DNA from: Rhabdophis nuchalis
Lineage: Eukaryota; Chordata; Lepidosauria; Squamata; Natricidae
DNA length: 64,000 nucleotides
NCBI GenBank assembly: GCA_039707465.1
Contig: CM077651.1
Span: forward strand, 16,844,019 to 16,908,018
Direction: 5' to 3'
Made by a program: the position numbers and the translations under genes. The notes under the pieces were generated by a model, which saw only the letters and a program-made list of their open reading frames with translations, did not search any database and was not told the DNA's origin. The number at the start of each line of letters is the position of its first letter. Position 1 is the first letter of the stretch. This document shows positions 1 through 64,000 of the stretch, piece after piece.

Positions 1-105
1 TTTTTCAGGAAGCAACTGGACTTCCTTGTTTTTTTGTTCTTTTGAAGATGTTTCTCTTCTCATCCAAGAAGCTTCTTCAGCTCTACGCCTCACAAGATGC
101 TGGAC
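1..105 (-). repeat. Repeat fragment with hammerhead-ribozyme-like core (Penelope-type)
   Basis: Read on the minus strand, positions 80-74 give CTGAAGA, followed by a 6-bp stem II made from the GCTTCT/AGAAG(A) segments, then GAAAC at 55-51 and ATC instead of the usual GTC. Three bases on each side (GAG and TTC) can still pair as stem I. This order, CUGANGA, stem II, GAAA, NUH, is the type I hammerhead core known from Penelope-like retroelements. No reverse transcriptase is visible, and the copy runs off the window edge. Confidence 0.45.
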
Positions 106-700
106 CTGCAGGATCATTCACCTACTCTGCCTTCTGTCCATGACTTCATCCAAAGGAGAAAGGGAATCTTGACATTGGAGTGCGGTAAGGTCTACAGAAC
201 TGTTTTGTTGCTCGCTCAGCCACAAGAATTTACATTAGGATTAATGTGTTCATAAATGATTAATAATGGATAAGCACTACTTCTAGGAATGTGGAAGGAA
301 TAAAACAAATACTGTGTCACACGTGTCCCATGCACATCTTGTACCAGAGGGCCTCCTTTCCTACTTAAACTTGCTGGATGCTTTTATGCTTTTTATGGTT
401 GGTAGTTTTATTACTGTTATGAGCCTCTCAGAGTTGTGTTTTAAGATGGTCAGCCATACCAATCTTTTAAATAATTACATAAATACATAAATGTTCTTAG
501 TCTCAAACCAGAGGTCTGTGTAGCATGCATTAGCAGTATTATAGGTCATTCTAATTAACCTATTCCTACCACAGCTCATTATTTTCTTGACTGTTTCAAG
601 CAAGTCCTCTTCCTTTGCCTCCAGATAATTGTCTCTCCTCTCCTCTGGTAATTATGGGTATCTACTTGTCCATCTCTGAACGATCTTCTTCTTGTTGTTG

Positions 701-739
<39 letters not shown>

Positions 740-1055
740 GAGATTGATTTACCTATTCAAAAATTTGGATGTAAAAGCACTCCAGGGTTTTCCTTTTTAA
801 AAAAACAACAACTATCCATTGATATTAGATTTCTCTCTCTTTCTCTCCACCCACCCCCCATCTCACAGTGTTTTGTAGATGGCCTGCCAAAAAGAAAAAA
901 GAAAGAAAGAAGAAAAGAACAAAGAATTACATTAAAAAAAGAATTTGCCTATTCCATGAAGCTTCCTGAAATAGATAAAAGTACTACATGATGTGCATTT
1001 GAATGCATATGCGATCATTCACAACACATTGAATTGGCATTCATCAGTCTCAAAA
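106..1055. other. No gene seen; AT-rich DNA with a (GT)n tract
   Basis: Stop codons are dense in all frames. The only structured part is a (GT)n microsatellite at about 703-736; short open frames across it are translations of the repeat. A purine-rich GAAA stretch lies near 890-925. Confidence 0.6.
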
Positions 1056-1063
1056 GACTACGG

Positions 1064-1191
1064 CAGGGATGTCCAAACTTGGGAACTTTAAGACTTGTGG
1101 ACTTCAACTCCCAGAATTCCCCAGCCAGCTATGGGGAATTCTGGGAGTTGAAGTCCACAAGTCTTAAAGTTCCCAAGTTTGGACATCCCTG
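1064..1191. mobile_element. Hairpin (fold-back) hAT MITE, 128 bp
   Basis: The element starts CAGGGATGTCCAAACTTGGG and its second half is the reverse complement of its first half (about 60-bp arms, short centre around AGCCAGCTAT). It is flanked on both sides by the identical 8-bp duplication GACTACGG (1056-1063 and 1192-1199). The CAGGG terminus, 8-bp duplication and central TA of the target fit the Buster branch of the hAT superfamily. There is no coding capacity. Confidence 0.92.
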
Positions 1192-1735
1192 GACTACGGT
1201 ATCGTGCTCTGGAAAGAGGTAAAGCTGGAGTGTTCTCTCCAGAGCATGAGGCCTGGGTAGATTAATATGAAGGATAGACTGTTACCCAACCAGCAGATCC
1301 CCTGTCTCCACATCGCTGAAATTGTCCAATGGAATGGCAGATTGGTTCCAGCTGCATCGCAGGAGTTACCAGAACATGGTTGTACACAGTCACAAACTGC
1401 TTCCGAGACTCTGGCTCCAGATTTTGCCTCGAGGTTGGCTCCTGAAGCCTTTTCCAGTATTGGATATAACCACATGGCAGTGGAGGTTTGTAATCAGAAT
1501 TTCGTTTCTCGTAGAAGATGGTTCTGCCGCTTTATCTGCCATTGGGGTGTAAAGTCCTCTTCTGCCTTCAAAACCATTGACTGTCTTCTCCTGCAACCCT
1601 GGAAAGAGGCCCTTACAAGGTGCTACCATCCGGGCCAGTTGGACCAAGGTTTTTTAAGGAGGTGCTACTCCTCCATCACTCACCCTTTGTCCTGGCTTGT
1701 GACAGGCAGAGCCTGGCTTCCCAAACGTTGATCCC
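1192..1735. repeat. Probable old dispersed repeat, class not recognised
   Basis: The text around the hairpin insertion (CAGTCTCAAAAGACTACGGTATCG) and the moderately GC-rich DNA that follows to about 1735 look like an old interspersed repeat rather than unique sequence. An open frame at 1267-1731 (+) of 154 codons has no recognised domain and no start or splice context. I do not call a gene. Confidence 0.3.
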
Positions 1736-1739
1736 AGGA

Positions 1740-3235
1740 TGGCAGGTTTCCACAACACATATTGTAAGCATTTGAAGTCATTTCATAACAATCACTAACA
1801 ACTAATACTCTTGGAGACAGAATTGTGGTAAAGGTTGCACTTTTTATATCAGATGATGAACCAGTCCATCCAGTAGCGGGATCCTGCCAGTTTAAAAAAC
1901 AGTTTGGTGCGCATTCTGTGTGCATGCACAGTTTTACCTAAACTTATCATCCATGTTGCTTCTGGGGAGTAACACAGTTGAGGCGTGGTGTGTTGCATGA
2001 ATCAGCTGAGAGGATATAGGTAAGTAAAGCACAGCGGTGGGCAGGCGGACCCACCTGATTATTGAAGCAAACTGGTTTACTCCCCAGCTGATCATTGGAG
2101 TTACGCCTGAACCAATCTGAACCGGCTGAATCTCACCCAAAGTCCCTCCAAAGATTAATAGTAGAGAACTGCAAAATCTCTAAGTCACACCATTAACAAA
2201 TATGGTAATAATTGTTTGCTTGTTTATTGGGAATATTGGCAAAGAGTGTTCCACAACAGTAAAAATTTGAATTTTTAATAATGACCTACTAACTCAATTA
2301 CAAAAAAATATAAATAAATCCCTCCTCTAACAGTATTTTTAGAACACCTTGACTTGCAAACAAATATCATCCTTCTGTAAATGAGAACTTCAAAAGGTAT
2401 TTTTCTGCCTATTTGTGGCATGGAGAACTTAGAAGTTTGAGTTCAGCATAACCTTGTACATTAAATACACTTTCACTTGTAACAAGGGAAATTTCTTGAA
2501 GGCTAATATCTAAGAAATTATGCTTTCTGAATCTGAAGCTCATTTGTCTGAAGCATTAGTTATTCAGTATTTGCTTGCTCATATACATTTCATAATATTG
2601 GTTTATTATTAATATGTTTAATATAGCTGGGGCACAAAGAATATTGGGAGAAGCGTAACACATGGGTCCCATCCACCTAATTTTGCATTAGTTGCATATC
2701 TATTAGTAAACAGAAATATATTCTTATGTTCAGTGTCAAGCTTTTCAATACCAAGCCAGAAAGTCGTCCTAGTTTAATGAACTTCCTAGGACAAAATATG
2801 TTTACCCATCAGTGCCCTTAAGGCATGTAAGCGGTATCGTTGACACTATAACATTTCTGAAATGGTCATCCGCTGAATAAAATTAAATATGAACAGCTAG
2901 AACTTGGAAGCTAGCCTGCTCAGTAGAGCAGGACCATCTGCCAGCTATACAAAATGCAGCTTCACATTTCAGAAAATAAGTAACTTGTCCTGGGTTGCAG
3001 CCACATACACGAATTTTACTTCTTTAACCCAAGTCTGGTCTAATAGTTTGGGCATTAAATATGTGATTGTAAACATGCTTCATTGAACTTTTGGAAAAAG
3101 CTAGCAAAATATTTAAAGCAAGGCTAAAATTCTCCAACTAGATGCTAGTGTTCGCCAGTTAGATTACTGGGGGAAAAGCATAAACAAAGAAACAAACAAA
3201 TAAACAAACAAGCAACTGCTATGCCTTCATCTTGA
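1740..3235. other. No gene seen; AT-rich intergenic or intronic DNA
   Basis: No LINE, SINE or transposon end was recognised. 2030-2130 has a short GC-richer patch with a GAATCTCACC-like end that may be a decayed transposon edge. The rest is AT-rich with frequent stops. Confidence 0.5.
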
Positions 3236-3241
3236 GCTGGT

Positions 3242-3690
3242 TATTTGCAGGACCACCTCCTACCACATACCTCCCTCCGACCTGTTCGCTCCCACAGAGA
3301 GGGCCTCCTCAGGGTGCCGTCGGCCGGGCAATGCCAGCTGGCGATTCCTAGGGGGAGAGCCTTCTCCGTGGCAGCCCCCGCCCTCTGGAATGACCTACCC
3401 CCCGACCTACGTACAACCACGGACCTGCGCCTCTTCCGCCGGGCATTGAAAACACATCTATTCCATGCGGCCGGCCTGGCGTAGTTTTTAAATTTGGCTG
3501 TTAATAGGGGTTTTATTGTGATTTTATTATAGGTATTTTAGTTTAATTCATTTTTAAGATGTTTTTATTGTATTTGTTGTTTATTGTCGTTTTATTAGTG
3601 CCTGTTCACTGCCCTGAGTCCCGCAAGGGAGATAGGGCGGTATATAAATACGAATAAAATCTAAAATCTAAATCTAAATCTAAATCTTAT
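3242..3690 (+). mobile_element. L2-clade LINE, 3'-terminal fragment
   Basis: The open frame 3245-3484 encodes the last ~79 residues of the L2-type ORF2 (motifs LLPHTSLRPVRSHREGLLRV, RGRAFSVAAPALWNDLPPD, LRLFRRALKTHLF). The 3' UTR follows with CTGCCCTGAGTC and GGCGGTATATAAAT near 3610-3650 and ends in (AAATCT)n. It is a 5'-truncated insertion, a normal outcome of incomplete target-primed reverse transcription. Confidence 0.88.
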
Positions 3691-4304
3691 TTAAGAAAGT
3701 ATTATTTTTGAAAGTGTGTGTTAAAACTTGACTTGTTGAATTTATGTGGACACTTTTATACTGATCATTGATCTAGCTAAATCAGTCTTTGGGTCTCTTC
3801 CAGACCTTATGCCTACATGCTCCAGAATTGGAAAACCAGAATTGGTTATCGTTGTGAGAAATAAGCTTATTGGAAATGTTGCCTATTCCTAATGTAATCT
3901 AGCCTAGGGAGGCCTATTCTGATTAACAATAGTCCATTCAAGAACTTCTATTAAGAAACACCAAGGATCAAATTTGAAACCACTTTCTTTGGAATAACTG
4001 ATGTTCATTTACTCACGCTATACTTTCAGCCACTTTGTAGTCTAGCAACTTACTTTCCCATTTTATTCTTCATTTTCTACCATGGTTACTAAATAATATT
4101 CCTACTTTATCAAGATTTATGCTTGAATTCTATGTATTTCTAATGTAGAATCATAAGACTGAATCTAACATTAGGTAACAGATTATAGGCAGCAGTTAGA
4201 AAAATTAAAGAAGCATTCTGGTTTTCATTGTTTTAGGCCATATTTGATTACATATTAATATTTAGCAACTTTTTGAAAAAAAATATTTATAGAAGAGAGA
4301 TCCT
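3691..4304. other. No gene seen; AT-rich DNA
   Basis: No recognisable repeat ends or open frames of note. Confidence 0.5.
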
Positions 4305-4312
4305 GCCTAGAT

Positions 4313-4441
4313 TAGGGCTGTCAAACTCCTAGCCCAACGGCTGGATGCATCACGCGCTGGCCACACCCATTTTAGCAAAGGACAAAAATGTCCCAATATA
4401 TCACGTGATTCCACCATGACAATATGAGTTTGTGACCCCTG
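4313..4441. mobile_element. hAT MITE, 129 bp
   Basis: The ends TAGGGCTGTCAAACTC and GAGTTTGTGACCCCTG are imperfect terminal inverted repeats of the CAGGGNTGTCAAACT type. The flanks are the exact 8-bp duplication GCCTAGAT (4305-4312 and 4442-4449), again with TA in the middle. Same family as 20766-20881. Confidence 0.9.
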
Positions 4442-4493
4442 GCCTAGATCATGAAGACCTATTGCAAAGAAATAAATTTAATTTCCCTTTACT

Positions 4494-4520
4494 CTGAGCC
4501 GTGTAGCACAGTGGTTAGAG
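4494..4520 (+). mobile_element. Head of a Sauria-type SINE split by an L2 insertion
   Basis: GAGCCGTGTAGCACAGTGG followed by TTAGAGT is the tRNA-derived 5' head of the SINE also seen at 27726. The matching remainder begins after the L2 at about 7646. Confidence 0.8.
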
Positions 4521-7441
4521 TTGGGGACGCGCGGTCGCTGGCTAAAAGCAGTCGCCTGCCCCAACCCTCTGTGCTCCACTCATGGGCTAGGCGGTCAGGG
4601 ACTACAGAGCCGGGGGCCCAGGCTGATGTTCTGTAACGCCAGGTCCGTGGTGAACAAAGCCCCCCTCACTAATGACCTTGTGTCAGAGGGGGACCCGGAC
4701 CTGGTGGGAATCACGGAAACCTGGTTGGGCCCCGAGGGGGGCTTACCCCTCGTGGAAATGTGCCCACCAGGCTACCGTGCATTTCATCAGCCAAGGGTCC
4801 TAGGCAGGGGTGGGGGGGTGGCGGTTATTGTTAAGGAAAGTCTGGAGCTGAGGGAGACCACTGTGTCTCAGACGACCAGCTGTGAGTCCCTCTTCGTGAA
4901 GTGGGGCCTAGGGAGGCAGTTGGGCTTGCTGATTGTATACCTGACTCCCCGCTATGTAACAGCAGCCCTGCCCGAGCTACTCGAGGTGATTGCTGCGATG
5001 GCAGTGGAGACCCCCAGACTGCTAGTCATGGGGGACTTTAACCTGCCATCGACGGGCGAATCATCCGAGGCAGCTCGGGAGTTCATGGCTTCCATGACGG
5101 CCATGGACCTGACCCAAGTAGTTCAAGGCCCCACTCACGAGAGAGGACACACGCTGGATCTGATTTTTGTCTCTGGTCAGTGGAGAAGTGATCTCGGAAT
5201 TGGGGATTTAGTCATCTCACCCTTGTCATGGACAGATCACTCTCTCCTTCGGATAGACTTTCCAACTGTCACACCCCACCGCGGGGAGGCGGAACCGAAG
5301 ACACCGAGTTGGTTCCGCCCCAGGCGCCTGATGAACCCGGAAAGGTTCCAGAGGGAGCTTGTGCCAATACCTGTGTCCCTGCCCCGCGACTCGACTGAGG
5401 ACCTAGTGGCCGCATAGTATAGTGCAGCCACGGGGGCCTTGGACCGAGTCGCGCCCTTGCGGCCTCTCACGTGGCGTCGAGTCACCCAGGCCCCTTGGTT
5501 TACCGAGGAGCTTCGGGAGATGAAACGCCGCAAGAGACGCCTAGAGAGTAGGTGGAGATCTTCTCGATCCGAAGCTGACCGAACACTAGTGAGAGACCAT
5601 ATTAGGACTTACTTAGTGGCGCTAAGAGTGGCCAAACATGAGTATTGTGCCACCCTTATCGCGTCCGCGGAAAACCGCCCTGCCACCCTGTTTGGGGTGA
5701 CCCGCTCCCTCCTTCATCTGAGGCCGCGGGAAGCCCCTTTGCAGGGTTGAGCAGAGGAATTTGGAGTTTTCCTGCAGGATAAAATCACTCAGATTCGGAA
5801 CGAGTTGCCCTCCACTGAAAGTGACCTAGTCGAGGTGCCCGGTGCTGGTCTTGAGATCACACCTTGGGAGGAGTTTGACTTTGTCACTACCGAGGATATG
5901 GACAGGTTGCGGAGGAACCTTAGAGCCACCACATGTTTATTGGACCCGTGCCCCTCTTGGCTTGTAATGGCATCCTGGGAGGTGACATGAGGCTGGCTCC
6001 AGGGTATTGTGAATTCATCTCTGAGTGAGGGGTTCTTGCCTACCGTCTTGAAAGAGGCGGTGGTGAGGCCCCTCCTCAAGAAGCCATCCCTGGACCCGGC
6101 TTTATTACAGAACTATCGTCCCGTCTCCAACCTTCACTTTTTAGTGAAGGTTGTTGAGAGTGTGGTGGCCCAACAGTTCCCTCGACACCTGGAGAAAGTT
6201 GATTATCTAGACCCGCGCCAGTCCGGCTTCCGGCCCGGTCACAGTACCGAGATGGCATTGGTCGCGTTGGTGGATGATCTCTGGAGGGCTTGGGATAGAG
6301 GTTGTTCCTCTATCCTGGTCCTGTTAGACCTCTCAGCGGCTTTTGATACCATCGACCATGGTATCTTATTGCACCGATTGGGGGGGTTGGGGCTGAGAGG
6401 CACCATTTTACGGTGGTTCTCATCCTACCTCTCTGGTCGGTCGCAATGGGTGTTGGCAGGAGGGCAGAGGTCGGCCCCGAGGCCCCTCACATGTGGGGTT
6501 CCTCAGGGGTCGGTCCTCTCGCCACTTCTGTTCAACACCTACATGAAGCCGCTGGGCAAGATCATCCATGGTTTTGGGGTGGAGTACCATCTGTACGCTG
6601 ATGACACTCAGCTGTACATATCCACCCCAAACCACCCCAACGATGCCGTCGAGGTGCTGTCCCGGTGTCTGGAGGCCGTACGGGTCTGGATGGGTAGTAA
6701 CAAACTCAAACTCAACCCGTCCAAGACCGAGTGGCTGTGGTTTCCGGCACCCCGGTTTAGCCAGATAAGTCCAACACTGGCCATCGGGGGCGAACATCTT
6801 GCCCCCGTGGAGAGGGCGCGCAACTTGGGTGTCCTCCTCGATTCCCGGCTGTCCATGGAGGACCATGTGGTGGCCGTGGCCAGGGGGGCGTTCTATCAGG
6901 TTCGCCTGATACGCCAGTTGCACCCCTTACTAGACCGGGGGCCCTTCGCACAGTCACTCAAGCGCTCGTGACATCTCGGCTGGATTACTGTAACGCTCTC
7001 TACATGGGGCTCCCCTTGAGGTGCACTCGAAAGCTACAGTTAGTGCAGAATGCGGCCACGCGGGTGGTTATGGGTGCCCCAAGGCAAGCCCACGTAACAC
7101 CTCTCCTGCGTGAGGTGCACTGGCTGCCTGTGGCCTTTCGAGTGCGCTTCAAGGTATTGACTACCATCTTTAAATCGCTCCATGGCTCGGGGGCTAGCTA
7201 TATACGAGACCGCCTCCTGCCCCATATATCCCTTCGTCCGTTCCGTTCCCACAGAACGGGTCTTCTCCGGGTGCCGTCGGCTGGGCAATGCCGGCTGGCG
7301 ACACCCAGGGGAAGAGCCTTCTCTGTGGCCGGCCCGGCCTTCTGGAACGACCTACCCCCCAACCTTCGCACTACCTCGGACCTCCGCCTCTTCCGCCAAC
7401 GTCTTAAGACGTACTTATTCCAACAAGCCGGCCTAGGATAG
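4521..7441 (+). pseudogene. L2 ORF2 (endonuclease-reverse transcriptase), broken copy
   Basis: ORF2 of L2 LINEs nicks target DNA and copies the element RNA into the nick. Seen here: an APE-type endonuclease (CNARS near 4635, TETWLG near 4715, GDFNLP near 5032, WTDHSLL near 5230) and a reverse transcriptase ([10 protein letters not shown] near 6340, [10 protein letters not shown] near 6498, the catalytic YADD at 6594-6605), then the C-terminal CTRKLQLVQNAATRV and WNDLPP motifs. The frame is broken by three stops, at 5415-5417, 5748-5750 (CGA to TGA) and 5988-5990 (CGA to TGA), and by a frameshift near 6940-6968. Two of the three stops are CpG-type transitions, as expected for a methylated, inactive copy. 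All catalytic motifs are still readable, so the insertion is not very old. Confidence 0.92.
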
Positions 7442-7645
7442 TCCCCCGCTTCTGACTTTTTAAATAAATTATAATTGGCTATGGTTTTAATAACGGGTTT
7501 TAGCACGGGTGAGTTAATTTAATATATTTTTAATAGATGTATATTGTATTTATGGTTTTATATAATGCCTGTGCGCCGCCCTGGGTCCTAACAAGGAGAA
7601 GGGCGGGGTATAAATTTAATAAAATAAATAAAAAATAAAATAAAT
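4521..7645 (+). mobile_element. L2-clade LINE, 5'-truncated, inserted in a SINE
   Basis: About 3.1 kb containing most of ORF2 (endonuclease, reverse transcriptase, C-terminal region) and the 3' UTR with the CGCCCTGGGTCC and GGGCGGGGTATAAATTT motifs, ending in an AATAAA-rich tail (about 7607-7645). It starts abruptly at a point equal to about residue 140 of the better copy at 38057. AGAGT occurs on both sides (4516-4520 and about 7648-7652) and may be the remaining target duplication. Confidence 0.9.
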
Positions 7646-7853
7646 AAGAGTGCAGTACTGCAGGCTACTTCTGCTGACTGCTGATTGCCAAGTCCCACCA
7701 ACTCCAGGCTGACTCAGCCTTCCATCCTTCTGAGGTCAGTAAAATGAGGACCCAGATTGTTGGGGCAATATGCTGACTGTAAACCACTTAGAGAGGGCTG
7801 CAAAAGCACTGTGAAGCGGTATATAAGTCTAAGTACTATTGCTACTTTGTTGT
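7646..7853 (+). mobile_element. Sauria-type SINE, body and 3' end
   Basis: Continues the head at 4494: GAGTGCAGTACTGCAGGC, then CCTTCCATCCTTCTGAGGTC, ATGAGGACCCAGATTGTTGG and the Bov-B-like end GAAGCGGTATATAAGTCTAA followed by GTACTATTGCTA. The SINE is older than the L2 that split it. Confidence 0.88.
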
Positions 7854-8850
7854 GCTTCTTGAATAGCAGTTTCTAGCCCTTAAGAACCAGTTTTATTTTT
7901 AAAAACAATTATTTCACTTTTACACAAACAGCAACTTATATCTATGGTTGACATAAATATTTGAGACATAGTGTAAGACAGCTGGTCTCCTATCTAAGAA
8001 ATTTAAAAAAAAAATTGTCTCTGACTACAATCCTTTTAAAAATGCATATCCAATTAGATAAATCCTTAAAATAGTTTTTGGCAAATTTTGATGATGAGAT
8101 AGCTTGGAGTATTTCCACATATGGTAATTTTGAATGCATGTGGCAGTTAAAAGAAATGCATAGAAGTAAAGATTAAGGAAATCACTTGACATGAAGTTTT
8201 CTTTGCCCTCAGATGATTCTTCTTAATGGAAGTTGGAAACTTCCAAAGTATTTAATTAGTTATCTACTTGTTAAATTAAGTATTCCAGAGTACTAGAAAT
8301 CTCTACCGTGCAATAGCAGCCCAGTGATTTATAGACAAGGGGACCTTAGAACTGTAAGCAACTTTACAGAATAAATCCTGATTTAATGTGAGATCCTTAC
8401 ATTGAATATGTTGTCCTGCTTTAATGGGAGATTATTTTAATGGGGAATTTATTGGCAATGCAAAATCCTTTGGCAAAAATAGCTATGTAAATAAATTTAT
8501 GCAAATAAACCATTGATCTTCATTACAGTGTTGGGGGAAAAAGAAAAAAAGAAAGAAAGCATCCTTGTGCATAGCTGCTCCAAGATGACATCTACATCTT
8601 CATCTTCCATCTTCAGCTAAGAAGATGTCTATCTAGAAAAAGAATTTCAAAAGATACAGAGAAAGTAACTGTCACTCAGAGACAATAACAATAAGATAGA
8701 TAATATTACTGTTATAATTCAGTAAATTATACTTATGCTGTTGGTTTGAGCTCTGAGCTTGGCAATTTGATTGCAAACATTTCATCACCATTTGAGGAGA
8801 CATTGGAAATGTGTTTTGAATTTGAATTGGACAAATTCAAAATAGCAATA
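7854..8850. other. No gene seen; AT-rich DNA
   Basis: No recognisable ends or coding frame. Confidence 0.5.
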
Positions 8851-8852
8851 GC

Positions 8853-9092
8853 ACTTAGCAATAGCACTTAGGCTTACATACTGTTTCATAGTGCTTTTAC
8901 AGGTCTCTCTAAGTGGTTTCCAGAGTCAGTCTATTGCCCCCAACAATATGGGTCCTCATTTTACCCACTTTGGAAGAATGGAAGGCTGAGTCAACCTTGA
9001 GCTGGTGAGATTTGAACTGCTGAATTGCAGCTAGAACTCAGCTAAAGTAGCCTGCTGTACTGCACTCTAACCACTGCGCCACATCAGCTCTT
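8853..9092 (-). mobile_element. Sauria-type SINE
   Basis: Reverse complement of the family: the AGCAATAGCACTTAG tail at 8853-8872, CCCAACAATATGGGTCCTCA, and the tRNA-like head CACTGCGCCACATCAGCTC at 9074-9092. The tail AGCAATAGCACTTAG is doubled. Confidence 0.85.
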
Positions 9093-9171
9093 CTCATGCA
9101 CTGGCAATGTCTCTTTGAATGGTGATGAAACGTTTCCAACCAAAATGCCAAACTTGAAGCTCAAACTGCCT

Positions 9172-9262
9172 AACTACCGTGTTTTCCTGAAAATAAGACA
9201 GATCTTATATTTTTAACACAAAAAATATGGCCTTGGTTTTATAATGGGGGGGGGGCTTATTG
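9172..9262. repeat. Fragment of a MITE-like repeat
   Basis: ACCGTGTTTTCCTGAAAATA followed by AGACAGATCTTAT resembles the common vertebrate repeat that opens CCGTATTTTCC...AAATAAGAC. Superfamily not assigned. A G-run follows. The 139-codon frame downstream (9260-9679) has no recognised domain. Confidence 0.35.
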
Positions 9263-9671
9263 GTTTGGGGTTGCCGAGTGGTGCTCTCTTGTGAGCGGGT
9301 TCCTGAAGAGCCAGGCACAGCCTCAGGGTCAAATGGCTGTGTTACACTGTCGCAGCAGCAACACAGCAGCTATGAGGTGACCACACTCACGAGCAGCTGC
9401 CCAGAAACCCCTCTTTCCAGCTGGGCACAGTGCCATTCACTGACCTACGGGCATCGCCAAGCTGCGGGGGTGCCTGTTTGCCGCCTTCCAGCTCCCATGG
9501 CTCGGTGCCTTCGGGAATGCCCCGAGTTGGGTGAATGGGGCTCTGCATGGCTAGAGAGGGGGTTATGCGAGCGCCTTTCCTGCTCCCCACTCATGCTTCC
9601 CTTTTTGCCTTTCAGCTCCACCCTAGGAGCCTTCCAGGCAGAAAACCATTTTTTTTTTGTATTGCATTTGT

Positions 9672-9815
9672 GCTCATAAATAAATGAAGGGAGACTGGTA
9701 TAGATCTATTTCAAACTATTTAGCTCTCATCAGCTAGCCATACTCTTACTGGGATTTGAACCTGGGCTGTTTTTCCATATTACACACTTATATTAACCCC
9801 TAAGCCACAAGCTTA
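9672..9815 (-). mobile_element. tRNA-derived SINE, second family
   Basis: Read on the minus strand it has a tRNA-like head (GTGGCTTAGGGGTTAA as A box) and the B box GGTTCAAATCCC, then a body GTATGGCTAGCTGATGAGAG and a TTTATTTAT tail. A second copy lies at 37262-37415. Confidence 0.75.
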
Positions 9816-9819
9816 GAGA

Positions 9820-10685
9820 CAGAGAGAAACAGAGAGAGATGGAAAGAGAGAATTCATAAATGCTTCAGTTTTATTTTCAGAACATTAAAACTGGACTTAG
9901 GTTATTGCTCACTAGCTAATACATTGTCTAGAGTTATTAGTGAGAGCTGAGGTTTGAAATTGTTGCTGATCAAATAATTAGCCTACCTTCAATACAAAAT
10001 GTCCTAGCAGCTGTGCATGGTCAATCCAACAATACAGCAAATTATGCATATGTCCCGGAAAAATGACTCCATTGTTTTGAGGACAAGTAATCAAAAATAT
10101 GAGCTGTACAGTCTTAGCTGATATTACAACAGACGAATTTAAGAAAAGATCACCAAACACGCTTGAATTGCTTACAAAGAATACAATTACTGAGTACCTG
10201 CCTAGAAGAGTTTGGCATATAAGAAAGATGTTTTAATACATTTTTGGTAAACCTTACATCTGTAAAATTATCAGAATGTTGCCAGAGGGGTATTTTGATT
10301 AGGCTTGAACAAAGAGAGAGGGTTTTTACACATGAACTGTAATAATGATGACATTATTTATGCTATCTTTGATTAATAGTCATTCTAATTGCATTGCAGG
10401 GGGAAAAAATAAGAGTCAAACATAATTTATTAGTTAGTAGTCTCCAGACAATCAGTCCTGCAAGGTGTGTTAAATTCTGAGAGCTTTTAATAATCATTAA
10501 TATTTCAATTTAAATAATTTAGCACCTCTAATGGTTAGAAATAAAACTTGTTCTGTAAAGTTTTAATTGCATGAAACTGATGGTGAAAGCTATTTTACCT
10601 TGGACAAGACTCAAAAATATTTAGTAGAATCTTAACTACTGTCATTCACTTTTCCTCTACAACAGAATGGAACGTTTTGTCTTTC
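9820..10685. other. No gene seen; AT-rich DNA
   Basis: No repeat ends or open frames recognised. Confidence 0.5.
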
Positions 10686-10691
10686 AAATTT

Positions 10692-11042
10692 GCAATAGCA
10701 ATAGCACTAGAACTTAGATTTATATACCACTTCACAGTGCTTTACAGCCCTCTCTAAGTGGTTTACAAAGTCAGCATATTTTCCCCAACAATCTGAGTCC
10801 TCATTTTACTGACATCGGAAGGATGGAAGGCTGAGTGAGATTTCAACTGCCTAATTCAGGGGTCTCCAACCTTTGCAACTTTAAGTCTGAAGGACTTCAG
10901 CTCCCAGACTTCTCCAGCCAGCTTTGCTGGGAGCTGAAGTCCTTCAGACTTAAAGTTGCAAAGGTTGGAGACCCCTGGCCTAATTGTTGGCAGCCAGTAG
11001 CCTGCAGTACTGCTTTCTTACCACTGCACCACTACAGCTCTC
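10692..11042 (-). mobile_element. Sauria-type SINE interrupted by a hairpin hAT
   Basis: The SINE runs 10692-10856 and resumes 10978-11042; the tail AATAGCAATAGCAC is at the left and the head CACTGCACCACTACAGCTC at the right. The hAT at 10857-10977 splits it. Confidence 0.88.
10857..10977. mobile_element. Hairpin hAT MITE, 121 bp
   Basis: Starts CAGGGGTCTCCAACCTTTGC and ends with its reverse complement; arms are about 49 bp and nearly perfect. Exact 8-bp duplication GCCTAATT at 10849-10856 and 10978-10985, TA at its centre. Confidence 0.93.
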
Positions 11043-11199
11043 AATTCATATCTTTTCATCTCAAATGTAGCAACTGATTTCCAAGTCCTACTAAAATACA
11101 ATGTAAACATGACTATGGATGGATCTGTTATTCTTTTGCTGATAGATATTGAGAGCCATCTTCAAGGAGGATCAGAAAAGTCATGATGATGGATACAAC

Positions 11200-11565
11200 C
11201 ACAATTGTGCACTGTTTTTTTTTACATGCATTGAACAAATAATACATGGTCTATGGAACTCCCCGCCAGAAGAAGTGGTGACAGCTGTCAGCCTCGACAC
11301 CTTTAAGAAAGGATTAGATGAGTTCATGGAGAACAAGGGTATCAATGGCTATCATTATGGATGGCTAAGGACACCCTCCGGGATGGAGAGATAGGCAGGA
11401 TATTTCTCAATGCCATTTGCAGGGAATCATAAGCAGGTGAAGACATCTGTTTGGGAATACCCTGAAGCAAATGGTGAACCACTGTGTGAGACAAAATGCT
11501 GGACTGGATGGGCTGTGGCCTGTTCCAGCAAGGCTATTCTTATGTTCTTATGTACATGTAAACAG
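11200..11565 (+). mobile_element. Older CR1/L3-type LINE, 3' fragment
   Basis: Translation in the 11149-11394 frame gives LWNSPPEEVVTAVSLDTFKK then GLDEF, the usual C-terminal CR1 motif, and the end reads GGACTGGATGGGCTGTGGCC then TTCTTATGTTCTTATG. This is a different subfamily from the other CR1 copies in the window (tail TTATGTTC rather than ATTCT or TGTAT). Confidence 0.78.
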
Positions 11566-12885
11566 TTGTGCGGGTTGGTCATATGGTCATGGCCAAATCT
11601 TGCCTTTCTAACTCTTAACATACTTTGGTGTATGGACGCTTAACATAATGGAGCTAAGACAATATAATTGTGCCACCAGGGGTTGTGAAGATCCAGGAAA
11701 GGAACCAAGGGGAAAAATTGTGAGAAAAAATAATTGGTAGAGAAAAGTTTCCTGAGGATGGGCTCGAGCATGAGTTTGAAAGCTCAGAAGATCCCAGAAA
11801 TCAAACCAGTTTGGATCTTGTGGGGAAAAAATAATAAGTTAAACATATATCATCCCCATTATGAACCTGTGCTTTCCTTCCTCATGCTCAAGATCCCAAA
11901 TAGAAAATCTTATTTTGTTCTAATATTCCAACGTTTGTTCCAATCTGCAGAATTTTCAGTGTTATTGCTTAGCTCAAGAGAATACAAATTAAAAACACAT
12001 TTTAGCACATCTTCATGTGATTATTCTTAATATGATTAAGTCAGGTTTTTTTCCCTCTTCTAGTTTGTGCAAACAGACTATATATAATCCCTGTTATAAA
12101 CACTGAAATTTCTATTAATACTATTTTTCTATTCCTATCATCCCTTTCTATTGTGATTCGAACAAACTATTTTTCCTAACATTCCTTTCTATTGTTATGT
12201 TAAGGGGCATAACATTTTTTAAATCATTTTGTCCTACCAGTACTAAAGAATCCCATTTCCTTCAATGATGTTCCTCAACTAAGCCATATTATAGGCTTCA
12301 CTCTTAATGAAATGAATATGTCTAGAGAAGCAGGATCATGAATATTTTAATCATTTTAGTAACTTTTTCCCCCTTCATTAAGGCATTGCTAGTGTTTGCA
12401 GATGAAAAAGTTCCTTAAAAAAAAAAGCCAGGTCTCTAATTATTATCCTCTTTATTTAAAGAGTATTCTTGATATTCAAATAATCAGAAAATGGCATTTA
12501 GCTCATTCATAATAAAATTATGAATGAATTCTTAACCTTCGTCATTTTAAATAGGCAAAGTTTTATTTGAAGTAGGACTCATTAAGGATTCTAATCTAAC
12601 AGCCTCTTTTCAATGCTGCACATCAATTCAGAAATGGAAATTAAATATAAAAAGTTGTTCAGAGTATCTTTCCTTCATACTGGATAGCCAGAAGCTAACA
12701 ATCTGAAATCAGAGAACATGGTTTACAGATTATACTATACCTGTCTTTCATTCTCAAAATTAATATCCATTTTCATCTGGTCTACGAAATTAACAATTAT
12801 TAACAAACCTGCATATACTGGGACATATAAAATTAACATATGTTTTCTTCTGCTCTATGAATTTAGCAATTATTAACAAACAGCT
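11566..12885. other. No gene seen; AT-rich DNA
   Basis: No repeat ends recognised. The 98-codon frame at 11734-12030 has no recognised motif. Confidence 0.5.
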
Positions 12886-12890
12886 TATAT

Positions 12891-13130
12891 AGAGCCATGG
12901 TGGTCAGATGTTAGAATGCAGTATTGTGACCTTATTCTCTTGAATGCCAATTGCCAGCAGTTCTGCAGTTTGAATCTCACCAGTCTCAAAGTTGACTCAG
13001 CCTTCCATCCTTCCGAAGTCAGTAAAATGAGGACCCAGATTGTTGGAGGCAATATGCCAACTCTGTAAACTGCTGAGAGAGGCCTGCAAAGCACTGTGAA
13101 GTGGTATGTAATCTAAGAAGTGCTTGTGCT
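12891..13130 (+). mobile_element. Sauria-type SINE
   Basis: Head GAGCCATGGTGGTCAGATG, then CAGTTTGAATCTCACCAG (B-box-like), ATGAGGACCCAGATTGTTGG and end GAAGTGGTATGTAATCTAAG. Confidence 0.85.
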
Positions 13131-13331
13131 ATATCAAGATAAATCGAAATCTACTATATTTTATCCCTCCTATGTAGTTTAGGAAGGAGGATGGCTTTGC
13201 ACTTTTTTCCCCACTGAATCTTCCCATTGGGGATGAATGTTTTTGTGCTGTCCTGAATAATCCACAGGGTTTATCTGTTAACAGATATTAGCAACAATGG
13301 AGCCACTTCATCAATTCACCTTTCCTTGGCC

Positions 13332-14172
13332 CAGTGGCGTAGCGTGGGTTGTCAGCACCCGGGGCAAGGCAAGTAATTTGCGCCCCCTAACCCCTGGATT
13401 TTAGCACTCGAGTCTCTTCCACTCCATTGCCCGCCGCAGGGCCCCCGCCCGCCGCCGCCCCCTCCTCGGCAGCGGCTGTGGCACCCGGCGGCGAGGCAAC
13501 CCCTTCGCTCATCCTTCTCGGTGCCTTTCTAGCCCCCCCCCCGGGGAAGCAGCGGCATCGAGGACGGGGAGGGCGCAGCATGCGGAGCGGCGGGAAAGCG
13601 AGAAACGGGAAGGGGGGAGAGGAGGGGTGCAGGAAGATCCGACGGCAGCGGGGTAGGGGAGGCAGCCGCAGCCGGCAGGTACCCGAAAGAGCTGGCCTCC
13701 CTTCGATCCGGAGAGCGGGACGCCTCTCCCGCCCTGTCAGCTACATCTCCGCGCATTCACAAGACCGCTGCTGAATCAGCTGGAACGCGCGAGCTCTCCC
13801 CACCTTCCGCCCGCCGAGCTCTCTTCCTTTTCCCTGCGATTTCCCGCCCCCTCCCGGTTTCCTGGATTCCGGATCCCCCCTCCCCCGCCCGAGAAATAAT
13901 ACTAATAAAAATATGAAAAATCCCCTAAGATCCTTTCCCCAAGGAAGAAGACGGGGCGACGGGGAGAAAACGCCTCCTCCTGCAGCCGCTCTTGCTTCGG
14001 GCGATGCTTCTCCGGTCCCCGCGGCGGTGGCCACATTCCCCGGCTGCCGCTGTTCCTGCCTTACTCGATCCCCTTTCCCGAAGCGACGGGGAGCTGCGAG
14101 TGCGAGCACGCCCCCCCAGATGTTGCGCCCGGTGCGGCCCGCACCCCCTGCACCCCCCACGCTACGCCACTG
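13332..14172 (-). mobile_element. Pack-type hAT-like transposon carrying an NRG3-like first exon
   Basis: An 841-bp element. Its ends are CAGTGGCGTAGCGTGGG and the reverse complement of the same 17 bases, flanked by the exact 8-bp duplication CCTTGGCC (13324-13331 and 14173-14180). The left 92 bp (13332-13423) and right 82 bp (14091-14172) match the ends of the element at 32852-35777 almost base for base, while the interior (13424-14090) is unrelated, very GC- and CpG-rich and different from all flanking DNA. The interior therefore looks captured. No transposase is encoded. Confidence 0.88.
13424..13512 (-). pseudogene. NRG3: NRG3-like (neuregulin-3) N-terminal coding fragment, captured
   Basis: On the minus strand an ATG at 13512-13510 opens about 30 codons: MSEGVASPPG, ATAAAEEGAA, AGGGPAAGNG. 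From memory, the human neuregulin-3 N-terminus has the same order of short blocks (MSEG, SPPGA, AEEG, GGGP) before its CSDC motif. The coding part stops where the shared left arm of the transposon begins, well before any EGF or transmembrane domain. Upstream on the minus strand (13513-14090) is GC-rich DNA that would be the promoter and 5' UTR of the source gene. The Ala/Gly richness makes chance similarity possible, but the order of specific blocks argues against it. As a fragment it cannot make a functional ligand. Confidence 0.62.
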
Positions 14173-14291
14173 CCTTGGCCTGTTGACATGAACAAATTTT
14201 GACGGACTGTACAGAAAATTAAGAGGTGTATGGAACAGCTGAAAATGCCCACCTGCTGAGTCCCAGGCTGTCATGGTATTTATACATAATA

Positions 14292-14825
14292 CAGGGATGA
14301 AATGCTACTCGTTCCCAGAACCGGTAATAAAAAATACTAAAAAATGTTTTTAAAAAGGTTTTGGTGATCGCTTGTTGCACAGTAGTTGTTTTTTTTTACT
14401 ACAGGTTCTCTGGAAAGGGAGTGGTAGTGGTAGTGGTGGTGTCCAATTTTGCTAAGTGAAAAATGGGGGGGGTACTGAGAAAGAAAGAGAGAGGGAGGGA
14501 GGGAGGGATAGAGGGAGGGAGGGAGAAGGAAAGAGAAAGAAAAAGAAAGAAAGAAAGAGGGAAGGAGGGAGGGAGGGAGAAAGGGAAAAAGGAGAGGAAG
14601 GAAGGACTACAAACCTGGCACTAGAAACAGCTTCAGAGGATAATCCAGGGTTGGAAGGTACCTGGAGGTCATCTAGTCCATCCTGCTCCAGCAGGACATT
14701 GTTAAAGTGAGTTTCTGGCTTTTGATCCCCCAGTTACATGACTACACAGCCACGCCCACCCAGTCACATGACCCATCAAGCCACGCCTACAAAACCGGTA
14801 GAGAAAAAAATAGATTTCACCACTG
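14292..14825. mobile_element. hAT-type non-autonomous transposon, 534 bp
   Basis: Ends CAGGGATGAAATGC and ATTTCACCACTG form an imperfect inverted repeat. The flanks ACATAATA (14284-14291) and GCATAATC (14826-14833) agree at 6 of 8 positions, with TA in the middle. Inside are a (GGGA)n/(GAAA)n tract at about 14484-14600 and a short CR1 3'-end fragment at about 14640-14706 (minus strand). Confidence 0.75.
14484..14606. repeat. (GGGA)n / (GAAA)n purine tract
   Basis: Almost pure purine strand with GGGA, GAAA and GGAA units; the open frame across it is only a translation of the repeat. Confidence 0.9.
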
Positions 14826-14833
14826 GCATAATC

Positions 14834-16100
14834 GTTTTATTGCAGAATTGATCCAGGAGTACTGAAAGCAGATTTCCAAATTTGGCATGCGGTAGAACAA
14901 GATATTTCTTTCTTTAAAAAAAAATAAAACTAAACATCTAGAAGAAGAATAGTTTTAAAAAAGAGGTTCTATTTGGTTACATAACACATCATTTTACTTG
15001 GTTCCGTGATATATCAAAGGCAAAAGGGAAATATGTCAGAAGTGTCATGAGAAAGGTGAGAAGGCAAATTAGCACGAGGGCCAGGAGTCATTTCTGTTTG
15101 ACATAAGAAAAACAGCACCCTTTGCTTAGCCAAAACATAGAGAACCTTGCTGGTATCAGAGCCACAGATGAAACTGACATTCAGTAAGTATACAATCCAT
15201 GGTTCTTGTTTCTTTGAATTGTCTCCCATTGCAAGCAATGTCGGTGAACACTCTGAATCCCAGTGGGTAACTCAAGACGGCTGATTTCTTTGCCTGTTCC
15301 CTTTGCCTTCCTTGATCATTGCATTAAGTGACTCCTGGTCTAAGCAGGTAATGCTTCAACATTGTTAATCGGCAACCTAAAGTCCATCATTAGCATTTTT
15401 AATTGAAGTGATTGTGCCACTGACACACGGTATACTATAATTTCTGCCAAAGCTCATTTCCACCGTCCTGAAATTAACTCTCTGCAATTGACTTATGGTG
15501 GAGCGTCATGCTCGCTTGCACTCTGCTAATAGGAATTTGCAGCTTATGGAGGTCACAAGCAATCGTGTCAACTCATGGTACTGCTCTTTATGCACGACTT
15601 GGTCGACAACAAGATAAATGAGTGTTGGCATCATAATCTCTCCTCCCTGACAAGAGTTTTTCTTTGTGTGTATATTACACGGAGGTATATCTTAGGTGCT
15701 TTGTTGCTTCTTTGGCCGCATGCAGATAATTATACAGATCTGAGCATGGAACAAGTTGATATCTCCATGGAGGTTCATAATCCACTGATAGTACTTAGTA
15801 TCAGACTAAGTCAGAATAGGAATTCTAACTTGAGTTTTATGCTCTGTTTCTCCTCAAATGGCAAATTTCACTTGAAAGCAGCAGCAGATGTAATACACAA
15901 AGTATTACTGCTACTCATTGAAAAGGTTACCTGGCTCTCTTCCAGCTCTTGTTATAGTGTCACCATAGGAGGAAATTAGGATCAGGTAAAAACAGTCATT
16001 TTCCCCCTCTTTTAATGACTCTGCAATCTCTTGCTTTGGAGTTGGGTGATTTGAGCTGAGCATTTACTAACTGGATGCCCTTCCTGACGCCTCTGTGGAG
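14834..16100. other. Low-repeat DNA, no gene seen; possible conserved non-coding segment
   Basis: The longest stretch in the window without a recognisable mobile element. 15240-15640 is of balanced composition and complex sequence, unlike the AT-rich decay around it. Open frames (for example 15575-15979, 134 codons) have no recognised domain and no clear splice sites. Confidence 0.4.
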
Positions 16101-16111
16101 TTTGCTCATAT

Positions 16112-16517
16112 CAGAGGTGGGCTTCAAAAATTTTAGCAAGGCGGTTTCTGCCTTAGGCTTGACCATGGTGGGTATGGTCTAGTCAGCCTCCTGCACTATG
16201 GCAGGGGGAGTGTTTTAGGCCCTCCCTGGGCTCCGGATGCTTTCCTCGAGCCTCTGGGAGGGTGAAAACAGCCTCCCCAGGGTCCCAAGATCCTCTTGAG
16301 GCCCCAAACAGGCCCTTTTTCTGTCTTTCCCAAGCCTCTGCATGCACCCTGCACTTACCTGCATCCAAAACGGACTGCATTGAGATTTCTGAGAGAGGTG
16401 GAGTGGGGCGGGGTGGGCAGGGCCAGCTAGGAGTGGGATTTGGGGGTTCTCTGAACTGCACAGAATCTTAACTAGAGGTTCTCTCAAACCCCTGCGGACC
16501 CCCAGCAGCCCATCCTG
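16112..16517. mobile_element. hAT-type non-autonomous transposon, degraded
   Basis: Begins CAGAGGTGGGCTTCAAAAAT and ends CAGCCCATCCTGG, the inverted-repeat type of the CAGTGGTGGG family. The flanks GCTCATAT and GCTTACAG agree only partly, so the border is less certain. The internal GGGAGGGTGAAAACAGCCTC block is also found near 58060. Confidence 0.6.
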
Positions 16518-16734
16518 GCTTACAGGCAACATCATCAATAGCTTGGCACTTACAACCATCCTGTGCACACCAAAACCTTCTTCACTACCACATTTTTCAT
16601 CTTTCATGAAAAGGCAATATCTTTTTAGTATGAATATAATGGAATAAGGTAACAGCATTCCATGCATTTAATCTTGCCAACCACATGACCACAGAGACAT
16701 CTTTGGACAGCACTGGCTCTTCAGCTTTACTTTA

Positions 16735-17355
16735 CTTTACTTTTACTTTACTTTTATTTGATTTCTATACTGTCCTTCTCCCTTTCGGGACTCAGGCCGG
16801 TGTACAGCCAGAATAAAAATGATGATACAGAGTTTAAAAACAGTATTAAAAGAAATATTAAATACTTGGCTAATATTTAAAAAATCCCAAACTAAAATCA
16901 CTATTAAAAATCCCTTTAAAATTATGATAGCCCGGCAGTGCAAAATAAGTGTGTCTTCAGGGCCCAATGGAAGAGATGTAGGTCCGGGATTGTCCTTAGT
17001 CCAGGGGTAGGTCATTCCAGAGGCCGGGAGCTGCCACAGAGAAGGCTCTCCCCCTGGGGGTCACCAGCCGACATTGTTTAGCTGATGGCACCCTGAGGAG
17101 GACCTCTCTGTGGGAGCGAACTGGACGGTGGGAGGTATTTGGTAGCAGGAGGCGGTCTTGCAGGTAACCAGGTCCCTTGCCATGGAGCACTTTAAAGGTG
17201 GTTACTAGTACCTTGAAGTGCATTCGGAAAGCCACAGGCAGCCAGTGCAGCTCGCGCAGGAGAGGTGTCACGTGGGAGCGCCTAGAAGCTCCCAGAATTC
17301 CCCGCGCGGCCACATTCTGAACTAACTGGAGCCTCCAGGTGCACCTCAAGTGAAG
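16735..17355 (-). mobile_element. L2-clade LINE, 3' fragment
   Basis: Minus-strand frame 16996-17379 gives CTWRLQLVQNVAARGILGAS, TPLLRELHWLPVAFR and WNDLPLD, the C-terminal region of ORF2. The 3' UTR reads toward 16775 (CTCCCTTTCGGGACTCAGGC) and the tail is a CTTTA-rich run at 16730-16755. Downstream at about 17355-17440 lies a piece of another repeat (GTCAGAAACGACTAGCAC). Confidence 0.85.
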
Positions 17356-17439
17356 CTTTGAAATGGAGATGAGCACCACCCCCTAAAGTCAGAAACGACT
17401 AGCACATAAGTGCAAGGGGAACCTTTACCTTTTAATGGA

Positions 17440-18095
17440 ATAAGAACTATTGATTAGTTGGCATCATCAATTAATTAGCATAATCATGATAAGCATAAAG
17501 ATAGCTTAATACTTGACTGTCTATTCTATTTGAGTGCTACAGTTACCAAACGTAGTACAGTATTATAGGGACCAAATGATGCTAGCTAATCCTACAAAAA
17601 CCTAGCTTGCTTAGCATTATCTGAACAGATTGGCTCATTCCAGTCACTTTTTAATTGAATGATGAGAGGAGTTAAGTCATGGAAAGATTGGTCAATTTGA
17701 AACTGGCCTTTGATAACAATGATCACAATTTTATTTTGTTATTTTCTGAGAGATGCACTCCTTTTGTATCATCGATCCTATTGCCAGAAATTGTTATTCA
17801 TAAACATTCCCAAGAAATTCTTGGGGAGAACAAGCAGTGCATGGTAGTTCCCTCAGGCAGTAGAATTTTGGATTCAATGAAAAGGAACTAGATAGGAATT
17901 TAATTTGCATTTTATTATATTGTTACTGGCAAGGAGGGGAAGAGTCGCTTGTGAAAACTTTCAGTTTCAGCTTCAAATGCCAACATGGCTTGGATGACTT
18001 TGGCTACTGTGCGATTTGTCCTAGATTAGAGGGTCGTGGGGGGGGGGGGAGGGGAAGGGAACACCATTTCTCTTCAAATTGATATTTGCAGAGGG
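17440..18095. other. No gene seen; AT-rich DNA with a G-run
   Basis: No recognisable repeat. A G-rich run sits near 18038-18052. Confidence 0.5.
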
Positions 18096-18106
18096 ATAGT
18101 ATACTG

Positions 18107-18241
18107 CAGGGGTCTGCAAAGTCGGCTCTTTGAAGACTGGTGGACTTCAACTCCCAGAGTTCCCCAGCCAGCATAGCTGGCTGGGGAATTCTGGGAGTTG
18201 AAGTCCACCAGTCTTCAAAGAGCCGACTTTGCAGACCCCTG
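18107..18241. mobile_element. Hairpin hAT MITE, 135 bp
   Basis: Starts CAGGGGTCTGCAAAGTCGGC and ends with its reverse complement; arms of about 60 bp with a few mismatches around GCCAGCATAGCTGGC. Exact 8-bp duplication GTATACTG at 18099-18106 and 18242-18249, TA at the centre. Confidence 0.93.
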
Positions 18242-18367
18242 GTATACTGTATATGTTATGAACAGTACTGAAAGGACATATGGGAGAAAGAAAAGGCACA
18301 ACCCCAGTGCTAAGTGGCTGCAGGACCTGAGAGATGGCCACCATAATCTTTCAGAGCAGGAACTACC

Positions 18368-18600
18368 ATATTTTTTAGAGTATAAGATGCACCAAGATTT
18401 TGAAGAGGTAGATTTAAAAAAAAAAAGTTTTTGCGCTCTGCAGACCTCCCTAAAACAGCCCATTTTTTGTGTGACAATGGCTCCATTTTTTCCCCAAAAA
18501 GAGGGCATAGCCTTTAGAAGGCTTGCAGAGTGCTCCTGGAGGGTGGGGATGGGGCCAAAAATGAGCAGAAAATGGCCCTACTATTACAAAGGAAAATGTG
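18368..18600. repeat. Fragment of a MITE-like repeat
   Basis: Opens ACCATATTTTTTAGAGTATA then AGATGCACC, a decayed form of the vertebrate repeat that starts ACCGTATTTTTCGGAGTATAAGACGCACC-like. Far end not found. Confidence 0.35.
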
Positions 18601-19997
18601 GAAAACACTGATTGATAATAGTTGGACAAATTATTCCAAGTCCTCCATTTTTCCAGAATTGTGAGAAATGGGAAAAAAAGGTTTTTAAAAAGAAATCTGA
18701 CAGATTTCTACACAACATTGTTTTTATTAAAATATATATATTTAATATAGAAAACAATATAAGTAGCAATGGAATAACTTACAAAAATATGTTGTAAAGG
18801 ATATTTTACTGTACCTTCACTATCTGGAATAATACCGTTCATATACATGTTTTGACACGGTTTTCTTTATTTAGGAGTTTTTGGTTTTTTTTACCAATTA
18901 GCAGCAATTATTAGTAACAAGTGTAGCATGTTTTTATTCTGAATACAATCTAATCCCTTACGTAGCTCAGTGTTGCCCGATATAGTGTCCTCCAGATATT
19001 TTATCACTCCTCAAATTCCCTGCCAGATTGAGAAAGGCAGATTTAGCTGAATGGTCTGTCTTGCGGACAGATAAACCTTATTCATTTTTAAGCAGTTCGA
19101 AATCTACTGCAAGAGTCAAACTGTTAGCAGTGTGAATTGTGAGATGGGTCTCTGAACCACATAAATTAACCCAATGTTGGGTCTGATATCAAACTCATAG
19201 CATTACTCGTTCCTGGCATGCAGTGGTTATACATTAAACACCACTTGTTTCTGCATTTGAGCTGTGTGTGTGTGTGTTACAATGATTTCTTCTTTAAAAA
19301 AAATCATGCAGTGCAAATTGTTATGGTAGCCATAGCAACCACAGCACGAGAGTTTCCATTTCATGTAAGGGTATGTAGAGATGAAGGCTGAATGCCTGTG
19401 GCACCATTATACTTCAGCTCAGGTTTCTAGTCAAAAATAATTGACCTCATGTAAATATGTAAATTATTGATTTTTTTTTATTCTGATGCTTTTTTATTAT
19501 CATTATTATTTTCTTAAATTATTGTTTGGAATGGAATTTGTTCCAAAGGTTCTTGCTTCATTGGGATAATCTGCCTGTAGGTTGCAATCCTATGTACATT
19601 TTTTTCCTTCAATAAAATCTACTGAAGTCGTGGGGATTAAGATGATTAATTGTACTGTCAAAATTTAAGCTTTTGTGTTTCACTCTGCATTTATGGAGTG
19701 ATAAGATGACAGTTAAAGTTTAAAGACAGTTTAAGAAAATGGCAACAAAATCATTGCTTTAGATTAGAAAATCACCAGGAACCTATTCCAATAAAGTTTA
19801 ATTTATGAGTTTGTTTTAAAACCACTATGTCTTCACATACCCCCCCCCCCATATGTAATGATTTAATGTATTGTTCAGAAGTGCATCAGATGTTATTGAT
19901 GGTATAACTATGTTTCTGATTATTTGGTTGCTAAATGTAGGATCTGACAATATTGCACATTTTTTCATCCATTTTCCAATTTTCTCTTTTAAAAGAA
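18601..19997. other. No gene seen; AT-rich DNA
   Basis: No mobile element recognised. Around 19310-19380 (TATGGTAGCCATAGCAACCA) the sequence is less AT-biased. A C-run is at 19842-19851. Confidence 0.45.
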
Positions 19998-19999
19998 GG

Positions 20000-20636
20000 C
20001 TGTTAAGAGCCAGCAGTGTGCAGCAGCTGCCAAAAAATCCAACACAGTTCTAGGCTGCATAAACAGAGGGATAGAATCAAGATCAGGTGAAGTGTTAATA
20101 CCATTTTATAATGTCTTGGTAAGGTCACACTTGGAATACTGCCTCCAGTTTTGGTCGCCACGATGTAAAAAAGATGTGGAGACTCTAGAAAGAGTGCAGA
20201 GAAGAGCAACAAAGTTGATTAGGGGACTGGAGGCTAAAACATATGAGGAACGGTTGTAGGAACTGGGTAGGTCTAGTTTAATGAAAAGAAGGACTAGGGG
20301 AGACATGATAGCAGTCTTCCAATGTCTCAGGGGTTGCTACAAAGAAGAGGGAGTCAAACTATTCCCCAAAGCACCTGAGGGCAGACAAGAAGCAATGGAT
20401 GGAAACTAATCAAGGAGAGGAGCCACTTAGATCTAAGGAGAAATTTCCAGACAGTTAGAACAATTAATCAGTGGAACAACTTGCCTCCAGAAGTTGTGAA
20501 TGGTCCAACACTGGACATTTTTAAGAAGATTTTGGATATCCACTTGTCTGAGTGATGTAGGGTTTCCTGCTTAAGCAGGGGGTTGGACAAGAAGACTTTC
20601 AAGGTCCCTTCAAACTCTGTTATTCTGTTCTATTCT
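20000..20636 (+). mobile_element. CR1-type LINE, 3' fragment
   Basis: Reads GCCAGCAGTGTGCAGCAGCT through the C-terminal ORF2 region (translations equivalent to [30 protein letters not shown]) and ends GGGTTGGACAAGAAGAC...CTGTTATTCTGTTCTATTCT. Stops and frameshifts interrupt the frame. Confidence 0.88.
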
Positions 20637-20639
20637 AAG

Positions 20640-21010
20640 AGGAAATTAAGGACTCAGCTTCAAAAGACCCAGGAGGAAGCAAATTATCCGGACTACTTTC
20701 AAACCAGGCTACAGTACTGACATCAAATTGGTCCTATTTAAGGATGATCTTTGGAGGCCTTATGGCAGGGCTGTCAAACTTGCAGCCTCTGGGGCGGACA
20801 CATCACACACTGGTAGCAAAGGGGAAAAAGTTATGATATTTCACATGATGCCACCGTAACAACACAAGTTTGACATCCCTGCCTTAGGATGGTGATTATA
20901 CATGCCTCCTGTCCCTCCTAGATCATCAAGAGTGTTATCATTCAGGGCAGGCTTAGTGGTTGGAGTGATAGGCCTACCCTAAAGATTAGGGGTCCCCTGG
21001 ACTGCAGAAC
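20640..21010 (+). mobile_element. Old L2-type LINE fragment split by a hAT
   Basis: 20690-20757 (CCGGACTACTTTCAAACCAG, then GATGATCTTTGGAGGCC) aligns with the L2 reverse transcriptase region that reads [23 protein letters not shown] in the copy at 38965, and resumes after the hAT. Strongly decayed; the end near 21010 is uncertain. Confidence 0.5.
20766..20881. mobile_element. hAT MITE, 116 bp
   Basis: Ends CAGGGCTGTCAAACT and AGTTTGACATCCCTG (14 of 15 bases paired). Flanks CCTTATGG and CCTTAGGA agree at 6 of 8 positions, TA in the middle. Confidence 0.85.
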
Positions 21011-21019
21011 CATTTGGAA

Positions 21020-21328
21020 CAATGATGGAATTCAATTTTTTTTACTACAGGTTCTATGGGCATGGCTTGGTGGGCGTGGCATGGCTTGGTGGGCCTGGTT
21101 TCATGGGCATGTCAGGGGAAGGATACTGTAAAATTCCCATTTTCGCCCCACTCCAGGGGAAGGTTAGTGCAAAATCCCCATTCTCTCCCGATCAGCTGCG
21201 ACTCGGGAGGCAAAGAATAGATGGGGCCGGGGCCAGTCAGAGGTGGTATTTACTAGTTCTCTGAACTACTCAAAATTTCCACTACCGGTTCTCCAGAACT
21301 GGTCAGAACCTGCTGAATACCTCCTCTG
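21020..21328. mobile_element. hAT-type non-autonomous transposon, 309 bp
   Basis: Ends CAATGATGGAATTCAA and GCTGAATACCTCCTCTG form a decayed inverted repeat. Flanks ATTTGGAA and ATTCGAAA agree at 6 of 8. The interior has the GGGCATGGCTTGGTGGGC tract typical of this family. Confidence 0.65.
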
Positions 21329-21329
21329 A

Positions 21330-21825
21330 TTCGAAATCAGGCCATGCATATGCCTCCCGCTGACACAAAACCATTCCCTCTTCCCTCTAAACTGATCCAT
21401 CAATCTGGAAATGTTGGGGACCACTGCTATAAAGCTTTTGTTTTTTCCAGTCAGTGTTGATGGACTAGAAAGGGAGGAGGGGACAAATCTACCCATAACT
21501 CACTGTTATGTGGGATCGCCATAAAAACATTAACATTGGATTGGGAAGTCTAAATGTGGTAGAACGACCATACAGAAACATGTAGCAGAAATCCAGCTAA
21601 TAGGATGATAGAAATTTCTGGACTTGACATGGGAATCACAATGAAGTGTTACTTTCCATGGATTCATAACAATTCATACATGATCCAAAAAGCACCATTG
21701 CCTCTAAAGCACAACTGTTTGTGGCATGTCTCTTTATTTGTCTGGTATTGTCCCTCAAGTGTTTAACTTGAACATGAACATGTTGAACATGAATAGAAGT
21801 TTCCTTGTGATTGTAGTCTCTGTTT
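21330..21825. other. No gene seen
   Basis: No recognisable repeat; frequent stops. Confidence 0.5.
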
Positions 21826-21827
21826 AT

Positions 21828-22308
21828 TTATTTTATTAAATTTATTTATTTATTTTATTAAATTTATACCCCACCCTTCTCCTTGTTAGGACCCAGGGCG
21901 GCACACGGGCATTATTTAAAAACACAAAATACAATAAATATCAATTAAAATGTATTAAATTAATAAACCCATGCTAAAACCAAATATTAAAACCCTTACC
22001 AAATTATAAATTTTTCTTTAAAAAGTCAGAAACGGGGGGCTATCCTAGGCCGGCTTGTTGAAATAAATACGTCTTAAGACGTTGGCGGAAGAGGCGGAGG
22101 TCCGAGACAGTACAAAAGTCGGGGGGTAGGTCATTCCAGAGGGCCGGGCCCGCCACAGAGAAGGCCCTTCCCCTGGGTGTTGCCAACCGGCATTGCCCCG
22201 CCGACGGCACCCGAAGAAGACCCTCTCTGTGGGAGCGGATCGGACGAAGGGATGTATGGGGCAGGAGGCGGTCTCGTATATAGCTAGGCCCCGAGCCCGA
22301 GTTTAGTA
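21828..22308 (-). mobile_element. L2-clade LINE, 3' fragment
   Basis: Minus-strand frame 22040-22348 gives RDRLLPHTSLRPIRSHREGL, RGRAFSVAGPALWNDLPPD and RQRLKTYLFQQAGLG. The 3' UTR carries CGCCCTGGGTCCTAACAAGG (reverse of 21889-21908) and the tail is TAAATAAA-rich. 5'-truncated near 22305. Confidence 0.9.
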
Positions 22309-22309
22309 G

Positions 22310-22795
22310 ATTCAGCTCTTCTGATTCCTGCATTTTTATTTGCGACAATTGGTTGAGTGTCTCTGTGAATATGTAGCCATTCAGTAAACCTCTTCTAATA
22401 GGAAAAAAAAAACTATCACTTTGCTACTAAATGTTTGCATGAAAGTGTAGAAAGAGCAACATTCTGGTGAAATAAAGATTATTTCTCTTTAATGACATAC
22501 CCACATATTTGGGACTAAGTTTTCCAGAGGACTTACTTTTGAGTTGTGTACATAAACACCTTTGTTGAAGGAGCTAAAGAGGCCTGCAGCACACAGACTG
22601 TCCAGCAAATTCATTACAATTCTTAGAATGAAGTCAATATTGATGAATTGGATTTTTCTGTCTTGGTAAATTAAAGAAAAAGATATATTTATCTCCACCT
22701 CCACCTTTACTCTTATTACATGTGTGAACAAGTGTATGTCCGTTTATTATATGCGAGAGGAACTTTCATGGGGGGAAATCGCTGTTTTTTATTTC
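22310..22795. other. No gene seen; AT-rich DNA
   Basis: No recognisable repeat. Confidence 0.5.
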
Positions 22796-22796
22796 C

Positions 22797-23181
22797 TACT
22801 AGCTGATAATCCAGCGTTGCCTGGGTATTTATTTATCCTAATGCTGTATTAGACAGGAAAAGCCCTGATTTCAGCGACAATTAAATTAGTTACAAATGTT
22901 TTCCTGTGCCCCCAGAAGTGTGAAGGAAAGTTGGACCCCCCCCCTTGTGGAGTACTGTGAAGCGGTTACCATGGCAATTCCACTGTGCTGTACAGTACAA
23001 GCCATTTATGGCAGTACAGTCGAATCTATTTTAAGGCAAAACAGGCTGTATCTTAACAGAATACACACCCTAAGAGGTGTTAGGGGTATCTTATACCCCC
23101 ACAGTATTTGCTTTCAGAGAGTAAGTCATCTGTGTACCAAGTTTGGTTGAAATTGTTGGAGGCGTTTCAGAGTTATACTTG

Positions 23182-23214
<33 letters not shown>

Positions 23215-23243
23215 AGGAGCGAGCCATTTATATAAATATAGAT
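22797..23243 (+). repeat. Dispersed repeat with (CA)n near its 3' end, class not assigned
   Basis: Opens ACTAGCTGATAATCCAGCGT then TGCCTGGGTATTTAT and ends CAAGTTTGGTTGAAATTGTT ... (CA)n ... ATTTATATAAATATAGATT. This start/end pair recurs in many animal genomes. I cannot name the superfamily from sequence alone. Confidence 0.5.
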
Positions 23244-23712
23244 TCTTTATACTTTTTAGACAGGCTATGAACCAGTTTCAGCAATGGCAAATTCATTTCA
23301 CAGGATAGTGCTTTTATTGAAGCACTTTGTACATTTTTTTTAAAGGGAATGAGATGTACAAACAAAGACTAAAAGCAGCAACATTATGCTCAACTGGGGA
23401 GAAACACAGGCTTACTGTGTGCTTTATTTTATAATAAATAAATTGCTTTTGACTAGCAACAGCTAATGCTTGAAAAATATGATTGGAGATGCAGTAATAA
23501 TTAACTTCTTTCAAGAAAACTAAAGCCCCGAAGATACTCCGGGAATAACATATGTGTAAATCTCTCAAAAAAATGAAGAACTCTGTAGAGTTGGTAATCA
23601 AGCTCTTTGAATCTTGTGTCATTCTGGAACGAACCTAATTTGCTTCTCCGATTCACAAAGCATCTTATGTAAAGTTTTCTTTCTTGTATACCAAAACTAC
23701 TATAACTAAGGT

Positions 23713-23759
<47 letters not shown>

Positions 23760-24255
23760 CCACCATGGTGTTATTCAGCTACATGTGCATTTAGAATTTT
23801 ATGTAATGAATGATCTTTTCATTGCTGCAGTTTTCTTAATAGGCTTTTATCATAATGCCATCTTTACCTTCCTCCAGTCCACATTTGTCATTGTGCAGCT
23901 GTGACTGTCACACAAGATGTATGTCTAAAGGTATTTGAGAGCATTAAGTGGCTTTGGTAGCAAGAAGGATAGTTTCCTGGAAAGCCCTGTGTTTGATTCC
24001 CTCCTTGGGAAACTAAAAATGCTGTAATGGAAACAATGAGGGAGAATTGAAAAAAATGATATTCATCAAAGCATTCTCCATCTTTGAAATAGCCTCTTAT
24101 TAATTTATTTCAATGTGTTCACTGCCCAGCGTCCAATTATATTCACCCTTATGTCATAGTAACTCTTACAATGCCTGTATCTCCTAGGTACCTCTCTTCA
24201 CTACACATATGTTTTGTAAGAATTACTAAACCTTTAGGAAAGGTAGCATTCTGAT
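23244..24255. other. No gene seen; AT-rich DNA with a long (GT)n
   Basis: A (GT)n microsatellite of about 44 bp lies at 23714-23757. Nothing else recognised. Confidence 0.55.
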
Positions 24256-24257
24256 TT

Positions 24258-24785
24258 ACAATAGAATGACAGAGTTAGAAGGGATCTTGGAGGTTTTCTA
24301 GTCCAACTCTCTTCCTAGGCTGGAAATCCTACATCACTTCAGACAAATGGATATGCAACATCTTCTTAAAGACTTCCAGTGTTGGAGCATTCACAACTTC
24401 TGGCAGCAAGTTGTTCCACTGGTTAATTGTCCTAACTGTCAGGAAATTGCCCCTCAGTTCTAAGTTGCTTCTCTCCTTGATTCGTTTCTACCCATTGCTT
24501 CTTGTTCTACCCTCAGGTGCTTTGGAGAATAGTTTGATTCCCTCTTCCTTGTGGCAACCCCTGAGATATTGGAACATGGCTATCATGTCTCCCCTAATCC
24601 TTTTTTTCATTAAACTAGACATACCCAGTTTTACCCTAGTATTAACACTTCTTGTGATACTGATTCTATCCCTCTGTTTATGAAGCCTAGAATTGTGTTG
24701 GATTTTTTTTTTGGCAGCTGCTACACACAGTTGTCTCATATTTAAATGGCCCACTAGTATTCCAAGATCCCTCTCACAATTAGAT
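24258..24785 (-). mobile_element. CR1-type LINE, 3' fragment
   Basis: The left edge is the reversed CR1 3' end (AGAATGACAGAGTTAGAAGG, TTTCTAGTCCAACTC). Continues through TGGAGCATTCACAACTTCTG to TTCCAAGATCCCTCTCAC. Confidence 0.88.
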
Positions 24786-25027
24786 TTTTTTTTCTCACTT
24801 AGTTAGCTTTTGCTAAATATGGATATCTGGATATGCCTTGTCATTTAGATGAATGGTCTGGTTGCATCATACCATGCAAAGTGCCAATATCTCATGACCA
24901 AACCATGTGAATCAATTACTCCTTCAAATTTTTACATAGTTAATTGAGAAATTCTAATGATCGACCTTCCTTTCCAATTGATTCATTGAGATGTCCAAAG
25001 ACTCCAAAACCTTTTCCTGAATCTATT

Positions 25028-25785
25028 TCAGTCTTAAAGGCAAGAAAAATAAAATGCACAGGTACAGTATAGGTGGTACCTTGCTCAATAGTAGCAACTG
25101 TGAGAGGGATCTTGGAATCCTAGTGGACAACCATTTAAATATGAGCCAGCAGTGTGCAGCAGCTGCCAAAAAAGCCAACATAGTTCTAGGTTGCATAAAC
25201 AGAGGGATAGAATCTAGATCACATGAAGTGTTAATGACACTGTATAGTGCCTTGGTAAGGCCACACTTGGAATACTGCATACAGTTTTGGTCGCCACGAT
25301 GTAGAAAAGACGTGGAGACTCTGGAAAGAGTGCAGAGAAGAGCAACCAAGATGATTAGGGGACTGGAGACTAAAACATATGAAGAACGGTTACAGGAGCT
25401 GGGTATGTCTAGTTTGATGAAGAGAAGGACCAGGGGAGACATGATAGCAGTGTTCCGATATCTCAGGGGTTGCCACAAAGAAGAGAGAGTCAAACTATTC
25501 TCCAAGGCACCTGGGGGCAGGACAAGAAGCAATGGGTGGAAACTAATCAAGGAGAGAAGCAACTTAGAACTAAGGAGAAATTTCCTGACAGTTAGAACAA
25601 TTAACCTCTGGAACAGCTTGCCTCCAGAAGTTGTGAATGCCCCAACTCTGGAAGTCTTTAAAAAGATGTTAGATAGCCATTTGTCTGAAATGGTATAAGG
25701 TTCCTGCCCACGCAGGGGGTTGGACTAGAAGACCTACAAGGTCCCTTCCAACTCTGCTATTGTATTGTATTGTATTGTATTAAAC
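25028..25785 (+). mobile_element. CR1-type LINE, 3' fragment with open frame
   Basis: The frame 25054-25698 (214 codons) is uninterrupted and covers the region after the reverse transcriptase core: [80 protein letters not shown]. The 3' end is GGGTTGGACTAGAAGACCTA followed by four TGTAT pentamers. It lacks the endonuclease and catalytic reverse transcriptase and is a dead 5'-truncated insertion. The intact frame and clean tail make it a young copy. Confidence 0.92.
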
Positions 25786-25789
25786 CTAA

Positions 25790-26700
25790 TGAGACTAATT
25801 TAACATTAAAAAGCAAACTTGTTATCATGGGTGTCTCATCAGCAACTTACCTAATTAGTGATTCCATACACCATAAATGTCAACCTACGTTTATTTCAAC
25901 TTAAACAATATTCTTCTTTTTAAAGGTTTAAATGGACTACTGCACCAGATGGATTAGAAATATTTTTTTTAAAACTGAGGTGTCCTTGGTGTTCTCTAAG
26001 CTTGGTTATTTTCCTGCAGACATTTCTTGCAGACTTTTCATTATCCAAACTAGATAACATCATCGACACCCAAAGCGAACCAAAGACCCTTCATTTCAGC
26101 CCTGCGCTACAAATATTCTTCTTGATTAGATTTTGAAATAAACTATAAGAATCCATTTTATGGGTTGTTTAAGACCCTATTAAAATATAAACGAGGATTT
26201 TGAATCTAAATACAAGAAATCTTCCCATGGGTAAATGTTGTGGATCAGAGTAAAACATAATTAGAGGAAACTTTGCAGGCTGGACACTAAAGACACTGAT
26301 TCTAATTAAAGAAGAAGAGATTGACTAATAGAGAATAGAGAAAAGAATTAAAATTTTGCAAGAATTCAAGGATATTTGGAAACAATGGATCCGAAAATTT
26401 GTCCTACGTTTGCTACCATTAAAAAAGGATATAAAAGAGTATACAACTGGGCACCAAGCTATGTTGGATATGGATTTTAAAAATGAGAAAATAAAAGAAT
26501 GGGGGGAAAAAAGATTACATAGAACTGACAAATAAAATTGGCTGATTCTTATTAACTAAAAGATATCTACAAAAATATATATTAGAAGGGTGACTTGGAA
26601 AACTTTCTTATCTTGAACTCACAAAAGAGACTTGTTATGTTCATGAAGGAGTTCCTCAGAAAACAGAGGAAATAAATGGAAAACAGCTTTTGGGAGGTTG
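25790..26700. other. No gene seen; AT-rich DNA
   Basis: 26325-26530 (AAGGATATTTGGAAACAATG and AAAAGAATGGGG) could be a decayed L1-type piece, but the match is too weak to call. Confidence 0.4.
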
Positions 26701-26703
26701 TTT

Positions 26704-26741
26704 AAAGGGAATAAACAAAAGTGTTTTTGTTTATTCCCTTT
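26704..26741. repeat. Perfect 17-bp stem hairpin
   Basis: AAAGGGAATAAACAAAA (26704-26720), loop GTGT, and its exact reverse complement (26725-26741). Lies directly next to the fold-back locus 26743-27018. Confidence 0.95.
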
Positions 26742-26742
26742 G

Positions 26743-26756
26743 TTGAAAGAACAACA

Positions 26757-26801
<45 letters not shown>

Positions 26802-26966
26802 GTGGAACAGTGGTTAGAATGCAGTATTGCAGGCCAATTCAGCTTACTGCCAGGAGTTCGATCCTGAGCAGCTCAAGGTTGGCTCAGCCTTCCATCCTTC
26901 CGAGGTGGGTAAAATGAGGACCCAGATTGTTGGGAACAATAGGCTGACTCTGTAAATTGCTTAGAG

Positions 26967-27004
<38 letters not shown>

Positions 27005-27018
27005 TGTTGTTCTTTCAA
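26743..27018. repeat. Fold-back inverted repeat with (CA)n/(TG)n arms around a SINE
   Basis: TTGAAAGAACAACATCAC plus (AC)17 at 26743-26794 is mirrored by (GT)16 plus GTGATGTTGTTCTTTCAA at 26969-27018. The 18-bp unique part is identical in reverse complement and the match stops exactly there. The space between holds a SINE that ends abruptly. Confidence 0.93.
26795..26968 (+). mobile_element. Sauria-type SINE, 3'-truncated
   Basis: Head GAGTATGTGGAACAGTGG, B-box-like GAGTTCGATCCTGAGC, then ATGAGGACCCAGATTGTTGG, stopping at CTTAGAGAGG where the family would continue into the Bov-B-like end. The (TG)n arm starts at that point. Confidence 0.85.
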
Positions 27019-27019
27019 T

Positions 27020-27720
27020 TAGCTCTTGATGTTTTTTCTCAATCATGACTTAAATATTTGCTTATAAATAAAATATGGTTAAAAGAGGTTTTTTTTTAAA
27101 AAAATATAGATTTTTGGTATATGCTAAAGTTGTGAAGGATTTTCTGAGAAGTCAATAAAAAAATAACTTCTGGGATACTGTTGAAACAATTAAAAATTAA
27201 GATTTTTAATATGCTCCTATTTCTGGTAGCTCTTAATAGATTTTATTTTTACTAGTTTGAATAAGATTTTAAAGATTAATTTATAGAAAAGGCATAACAT
27301 ATGGAAAGAATATATATTTTTTGTTTAACTTTTAGAGAAAATGAAAAATTACTTGGAAAGGAACATGAAAGTGATTTGTTTTATTAAGGTCAAAATATAT
27401 GTGTTATTTCTGGTAGCTCTTAATAGATTTGTGCTGATTAAGATTGAATGTGGAAGCTTTTTAATGTAATATGAAATTTATATTACATAGATGAAATATG
27501 AGATATAGGAAGAAGAGATGTTTGGCTGCAATGTTAGAAAAGGTGATAAGTTACTGAAATTGTGCTGTCTTGATGAAAATGGAGCTCATTTTTATATTCA
27601 CATACACACAGAGCGATACATAAACAAACAAGCACACACAAACATACAAATATATTTTCCCTGTACATTTTTAGTGTTTAGTTTTTGATCTTGTATTTTA
27701 AAAATTTAATAAAATATAAT
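27020..27720. other. No gene seen; very AT-rich DNA
   Basis: TTTCTGGTAGCTCTTAATAG occurs twice (27223 and 27405 regions), a short direct repeat of unknown origin. Confidence 0.45.
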
Positions 27721-27725
27721 AAAAT

Positions 27726-27862
27726 GGAGCCGCGGTGGTGCAGTGGTTAGAGTGCAATACTGCAGGCTCCTTCTCCTGCCTGCCGGCTGCCTTCCATTTG
27801 GCAGTTCCAATCTCACCAGGCTCAAGGTTGACTCAGACCTCCATCCTTCTGAGACTGTGAGT
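27726..27862 (+). mobile_element. Sauria-type SINE, 3'-truncated
   Basis: The cleanest head in the window: GAGCCGCGGTGGTGCAGTGG then TTAGAGTGCAATACTGCAGG (A-box region), GTTCCAATCTCACC (B-box-like), and GACTCAGACCTCCATCCTTC. It ends near 27860. Confidence 0.85.
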
Positions 27863-28133
27863 TCTGGAAGACCTCCAAATTGTGCATCAGTTTTATTTGG
27901 GGAGAGGCACTCCAATCAAAACTAAAGATGAGATAAAAGAATCATGAAGCCATAGATACTTGATTTTACCTAAGAGATGCCTCCAATCATCTTCACAGTG
28001 GCCCTTCAGATGTCCTTTGACTCCCTAGGAGGAAACAATCACCTTAACCAGAATTTCTAATTACATTTTGCCACTCTCGTCATCATTATCATTATCAGCA
28101 CCATGATCATGGAATCCTTAATAAAGACTAAGA

Positions 28134-28385
28134 ATATAGAGCAAGGAATGATAGAGTTAGGAGGGACCTTGGACGTCTTCTAGTCCACTTCCCTACTCAA
28201 GCAGGAGGCCCTATACCATTATAGATAAATGATTGTCCACTCTCTTTTTGAAAGTCCCCAGTGATGAGTTACCCACCACTTATGAAAGCAAGTTATTCCA
28301 TTCATCAGTTGCTCTCACCATTAGGAAATTTCTCCTTTGTTTTAGGTTGCTTCTCTCCTTGTTTAATACCCATCCATAGTTAACA
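28134..28385 (-). mobile_element. CR1-type LINE, short 3' fragment
   Basis: Reversed CR1 3' end: GGAATGATAGAGTTAGGAGG, GTCTTCTAGTCCACTTCC, then AGGAAATTTCTCCTTTGTTT and TTGCTTCTCTCCTTG. Confidence 0.8.
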
Positions 28386-28431
28386 CCAAATTTAATACAC
28401 CTGCTCCCCCTTCACACCTGAGACCTTGTAG

Positions 28432-28722
28432 CACTAATGAGTCGCATGACATCAGGGAGGGAAAACGCCTCCTTGGGCCCCATTTCGACATTATCACTTA
28501 GGGATGTACTCATTTTTGTTGCCAGCAGTTTAGACATTAATGGCTGTGTGTTGCATTATTTTGAGGGGACCCCACATTTAACATTGTTACACAAGCTGTA
28601 TGCTCACTACTTTACCTTGTAGCCAAGTGCTATTTCTTCAGTGTTGTCACCTGAAAAGATAATACATAAATATTTATGAAATGTGAGGGGGTGTACTCAC
28701 TTCTGTGATATACTGTATAATT
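28432..28722 (+). mobile_element. Tc1-type DNA transposon, 3' remnant
   Basis: The block ATGACATCAGGGAGGGAAAA, TTGGGCCCCATTTCGACATT, TGTACTCATTTTTGTTGCCA, GCAGTTTAGACATTAATGGC and GGGGGTGTACTCACTTCTGT then GATATACTGTA matches, as I remember it, the 3' end of the Tc1-like elements common in teleost fishes. The right end is about 28722. The transposase body and left end are missing. Confidence 0.75.
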
Positions 28723-28724
28723 AA

Positions 28725-29785
28725 AAAGTATAAATAGAAGAGCTTCTTGTCATTCGGGGCTTCCTTTCTTTAAAAGGGGCCCGTCTTTGTTCAGCTGAAT
28801 AAACATGTCTTTAAAGGCAATTTTGGGTTCTTTTGTGTATTTTTACCAAGCCATACCTCAAATCTGGCATAACAGTACAGGGCATTTGCTTTTAAAAATG
28901 ACGTATAGACATAATTTTGTGGATTACTTTGAATGTAATGGAGGGGTGGTATTAACTTATCTTCCCTACCTGTTTGCAAATGTGAGCACGTGTATGTGTG
29001 TGCTCGGCCTTCCAGGTGTGTGCTTTGCCTAAAAAAGGGCCTAAATGGATGCCGTAGAGCGGGGGCAGATAGGTAGGGCCACCCGCGATTTCCGCTACTG
29101 ATTTGAGTGAACTGATGAGAACCAGCGGAATTCCACCTCTGATGTAATGGGATACATTGGCTGGCCCTTATATTCCCACAATAATTATAAAGCTGCTTCC
29201 TCTAACTTTGCTGGTTCCTTCCCACAACGGGAAAGCCAGCTGTGGAAAGCAATTACCAGACATTTTATTTCAGAGAATATTCTCCTTGCTGTTGATTTAA
29301 CAGGGGGACATCTCTGGTGACCCTCTTCTTTTGTAGCCTGACCTGATGAAACAAAACTCATGTTAAAGGTTACATCCATTTCCCAGACTACGAGTTCGTT
29401 AAGAATTCTAAATATTAATTACCTATAGCAAGGTCAGAAAAAAGAAAAGGAAAAAGAGAAGGAATAAATAATTATTTTTGAAGAGGCTGACTTCAGTCAG
29501 ATGATTCACTAGCCCAGTATTTCTCCTGTACACATACAAGAACAAATTCCCATAGACCAAATCCCAGCCCATTAAATAAAACAGAAGCTGTACTCTAATT
29601 GGATTCACTGATCTTAGTTTGTAGTCTACATTTACTAGGATACACACCAGTTATTGTTGTCCGGATGGCTTTCCAGTTAGAAAAAGTGAGCCACTATCAA
29701 AAAGCAATACAAGACTTTTATTTTAATTCTGATGCTTTAGTTTTCTAGTCCTTGATAGCATTTGTCTAAAGATGAGTGAGCAGAC
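28725..29785. other. No gene seen; contains a short hAT-end fragment
   Basis: 29070-29142 (GCCACCCGCGATTTCCGCTA to GGAATTCCACCTCTG) is the end of a hAT of the 21020 type. The rest is unassigned. Confidence 0.45.
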
Positions 29786-30167
29786 AAGAAGTGGGAGAAA
29801 GGAATGTAGACCATCAGAATTGGAAGGAACTTTTCAGGTCTTCTAGTCTAACAATCTACTCAAGCAGGACACCCTATAACATTTCAGATAAATGGCAGTC
29901 CAGTCTCTTCTTGAAAGTCTGCAGTGATGTAGCACCTACAACTTCTGAAGGCAAGCCGTTCCACTGGTTGAGTGTTCTCACTGTCAGGAAAATTCCTCTT
30001 ATTTATTCTTGGTTAGTTTCCACCCTTTGCTTCTTGTCTTGCCTTCTGTTCCTTTGAAAAAGAAGTTGGCCCTTTCTTCTTTGTGGCAACTCCTCAAGTA
30101 TTGGAACAGTGCTATCATGTTGCTACTAGTTCTTCTTTTCACGACACTAAACATACTTCAAATGGTT

Positions 30168-30800
<633 letters not shown>

Positions 30801-30930
30801 AATATTAAATATTATTAAATATTATCTAGCCCCCCCAATCAATTTTATTGCTCTTCTCTGCACTCTTTCCAGAGTCTCAAGATCTTTTTTATATATCATG
30901 GTGACCAAAACAGAATGCAGTATTCCTTTA

Positions 30931-31430
30931 AGAAGGCTTTTCTTTCTGTTTCTTTCTACTGTATTCCTTTAAGAAGGCTTCCTTCTTAAAAAGTAGACCT
31001 TTTTAAAGATCTTCAACCAAAGAACCATTTATCAGCATATGAACCCTGATTTGTTTGTTTGTTTATGTCACTTTGCCACTTTGAGAAAAAAATAGATATC
31101 AATTAGATATCTGGGATCATTCCTTTTAATTCCCAATTTAATCTTGAAATTATAAACTTCAACTCCAGAATGTAGAGATTTCCATACAGATAATTATAGA
31201 AAAATTATAGAAACAGCAACATTTATTTTTAAAAAAACTTTCATAAATATGAATTTCACTCTTCAACATTAAAAAAAAACACATTTTGAAAGTAATTTAT
31301 GCAATAACCTAAAAATCATAAAAGACTAAAAATACCATTAAAATCCATGGGATTATAATCACAAAAGAAGATACGAGCTTTGAAAACTATGATAATATAT
31401 AAATAAGCAAAGTTTGGGAGTGAATGTTAG
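30931..31430. other. No gene seen; AT-rich DNA
   Basis: TATTCCTTTAAGAAGGCTT occurs twice (30922 and 30962 regions), a short tandem-like duplication. Confidence 0.45.
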
Positions 31431-31433
31431 TAC

Positions 31434-31555
31434 ATGGAGTCATAGAATCATAGGACTTGGCCGTCTTCTAGTTCAACTCAGGGCAGGAATCCTTATTCCA
31501 TTCTGGGAAGATGGTTGTCCAATCTTTATTTGAAACTTCCATCATCCACAACCTA
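31434..31555 (-). mobile_element. CR1-type LINE, short 3' fragment
   Basis: Reversed CR1 end ATCATAGAATCATAGGACTT, TTCTAGTTCAACTCAGGGCA and TTGTCCAATCTTTATTTGAA. Confidence 0.65.
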
Positions 31556-31810
31556 CAATTGTTGTTAGTTGCAAAGTCATGTTCAACCCATTGCAACCCC
31601 ATGGACAATGTTCATCCAGGCCTTCCTGTTCTCTGGAGTCCATTCAAGCTCACGCTGACTGCTTCAGTGACTCCATCCAGCCACCTCATTCTCTGTCATC
31701 CCATTCTTCTTTTGCCCTCAATCCTTCCCAGAATGAGGCTCTTCTCCAGGGAGCTCTTCCTTCTCATTAGGTAGCCAAAGTCTTTGAGTTTAATCTTCAG
31801 GATCTGGCCT
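31556..31810. repeat. Old dispersed repeat, class not assigned
   Basis: TTGTTGTTAGTTGCAAAGTC, CCAGGCCTTCCTGTTCTCTG, CCACCTCATTCTCTGTCATC and CTCCAGGGAGCTCTTCCTTC resemble a repeat common to amniote genomes. Open frames here have no recognised domain. Confidence 0.5.
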
Positions 31811-32850
31811 TCTGAAGAGCAGTCAGGGTCAGTCAACTAATGCTAAATTATTATGTGCTCAAATGTGGTAAGGTTTGGCATTACCTGTAACAGAGTAATG
31901 TTGTGGCAGATGATGGAATTTAGAAAGATAGATAAATTTATTTTTCTGCTTAGAGAAAAGACAATATCTACATTTATTGTGCAGTGGAAACCCATTGTAG
32001 ACTTTTTACATGAAAATGAATGGATGGTTGTGGTTTTGATTAAGAAAAAAAATAGTTAATAGGGAAAAAAGAGTGTTTCTCTTTGTAACCATAAAGTAAA
32101 AGATAATTTTACTTGTATTTGCTGCAAGGATAATCAGAAACCACTGTTTAAAGTTCATCATTTCTTCTTGCACTTTTGTCTTTCATTTGTGTTTCTTTTT
32201 TTCTTATCATCTTATTCTTTGCTTTGAATTAGTTTTTCATAGCATGTATCTTCTTTTGAAAACTTTTATGTTTTTTGCTGAATTATAAGGGAACTATTTG
32301 AAAGCCAAAAAATATTTTACTTTTGAGAAATTTTCCAATGACTGAGTGCCATTGTAAGAAAGAAAGAAGAAAGTCAGTCTTTCTTCTACAGGAAATATGC
32401 TACGTGATGGTGCAATACTCAATGACATATTTAATGGTGCTTGTCAATGAACTATTGAATTGTCAGAAGTAATTCAAAGCAGAGGACAAAACAGTTCTCA
32501 AAAATCTAAAAAAGAATCAAACCATAACTATCCTCCCAGCAGACAAATATTAATATTAATAATAATAATAATAATAAATTTTATTTATATCCCACTCTCT
32601 CTCCCCGAAGGGACTCGAATATTGAATCATATTTATTGTGGAAGGGACAATATATATACAAAAAGCCGAATAATTACTAGAGGGTAAAATAAGCTTACAT
32701 TTCAGTAAACAGTTCAGTAAACAGACATCAGACAACCTGATCCATGAACCAAGAAAGCCAAATCACAAAAGAAGAACAACAGGTAAAAAGCAATGTATGT
32801 ATGTCTCAAATTACACAAATCCAACATGCAACTGTATTACTACCAGGGAC
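31811..32850. other. No gene seen; AT-rich DNA with an L2 tail fragment
   Basis: 32555-32622 (ATAATAATAAATTTTATTTA then CTCTCCCCGAAGGGACTCG) is the reversed 3' tip of an L2 of the 61164 type. The rest is unassigned. Confidence 0.5.
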
Positions 32851-32851
32851 C

Positions 32852-35021
32852 CAGTGGCGTAGCGTGGGTTGTCAGCACCCGGGGCAAGGCAAGTAATTTG
32901 CGCCCCCTAACCCGTGGATTTTAGCACTCGAGTCTCTTCCACTAGATTAGTTAAAGAAACCCTTACCCCCTAAGCACATGTATTGTTTGTTATGAAAATA
33001 CTGATTTAATTAAAGTAAAATGCATCTAAATACAAGTTTATTTTCAAACACTTTATTGAGTGTGAACATGCATTACACATTCTCCACATTTTCAGCAGGT
33101 CTATGAATACAAATCTACAAATGTAGTAACCTAGCATGGGCCATGCTATTATATGTCGTCTCACAACCATCATATCAAGATGATATCAATATCAAGAACA
33201 AAAACTAAGCATCAAAATGGAACCATACCCTGGAGATGATCCAAGACTGGGCTAGATGGAGCCAACTTCCTCAATCCTGTACATCTAATTGTAATTCTTT
33301 AATAGAAGTGCAAGATATCAATCTGTATATAATATACAGATTAATTTAAATTTGCCTGCTTTTAATTAGCGCAAATTTTTCAACAACGGAATTGCCGTTG
33401 TTGATGCTACAGAATCACGTAGTTGCCCTTTGTGTAGGCAATGATTGTCAGAGGAAAAACAGCACATTCTTCAGCTGGAATTTTTAGACCTTTTGAGGAC
33501 ATGAGAGCAGTGGGACATGGTGGCATACTGCAGGAGGAAAAAGGACCACCGAACCAATGCATCATTTTTCTGTAGTTACCCAAGCAGCATTCAACCATTT
33601 TATCACAAGGAGCAAGTTCACCAACACTTGACCAGTTTACAAGAAGCAAGTTCACAGAAGTCATTCAAAGCACCAGAACAGAGTTCACAAGATAGAGCTT
33701 ATCGTTTCAAAGGAGGCAAAAGAAAGGCTTCTTTCCCATTCAGAAACCCCACCTTCAACACAGTCTGCTCATTCAGAATTTGTGTTCTTGTAGGCTGTAT
33801 CATCCAATTTCTGTTTCATGTGGATACTCAGGATTTATATAGGCCTAGCAATTAAAATAATGTTGACGTCTTGGAATTTTAACTGCCCTTTCAAACCTTA
33901 CCAAGGGAGGTATATAGAACAGTACAGTACAAGTAGTGGGAGTGGTCAAAGTACGCAGTACTTACTTATCTATATCACAAACTTAATAGCACATACAAGT
34001 GTAGTTGGGTAAATATCTACAATAGGCATGCCTTTAAAGCCTCAAAGTAATCAAGTTATGACTCATTTCTGCTAGGTTACTCTGAAAACCGACTAAAACA
34101 CAACCTCAAAGTCTTAAAAAAAAAACTAATTTTCATTTATCCCAAGTCAAAAAAAAGTATTCAGGCAGAAAATGTCAGAAGGGACAATAATAAAAACTTT
34201 TAAGGAAAAGGTGCAAGTTCCCACCTTAAAAACAATGAAACCAATGCAAGTTCCTTCATATTGGCATGAAATTCTGAGAGGAAGAACAAGGATTGCTGAG
34301 CTCAGACTGTCTTTTTGAAAAAAATGTTTCAAATACTGTACTTTTAAATTTGTTTTTAAAAATATATGTGCTTACTGCAAAACATCAGCAAATCAGGATG
34401 TTGTTCAGAATTGGTGACATTTTTTATTTAACACTTTTAGGGGATGCTAACTTGAGTACCTTGGTTTTAAAACCCTATACAAGTGTCCTTCAATTCAATG
34501 GGCTTTACTCCACAACTGGTCATCTTCTCTAAGGGCCACAAAAGCTACCTCATAGATACGGATTGTAGATGTCAAGATTGACCTCTGAATGAATGCTTAG
34601 GAAACCCGACCTAAAAACCCCAAACCGTACAGAGGGACTACTACTCTTTCTGCCACCACCTCCCTTCTCAAAACTACTAGAGGCATCTGGTTGAGAGCGA
34701 CTTTCCACATCCCCTTTCGAAGTATAAACTTCCTTCCAAAACAAACAGGCAGCACCTTTCCGGGACCTCTCCCAGGAACATGGGACACCCTTGTAAGTGA
34801 TTTGCCGGCGCTGCTTGCAGCTTCCAGCTGGAAGGGTAAGAGAAAGCCCATCCTCCCAACCACTCAGGTAACTCAAGCAGAAGCAGCGACAGGTGTTTCC
34901 GCCGTCCCTTCCTCCGAGAACAGCGTCCCCCCCCCGTCATCCTCGCACTACATGCCCTCCTCCCTTTCCCTTTTAACCGTCCTGGAGCCACCGCCGCCGT
35001 TGGTTCTCTCCCAAATGCGGG

Positions 35022-35065
<44 letters not shown>

Positions 35066-35777
35066 TGCACAGCAGGGGGAGTTGCCTGTTCCTGGCGTCT
35101 TCCGCAACAGTCCCAAGTCGCAATCCCTGCCGACCGGAGGCGCGCGCGTCCCGCCGCGGCGCGCGAAAGAAGTTTCGGGGCAGCCTCTCCGAGCCTCCCC
35201 CTGCGGCCTTTGGGTTCGCTTCCCCCGCTCTTTTACCTGTCCTCTTTGCAAGCTGCGCCTTCCCGGGCCAGACGCCGCCGGTGTGTGTGTGTTTGTGTGT
35301 GTGTGGGGGGGGGGCTACCTCCCGCGCGCGCTAAGCTCTTTTGCTGAGGGGGGGAGGTTGTTGCAAAGTGAACTCTTCCTCCACCCTCAGCTCGGCGCCT
35401 TCACTCTTTCTCTCTCCCCAGCCCCGTTATTTCATCGGCGGGGAGAGGGAGGGGGGCGGTGGCGGAGGCTGCTCCACAGTGACCTCTGCTGCCCGCAATA
35501 GGCGAGGCGAAAGGGTGGGTCGAGCCCCTTCCTCTCCTCCACTTGTAATCCGCATATAGGCGATTTTTGCAGGAGGTGGCGGGGGGGAGCTCTCGGCTTC
35601 CTGACTTCCCTTCCCCTCGCCTCAGCTCGGCCGGCTCGGATCGGATTCGCACAGCCAGCACTGCAGAGAGAGTGAGTGAGCCAGTCAGGGGCAGAGAGCT
35701 GCGAGTGCGAGTGCGCCCCCCCAGATGTTGCGCCCGATGCGGCCGGCACCCCCTGCACCCCCCACGCTACGCCTCTG
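32852..35777 (-). mobile_element. Pack-type hAT-like transposon with a 2.75-kb CpG-rich cargo
   Basis: A 2926-bp element. Left end CAGTGGCGTAGCGTGGG; right end CCACGCTACGCCTCTG; exact 8-bp duplication CAGGGACC at 32844-32851 and 35778-35785. The first 92 bp and last 82 bp match the element at 13332-14172; the interior (32944-35695) does not. The interior changes from AT-rich (32944-34600) to strongly GC- and CpG-rich (34880-35695). On the minus strand this reads as a CpG-island promoter followed by a body and then two AATAAA signals (33042-33037 and 33057-33052), so it could be a captured transcription unit. No transposase frame is visible. The cargo gene is not recognised; an 85-codon minus frame at 33407-33664 has no known domain. 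Confidence 0.85.
34880..35695 (-). promoter_or_regulatory. CpG-island-like promoter segment inside the cargo
   Basis: Dense CpG and GC boxes (for example 35140-35170, 35430-35470, 35620-35650), sharply different from the AT-rich flanks, with (AC)n at 35024-35061 and (GT)n-like at 35280-35305. Whether it is active is unknown; it moved here as part of a transposon. Confidence 0.45.
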
Positions 35778-35785
35778 CAGGGACC

Positions 35786-36515
35786 CCAACTAACAACATG
35801 GCCAAAGAACTTGCAAAAAAAAGATGAAATTATGGTTTCAAAACATTCAACCTAATCAAATACACTAAGATTGAAATACCCAGAATCATATACTTCATCA
35901 TACTCTGTCTCACTACGTATTGATGGATAAATCTACCAACAAATCAGAATAACACCCATAGAATCACCATTCTCTGGATTCATAGCAGAAACCATACATA
36001 ATACATCAAAGATTGGGGCCACATGTGAAGAATCAATGTAATTGATTTATTGCTAAAAGTCTATGCATGTGAATCTTCTCAACTAACAGTCAGAACTTGG
36101 TTAGTGGGATAAAGGTCAAAAGGGGTTGAACTTAGTTTGTGGCTAGGTAGGGATTCTTGGCTGATGCCCATTTTCACCTCACTCCACCAGTCCTACAATG
36201 TGGTGTCTAGAAATGATAGCACTCTCATACAAAGAACTAAAAATATAGATTCAGTATATAGATGATACTTTCATCAAAATAATGTTGTAATCAAGTAACT
36301 ACCAAGGAGAAAATTACCCTCAGAAAAAACAGGCAAGGCAATCTACTATATACACAACAAACACAGCTCACACATACACTGATAATTACCTAGCTGAGTA
36401 ATAAAATGTCTGCAAGAAAATAACCAAGCTCAGAGAGCAACAAAAACTCCACAATTTAACCTGAATCTAAATATATTCTCTTTGTTGGAGTCAATGAACT
36501 ATCTTCAACCTTAAT
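35786..36515. other. No gene seen; AT-rich DNA
   Basis: No recognisable repeat. Confidence 0.5.
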
Positions 36516-36517
36516 AC

Positions 36518-37165
36518 AATAATACAATAGCAGAGTTGGAAGGGACCTTGTAGGTCTTCTAGTCCAACCCCCTACATGGGCAGGAGCCTTATACCATTTC
36601 AGACAAATGGCTATCTAACATCTTCTTAAAGACTTCCAGGGTTGGGGCATTCACAACTTCTGGAGGCAAGCTGTTCCAGAGGTTAATTGTTCTAACTGTC
36701 AGGAAATTTCTCCTTAGTTCTAAGTTGCTTCTCTCCTTGATTAGTTTCCACCCATTGCTTCTTGTCCTGCCCCCAGGTGTCTTGGAGAATAGTTTGACTC
36801 CCTCTTCTTTGAGGCACCCTCTGAGATATCGGAACACTGCTATCATGTCTCCCCTGGTCCTTCTCTTCATCAAACTAGACATACCCAGTTCCTGCAACCG
36901 TTCTTCATATGTTTTAGCCTCCAGTCCCCTAATCATCTTGGTTGCTCTCCTCTGCACTCTTTCCAGAGTCTCCACATCTTTTCTACATCATGGCGACCAA
37001 AACTGTATGCAGTATTCCAAGTGTGGCTTTACCAAGGCACTATACAGTGGTATTAACACTTCACGTGATCTAGATTCTATCCCTCTGTTTATGCAGCCTA
37101 GAACTGTGTTGGCTTTTTTGGCAGCTGCTGCACACTGCTGGCTCATATTTAAATGGTTGTCCTTA
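36518..37165 (-). mobile_element. CR1-type LINE, 3' fragment
   Basis: Minus-strand frames 36589-36975 ([20 protein letters not shown] ... [20 protein letters not shown]) and 36988-37206 ([20 protein letters not shown]) are the same ORF broken by a frameshift near 36980. The reversed 3' tail AATACAATAATACAATAGC is at 36514-36532. Confidence 0.9.
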
Positions 37166-37261
37166 AAGGCTTGTGTTCCATTAAACTGACACATTTTTGT
37201 GGACATGTTTCAGATTATCCGCAGGTGAGATGAACCACATCTGATCACAATACCTGCTCAT

Positions 37262-37415
37262 GAGCTGATAAATAAATAAATAAATAAGGGAGACTAGGAT
37301 AGATCTATTTCGAGCTTTTTAGCTCTCATCAGCTAGCCATACCCTTACTGGGATTTGAACCGGGACTGTATTACATGTTAGGAAGATGTTTTAGCCACTA
37401 AGCCACCAGGTTTTC
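37262..37415 (-). mobile_element. tRNA-derived SINE, second family
   Basis: On the minus strand: GGTGGCTTAGTGGCTAAAAC (A box), GGTTCAAATCCCAGTAAGGG (B box), GTATGGCTAGCTGATGAGAG, and the tail (TTTA)n at 37264-37287. Same family as 9672-9815. Confidence 0.8.
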
Positions 37416-37589
37416 CTCCTGATCAGCTGAGACAGGGGAAATAAGTATATGCTTGTGTCACAACACCCTGGTAAACACACATGTAAAAAACTAATAGTTT
37501 TCTGTCTAGATGGTGTTTGGTGATGAGCCGAAAGGCAGAAAAGGAAAGCAGTATGCTTCCTCCCTTAATTGGAGCTTACCAGTGTGTTG

Positions 37590-37676
37590 TGACACACACA
37601 TACACACACACACACACATACACACACACACACACAATTTACCAGTGCAACAACCAATTTACAAACCTTGCAGCAT

Positions 37677-37724
<48 letters not shown>
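37590..37724. repeat. (CA)n and (GT)n arms in inverted order
   Basis: (AC)n at about 37590-37637 and (GT)n at 37678-37723 flank a 40-bp spacer. The two arms are complementary and could form a long hairpin. Confidence 0.85.
37638..37672 (-). repeat. Inverted copy of the repeat at 41639-41672
   Basis: AATTTACCAGTGCAACAACC then AATTTACAAACC is the reverse complement, with one mismatch, of 41641-41672. It marks the far side of the repeat into which the L2 is inserted. Confidence 0.7.
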
Positions 37725-37726
<2 letters not shown>

Positions 37727-38056
37727 GAAACCAGCACTGGCCAACAGATGAGCCCCACCCACCACCCAAGCGGTTGAAATACAAAATAAGGAGAAACATA
37801 CAAATAGGACCAATCAGCATCAATCTACCAATCATGATACAGCTGCACAGTCAATCAACCCACTCACAGCAACAGAGTCAGCACTCCACACCCCCCCCCC
37901 ACCAAGATTTAAGGAAGGGTGCCATAAGATCCTGGATTATCTTGACTTTACCCCCCATCCGGAAAATATCTTTGCACTTAGCCACTTTATTTTGCTTTCG
38001 GACTTATGTTATGCTTTGCCTTCCTGGACTTGGGCTGCCTTAGGGAGCTTTTTACC

Positions 38057-38974
38057 ATGTACTCTAGACGCGACCTCCTGAGCCTGCGGGAGTCTCCCCT
38101 CTCGCAGGCCTGGCCCTCCTGTTTAACACGGGCCCGCCTCGATGACGGACTGATTAATCCTGAGAGGTGGGCGAAGCGCAGGTTGAGGGGTTTTTTAGGG
38201 AGGTTTTTAATTAGGCTTTTAGGGGGTTCCAGGGAGGAGGGGAAAAATAGTCCAGGGAGGGGACAGCAAATGAGGCCGGCGGGCGGAAGTAGGGAAACGG
38301 AGGAAGGGAGGGGGGGGGTCATTTCCACGGTAGCTCTTTCCATCGATTCGGTCTGGGGGAGGGGCAGGGGCGGAGGGAGACGAAATGGGTACCATCAGTT
38401 GGAAGACCGTGGCCGCTGGATCCAGGCGGTCACGTGCTCCAACTCTCCGCTCTCCCATCGCAGACTAGGTGGGCAGGAATCACAGGCCCAGGGCCCGAAG
38501 CTGATGTTATGCAACGCCAGGTCCGTGGTTCAAAAATCCCCCCTCATTCGTGACCTTGTGTCAGAGGGGGACCCGGACCTGGTGGGTATAACGGAAACCT
38601 GGTTGGGCCACGAGGGGGGTACGCCCCTCGTGGACATGTGCCCACCAGGTTACCGTGCTTTTCATCAGCCTAGGGCCCTAGGGAGGGGTGGGGGGGTGGC
38701 GATTATCGTAAAGGAAGGTCTTGAGCCAAAGGAGACCTCTGTCCCCCAGACAACCGGGTGTGAATCTCTCTATGTGAGATGGGGCCTAGGAAGGCAGTTG
38801 GGCATGTTAGTTGTATACCTGGCTCCTCGCTATGCAACAACAGCCCTGCCCGAGCTCCTAGAGGTGATAGCCGAGGCGGCAGTTGAGACCCCCAGACTGG
38901 TAGTCATGGGGGACTTTAACTTGCCGTCGGCGGGCGAAGCCTCTGGAGCAGCTCGGGAGTTGCCATGGACCTGA
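38057..38974 (+). pseudogene. L2 ORF2, N-terminal part with endonuclease (frame 1)
   Basis: I choose the ATG at 38057 (MYSRRDLLSLRE), since L2-type ORF2 proteins often open with a YSR...LLSLR motif; the frame is open from 38006. An Arg/Gly-rich basic segment follows to about 38480. The APE-type endonuclease then shows CNARS at 38510-38524, TETWLG from 38591 and GDFN at 38909-38920 (metal-binding and catalytic positions of this nuclease family). The frame ends at 38974 because of a 1-bp deletion near 38958, judged by comparison with 5078-5102 of the other copy. The last endonuclease motif, SWTDH, lies in the next frame. Confidence 0.9.
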
Positions 38975-41319
38975 CGGCCATGGACCTGACCCAAGTAGTT
39001 TTAGGCCCCACTCACGAGGGGGGGAACACACTGGATCTCATCTTTGTCTCAGGACAGTGGAGCCGTGATCTTGGAATAGGGGATCTAGTCATTACTCCCT
39101 TGTCATGGACGGATCACGCTCTCCTTCGGCTGGACTTTCCAATCGCTGCACCCCACCGCGGGGAGGCAGAACCGGACACTCCTATATGGTTCCGCCCCAG
39201 GCTTCTAATGGACCCGGAAAGGTTCCAGAGGGAGCTTGGGCCAATTCCTGTGACCCTGCCCCGCGACTCGACTGAGGACCTAGTGGCCGCATGGTTAAGT
39301 GCAGCCACGGGGGCCTTGGACCGAGTTGCGCCCTTGCGGCCTCTCTTGCGGCGACGAATCACCCGGGCTCCTTGGTTCACTGAGGAGCTCCGGGGGATGA
39401 AACGCCACAAGAGATGCCTAGAGAGTAGATGGAGATCCTCTCGCTCCGAAGCCGACCGAACACTAGTGAGAACCCATATTAGGGCTTATTTAGTGGCGAT
39501 AAGAGTGGCCAAACGGGAGTATTGTGCCACTCTTATTGCATCCGCAGATAACCGCCCTGCCGCCCTGTTTGGGGTGACCCGCTCCCTCCTTCACCAGAGG
39601 CCGCGGGAAGCCCCTCTGCAAGGGCGAGCAGAGGAATTTGGGATTTATCTGCAGGAGAAAATCACTCGGATTCGGAATGAGCTACCCTCCATCGACAGTG
39701 GTCCTGTGGGACTGTCCGAGGCTAGTCTTGAGGCTCCTTCTTGGGAGGAGTTTGACTTTGTTACCACCGAGGATATGGACAGGTTGTCAAGGAAACTTAG
39801 GGCGACCACATGTTTATTGGACCCGTGTCCCTCCTGGCTTGTACTGGCATCCTGGGAGACGACACGAGGCTGGCTCCAGGGCATTGTCAACGCATCTTTG
39901 AGTGAGGGGTCCTTACCTGCCGTCTTGAAAGAGGCGGTAGTGAGGCCCCTCCTCAAGAAGCCGTCCCTGGACCCAGCTTTACTAGAGAACTATCGTCCGG
40001 TCTCCAACCTTCACTTTTTAGTGAAGGTTGTCGAGAGTGTGGTGGCCCAACAGTTTCCGCGACACCTGGAGGAAGTTGATTATCTAGACCCACGCCAGTC
40101 CGGCTTCCGGCCCGGTCACAGTACTGAGACGGCATTGGTCGCGTTGGTTGATGATCTCTGGAGGGCGCGGGATAGAGGGTATTCCTCTATCCTAGTCCTA
40201 TTAGACCTCTCGGCGGCTTTTGATACCATCGACCATGGTATCCTATTGCACCGACTGGGGGGGTTGGGGCTGGGAGGCACCGTTCTGCGGTGGTTCTCAT
40301 CCTACCTCTCTGGTCGGTCGCAATATGTGTTGACGGGAGGGCAGAGGTCGACCTCGAGGCCTCTCCTATGTGGGGTTCCTCAGGGGTCGGTCCTCTCGCC
40401 CCTCCTTTTCAACACATATATGAAGCCGCTGGGTGAGATCATCCGTGGTTTTGGGGTGGAATACCATCTGTACGCTGATGACACTCAGTTGTACATATCC
40501 ACCCCAAACCACCCCAACGATGCCGCCGAAGTGCTGTCCCGGTGTCTGGAAGCCGTACGGATCTGGATGGGTGGTAACAAACTCAAACTCAACCCTGCCA
40601 AGACTGAGTGGCTGTGGTTTCCGGCACCCCGGTTCAGCCAGATCACTCCAACTCTGGCCATTGGGGGCGAAACACTGGCCCCCGTGGAGAGGGCGCGCAA
40701 TTTGGGTGTCCTCCTGGATTCCCGGCTGTCCATGGAGGACCATGTGGCAGCCGTGGCCAGGGGGGCGTTCCATCAGGTTCGCCTGATGCGCCAACTGCGC
40801 CCCTTACTGGACCGGGCTGCCCTACGCACAGTCACTCAAGCACTCGTGACGTCCCGACTCGACTACTGTAATACTCTCTACATGGGGCTTCCCTTGAGGT
40901 GCACTCGAAAGCTACAGCTAGTCCAAAACGCAGCCGCGCGGGTGATTATGGGAGCCACTAGATGCTCCCACATAACACCGATCCTGCGCGAGCTGCATTG
41001 GCTTCCTGTGGCCTTTCGAGTGCGCTTCAAGGTTTTGACTACCATCTTTAAAGCGCTCCATGGCTCGGGACCTAGTTATATGCGAGACCGCCTCCTGCCC
41101 CATACATCCCTCAGACCAATCCGCTCCCACAGAGAGGGCCTCCTCAGGGTACCGTCGGCCGGACAATGCCGACTGGCGACGCCCAGGGGAAGAGCCTTCT
41201 CTGTGGCGGGGCCAGCCCTTTGGAATGACCTACCCCCTGAATTACGTACCATCACCGACCTCCGCCTCTTCCGCCAATGTCTTAAGACATATCTGTTTCA
41301 ACAAGCCGGCCTAGCCTAA
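38965..41319 (+). pseudogene. L2 ORF2, endonuclease C-terminus and reverse transcriptase (frame 2)
   Basis: A 784-codon open frame with no stop. Residues 1-65 complete the endonuclease (SWTDH at 47-51). The reverse transcriptase has [28 protein letters not shown] starting at about 414, GVPQGS at 470-475 and the catalytic YADD at 503-506. The C-terminal region carries CTRKLQLVQNAAARVIMG, TPILRELHWLPVAFR and WNDLPPELR. All expected reverse transcriptase motifs are intact, so this copy is young; the upstream frameshift alone would stop it making a full protein. An ATG exists at the very start of the frame, but there is no sign that it is used. Confidence 0.93.
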
Positions 41320-41515
41320 CCTCCCTTGGGGACTTAAGATAGTTTTAAATTGGGTTTTAAAATTTGGTTTTAGCGCAGGATGGGGTTATTTAATAGTTTT
41401 TTAAAATTATATTTATTGTATTTTTGTATGTTTTTTAAATTTCCTGTGCGCCGCCCTGGGTCCTCTGTGGAGAAGGGCGGGGTATAAATTTAAATAAATA
41501 AATAAATAAAATCTA

Positions 41516-41672
41516 CGCAGCCACAGACCAAAGCCTGAAGATGGCAAGTGAGATCTTGCCGAAACGTTCCAAAGACAATCTCATTCTTACATGGGAAAAC
41601 ACCCGAATACAACAAGACCAGCAGAAATATATATACACTTGGTTTGTAAATTGGTTGCTGCACTGGTAAATT
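41516..41672 (+). repeat. Penelope-like repeat fragment with hammerhead-like core
   Basis: 41535-41541 CTGAAGA, stem II GGCAAG/CTTGCC (41543-41548 and 41555-41560, loop TGAGAT), GAAAC (41561-41565), GTT. The sequence continues ATGGGAAAACACCCGAATAC, a phrase common next to such motifs in reptile repeats. Stem I does not pair in this copy. 41641-41672 is the inverted partner of 37638-37672. Confidence 0.5.
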
Positions 41673-42430
41673 TACACTTTAATTCACTTGTGCATAGAAT
41701 GCTGTCTCCTGAAGATGTTAATGAGGGTATGTCATCTTTAAAAATATAACACTAATGAAAACATTCCCACACAGATAATAAATCTTTTCCTATGAAATCT
41801 TTTTAAGTACATCTCCACAAACACCCACACAAAGTTGTATTCATTTTATTTACCATGGCAACGTGAAATAATAGATACTTATCACAACCCAAATGTGGCT
41901 ACACAAAGAACTTCAGAGTACAGAGGCGCTTATTGGAAAGAACATTTCAAACATGAAATTAGATTTATTGAAAGCAGAAATGTCCTCCTTCTCCTCTTCT
42001 TCCTCCTCCTAATCCTTCTCCTCCTCCTCCTCCATTGTAGCAGGAGATAAACCATCTATGTGTCTGTCTCACACATAGAGAGACAGAGGAAGGCAAATCA
42101 ATATATTTCTAAACTACTATGTATCATTTTTTTTAATTACTTCAAATTTCATGCACCTTTTGATTCCTCATTATTCTGAATTAATAGCAAAATTTATCAT
42201 TCTAATTTAATCTGGGTTATTTACCTCTTCATGTTTTTCAGGGTGAAGGCCTGTGAAGTCTCACATCAAGATGTGATCATATGAATGACAGAAATGTCCA
42301 TAGAAAGACATTTAAAGCATACATATTTTTGGATTTATATCTTCTGTGCAGAATTTTTTAAAAAAATAATAATAATATGAAGAATGGTAAATATAATGAG
42401 GAGATCAGTTTTCCAAGGCCTTTTAGAGGC
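41673..42430. other. No gene seen; AT-rich DNA with a (TCC)n tract
   Basis: A CT-rich tract of TCC/TTC units is at 41984-42034. Nothing else recognised. Confidence 0.5.
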
Positions 42431-42437
42431 CCTGGAG

Positions 42438-42613
42438 CAGTGGTGGGTTTCAAATTTTTTAGAACCTACTCTGTAGGTGTGGCCTATTTTGTGGGCGTGG
42501 CTTGGCAGTCATGTGACAGGGTGGGAGTGGCCACCTTTTAAAATGTGGTGAAACTCATTTAACAACGCTCTTGCTTAGCAACCAAAATTTTGGACTCAAT
42601 TGTGATGATAAAT

Positions 42614-42693
<80 letters not shown>

Positions 42694-42855
42694 TCCTTCC
42701 TTCCTTCCTTCCTTCCTTTCCTTCCCGTTGGGTCACTGGCAGCGGCGGGCCACATTTACTTCCAGGTACGCCAGTGGAACCCCCTCTCACCGGTTCTCTA
42801 AATTTCACCAACCGGCTCTTGCGAGTAGGTGCGAGCCTGCAGAAACCCACCACTG
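42438..42855. mobile_element. hAT-type non-autonomous transposon, 418 bp
   Basis: Ends CAGTGGTGGGTTTC and GAAACCCACCACTG are exact inverted repeats. Flanks CCCTGGAG and CCATGGAG agree at 7 of 8 positions. The interior includes (CTTT)n(CTTC)n at 42612-42720. Confidence 0.88.
42612..42724. repeat. (CTTT)n then (CTTC)n microsatellite
   Basis: About 85 bp of CTTT units followed by about 25 bp of CTTC units; open frames here are translations of the repeat. Confidence 0.95.
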
Positions 42856-43011
42856 CCATGGAGGCTATTCAATCTGGACATTATTTTTGCAATGTTTAAG
42901 CAGGTATAGGCTTCTCATTCATTTATTTACGCCTGGTTTGTAAAGCAGACTTGGGGTCCGAAATTGCTACTCTCAGGTCTAGTGGATAGTTTAGAAACTA
43001 AGTTTCAAATG

Positions 43012-43160
43012 GAAGGGAGGGAGGGAGGGAGGGAGGGAGGAAGGAAGGAAGGAAGGAAGGAAGGAAGGAAGGAAGATTTATAGAAGGGAGGAAGATAGGA
43101 AGGAAGGAAGGAAGGAAGGAAGGAAGGAAGGAAGGAAGGAAGGAAGGAAAGAAAAGAAAA
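43012..43160. repeat. (GGGA)n / (GGAA)n microsatellite
   Basis: Two purine blocks (43013-43074 and 43085-43150) separated by GATTTATAGAAGGGAG. Confidence 0.95.
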
Positions 43161-43164
43161 AGAG

Positions 43165-44460
43165 GAAAGGAAAATGAATTCTGGAGGAAGAAAGTCTGGA
43201 CAGTAGTTCAGCTTGAAGAGGTATTGGACAGTTAATCCTAAAATCCACTGACAATTGAGTTATAGAGTGAAAGACTATTGCCTCAGAAGACGGAACAAGT
43301 CAAGAGAACACAAAATAAAACAAGACTGGGGAGAAATATGATTGCTCTCTTGAAGCAACCACAAGGGTTGATATGTAGGAAATGGGTCAAAATTGTCATA
43401 CCATATTGTGAAGCTGTAGTTAGTTGTCAGGCCAATTAAGTGTACTGTAATAGGCTACATAGATTTCCTAAGTGTTTCTTACTTTTTATTAGAGACCAAG
43501 CATATCACCCTCAGGCTATGCTTGCTGATGTTAGCTATGGTAAGAGTTTATCTCGGCAGTTTCCCTGATATTGGTCAGACTCTTCCCTGCAGTACTGAGA
43601 ATGTCCTTGAAAAAGAATGGACTATTCTCTGTGGATCAGCACTTTCTGAAAGTATATCCTTGGGTTTCCCAAGTTCTGATTATTTATTGGTAAATGCGAG
43701 ACATTAATATAATTAAGAGCAGAGAAGTGGCAATTAAAGTGGGACAGGGTATAGACCCTCATGTATATGTCAGGTGCTATTTACCAGATTTCTATCTAAG
43801 GAACAACATTTATCTTTCCGCTGATGCATGTTAACATCATTGGTTTTATGATAATCATTCAACCTGGGATACATATTATTATTTTTTCTCGGCCATTCAG
43901 TGGCCTTGAATAGGCACTCAACATCTGTTCCTCTTGTGAGTCAAGCAATTTTCAGCTGGCCACATCTGTGATCACAAGCAGGGAGGAAATCTAATTAATT
44001 ATTTTATCTAGTTAATTAACTCTATATTTCAAACCACAGACTTAAAATACGTTTTAACCTTCAAAGGACTAGATTGTATTATGCATATAGTACCTATATA
44101 TTTATTGCAAATAAAAACAAATCCATTTATTCTGAAGTTAAGGGGAAAAAAGCTCCAATGTTGTAATCAGCATCTTTTTTTTTCTCATAAAAAGTGAGAA
44201 TCGGCTAAAATCAAAGGAGGGTTAAAATATGGCATGAATTGGTTTGAATTGTGATTTGAAATTCAAAGACAACAAAATTGAAATTTGATGGAGATATAAT
44301 AAAAGAAGCTAACCATGTGTTTCAAAAGGGACCAGAATGGCAACTGCTAAGATATTTTTTATGGAATGAAAAAGTAGAGGGTAGAAGCTACAGATAATAA
44401 TAATAATAATAATCTTTACTGTCATTGTAATAATACTGTAATAAAATTATAATGAAATTG
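43165..44460. other. No gene seen; AT-rich DNA
   Basis: No recognisable repeat ends. An AATAAT run is at about 44395-44412. Confidence 0.5.
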
Positions 44461-44469
44461 GTTATGAAC

Positions 44470-44844
44470 TAGCGATATCAAACTTGATTTCATTGAAGGC
44501 CAAATCAAGGTTGTGTTTGACCTCAGGGGGCTGGGTCAGCATGGCTAGGAAGGGCATAGCCAACTTGATGTCACTTGTGTTGGAGGGGCCAGAGATGGGC
44601 TGCAAAAATGGGCTCCTGACCTCTGTTTTTTGGCTGCAATGGCCTCCTGCAACTGTCTGCCAGCAAAAATGGAGTTCAGGACAACTGCCTTTGGAGCTCG
44701 GGAGGGTCACCCAGGCAATCTCCATTTGCGCTGGCAGAAGCACCATGGGCCAGTCCTTCACTCTTTCCAGGGTGGCCTTGTGGTCCAGATCTAAGTATTC
44801 CATGGGCCAGATTTGGCTCACAGGCCTTGAGTTTGACACCTCTG
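44470..44844. mobile_element. hAT-type non-autonomous transposon, 375 bp
   Basis: Ends TAGCGATATCAAACTT and GAGTTTGACACCTCTG are decayed forms of the CAGNGNTGTCAAACT type. Flanks TTATGAAC and TTATGGAC agree at 7 of 8. The open frames across it are chance. Confidence 0.8.
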
Positions 44845-44937
44845 TTATGGACTATGCAAAGTGACTGATAGTTTCAAGGCTCACACACCATACATTTCTT
44901 TAAAAATATTCCTGCTATATGTCCATTAGCATGAGAC

Positions 44938-45262
44938 AGTTAGAATAGAATAGAATAACAGAGTTGGAAGGGAACTTGGAGGTCTTCTAGTCCAACCCCT
45001 TGCCTAGGCAGGAAACCCTATACTATTTCAGACAAATGGCTATCCAACACCTTCTTAAAAACTTCCAATGTTGGAGCCTGCACAACTTCTGGAGGCAAAT
45101 TGTTCCACTGATTAATTGTTCTAACTGTCAGGAAATTTCTCCTCAGTTCTAAGTTGCTTCTCTCCTTGATTAGTTTCCATCCATTGCTTCTTGTCCTACC
45201 CTGAAGTGCTTTGGAGAATAGTTTGACTCCCTCTTCTTTGTGGCAGCCCCTGAGATATTGGA
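44938..45262 (-). mobile_element. CR1-type LINE, 3' fragment
   Basis: Left tail AGAATAGAATAGAATAACAG (ATTCT pentamers reversed), GTCTTCTAGTCCAACCCC, then TTGCTTCTCTCCTTGATTAG. It stops at GAGATATTGGAAC where a SINE begins. Confidence 0.88.
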
Positions 45263-45515
45263 ACCCCTGAGTTTGGTGTAGTGATTAAGGCACCTAACTA
45301 GAAACAAGGAGAGAGTGAATTCTAGTCCTAAATTCTAATTTAGGTGAAAAGCTAGCTGGTTGACATTAGGCCAATCAATCCCTTGCAGTCCTAGGCAGAA
45401 TGTGAAGCCACTTCTGTAAATGCATCCAAACTGCCCCCTGCCCCCCCCCCCCAAAAATCCTCCAAGAACAGGTCCACACAGTCATCAGGAGTCAACACTG
45501 ACTTGAAGGGAGGTC
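45263..45515 (+). mobile_element. tRNA-derived SINE, third family
   Basis: GAGTTTGGTGTAGTGATTAA (A-box head), GAATTCTAGTCC (B-box-like) and the family phrase around GACATTAGGCCAATCAATCC. A C-run interrupts it at 45441-45453. A second copy is at 51128. Confidence 0.7.
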
Positions 45516-45519
45516 AAGA

Positions 45520-46615
45520 AAAATACAGTACAAACTGTTCAAACACAAGTTTATATAGAAAATGTCCTGGTGGGGAAAAATCATATTCCAACTTGAAAAA
45601 AGAACAACCCGAAGATTTTTTTTCTCATCTTTTCCAAATAGAAACTCTTAGTTAAGACTGAAGAAGCTACTGAGCACTTGCTTTTCTGAGATGGCAGTCT
45701 AACTGCTTTGGCTCATTGACAAAGTACTCCTTCTGCAATTTTTTTTTAAAAGAAACAATTTAAGATTCAATTTGTTTAAAAGGTACGAAAAGAGAATGCA
45801 GCGTGGAAGCATCCAAATGCCTGCAATTGCTCCTTTATTGGCAGAATTAGATAAAAAGGGTACCGGTGGCAAAATCTTTAGAGAATATTGATCCTTGCAA
45901 AGTTTCTTGAAAGCTTCTACAAACTCAGCATGTGTTCAATTCTGTGTATATAAAACACTATGATCTGAGATATTTTCTATATTATGTGCAGGAGCCCTAT
46001 GACAAACATGCTGTCTTCTATCTACCAACATGATGAACACACATATGCGTGTCTCTTCTCTCATTCCCTCATTCTACATGAATCTGCCTAAACACATTTT
46101 ATCTGAAGAGGCAGAAATACAAATATCTCAGCAGCATTTCCCCAGATCTTCTGATTAGCAAAAGTCATTGGGCATGTCAATTTTAGAAAGTCGGTTACAC
46201 CATTCAATTCTTACCCCTTTTCCAAATTCTTAGAACAGCTTTCTTATTGGTTCATTTATACAATAGGAGCACATTTCCCAACAGACTACCTATTTATTGG
46301 AAAATACATGAAATTTGATAATGATACTGGCATTTAAAAACACTTACTCTAAAGGACATTCTCTTGAAACAGAGAATGGATAAGAATTTTAATTTCCTGC
46401 AACATATGCTGGAATCAAATCATATACTTACAGTGTTGATTCATTTTTTCTTCCTTTCCATAACTTAATAATATTTTCTGTTAGGGTGCTAGGAAGTTTT
46501 AGGAATTTCTAGGTATTTTTCAGGGAAATATTAAAGATATTAAATACAAATTTAAAAAGCAGTATCATTGCTAGTATAAAATGAAGAGGAAATGTTAAAA
46601 ATATGTAAAGTTTAG
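45520..46615. other. No gene seen; AT-rich DNA
   Basis: No recognisable repeat ends or coding frame. Confidence 0.5.
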
Positions 46616-46619
46616 TTTT

Positions 46620-46740
46620 TTAAGTTTCTTCTTCTTCTTCTTTTCCTCCTCCTCCTCTCCCCTCCTCCTCCTTCTTCTTCACCTCTTCCTCCTACCTTCC
46701 CCTTCTCCTTCCCTTTCACCTTTTCCTTTTCTTCCAGGTA
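46620..46740. repeat. Polypyrimidine tract (CTT/CTC)n
   Basis: Almost uninterrupted pyrimidine strand of about 110 bp with TTC, TCC and CCT units. Confidence 0.9.
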
Positions 46741-47295
46741 AAAGGGAGACATGAAGTTCTGGTTCTTGGTTTTCTAGTGATTTCAACCATTATTAATTGA
46801 TGCTGTTGTAATGTATCTTTGATGTTGCTTATCCTTCATCTTCTGGGTCTGCCTCCTGTTCCTCGACCTTCTCTTTGTACAGACCGTGATATAGTATGGA
46901 ATCACAAGACCTCTTCTCCAGTTGAGCAAACTACTTTATTTATTGTTTTTGTATGTTGTTTAAGATTGGTTCTATGCCAATTCTTTCTCTTATGATCCCA
47001 TTTCTGGTCATTCCAGCAACAACCCTCAAATATCTCATTTCTGCGGTGACTAACTTTCATTTATGCTTTATTGTAAGTGTCCGTGTTTGGCACTGGTAAG
47101 TTAGGATGGGGATTTTAAACAACTGGGGATAAAAATTCAAAGTGTGCTTATAGAGTAGTGCAAATAAAAAGTAAATAACTCTTTGAAAAGAGAAGAAATT
47201 GTTCAAAGAAAGCAATAAGTATCTATTTAAGAGTCGACAGTTTAGTGTTGTGCTACTTCTGCTTGAAAGAATAAGATTAATATGTGGACATTGGT
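46741..47295. other. No gene seen
   Basis: No recognisable repeat. Confidence 0.45.
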
Positions 47296-47298
47296 ATA

Positions 47299-47645
47299 GC
47301 AATAGCACTTAGACTTACATACCACTTTACAGTACTTTACAGCCCTCTCTAAGTGGTTTACAGAGTCAGTCTATTGTCCCCCAACAATCTGGGTCCTCAT
47401 TTTACCAACTTTGGAATGATGAAAGGCTGAGTCAACCTTGAGCCTGGTGAAAGTTGAAATGCCACATTGCAGGCAGCCAGCAGAAGTAGCCTACAGCAGG
47501 GGTCTCCAACCTTTGCAACTTTAAATCTGAAGGACTTCAGCTCCCAGACTCTGGGAGCTGAAGTCCTTCAGACTTAAAGTTGCAAAGGTTGGAGACCCCT
47601 GGCCTACAGTATTGCACTCTAACCACTGTGCCACAGCAACTCTTA
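47299..47645 (-). mobile_element. Sauria-type SINE interrupted by a hairpin hAT
   Basis: Tail TAGCAATAGCACTTAG at 47297, CAACAATCTGGGTCCTCATT, then the hAT at 47497-47601, then the head CACTGTGCCACAGCAACTC ending at 47643. Confidence 0.88.
47497..47601. mobile_element. Hairpin hAT MITE, 105 bp
   Basis: Starts CAGGGGTCTCCAACCTTTGC and ends with its reverse complement; the arms meet at almost no loop (CAGACTCTGGGAG). Exact 8-bp duplication GCCTACAG at 47489-47496 and 47602-47609. Confidence 0.94.
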
Positions 47646-47649
47646 TAGA

Positions 47650-48040
47650 TTAGCTTTCTAGGAATCTTATTTTTATTAAAAGAGGAGTGAGGGAGATCTG
47701 GCTCTGGAAGCTAAATATATGATTTGAAAATATGTTGGCATTTTTAGAAATAAGGCAATATTCTATTAATCCAGACAGGGCTTCAACAGTTTTCATGCTG
47801 TGAGAATTTTTTTAAAAAAAAGCTAAAATACTTTCTGCTTAAATAAAACAAATGATGGGTAGAAAAATAATAAATCATAATTATCCAAAACATTTGTATT
47901 TGATTGCTTATTTCTTAACCCAAGTCTTCTTTTTCTTGAGTGAACTATTATTATTATACTTTCCAATAGTTCCCCTCAAAAACAATAGTGGGAGAGGGGC
48001 CATAAAATTTATTTCAGATCATTTTCATGTGACAGTCTAT
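47650..48040. other. No gene seen; AT-rich DNA
   Basis: No recognisable repeat. Confidence 0.5.
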
Positions 48041-48045
48041 CAATT

Positions 48046-48786
48046 TACAATACAATACAATATAATAGCAGAGTTGGAAGGGACCTTGTAGGTCTTCTAG
48101 TCCAACTCCCTGCGTGGGCAGGAACCTTATACCATTTCAGACAAATGGCTATCTAACATCTTTTTAAAGACTTCCAGGGTTGGGGCATTCACAACTTCTG
48201 GAGGCAAGCTGTTCCAGAGGTTAATTGTTCTAACTGTCAGGAAATTTCTCCTTAGTTCTAAGTTGCTTCTCTCCTTGATTAGTTTCCACCCATTGCTTCT
48301 TGTCCTGCCCCCAGGTGCCTTGGAGAATAGTTTGACTCCCTCTTCTTTGTGGCACCCTCTGAGATATCGGAACACTGCTATCATGTCTCCCCTGGTCCTT
48401 CTCTTCATCAAACTAGACATACGCAGCTCCTGCAGCCGTTCTTCATATGTTTTAGTCTCCAGTTCCCTAATCATCTTGGTTGCTCTTCTCTGCACTCTTT
48501 CCAGAGTCTCCACGTCTTTTCTACATCGTGGCAACCAAAACTGTATGCAGTATTCCAAGTGTGGCCTTACCAAGGCACTATACAGTGGCATTAACACTTC
48601 ACGCGATCTAGATTCTATCCCTCTGTTTATGCAGCCTAGAACTGTGTTGGCTTTTTTGGCAGCTGCTGCACACTGCTGGCTCATATTTAAATGGTTGTCC
48701 ACTAGGATTCCTAAATCCCTCTAACAGTTGCTACTATTGAGCAAGGTTCCACCTATACTGTACTTGTGCATTTGGTTTTTCTTGCC
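48046..48786 (-). mobile_element. CR1-type LINE, 3' fragment with open frame
   Basis: The minus-strand frame 48127-48702 (191 codons) is uninterrupted: [60 protein letters not shown]. The reversed tail is AATACAATACAATATAATAG at 48048-48067. It is young but 5'-truncated. Confidence 0.92.
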
Positions 48787-48789
48787 TAT

Positions 48790-48866
48790 ATGATGCTGCC
48801 CACGCAGGGGGTTGGACTAGAAGACCTACAAGGTCCCTTCCAACTCTGCTATTGTATTGTATTATT
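48790..48866 (+). mobile_element. CR1 3' tip in opposite orientation
   Basis: TGCCCACGCAGGGGGTTGGA, CTAGAAGACCTACAAGG then CCAACTCTGCTATTGTATTG: only the last ~75 bp of a CR1, directly abutting the minus-strand copy. Confidence 0.9.
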
Positions 48867-48869
48867 GGT

Positions 48870-49305
48870 TGATTCTTTAATAGAACATTATGTTCTATCA
48901 CAACTTTGATTAACTATTAAATTTCCCAACATTGACTAAAGGTTTAGTCAATTCACTACTCTAGATGAAAAAAAATGAATTCAAAACCTCCAAACTTAAG
49001 CTTTTGCTGGATTTATTCTTAGAGTTCTGAAATAGAACACTCATGTGTGACCTTTCTTTTTGTCATGAAACACCAGGAAAGATATATTAAGGTAGTTTGG
49101 ATGCCTTCTTGGCTTCTGAAGAGATGGGGTTTTCCCTTCCTGTAAATTATGTAATGGTTTTTTTTACTGAATTTAAAGGTTTATGGATGGCAGGGAAAGA
49201 ATGACCCAAATAAAAGAAGAAAAAGAGGTTAAAAAGAAGTTCTGTCCCTTTAATTTTTTTATGGTAAATGGTTGCTAAAAACAATATGGACTTCAAGAAG
49301 TCCAT
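48870..49305. other. No gene seen; AT-rich DNA
   Basis: No recognisable repeat. Confidence 0.5.
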
Positions 49306-49309
49306 ACTT

Positions 49310-49500
49310 CTTGACCATAGAACATAGATTAATAGGGATGGAAATGACTACAGAGGTCTTCTAGTCCAATTCCCTGCTCAAGGCAGGACACTAAACCATC
49401 TCAGTCAAATGATTGAACAGTCTATTTTTGAAAACCTTCAGTAATGGAGAACCACAACTCCAAAAAGCAAGCTGTTCCATGATTAATTGTTTTCAGTCAG
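49310..49500 (-). mobile_element. CR1-type LINE, old 3' fragment
   Basis: TCTTCTAGTCCAATTCCCTG, CTCAGTCAAATGATTGAACA and AAGCAAGCTGTTCCATGATT are decayed reversed CR1 phrases. Confidence 0.7.
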
Positions 49501-49504
49501 AAAA

Positions 49505-50480
49505 TAAATATGACCAAATAAAGTTTTGGACCAAATAAATGTATTCCTTCCTTGACCTGATGATAATCAATAATACTCTCAATGTTTTTATATGTAAAAC
49601 AAAAAAGATGAATCATTACAATTGACAATATTGAAGGAAGCAGAAGAATATACTAGCTAGGGAGGATTGAGTGAATTAAAAAAAAATACTGGAAATTTCT
49701 TGGAAGATCTATATTTTATTCTTGGGGCAGATTAAGATAGTAGCTTTATGAGAAAGGTATAGATAATAGGATTCAAAAATATTTATGATACAAATACACA
49801 ACAAAGGAATAAAATTTTATACAATTTTAAGGTACAGTTTGATAAATAAATGGAGCTCCATAAGAAAAATAATCATTTTAGCATTAGCTAAATGATTTTC
49901 ATTTTGTATAACTGCAGTAAGAAAAGTATAATTAAATATGCAATCTTAGACCACCCAGACCTCATGAATAACTTAAAAACCAAGCAAAGAAGATTGCAAT
50001 ATGCTATTAGTTTGACCTACACATTTCTGAACAAATAAAACCTGATTTCAGAAATGAGTAAGGGACCTTAAGGGGGGAAAATGACAAAATTTGAAAATTA
50101 AGAATTAAAACCACTTATTAGGAGGGAGAGAGAGATAACTTAGATATGACAGGGAGACAGAACATTTTTAAAAAAAATGTATGATACATTTGGATGCAAG
50201 ACTTCAAAAAAAAATTGTCAATACAGAAATGGAAAGAACTGTGAAACAGTTACAGAAATATATAAAGTTCACCTGAAGCTGTGTCTTGAGAGAGAAATGG
50301 TATAAAATGTTGTACATATGACGTACAACTCCATCAATGATCGCTAAAATAAGCAAATCATACAACAATAAATATTGCAAATATTATTAATGAGAAGGAA
50401 CATTCTACCATATATGGTGGTCATGCAAAATATTCCTCAAGGTATATCCAGAAAATGTGGTTGAAATAAATGTATATGTA
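49505..50480 (+). mobile_element. Possible L1-type ORF2 remnant, very decayed
   Basis: Around 50290-50460 the plus strand can be read, with shifts and stops, as a W-Y-K...LAKI-KSYNN...G-T-FYHIWWSCK series (ATGGTATAAAATG; GGAACATTCTACCATATATG). YH(I/M)WW-C is typical of the C-terminus of L1 ORF2. Nothing before about 50240 is certain. Confidence 0.45.
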
Positions 50481-51125
50481 ACCCAAGATAATGTTTCAGG
50501 ATCTAATCTAATCTAGATTGGTCCCTGAGACTAGAGGTTTGCTCTTCCAAGCAGTACTCCAAATTTATTTGTCCCCTTAGTCTATTCTTAAAGGTTCGTG
50601 ATCAAAACTATTGATAAGCTATACATCCCCTTTTACATCTGTACTTATTTCACTTAATTGTAATTCTTCTTGGATTGAAGGTTTACTCATTTGTGTGGTT
50701 TTAGGCATTTTGGTCTCTTTTCACTTCTTTTTAAAATTCAAAAGTACTTCAGAAAGTGGATTGGGTAAACTTACTTTGATTTGAACAGTTTTCACCTGAG
50801 AGAGCGCATGTTGTATCCTTCCATGGTTCTAAATGTTGTTAAATCACTGACAAGTTTCTTCCAAATTCTGAAGGTTTTGGTTTTTTTTTTTTACAAGGGA
50901 CTGCTGGCCAGACCTCAAGTAGGTGATTTTGTGGGGTTCTTCTTGTTCAGAGAAACTCTGTTATGACAGGTATGGGACCTGGCTTTTGGTCTTTTACCTC
51001 AGTGTGGTTTCTATATGGCAGGGATGTGCTAAGTCAGCCATGTTTCAACTGAAGTATTTCTTTTTTCAGAGAAGAGAGAAACTTTGCTAAAATATATAGC
51101 ATAGTGAGAACATCATGAGAGTGAT
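50481..51125. other. No gene seen
   Basis: No recognisable repeat. Confidence 0.45.
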
Positions 51126-51127
51126 CT

Positions 51128-51281
51128 TGGTCTAATAGTATATTAGCTTGGCTCTAGAAATCAGGAAACTGTGAGTTCTAGTCCTACTTTAGGTATGAAA
51201 GTCACCTGGGTGACTTTGGGCCATTCATTCTCTCTCAGCCCACAGGGTTGTTGTTGTGAGGAAAATAGGAGGAAGAAAGTT
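51128..51281 (+). mobile_element. tRNA-derived SINE, third family
   Basis: GAAACTGTGAGTTCTAGTCC (B-box region), GTCACCTGGGTGACTTTGGG, CCATTCATTCTCTCTCAGCC and GGGTTGTTGTTGTGAGGAAA. A reversed CR1 begins directly after it. Confidence 0.75.
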
Positions 51282-51620
51282 TAGAATAGAATAACAGAGT
51301 TGTAAGGGACCTGGGAGGTCTTCTAGTTCAAACCCCTGCTAGGTAGGAAACCCTACACCACTTCATGCAAACATCTTTTTAAAACGTCCAGTGTTGGAGC
51401 ATTCACAATTTCTGGAGGCAAGTTGTTCCACTGATTGTTCTAACTCTCAGGAAAATTCTCCTTAGTTCTAAGTTGCTTCTCTCCTTGATTAATTTTCACC
51501 CATTGCTTCTTGTCCTACCCTCAGATGCTTTGGAGAATAGCTTGACTCCCTCTTCTTTGTGGCAGCCCCTGATATATTGGAACACTGCTGTCGTATCGCC
51601 CCTAGTTCTTCTTTTTTAAA
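51282..51620 (-). mobile_element. CR1-type LINE, 3' fragment
   Basis: Reversed tail TAGAATAGAATAACAGAGTT, then GTCTTCTAGTTCAAACCC and GCTTGACTCCCTCTTCTTTG. Confidence 0.85.
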
Positions 51621-51624
51621 CTAT

Positions 51625-52775
51625 TTGTTGGATAAGTTCACCATCTTGAGTTATTTGTAAAAATAATAAATGTATGATATTAAATAAATTAATTAATATC
51701 AAATATGTGTGCAAATCTATCTTGTCTAATACCAATTAATAAATATACATTTATTACTATTAGAAATTACTCTTTTGCAAGCTCATATGTAAAGAATCAA
51801 GTCTACATTTCTTTTAAAAATCTACCCAGTAGCATAGAAACGTTTTCCCAAAATAGCCTTGAAATTATAGATAGTTTGATCCCCAGTAGGTTTCTGAAAT
51901 GGCTATTAATGGAAGTCTTAATAATTCATTTTATATACTAGAAATATTTCTCCCCCTAAAAATTACCCAGTGGTAGGCTGGTTAAGTGTTTTCAAGGAAA
52001 TGATCAGTCCTGCAGTGGATCCTATCTGCACAAGTGTATATGAGTAGTATTGTTATTGTCATCACATCAAGAAAAAACAAAAACATTTTTAATGTTCCAT
52101 TTTTTTTACTTGTTTGTTTGTGAGAATGTAGTGCACTTTCTTCTGGGTGTGTCATTTTTGTCATCATATTTAAATTTATAGCTCTGATTTTGTTGGACTG
52201 ATAGGGCTTCTACCAGGCAGTGCCGTTGCTTATATCTTTGTGAGTACCACCAAAGCTTTGAATCCCAGCAATGACAGAATCATGATTAACACTGCAAAGG
52301 ACATTTGAGAGGGATAGAACGCAGTAATGTTTGCTTTCAATTTGTATCCATCTAGGACTGAAACTCTTGTTGTCATCTCAGGTTAAATTTGGTACTGTCA
52401 CCATGTGCACAAACCCTTTCAAAACACGAATGTAAAGTTTCTAATGGCAGGTACATTTTGTTACACAGAAAACGTGCAATTTTCAGAGAAGACAAATGGC
52501 ATCTAACAAATGGGGAGATATCTTTTGAATGTTCCACTTTGCATGGCACAATGCATCACCTGCCCTATTGTAGTACTATTGTAATACATCTGAAACCATC
52601 ATTTAATAATATAACCTGGTGTACTTAGCGATTCAGACACTTTACCTATGTTAGTCTCAGCATGATTTTGTTTGAAAATCTTTGGAAACACTGAATAATT
52701 ATGATGAAACACAAATTAAAATACATTTTATTAGATCTTTATTCCTTAGTGAAAATGTGAAGAGGAAATATTTTT
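51625..52775. other. No gene seen; AT-rich DNA
   Basis: 52200-52620 is of more even composition than its surroundings, but no domain or repeat was recognised. Confidence 0.45.
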
Positions 52776-52781
52776 ATTATT

Positions 52782-53145
52782 ATCGGGCAATGCCAGTTGG
52801 CGACGCCCAGGGGAAGGGCCTTCTCTACGGCGGGCCCAGCCCTCTGGAACGACCTACCCCTGACCTACGCACCACCACCAACCTTCGCCTCTTCCGCCAG
52901 CATCTCAAGACGTATTTATTCCAACAAGCCGGCCTAGCATAACTCCCCGCTTCTGACTTTTATCAAAATAAAATTTAATTCTCAGGGTTTTAAAAGGGTT
53001 TTTAGCACGGGATTTAATTTAATAGTTTTTTAACAATGTATTTTGTAATTTTGTATGGTTTTTAATATTGCCTGTGCACCGCCCTGGGTCCTTACAAGGA
53101 GAAGGGCGGGGTATAAATCTAATAAAATAAAAAAAAAAAAAATAA
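52782..53145 (+). mobile_element. L2-clade LINE, 3' fragment
   Basis: CGGGCAATGCCAGTTGGCGA, then GGAACGACCTACCCC and CAAGACGTATTTATTCCAAC translate to the LRLFRQHLKTYLFQQAGLA end of ORF2. 3' UTR with CACCGCCCTGGGTCC and an AATAAA tail. Confidence 0.9.
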
Positions 53146-53161
53146 ATTATTACTTTTTGCT

Positions 53162-53364
53162 TTGAGAAGAAAATATCTTATGAGTGAAGAAGGCAAGAAA
53201 CAATGGATAGAAACTAATCAAGGAGAGAAGCAATTTAGGAGAAATTTCCTGACAGCGAGAATAATTAACCAGTGGAACAACTTGCCTTCAGAAGTTGTAG
53301 ATGCCCCATCACTGGAGGCTTCTAAGAAGCGACTGGACAGCCACTTGCCTGCAATGCTATAGGG
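53162..53364 (+). mobile_element. CR1-type LINE, 3' fragment
   Basis: The frame 53162-53362 gives NFLTARIINQWNNLPSEVVD then APSLEASKKRLDSHLPAML. The 3' UTR is cut off by the hAT that starts at 53365. Confidence 0.82.
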
Positions 53365-53833
53365 CAGTGAGGGCTAACCTTTTTTTGATTGCGTGCCAAA
53401 AGCGATGGAGCGCAGGGGGGTCATGCATGGGCATGCCAAACGCATAATGCTATGTGTGCGACCCCAGCGTGCATGTGCGTGCAATCAGCATTCCCCCCAC
53501 TTTTGACATGCTTTTTTCACCCTCCCAGGCTCCAAAGGCTTTCTAGGAGCCTGTGGAGGGCAAACACAGCTGTATGAGTGACCCGGAAGTTCGGGAATGG
53601 TGACTTCTGGTTTGGCTGAACCAGTAGTGGTTTGGCCGCCGGGTCGCTGGAACCAGCAGCAACCCAGGCTTGCCATGCCCCCAAACTGGTTCTCCAGGCA
53701 GCGCCATAGGCACCACCATCTTGTTTTTGGTTTCTGGGCATGCACAGAGCAATTTTTATTGCCCCGCACATGTGCATGCAGTGTGTTCATGAGCAAGCCA
53801 GCAGTAATGCCTGCCAGAACCTACCCCTGTGCC
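53365..53833. mobile_element. hAT-type non-autonomous transposon
   Basis: Starts CAGTGAGGGCTAACCTTT, the same terminus type as 62238 (CAGTGATGGCTAACCTTT). The interior GGTCGCTGGAACCAGCAGCA is GC-richer. No duplicate of the left flank (CTATAGGG) was found on the right, so the right border is approximate. Confidence 0.6.
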
Positions 53834-54370
53834 ACACTCTGCATCAGCTGTAGCTTCTGAATACTAGGGGCTCAATGACTGAGCATGGGGAATCCTGATC
53901 GAGGAAAGGCTGCAACTGCGACATGACACAAAATTGTGCAAAGGGTCTCCTAACTGCAACTGCCATATGTTCCTTGAACAGGAGTCTTAAGCCAAGGAGA
54001 ACCCCTAAATTGCAGACCAGGTCCTTCTGGTGCAGGGCCACCGCATCCAGAGTCAAAATGACAAAGTCCCAGATCCCAGAGCCCTGTATACCCAAGAGTT
54101 CATTCGAAGCCTGTTGTTCCCCATCCAGGTCCCCACAGCCTCGAGGCACTGCAACTTGGCTCACCAAGAGTGGAAATATAGAGTTGGATGTCATCAGCAT
54201 ACAATATATACCTCAACCTATGGTGATGGATGATCTCGCCCAGCAGTTTCATACAGATATGTAAAAGGAGTGGAGAACGTACATCCTGTGATGCAACATA
54301 GAATGGCAACTGAGGGCTGGACCTCTTACTCCTTAACAATACCAATTGGGATCTGCCATAGAGAAAGGAG
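53834..54370 (-). mobile_element. Old L2-type LINE fragment, antisense
   Basis: Minus-strand frames 54100-54345 (SPLLLHICMKLLGEIIHH, LYADDIQLYISTLGEPS) and 53844-54200 (CNLGVLLGLRLLFKEHMAVA, LQPFLDQDSPCSVIEPLVF) are the reverse transcriptase from just before YADD to the thumb region, split by frameshifts. The YADD catalytic motif survives. Divergence from the other L2 copies is high, so this is a much older subfamily. Confidence 0.82.
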
Positions 54371-54685
54371 CAGTGGTGGGTTGCAGATGGTTCACCCTGT
54401 TATGGGCGTACCAGTGTCAGCTGGGAACACCCGGTACTGTTCTAGTACGGTGCTCCAGAGGGACCACCCACCCACCCTCCGTCCTTACCTGTATTTGAGC
54501 TCTTTGGCACTTCCACACATGGAGTATAATGGCACCTGTGAGATGCTTCATCGAGCAGCTGCAGCATCGCGGAGGCGTCATGGAGCGTCGCAATAAGTAA
54601 GGATGCTTGTGTGTGTTGCATGTGTGTGCACACACTGTGCTGGATGTCAGGCCCTGTTGCACCCTACTGGTTGCACCCACCACTG
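54371..54685. mobile_element. hAT-type non-autonomous transposon, 315 bp
   Basis: Ends CAGTGGTGGGTTGCA and TTGCACCCACCACTG; flanks GAAAGGAG and GAAAGTAG agree at 7 of 8 positions. Confidence 0.86.
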
Positions 54686-54947
54686 GAAAGTAGCCAATCC
54701 AATACAGATTTTATGGAAAGAAAAAAAAGAAAGAAAAAAAATTAAATTTCCAGGCATCTTGAATATCTAATTTGCAACAGGAAATGAGTTTAGCATGGAT
54801 TTAGCTCTATGATTGGGATAGAGTGATAGGTCCCAATTTCTAACAAGTGACAATAAACGTTTTCATTAATATTTATCTTCTCAAAGAATTGATAATGTTA
54901 GCTGTTGATCAAATTAACTATATTTATTCATCTCAATGGTGCTGGAG

Positions 54948-55125
54948 CAGTGGTGGGTTCCTACCGGTTCAGACCAGTTTGGTAGCGGTTTGGTGGCCTG
55001 GGTCACTGCAACTGGCAGCGATCCAGGCCTACCACGCCCCTGAACCGGTTCTTTTACAGCGCCGCCGTAGGCGAAATTGTTGTGTGCACAGAACTGGCAG
55101 TAATGCTGGCAGTAATGCACTCCTG
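54948..55125. mobile_element. hAT-type non-autonomous transposon, 178 bp
   Basis: Starts CAGTGGTGGGTTCCTACCGG; the right end GCACTCCTG is decayed. Exact 8-bp duplication TGCTGGAG at 54940-54947 and 55126-55133 fixes the borders. Confidence 0.88.
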
Positions 55126-55314
55126 TGCTGGAGTTCATATAATAGTATCCTCCTGGACATGCAATATATTATAACTGAGGTTAGAAGATAGGATTGAACA
55201 AAATCATACCTAGTAACAATTGAGCTGCATGTGTGTAGAGTTCCTTGCTTACCAAAGCCTCACTCTTTAGGTATTGTACAAGATCTCTTCCCATTTCTTT
55301 CTTTCCATCTTTCT

Positions 55315-55870
55315 TTCCGAATATTCGAATAATCGAATATTTATTTGTATAACCGCGTCCTCTCCCCTAGGGGACTCGGAGCGGTGTACAGGGAGGAATA
55401 AAACAGCATAAAATATATACATGAATACAATAAATACAATAAAAACAAATTAAATTTGACTATCCCTGCACTAAAATTCCCATTTAAAATTAACAATCCC
55501 TAATCCCTGGGTAGAGACTAACCTAGGCCGGCCAAGCAGAAAAAGTGAGTTTTTAATTTCTGACGGAAGGAGCGGAGGTCCATAGTTGTTCTAATGTCGG
55601 GGGGAAGGTCGTTCCAGAGGGCTGGGCCCGCCACAGAGAAGGCCCTTCCCCTGGGTGTCGCCCGCTGACAAAGTCTAGTGGACGGCACCCGGAGCAGTCC
55701 CTCTCTGTGGGAGCGAATCGGCCGGGAGGATGTATGGGGCAGAATCCGATCCCGCAGATAGCTAGGTCCCGAGCCATGGAGCGCTTTAAAGATGAGAACT
55801 AACACCTTGAAGCGCACCCGAAAGACGACAGGTAGCCAGTGCAGCTCGCGCAAGAGCGGTGTTACATGGG
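55315..55870 (-). mobile_element. L2-clade LINE, 3' fragment
   Basis: The minus-strand frame 55518-56030 gives VTPLLRELHWLPVVFRVRFK, SHREGLLRVPSTRLCQRATP, WNDLPPDIRTTMDLRSFRQK. 3' UTR CTCCGAGTCCCCTAGGGGAG lies at 55360-55382 (reversed). The 5' break at about 55870 joins a (CTTT)n tract. Confidence 0.9.
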
Positions 55871-55875
55871 TATAC

Positions 55876-55890
55876 CATCTTTCTTTCTTC

Positions 55891-55951
<61 letters not shown>

Positions 55952-55998
55952 TTCCTTTCTTTCTCTCTCTCTTTTTCCTTCCTTCCTTCCTTCTTTCC
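55876..55998. repeat. (CTTT)n / (CTTC)n microsatellite
   Basis: About 120 bp of CTTT with CTTC interruptions at the 5' break of the L2. Confidence 0.95.
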
Positions 55999-55999
55999 A

Positions 56000-56725
56000 T
56001 TCTTTTGTGAACCTTAGGGTGAACAACCAAAATATAAGCATTGTTCTCAATAAGGCTGTTTTTTGTCTACTTTGGCATTTTCAGTATTGCTCAGCAGGTC
56101 TCCAATTTTTCAGATACAATTCTTTTCCACATCTTCTTGCCGAGGCCAACAATTGATTCTAGAATATCTGTATTCAAAGCATGTTCCTTAATACTGAGCT
56201 ACAGGTCATTCTAATATCTATGTCATTAAGTACTTTATAGCAGACAAGGTGAACCAGCAAAGATAAGGATAATTCAGGAAGAATTGAGAGCTATGGCAGA
56301 AATGATGGAGGCAAATATATTTGTTTGACATAATTTCTAAATAAATACTCTTTCATTAAAATGCATGAGAACTGGCAGAACAAAAAACTGCATGTATTTT
56401 TCTCACCCAACACTTCTTAAAAAGGCCTTAGCCCAAATTAGATGCATAATCCCTAAGAAAACAGATCAGGCAGTGGAAGTAGATGTCTTACTTATCACTC
56501 ATTTGGAACTAATATAACTGTCTCTGCAGAGGAGCGCTGTTAATAAAATAAAAAAAACAGGAGAAGTGTAATCTACTTAAAAATGCTGCTTTTTAATGCT
56601 TCAACTTCCCTTAAAGATGCTGTTTCCAACCAAATCTACCTTCCCTTCAAGTTCACCTGTAGAAGCTGTTATATCAATTATTCCTTTTTGTAATGGATGC
56701 TTAGTACAAATAACATTGTAAGCTG
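56000..56725. other. No gene seen; AT-rich DNA
   Basis: No recognisable repeat. Confidence 0.5.
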
Positions 56726-56728
56726 CCC

Positions 56729-57325
56729 AGAGTCCCTTATAGTAGTGCCCAAAATTGTGGGAAACTTTTGGGGAAATCGTACAGTATTTTTGAGGTTTGA
56801 TGGCTAATAACACCACTTCTTTTGGGAGTAGTACCATAACATTATATATCGATGGAAAAATAATTTAATCAAGAATTTAATGCAATAATGTTTATGAAGG
56901 ATTTGCAATTAGAGTAGCAGTTATAAAGAAGAAAAGTGAAGCACATAGAAAAAACAAGATTGCCACCACGTCAGTTAATACTTAGTTGGGTAACCTGATT
57001 GGCTCATTGCCAAAACAAGATGACACCTGATTGGCTCTCTAAACACTCATGCTCATTGGCTACAATCAGATGAAGGTAAGCTACCTGATATCAACCTAAG
57101 CAAGTTGTGCTTCCTTTTTACGACTATTTGGCTGTAACTTTTCATAGAATACAGATTATTGAACATTGAATAAGCCTTGTTCCATTACATTCTTGATTGA
57201 ATTATCTTTCCATTGATATATAATTTTACAGTGCTATAGCAAAAAAATAAAGGGTGTTATTAGTCATCAAATCTCAAAAATATACTTCCCCAAAAGGTTT
57301 CCACAATTTTGGCCACATCTATCTA
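56729..57325. mobile_element. Tc1/mariner-type MITE with long inverted repeats
   Basis: The left arm begins TATAGTAGTGCCCAAAATTG and the right arm ends CAATTTTGGCCACATCTA. The arms match for about 150 bp each (56733-56893 against 57175-57322), including ATTGATATATAAT and TTGATTGAATTATCTTTCCA on the right. TA lies at both outer edges. The short ~280-bp centre has no transposase. Confidence 0.82.
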
Positions 57326-57329
57326 TCTA

Positions 57330-57874
57330 TCTACCTACCATTATTCAACTTGCTTCTTCTAAATTATCATGGACGGTTTGACCTGGAAAGATAGAATTTA
57401 AAATAATTACTATAATAGATAAGTACAGTTTGACAAAAGTAAGCCAGTATTACTGTCTCAGAATAAAGGTAAAGGTGAGTGGGTGGGCAGACAGGATAAT
57501 TTGAAAGAATAGTATCTTGATTAAGCCCACTTTGCAAATTCATAGCTGACCTAAGTTACAAAGCATGGCTTTCCAATTAACACTTTCAGCCACTATCTTT
57601 TTGCCACCTGTTTATAATACTGATTTTCTGCTGTCATTCAAAATCTTTAATGCATTCTAAATACTTTGCTTAAGTCCAGACATTTCCTTTGTCAGCTGTG
57701 ATAGCAACTACTAGATTCCCCTCTTGGAATATATAATAAGGATGGCCAAATGTTTAGAAAGTTTACTGTGCTGGTAGCAGTGCAAATGTCACTGTGGCTC
57801 TAAAAATGCTTCACCCACTGATGTCTTTCTGTTAGAGAAAGTGAATCTGAACAAATATTTTACTATATAAATGG
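57330..57874. other. No gene seen
   Basis: A (CTAT)n run lies at about 57317-57340. The rest is unassigned. Confidence 0.45.
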
Positions 57875-57875
57875 A

Positions 57876-57960
57876 TTCAGGGATGTGGTGGCTCAGTGGC
57901 TAAGATGCTGAGCTTGTGAATCAGAAAAGTCGGCAGTTCAGCATTTCGAATCCCTAGTGC
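57876..57960 (+). mobile_element. tRNA-derived SINE head fragment
   Basis: GGATGTGGTGGCTCAGTGGC then TAAGATGCTGAGCTTG (A-box region) and CATTTCGAATCCCTAGTG (B box). Body missing: a hAT-type fragment follows. Confidence 0.65.
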
Positions 57961-58350
57961 TGGATAACGGAGGGAAGCAGCTGCACACCGAACCGGCAGT
58001 AATGCCAGCAGCATCCCACCCCTGCTCCCCAGGTTCTGGAAGCTTTCTTCAAGCCTCCGGGAGGGTGAAAACTGCTTTCCCCGGGCTCCAGAGGCCCTCT
58101 GGAGGCCAGAAACAGTCCCATTTCTGGACTTCTGGAACCTCTGGTAGGCTTGTTTTCCCCCCACCTCGAGCGTCTGCATTTACCTGGCATGATGAAATGG
58201 CGCATGGAGACTCCTGGGAGGGCGGGGTGGGAGGGGTGGAGTGGGCGTGGCCAGCCAGGAGTGACATTTGGGGTTCACCTAACTGGGCATAATCCTAGCT
58301 GGAGCATCTCCTGAACCCGTGTGAACCCCCATCAGCCCACTCCTGATTAG
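57961..58350. mobile_element. hAT-type fragment, left end missing
   Basis: TAATGCCAGCAGCATCCCAC, CCTCCGGGAGGGTGAAAACT and the end GAACCCCCATCAGCCCACTC match the family at 16112-16517. No target duplication found. Confidence 0.5.
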
Positions 58351-58371
58351 AGTTACTTGTTGATCAGGATT

Positions 58372-58810
58372 ATAAAGAGTGCAGAGAAGAGCAACCAAGA
58401 TGATTAGGGAACTGGAGACTAAAACATATGTAGAACGGTTGCAGGAAGTGGGTATGTCTAGTTTGATGAAGAGAAGGACCAGGGGAGACATGATAGCAGT
58501 GTTCCGATATCTCAGAGGGTGCCACAAAGAAGAGGGAGTCAAACTTTTCTCCAAGGCACCTGGGGGCAGGACAAGAAGCAATGGGTGGAAACTAACCAAG
58601 GAGAGAAGCAACTTAGAACTAAGGAGAAATTTCCTGACAGTGAGGACAATTAACCTCTGGAACAGCTTGCCTCCAGAAGTTGTGAATGCCCCAACCCTGG
58701 AAGTCTTTAAAAAAATGTTAGATAGCCATTTGTCTGAAATGGTATAAGGTTCCTGCCCACGCAGGGGGTTGGACTAGAAGACCTACAAGGTCCCTTCCAA
58801 CTCTGCTATT
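58372..58810 (+). mobile_element. CR1-type LINE, 3' fragment with open frame
   Basis: The frame 58379-58747 (122 codons) gives [60 protein letters not shown]. The 3' end GGGTTGGACTAGAAGACCTA runs directly into the pentamer array. Confidence 0.92.
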
Positions 58811-58890
58811 GTATTGTATTGTATTGTATTGTATTGTATTGTATTGTATTGTATTGTATTGTATTGTATTGTATTGTATTGTATTGTATA
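58811..58890 (+). repeat. (GTATT)16 microsatellite grown from a CR1 tail
   Basis: Fifteen perfect GTATT units and a final GTATA, continuous with the CR1 3' end; other CR1 copies here have two to four units. Confidence 0.97.
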
Positions 58891-58894
58891 ATGA

Positions 58895-59025
58895 TCAAGA
58901 TTCAAATGACTGAATTAAAGAGAATAAATGAGTTTTAATAACATGTAACTGTCCATATTTCAGGGGAAGCATGCCAGGAAACCACAGATAGGATGCAATT
59001 GGGTTTGCTAAATCTGTTTGTTTCT
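58895..59025. other. No gene seen
   Basis: Short unassigned spacer between two CR1 fragments. Confidence 0.4.
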
Positions 59026-59027
59026 AA

Positions 59028-59200
59028 ATTCAGTTCAGTGAACAACTTATCTCCAGAAGTTGTGGGTGTTCCAACATTGAAGGCTTTTAAGAAGATAACT
59101 GTTTGGTTTGGTTATCCAATGGTATAAAGTTGCCTGCTTAAGCAATGGGTTGGACTAGAAGACCTTCAATGCCCCATCCAAATATGCTTCTAAGTGTACT
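59028..59200 (+). mobile_element. CR1-type LINE, old 3' tip
   Basis: AACTTATCTCCAGAAGTTGT, AGGCTTTTAAGAAGAT and GGGTTGGACTAGAAGACCTT. Confidence 0.75.
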
Positions 59201-59204
59201 TGGC

Positions 59205-60118
59205 AAACAACAACATTTTACCAACTTCTGCTTTTTGTCCACTTTTGTGCAAACAACTGTATTTCCTGTTTGTGTAGCCAAATACAATTTAAAGTCATGC
59301 TGAATTAATCATATGGAGTCCTTTCAGCTTTATGGGAGAATCACTTTTGTCCAGATCTGAATAAATGTGTGACTCAGAAAGAATTGAACTTATGCCTCTT
59401 CATTTCTGCCAGGCCAGATCTAGATTCCCTGCTTGGCAACTTAACAAAATTCTTTGTTTATTAATGGTATATCTGTCTGTTTTGTGCTGTTTCAGAGGCT
59501 TGGGGTGAATATAGGTTGCAGACTACTGTTTAAAAAAAATAACTTTATTTTAAAAGTTTTAATTGCCATTGTAAAAGACAATATAAATTTTAAAAAAGGA
59601 AAAGAAAAACTAGAAAGAGAATAAAAAGTTGAAGAAAACAAAAAAGTTGTTTCCTAACAAAACAACTTCCCACCCCTTTCAAAAGCAATTTCACTTTTTC
59701 TTCACTTCTTAAGCAGATTTAAAAAAAAAAAAACCTCCCATAATTCAATTCTAAACTATGCAAATCTAAAAGTAACACCTTCTCCAGTACAGGTATTAGC
59801 AAAAACAAAAAAAATATCCCTAAAATAATACCATTAATTCATAAACTCATCATTCCATATCTCAACTTTTAAATATAAGCCAATCCACATATAGAAATCT
59901 ATAGATTTGCTATCAAAAAACAATCCCAGCATCCTAGTATAAACAAAAGACTGAAATTTAACATTGCACAGAAAGACACACACTCGTGCAGGTTCCTTAC
60001 TTTAATGAAAGAATAATTAGATACAAACCAACTGAGATGCTATCAGATTAAAATACATAAATACCGTAGACAGTAGGGGGGAAAGCCTTAATCATCATAC
60101 CACTGATCAAATAAACCA
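59205..60118. other. No gene seen; AT-rich DNA
   Basis: 59515-59720 is A-rich with AAAGAAAAACTAGAAAGAG runs that may be an old LINE tail, but I cannot assign it. Confidence 0.45.
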
Positions 60119-60130
60119 TCTTCGTGTTCC

Positions 60131-60131
60131 T

Positions 60132-60203
<72 letters not shown>

Positions 60204-60205
60204 TT
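60131..60205. repeat. (CTTT)n microsatellite
   Basis: About 72 bp of pure CTTT units. Confidence 0.96.
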
Positions 60206-60990
60206 TTTGTAAAACATGTTGTTATTCATCCACTCAGATGATTATAGCTCGTTGTTTTAAATTTCTTGAAAACTTTAAGAAAACCTCTTTTGCAAAACCA
60301 GCAAGAAGAAATTATTCCAATTTATTTTTTGAGATTGACATTTTATTTCCTTAATTTTTAAAGCCGTGTCTGGTGGTGTTTTTCTTTTTCTTTTCTTTTG
60401 TATGTTTAATGCCATATTCTTGTTCACTTGTTCTTCTCGGATACATTTTTTTTTTGCAAATATTTTTCTGTAGCAGCTTGTTCTAGGAACAGACTGTTCC
60501 TAAGAACACACAACACCACTAACAGTATTGATTCAACCTTCTGATGCAACTCTTGAAAAATGTCTCTGAATGACATTATACATTGCTTATCTTGTTCTGT
60601 CTTCAATATCAAAAATATTTTCTTTCCCATAGAAATGCGTGTATTTTTTAAGTTTAATTCTAATCTCTAAACATATAAAACCAAATATTCCAACATTTTT
60701 TTTCAGCATTTAACCCATTTAAAACTTTTTTTTAGCCAAAACTTTGCCTTGCTTTTTGTTGTTTATTTTAAATCCTGAAAGCTTATAAAAATACAGTTTC
60801 ATTTTCCTACAATGAAAATTATAAGGCATTTGCCTAGTGTTTTCAGCCTTATCATTTTGAAGGTGTCTAACTTCTATAAACCAGTTACTAGGCAATTTTT
60901 GAAAGTGGTTAGCAAAGAAAGTGCAAACTTAGTGTCCTTTTGAAAGGTTTCAATTTCAGATTGTACAGGAATGACAAATTTATTTTTTCT
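60206..60990. other. No gene seen; AT-rich DNA
   Basis: No recognisable repeat. Confidence 0.5.
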
Positions 60991-61160
60991 GTCATTGCAG
61001 GATTTGGGTAGATCTATTCTAGTGAAAAGGAGGACTAGGGGTGACATGATAACAGTGTTTCAGTATTTGAAGGGTGGCCACAAAGAAGAGGGAGTCAACC
61101 TATTTTTCTATAGCACCAGAAGGCAAGACAAGAAACAATGGAGGAAACTAATCAAGGATT

Positions 61161-61651
61161 AGATTAGCGCTCCATGGCACAGGACCTAGTAATTTGCGGG
61201 ATCGTATCCTGCCCCATACATCCCTTCGGCCGATTCGCTCTCACAGAGAGGGACTTCTCCGGGTGCCGTCCACTAGGCAATGCCAGCGGGTGACGCCCAG
61301 GGGAAGGGCCTTCTCTGTGGCAGGCCCAACCCTCTGGAATGACCTTCCCCCTGACATTAGAACGACCACGGACCTCCGCTCCTTCCGCCAGAAACTCAAA
61401 ACCCACCTGTTTCATCTAGCCGGCCTGTCCTAATTCCATGCTTCCCACCTCAGTTTGTAATTTTAAATTATGTTATTAGGTTTTAAGGTTAAGTTTTAAA
61501 TTTTTATAAATTTGTACAGGGGATTATTTAATTCGATTTTAGTTTATATGTATTGTTGATTGTCATAATTTTAATTTTTACCTGTACACCGCCCCGAGTC
61601 CCTTCGGGGAGAGGGGGCAGTCTAGAAATCCAATAAATAATAATAATAATA
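61161..61651 (+). mobile_element. L2-clade LINE, 3' fragment inserted in a CR1
   Basis: The frame 61194-61433 gives RDRILPHTSLRPIRSHREGL, WNDLPPDIRTTTDLRSFRQK, LKTHLFHLAGLS. 3' UTR CACCGCCCCGAGTCCCTTCG and a short ATAATAATAAT tail. AAGGA or similar on both sides may be a target duplication. Confidence 0.9.
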
Positions 61652-61791
61652 TGGAGAAAAGGAGAAGAATGAGGGAGAAATTTCCTAACGGTGAGAACAA
61701 TTCATCAGTGGAACAGCTTGCCATCAGAAGTTGTGGGTGATCCATCGCTGGAGACTTTTAAGAAAAGTCTGGACAACCACTGTCTGGAAAG

Positions 61792-62199
61792 GTATGATGG
61801 TGAACCTATGGCACATGTGCCACAGGTGGCACAGAGAGCCATTTTTGAGGGCACGCACAGCGTTTACCTGTCAGCTCCAACTCACATACGTGTGTTGACC
61901 AGCTGATTTTTGGCTGTTTTTCACCCAACGTGCAAACCAGAAGTTCGGGAATGGTCCAAAAAATGGACCTACTGGGCCCACCAGAAATTGGAAAGCAGGC
62001 CATTTCCTGCCTCCAGAGGCCCCCTGGGGGACAGGGGAGGGCATTTTTGCCCTACCCAAGCTCCTAGAAAGCCGTGTGCACATGTGTGGGGCAGAGGGAG
62101 GTCACATGTACAGGGGGCACTTGTGGGGGGTATTAAATTATGGGGGTGGGCATGAGATAGTGTGCATGCAGTGAGGCGAAAAAAGTTTGCCATCAATGG
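61792..62199. mobile_element. hAT-type non-autonomous transposon
   Basis: Left GATGGTGAACCTATGGCAC and right GTTTGCCATCAATGG are the inverted ends of a CAGTGATGGCNAACC-type element. A clear 8-bp duplication is not visible because the left edge is damaged (GGTAT remains on both sides). Confidence 0.75.
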
Positions 62200-62237
62200 T
62201 ATAGGATGTTCTACTTGAGCACGAAGTTGGACTAGAA

Positions 62238-62559
62238 CAGTGATGGCTAACCTTTTTTGGCTCGCATGCCAAAAAGCAAGGGGAACCCATAATGCTATGT
62301 GCGCGACCCCCTGCTTTTGGCACACTTTTTTCAACCTGCCCAGGCTCCAGAGGCTTTCTAAGAGCCTGGGGTGGGTGAAAACAGCCTTCCCCCCCACCTC
62401 CAGAGGCTTCAGGAGCTTCCCTGAAGCCTCCAGAGAGTGAAAAACGGCCTCAAAAGAAGGCCTAAATCAGCTGGCCAGCACATACATGCAGACTGGAGCT
62501 GACAGGGCAACACCTCACATGCCCTCAGAAATGGCTTCACGTGCCACCTCTAGTCATGG
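62238..62559. mobile_element. hAT-type non-autonomous transposon, 322 bp
   Basis: Starts CAGTGATGGCTAACCTTTTT; the right end is decayed (GCCACCTCTAGTCATGG). Exact 8-bp duplication GACTAGAA at 62230-62237 and 62560-62567, which is the CR1 3' UTR phrase GGACTAGAAG. Confidence 0.9.
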
Positions 62560-62609
62560 GACTAGAAGATCTCCAAAGTCCCTTCCAATTTTGTTATTCG
62601 GTTATATAC

Positions 62610-62975
62610 TCTGTAAAGCACTACCTTGCAGTCTCCTTTTCCTATATGAAGCTTGGGCAATCTTACACCTTTTTTTTGAAAAGGGTCGAAAAACCAAATC
62701 TTCTCCTCAGTATCTTGTTCTTAAGCACATAATTGGTTCCACTTGACACAGAGCTGTCTTCAGTTTGCTATGCCTCTCCAGAAGTCCTCGTAGAATATGC
62801 ATTGCACATTCTTCTCCTTTCCTCCCTATTGTTGAGTCTTATATTATATATTTATTGAGTTCTAACTGAAGCAGACCGGTGGGCTTCCAGGAACTACAGT
62901 GTATAAGAAGTAAATTAAAAGTATATATAAATAAGAGCAGCATTTTTTAAATTAAAACAATGAGCTTAGAGATCA
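62610..62975. other. No gene seen; AT-rich DNA
   Basis: No recognisable repeat. Confidence 0.45.
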
Positions 62976-62976
62976 T

Positions 62977-63347
62977 TGTCACAACGATGTGTTTTCTAAT
63001 AGGTTTATTTGGTTTTGATAGAATATTCATAACTGGGAGAGACATGGTAACAAGGTCAGCCAATGAATAGGCATAGCAACTAAGGCAGCCTATGGGAGCG
63101 TAAACAGATCTGAGTTTGAGCTGAGAATCAAAACTGAAACTACTCTGTCTGCTCTGAACTCTGAAATGAAACTAACTATTCTCTCCTGCTTGTGTTCTGC
63201 TTGTAACTTCTACGAGGTTGAAAGAATCTACTATTGGTATTGCACATTTATTCATCTGTTTTTCTGTATATAAAGTTAACGAATGCAGTTGAATCAGTTA
63301 TCTGTGTGTGCTTTCTGCATTTGATATTTCTGCAACAAACTCTGACA
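62977..63347 (+). mobile_element. Candidate solo LTR
   Basis: Begins TGTCACAACGATG and ends AACAAACTCTGACA, so the two ends are inverted TGTCA/TGACA with the TG...CA rule. Inside are a CCAAT-like GGTCAGCCAATGAATAGG, and CTGTATATAAAGTTAACG as a possible TATA box in the second half. No flanking duplication was found (ATCAT against TTTTG), and no internal retroviral or Gypsy sequence is present. Confidence 0.42.
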
Positions 63348-63349
63348 TT

Positions 63350-64000
63350 TTGACATTGGATTGATTGTCTCTTGGGTATTGTGTTGCAGAATTTTCAGAA
63401 AATTATATTTTATTATGAACATTATCATAAGCTACCAAAGAGGTTACCCTACTACAGTATTTAGTTTTGATCCAATTAGTGCTAAACTTCAAAACATTGT
63501 TGTTATTTATTCTTAGTCATGCAGATAAGATGGGCTAATTATTGGAATAAACAATGGTTAGAAATGAAATGTGAAACTGAGGATCCAACCCATCGGTTTT
63601 TATTTCTAAATCATTCGGTTTATATTTGTCATATGCTGCTGGTAGAAAGACTATTCGTCATTACATGGAAATGAAATACTTAATAAGATAAAGTAATTGT
63701 ATGACAGCGCATAAAGCACTGGAAAAATATGATGAATCAGAACTTTTATTTTAAATAATTAGATTACCAGGTTTACTTGGCTGTTTTTGTGCTGCAAAAG
63801 AAATTTGGGATATTTTGGGGGGGAGAAATATTTCATGTCACTTTCTATGCTGCTTCTCTCCAAAGATTGATATTTATTTAATGGAATGATCATTTATCTA
63901 AAGGTATTCTTGGAAATATATATATGTTCTTGCCAATACAATTTATTTATTAACAGTGTTAACTATTAGAAAATAAGATTAAACTATTCTTGCACTTCCT
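63350..64000. other. No gene seen; AT-rich DNA to the window end
   Basis: No recognisable repeat or coding frame. Confidence 0.5.

Follow-up and report, generated by a model that had tools for sequence, protein, structure and literature searches.

Copies of a hAT-like transposon with the start of NRG3 between their ends in the genome of Rhabdophis nuchalis

Animal genomes are known to contain cut-and-paste transposons that have taken up pieces of host genes. The available sections of a survey of 100 animal genomes (PMC8277862) describe 370 such Pack-TIRs, 208 of which are hATs (Pack-hATs) and only four of which are multicopy, the multicopy elements tending to capture GC-rich sequence. As given there, animal cut-and-paste gene capture produces mostly single copies made without transposition, and the frog element hAT-N8_XT carries a 291-bp 5' UTR piece of CAPSL at three places. 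An earlier note on the DNA studied here had stated that gene capture by DNA transposons is much less well documented in vertebrates than in plants; for hATs, these figures show better documentation than that note assumed. In bats, the NUBPL promoter, together with six codons, was dispersed by the Helitron HelibatN3, which also has a splice donor, according to the available part of PMC4778049.

We analysed a 64,000-nucleotide stretch of Rhabdophis nuchalis DNA, referred to as the window. It contains an element, element A, that is almost certainly a non-autonomous hAT in which the start of NRG3 took the place of the original interior (a Pack-hAT) and which was then amplified. Its parts are as follows.

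13324..13331, no strand: left TSD copy CCTTGGCC, exact
13332..13348, plus strand: left 17-bp TIR CAGTGGCGTAGCGTGGG, 17/17 inverted match to CCCACGCTACGCCACTG
13332..13423, plus strand: left transposon arm, 92 bp, 98.9% identity with 32852-32943
13422..14089, minus strand: NRG3 sequence captured from the host, about -715 to +90 with respect to the ATG
Junction near 13934/13935, minus strand: 137-bp internal deletion in the captured NRG3, relative to the parental locus L048
13423..13512, minus strand: first 30 codons of NRG3 MSEGVASPPGATAAAEEGAAAGGGPAAGNG, 93% identity to Salvator merianae NRG3
13387..13512, minus strand: open frame, 41 codons and TAG stop (30 NRG3 and 11 arm codons)
13513..14089, minus strand: captured NRG3 5' UTR and upstream CpG-island sequence (putative promoter), matching L048
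14091..14172, plus strand: right transposon arm, 82 bp, 93.9% identity with 35696-35777
14156..14172, minus strand: right 17-bp TIR CCCACGCTACGCCACTG, inverted match to the left end
14173..14180, no strand: right TSD copy CCTTGGCC, exact

Element A spans 13332-14172 (841 bp), and the exact 8-bp duplication and perfect 17-bp inverted ends described at its borders in the earlier note were borne out, as were the arms common to it and the element at 32852. The hAT superfamily has 8-bp TSDs and short TIRs with CAGTGGCG-like ends; element A has a TSD of this length, and its short TIRs have such ends over the whole 17/17 match. Helitrons have neither inverted repeats nor a TSD; a HelibatN3-like Helitron was thus ruled out by the TIRs and TSDs of element A and its copies. 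When ten reading frames of elements A and B (see below) were compared with Pfam, no hAT domain was found, and only two sub-threshold matches were obtained (E 0.13 and 0.022); Rfam at gathering scores gave no match in the whole window. The interior of element A is a CpG island with a G+C content of 0.67 and a CpG observed/expected ratio of 0.90 (0.41 and 0.38 in the whole window). On the minus strand it contains an ATG at 13512, from which the frame continues 11 codons into the arm and ends at TAG. LINE-like reverse transcriptase frames, identified by eye, were also seen in the window at 4482-7441 and 38920-41319, the second being open for 799 codons.

To identify the source of the interior, we rely on the NRG3 gene of the same genome. 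A search with Tiliqua NRG3 located residues 1-249 at C3:111992959-111993729, the parental exon 1 locus (L048), and residues 490-659, toward the end of the protein, at C3:112929460-112929972. The alignment proposed in the earlier note gave a match at the nucleotide level: the whole interior of element A, about 668 bp, aligned with the parental locus in two adjoining pieces, from about -715 to -558 (98.7% identity) and from -423 to +90 (97.9%) relative to the ATG, and the majority sequence of the copies described below matched over the same two pieces at 100% and 98.2%. AGG stands at each edge of the gap left by the 137 bp of NRG3 that are absent between the pieces. The parental locus departs from the 30 codons of element A at residues 12 and 29; by eye, the parental protein is similar to garter-snake NRG3, and the MSEG start is common to NRG3 of lizards, snakes, and human. 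No match to the transposon arms was found at the parental locus in the 3,771 bp compared.

By this alignment, element A carries 30 codons from the start of NRG3 together with its 5' UTR and 5' flank, and the captured upstream stretch is a putative promoter. The minus-strand ATG with about 30 codons that had been read as the NRG3 N-terminus and the proposed inclusion of upstream sequence and 5' UTR both agree with the parental match. The interior placed at 13424-14090 was correctly described as CpG-rich and foreign to the transposon, whereas its limits, by the parental match, are about 13422-14089, within 2 bp. What had been called the first exon is indeed the start of NRG3, but it comprises only the first 30 codons, whereas the exon 1 match extends to residue 249.

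A protein search with the first 40 residues of the element A frame, set in neutral padding, gave 230 candidates from 5.77 billion; eight proteins scored at E<=10, all of them squamate NRG3 from five species, with a best E-value of 0.032. Taken alone, this peptide search is suggestive of NRG3; because its E-values are weak, the case for NRG3 rests on the parental locus.

With element A as the query, the genome returned 41 matches, namely 40 full-length copies (that of the window included) and one 104-bp partial copy. These 40 A-type, or first-version, copies share 98.9-100% identity with the one in the window, in a best-scoring set (40 scored of 873 first-look candidates) in which older copies are therefore under-represented. 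Both 17-bp ends are kept in 40/40, on many contigs. The 40 TSDs are all distinct, and 38 of them are perfect over 8 bp, well beyond chance expectation; L012 matches at 7/8 positions and L017 at only 3/8, because the 104-bp partial copy abuts the full one. Thus, the capture proposed in the earlier note was upheld, but not as a lone event, since there are 40 near-identical scored copies and also a second NRG3-bearing version. In 38/40 copies a 41-codon frame is present, unchanged from that of the window in 27 and with single substitutions in others; the expected start string is absent in the other two.

The mean divergence of the first-version copies from their majority sequence is 0.43%. CpG sites differ about four times more often than other sites (1.14% versus 0.26% elsewhere), suggesting germline methylation. 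If neutral rates near 1e-9 per site per year hold here, the small divergence places the burst in the last few million years. In the arms of the 40 copies we counted 1 substitution in 3,680 aligned bases on the left and 9 in 3,280 on the right, against about 0.5% in the interior. This low arm divergence might be explained by selection acting on the ends from one round of transposition to the next. Part of the left end is duplicated in tandem in L072, which repeats about 97 bp, and in L017.

The second version emerged from the protein search with Tiliqua NRG3, which gave 67 scored matches of 1,061 candidates. Two of these are the gene itself, and the remaining 65, at about 60 loci, all lie within query residues 1-206. 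We read 51 loci (L049-L099) picked by protein match, 11 matches (about nine loci) among the weakest being omitted. Both transposon ends were found in 50 of the 51, the exception being L095, and a perfect 8-bp TSD in 47/50 (6/8 in L052, 7/8 in L063 and L082), the element ends of these and of the map-order loci below having been chosen partly by TSD match. L054 and L057 bear the same TSD and may represent one event. Most loci contain NRG3 from -135 to about +503, with 168 codons, flanked by one arm of 57 bp and another of about 65-73 bp. A long form, starting at -164, occurs at 6/50 loci and differs from the short form by a step of about 37 bp, and shorter cargo was found in L083 and L084, which end at +463, and in L096, which ends at +244.

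The majority sequence of the second version differs from the gene at two positions in about 660 bp, excluding the last few arm-junction columns. The copies differ from their own majority by a mean of 1.83% (CpG 5.0%, other 0.94%; n=47, with L096, L072, and L057 dropped). Since the second version is more diverged than the first, it probably spread before the A-type. Both the identities and the intactness of frames are biased upward, because best-scored copies and protein-matched loci were sampled.

We saw no purifying selection on the 168 captured codons in the 47 copies when compared with 2,000 random re-placements. Replacement changes numbered 293 (274.7 expected), silent changes 148 (162.6 expected), and stop changes 4 (7.7 expected); replacement changes are, if anything, slightly above expectation. 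The ATG and frame are intact in 23/47 copies, a sample picked for its match to the protein. Change in the coding part of the second version resembles neutral evolution, and the captured NRG3 codons look like passengers. Selection on these codons was rejected as an explanation, as the replacement and silent counts are close to those of random re-placement.

The ends of element A are not confined to NRG3 cargo. Exact matches to the first 42 bp of its left arm number 1,466 genome-wide (730 + 736), and those to the reversed control pattern 0. The first 30 left-end loci on contig C1 (L100-L129) were taken in map order, blind to the interior: 3 bear the A-type NRG3 interior, 18 other GC-rich interiors, 5 AT-rich interiors, and 4 transposase-bearing ones. 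The interior of the window copy is therefore not a standard part of every copy of the transposon; the opposite finding had been named in the earlier note as one that would count against its reading. From 3/30 map-order loci, the A-type copies may number about 150 genome-wide, with a wide margin. The right end was found within 1.5 kb in 19/30 loci (18 with a perfect TSD, one with 7/8) and was not found within this distance in 11/30.

Among the GC-rich interiors, a 663-bp family comprises seven map-order loci (L106, L108, L110, L114, L123, L124, and L127, the right end of L127 not being found within 1.5 kb), and a family of about 700 bp comprises six (L104, L109, L115, L117, L118, and L120). L102 and L107 share another GC-rich segment, and L111, L121, and L122 form one class each. 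In several of these interiors, an ATG lies near the left arm as in element A and appears gene-start-like by eye; we infer that the other GC-rich interiors are captures. In L124, the ATG frame near the left arm reads MAEPFGQRLPAGSSRE and is followed by a donor-like GTGCGT, and in L109, L115, L118, and L120 a signal-peptide-like frame similar to MRALFRLFPLLLWFESGARDYLGEG lies near the left arm. The hAT lineage, recently active, could be a repeated promoter-capture system, which took up the CpG-island starts of several host genes (on two or more occasions that of NRG3) and set them at hundreds of sites in the last few million years, forming a standing supply of transplanted promoters; we offer this wider reading tentatively, our confidence in it being close to evenly divided but slightly on the doubtful side.

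The hAT-like nature proposed for element A was corroborated by its relatives with the same left end. The hAT dimerisation domain PF05699 was detected in both loci tested of the four-member transposase-bearing class, L112 and L128 (E 3e-15 and 5e-14), although each transposase frame is broken upstream of the domain by an in-frame stop; L105 and L125 were assigned to the class by similarity only. In viral contigs there was no exact match to the initial 20 bp of the left end, and a search of them for NRG3 gave one pattern match and no relative, in a collection from which records near this genome may be excluded.

The AT-rich class is connected to element B, the second element of the window with the arms of element A.

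32844..32851, no strand: left TSD CAGGGACC, exact 8 bp
32852..35777, plus strand: element B, 2,926 bp, with arms as in element A by arm identity
35778..35785, no strand: right TSD CAGGGACC, exact 8 bp

The left interior of element B, 32944-33394, is common to AT-rich copies elsewhere in the genome, the five AT-rich map-order loci, with L126 placed by a short match only. In L100, L101, L113, and L119, the similarity stops at 33394 in each case, and 33395-35640 of element B has no match within the 1.5 kb compared. The part to the right of 33394 includes a CpG-rich stretch near the right end. This part may be another acquired segment.

Several other explanations were weighed against capture followed by amplification. 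The probability that the likeness to NRG3 is a chance match of a low-complexity, Ala/Gly-rich translation is negligible; the peptide is short and simple and its best E-value is weak, but 8/8 matches are squamate NRG3 and the similarity to the NRG3 locus covers all 668 bp of the interior, which ruled this explanation out. The interior might instead be native to the transposon, NRG3 having received its first exon from it. Gene and interior are nearly identical, so that identity alone gives no direction, but the MSEG start is found in lizard, snake, and human NRG3 while the copies have diverged by less than 1% (first version) or about 2% on average (second version), and the parental locus shows no arm match in the 3,771 bp compared. 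Moreover, 27/30 map-order copies with the same left end are without the NRG3 interior of the window, by which a native origin was rejected, and we regard it as extremely improbable. It has also to be considered whether the copies are mobile, putative promoters that now drive host transcripts, like the NUBPL-promoter Helitrons of bats, and were amplified partly by co-option. The captured piece covers the NRG3 CpG-island upstream region and the ATG, and the available part of PMC4778049 provides a precedent, but the excess of changes at CpG sites suggests germline methylation, the frame ends 11 codons into the arm, and purifying selection was not seen on the 168-codon version. We therefore consider such a role unlikely.

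Capture and amplification of NRG3 sequence, the reading that we prefer, could have involved one capture or two. All four arm/NRG3 breakpoints of the two versions differ, and in the 254-column overlap of the two majority sequences, where the first version differs from the parent by five substitutions and one indel and the second by one substitution, there are no shared derived changes, which favours two captures. Both versions could also be separate internal-deletion derivatives of a single long ancestor containing NRG3 from -715 or further upstream to at least +503. Internal deletion does occur in the lineage, as in the 137-bp gap of the A-type; the 168-codon version shows its own step between the long and short forms, and L102 and L107 share their GC-rich segment (430 bp, 95.6%) while their left breakpoints differ. 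An early split after one capture would likewise leave no shared changes, so that their absence is not decisive. The differing breakpoints and the lack, among the copies read, of a long ancestor with both NRG3 segments speak against it, and a single capture is accordingly a plausible explanation that we consider somewhat less probable than not.

As to the mechanism, repair or replication at a transposon copy may have used the NRG3 promoter region as a template for a while and then returned, which would have left NRG3 DNA enclosed by two transposon ends. As these ends remained intact, hAT transposase from fuller relatives could have moved the chimera in trans. At least 40 near-identical copies resulted, all at different target sites, and with every A-type copy the CpG-island upstream region of NRG3 and its ATG reached another location. 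The second version on the same ends would be the product either of a separate capture or of other internal deletions in a larger ancestor. Microhomology at capture breakpoints is frequent, though not obligatory, in Pack-TIRs; the four arm/NRG3 junctions share 0-2 bp, near the chance length, and are compatible with the gap-filling and fork-switching models in the available sections of PMC8277862. No ancestral intermediate of the NRG3 capture was identified among the copies read.

In this vertebrate genome, a recent burst thus lies side by side with its parent gene, transposase-bearing relatives, cargoes, and junctions. Two questions thereby become testable: by what route hATs take up host DNA, and whether GC-rich promoter regions are favoured when DNA is captured or when the element is amplified. 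Active copies, if there are any, would constitute a natural experiment in which the promoter of a signalling gene is moved around the genome.

Compared with the described systems, element A resembles the animal Pack-hATs, which in the available sections of PMC8277862 have a host fragment between hAT ends, a traceable parent, and distinct TSDs when multicopy; here, we found a host interior, a parent in the same genome, and 40 distinct TSDs among 40 copies. Unlike the multicopy Pack-TIRs reported in those sections, with copy numbers of three and five, one gene is represented here by 40 full-length copies of one version and 50 end-complete loci of another, and several other GC-rich interiors lie between the same ends. 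Like HelibatN3, as described in the available part of PMC4778049, element A combines a captured (here putative) promoter region with a few N-terminal codons, amplified in a vertebrate genome, but HelibatN3 is a rolling-circle element whereas element A is of the cut-and-paste type, with TIRs and 8-bp TSDs. Plant Pack-MULEs and Drosophila Ssk-FB4, as outlined in PMC8277862, likewise have a gene fragment between DNA-transposon ends and later transposition; they differ in being Mutator-like and from other hosts, FB4 having 9-10 bp TSDs and TIRs of about 700 bp. Judged by the titles and abstract openings of the matches listed, no matching case was found in the open literature, the subscription literature being mostly outside the scope of this search. 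Pack-hATs are already known in animals, and the copy number and variety seen here exceed those of the cases compared, as far as the available sections describe them.
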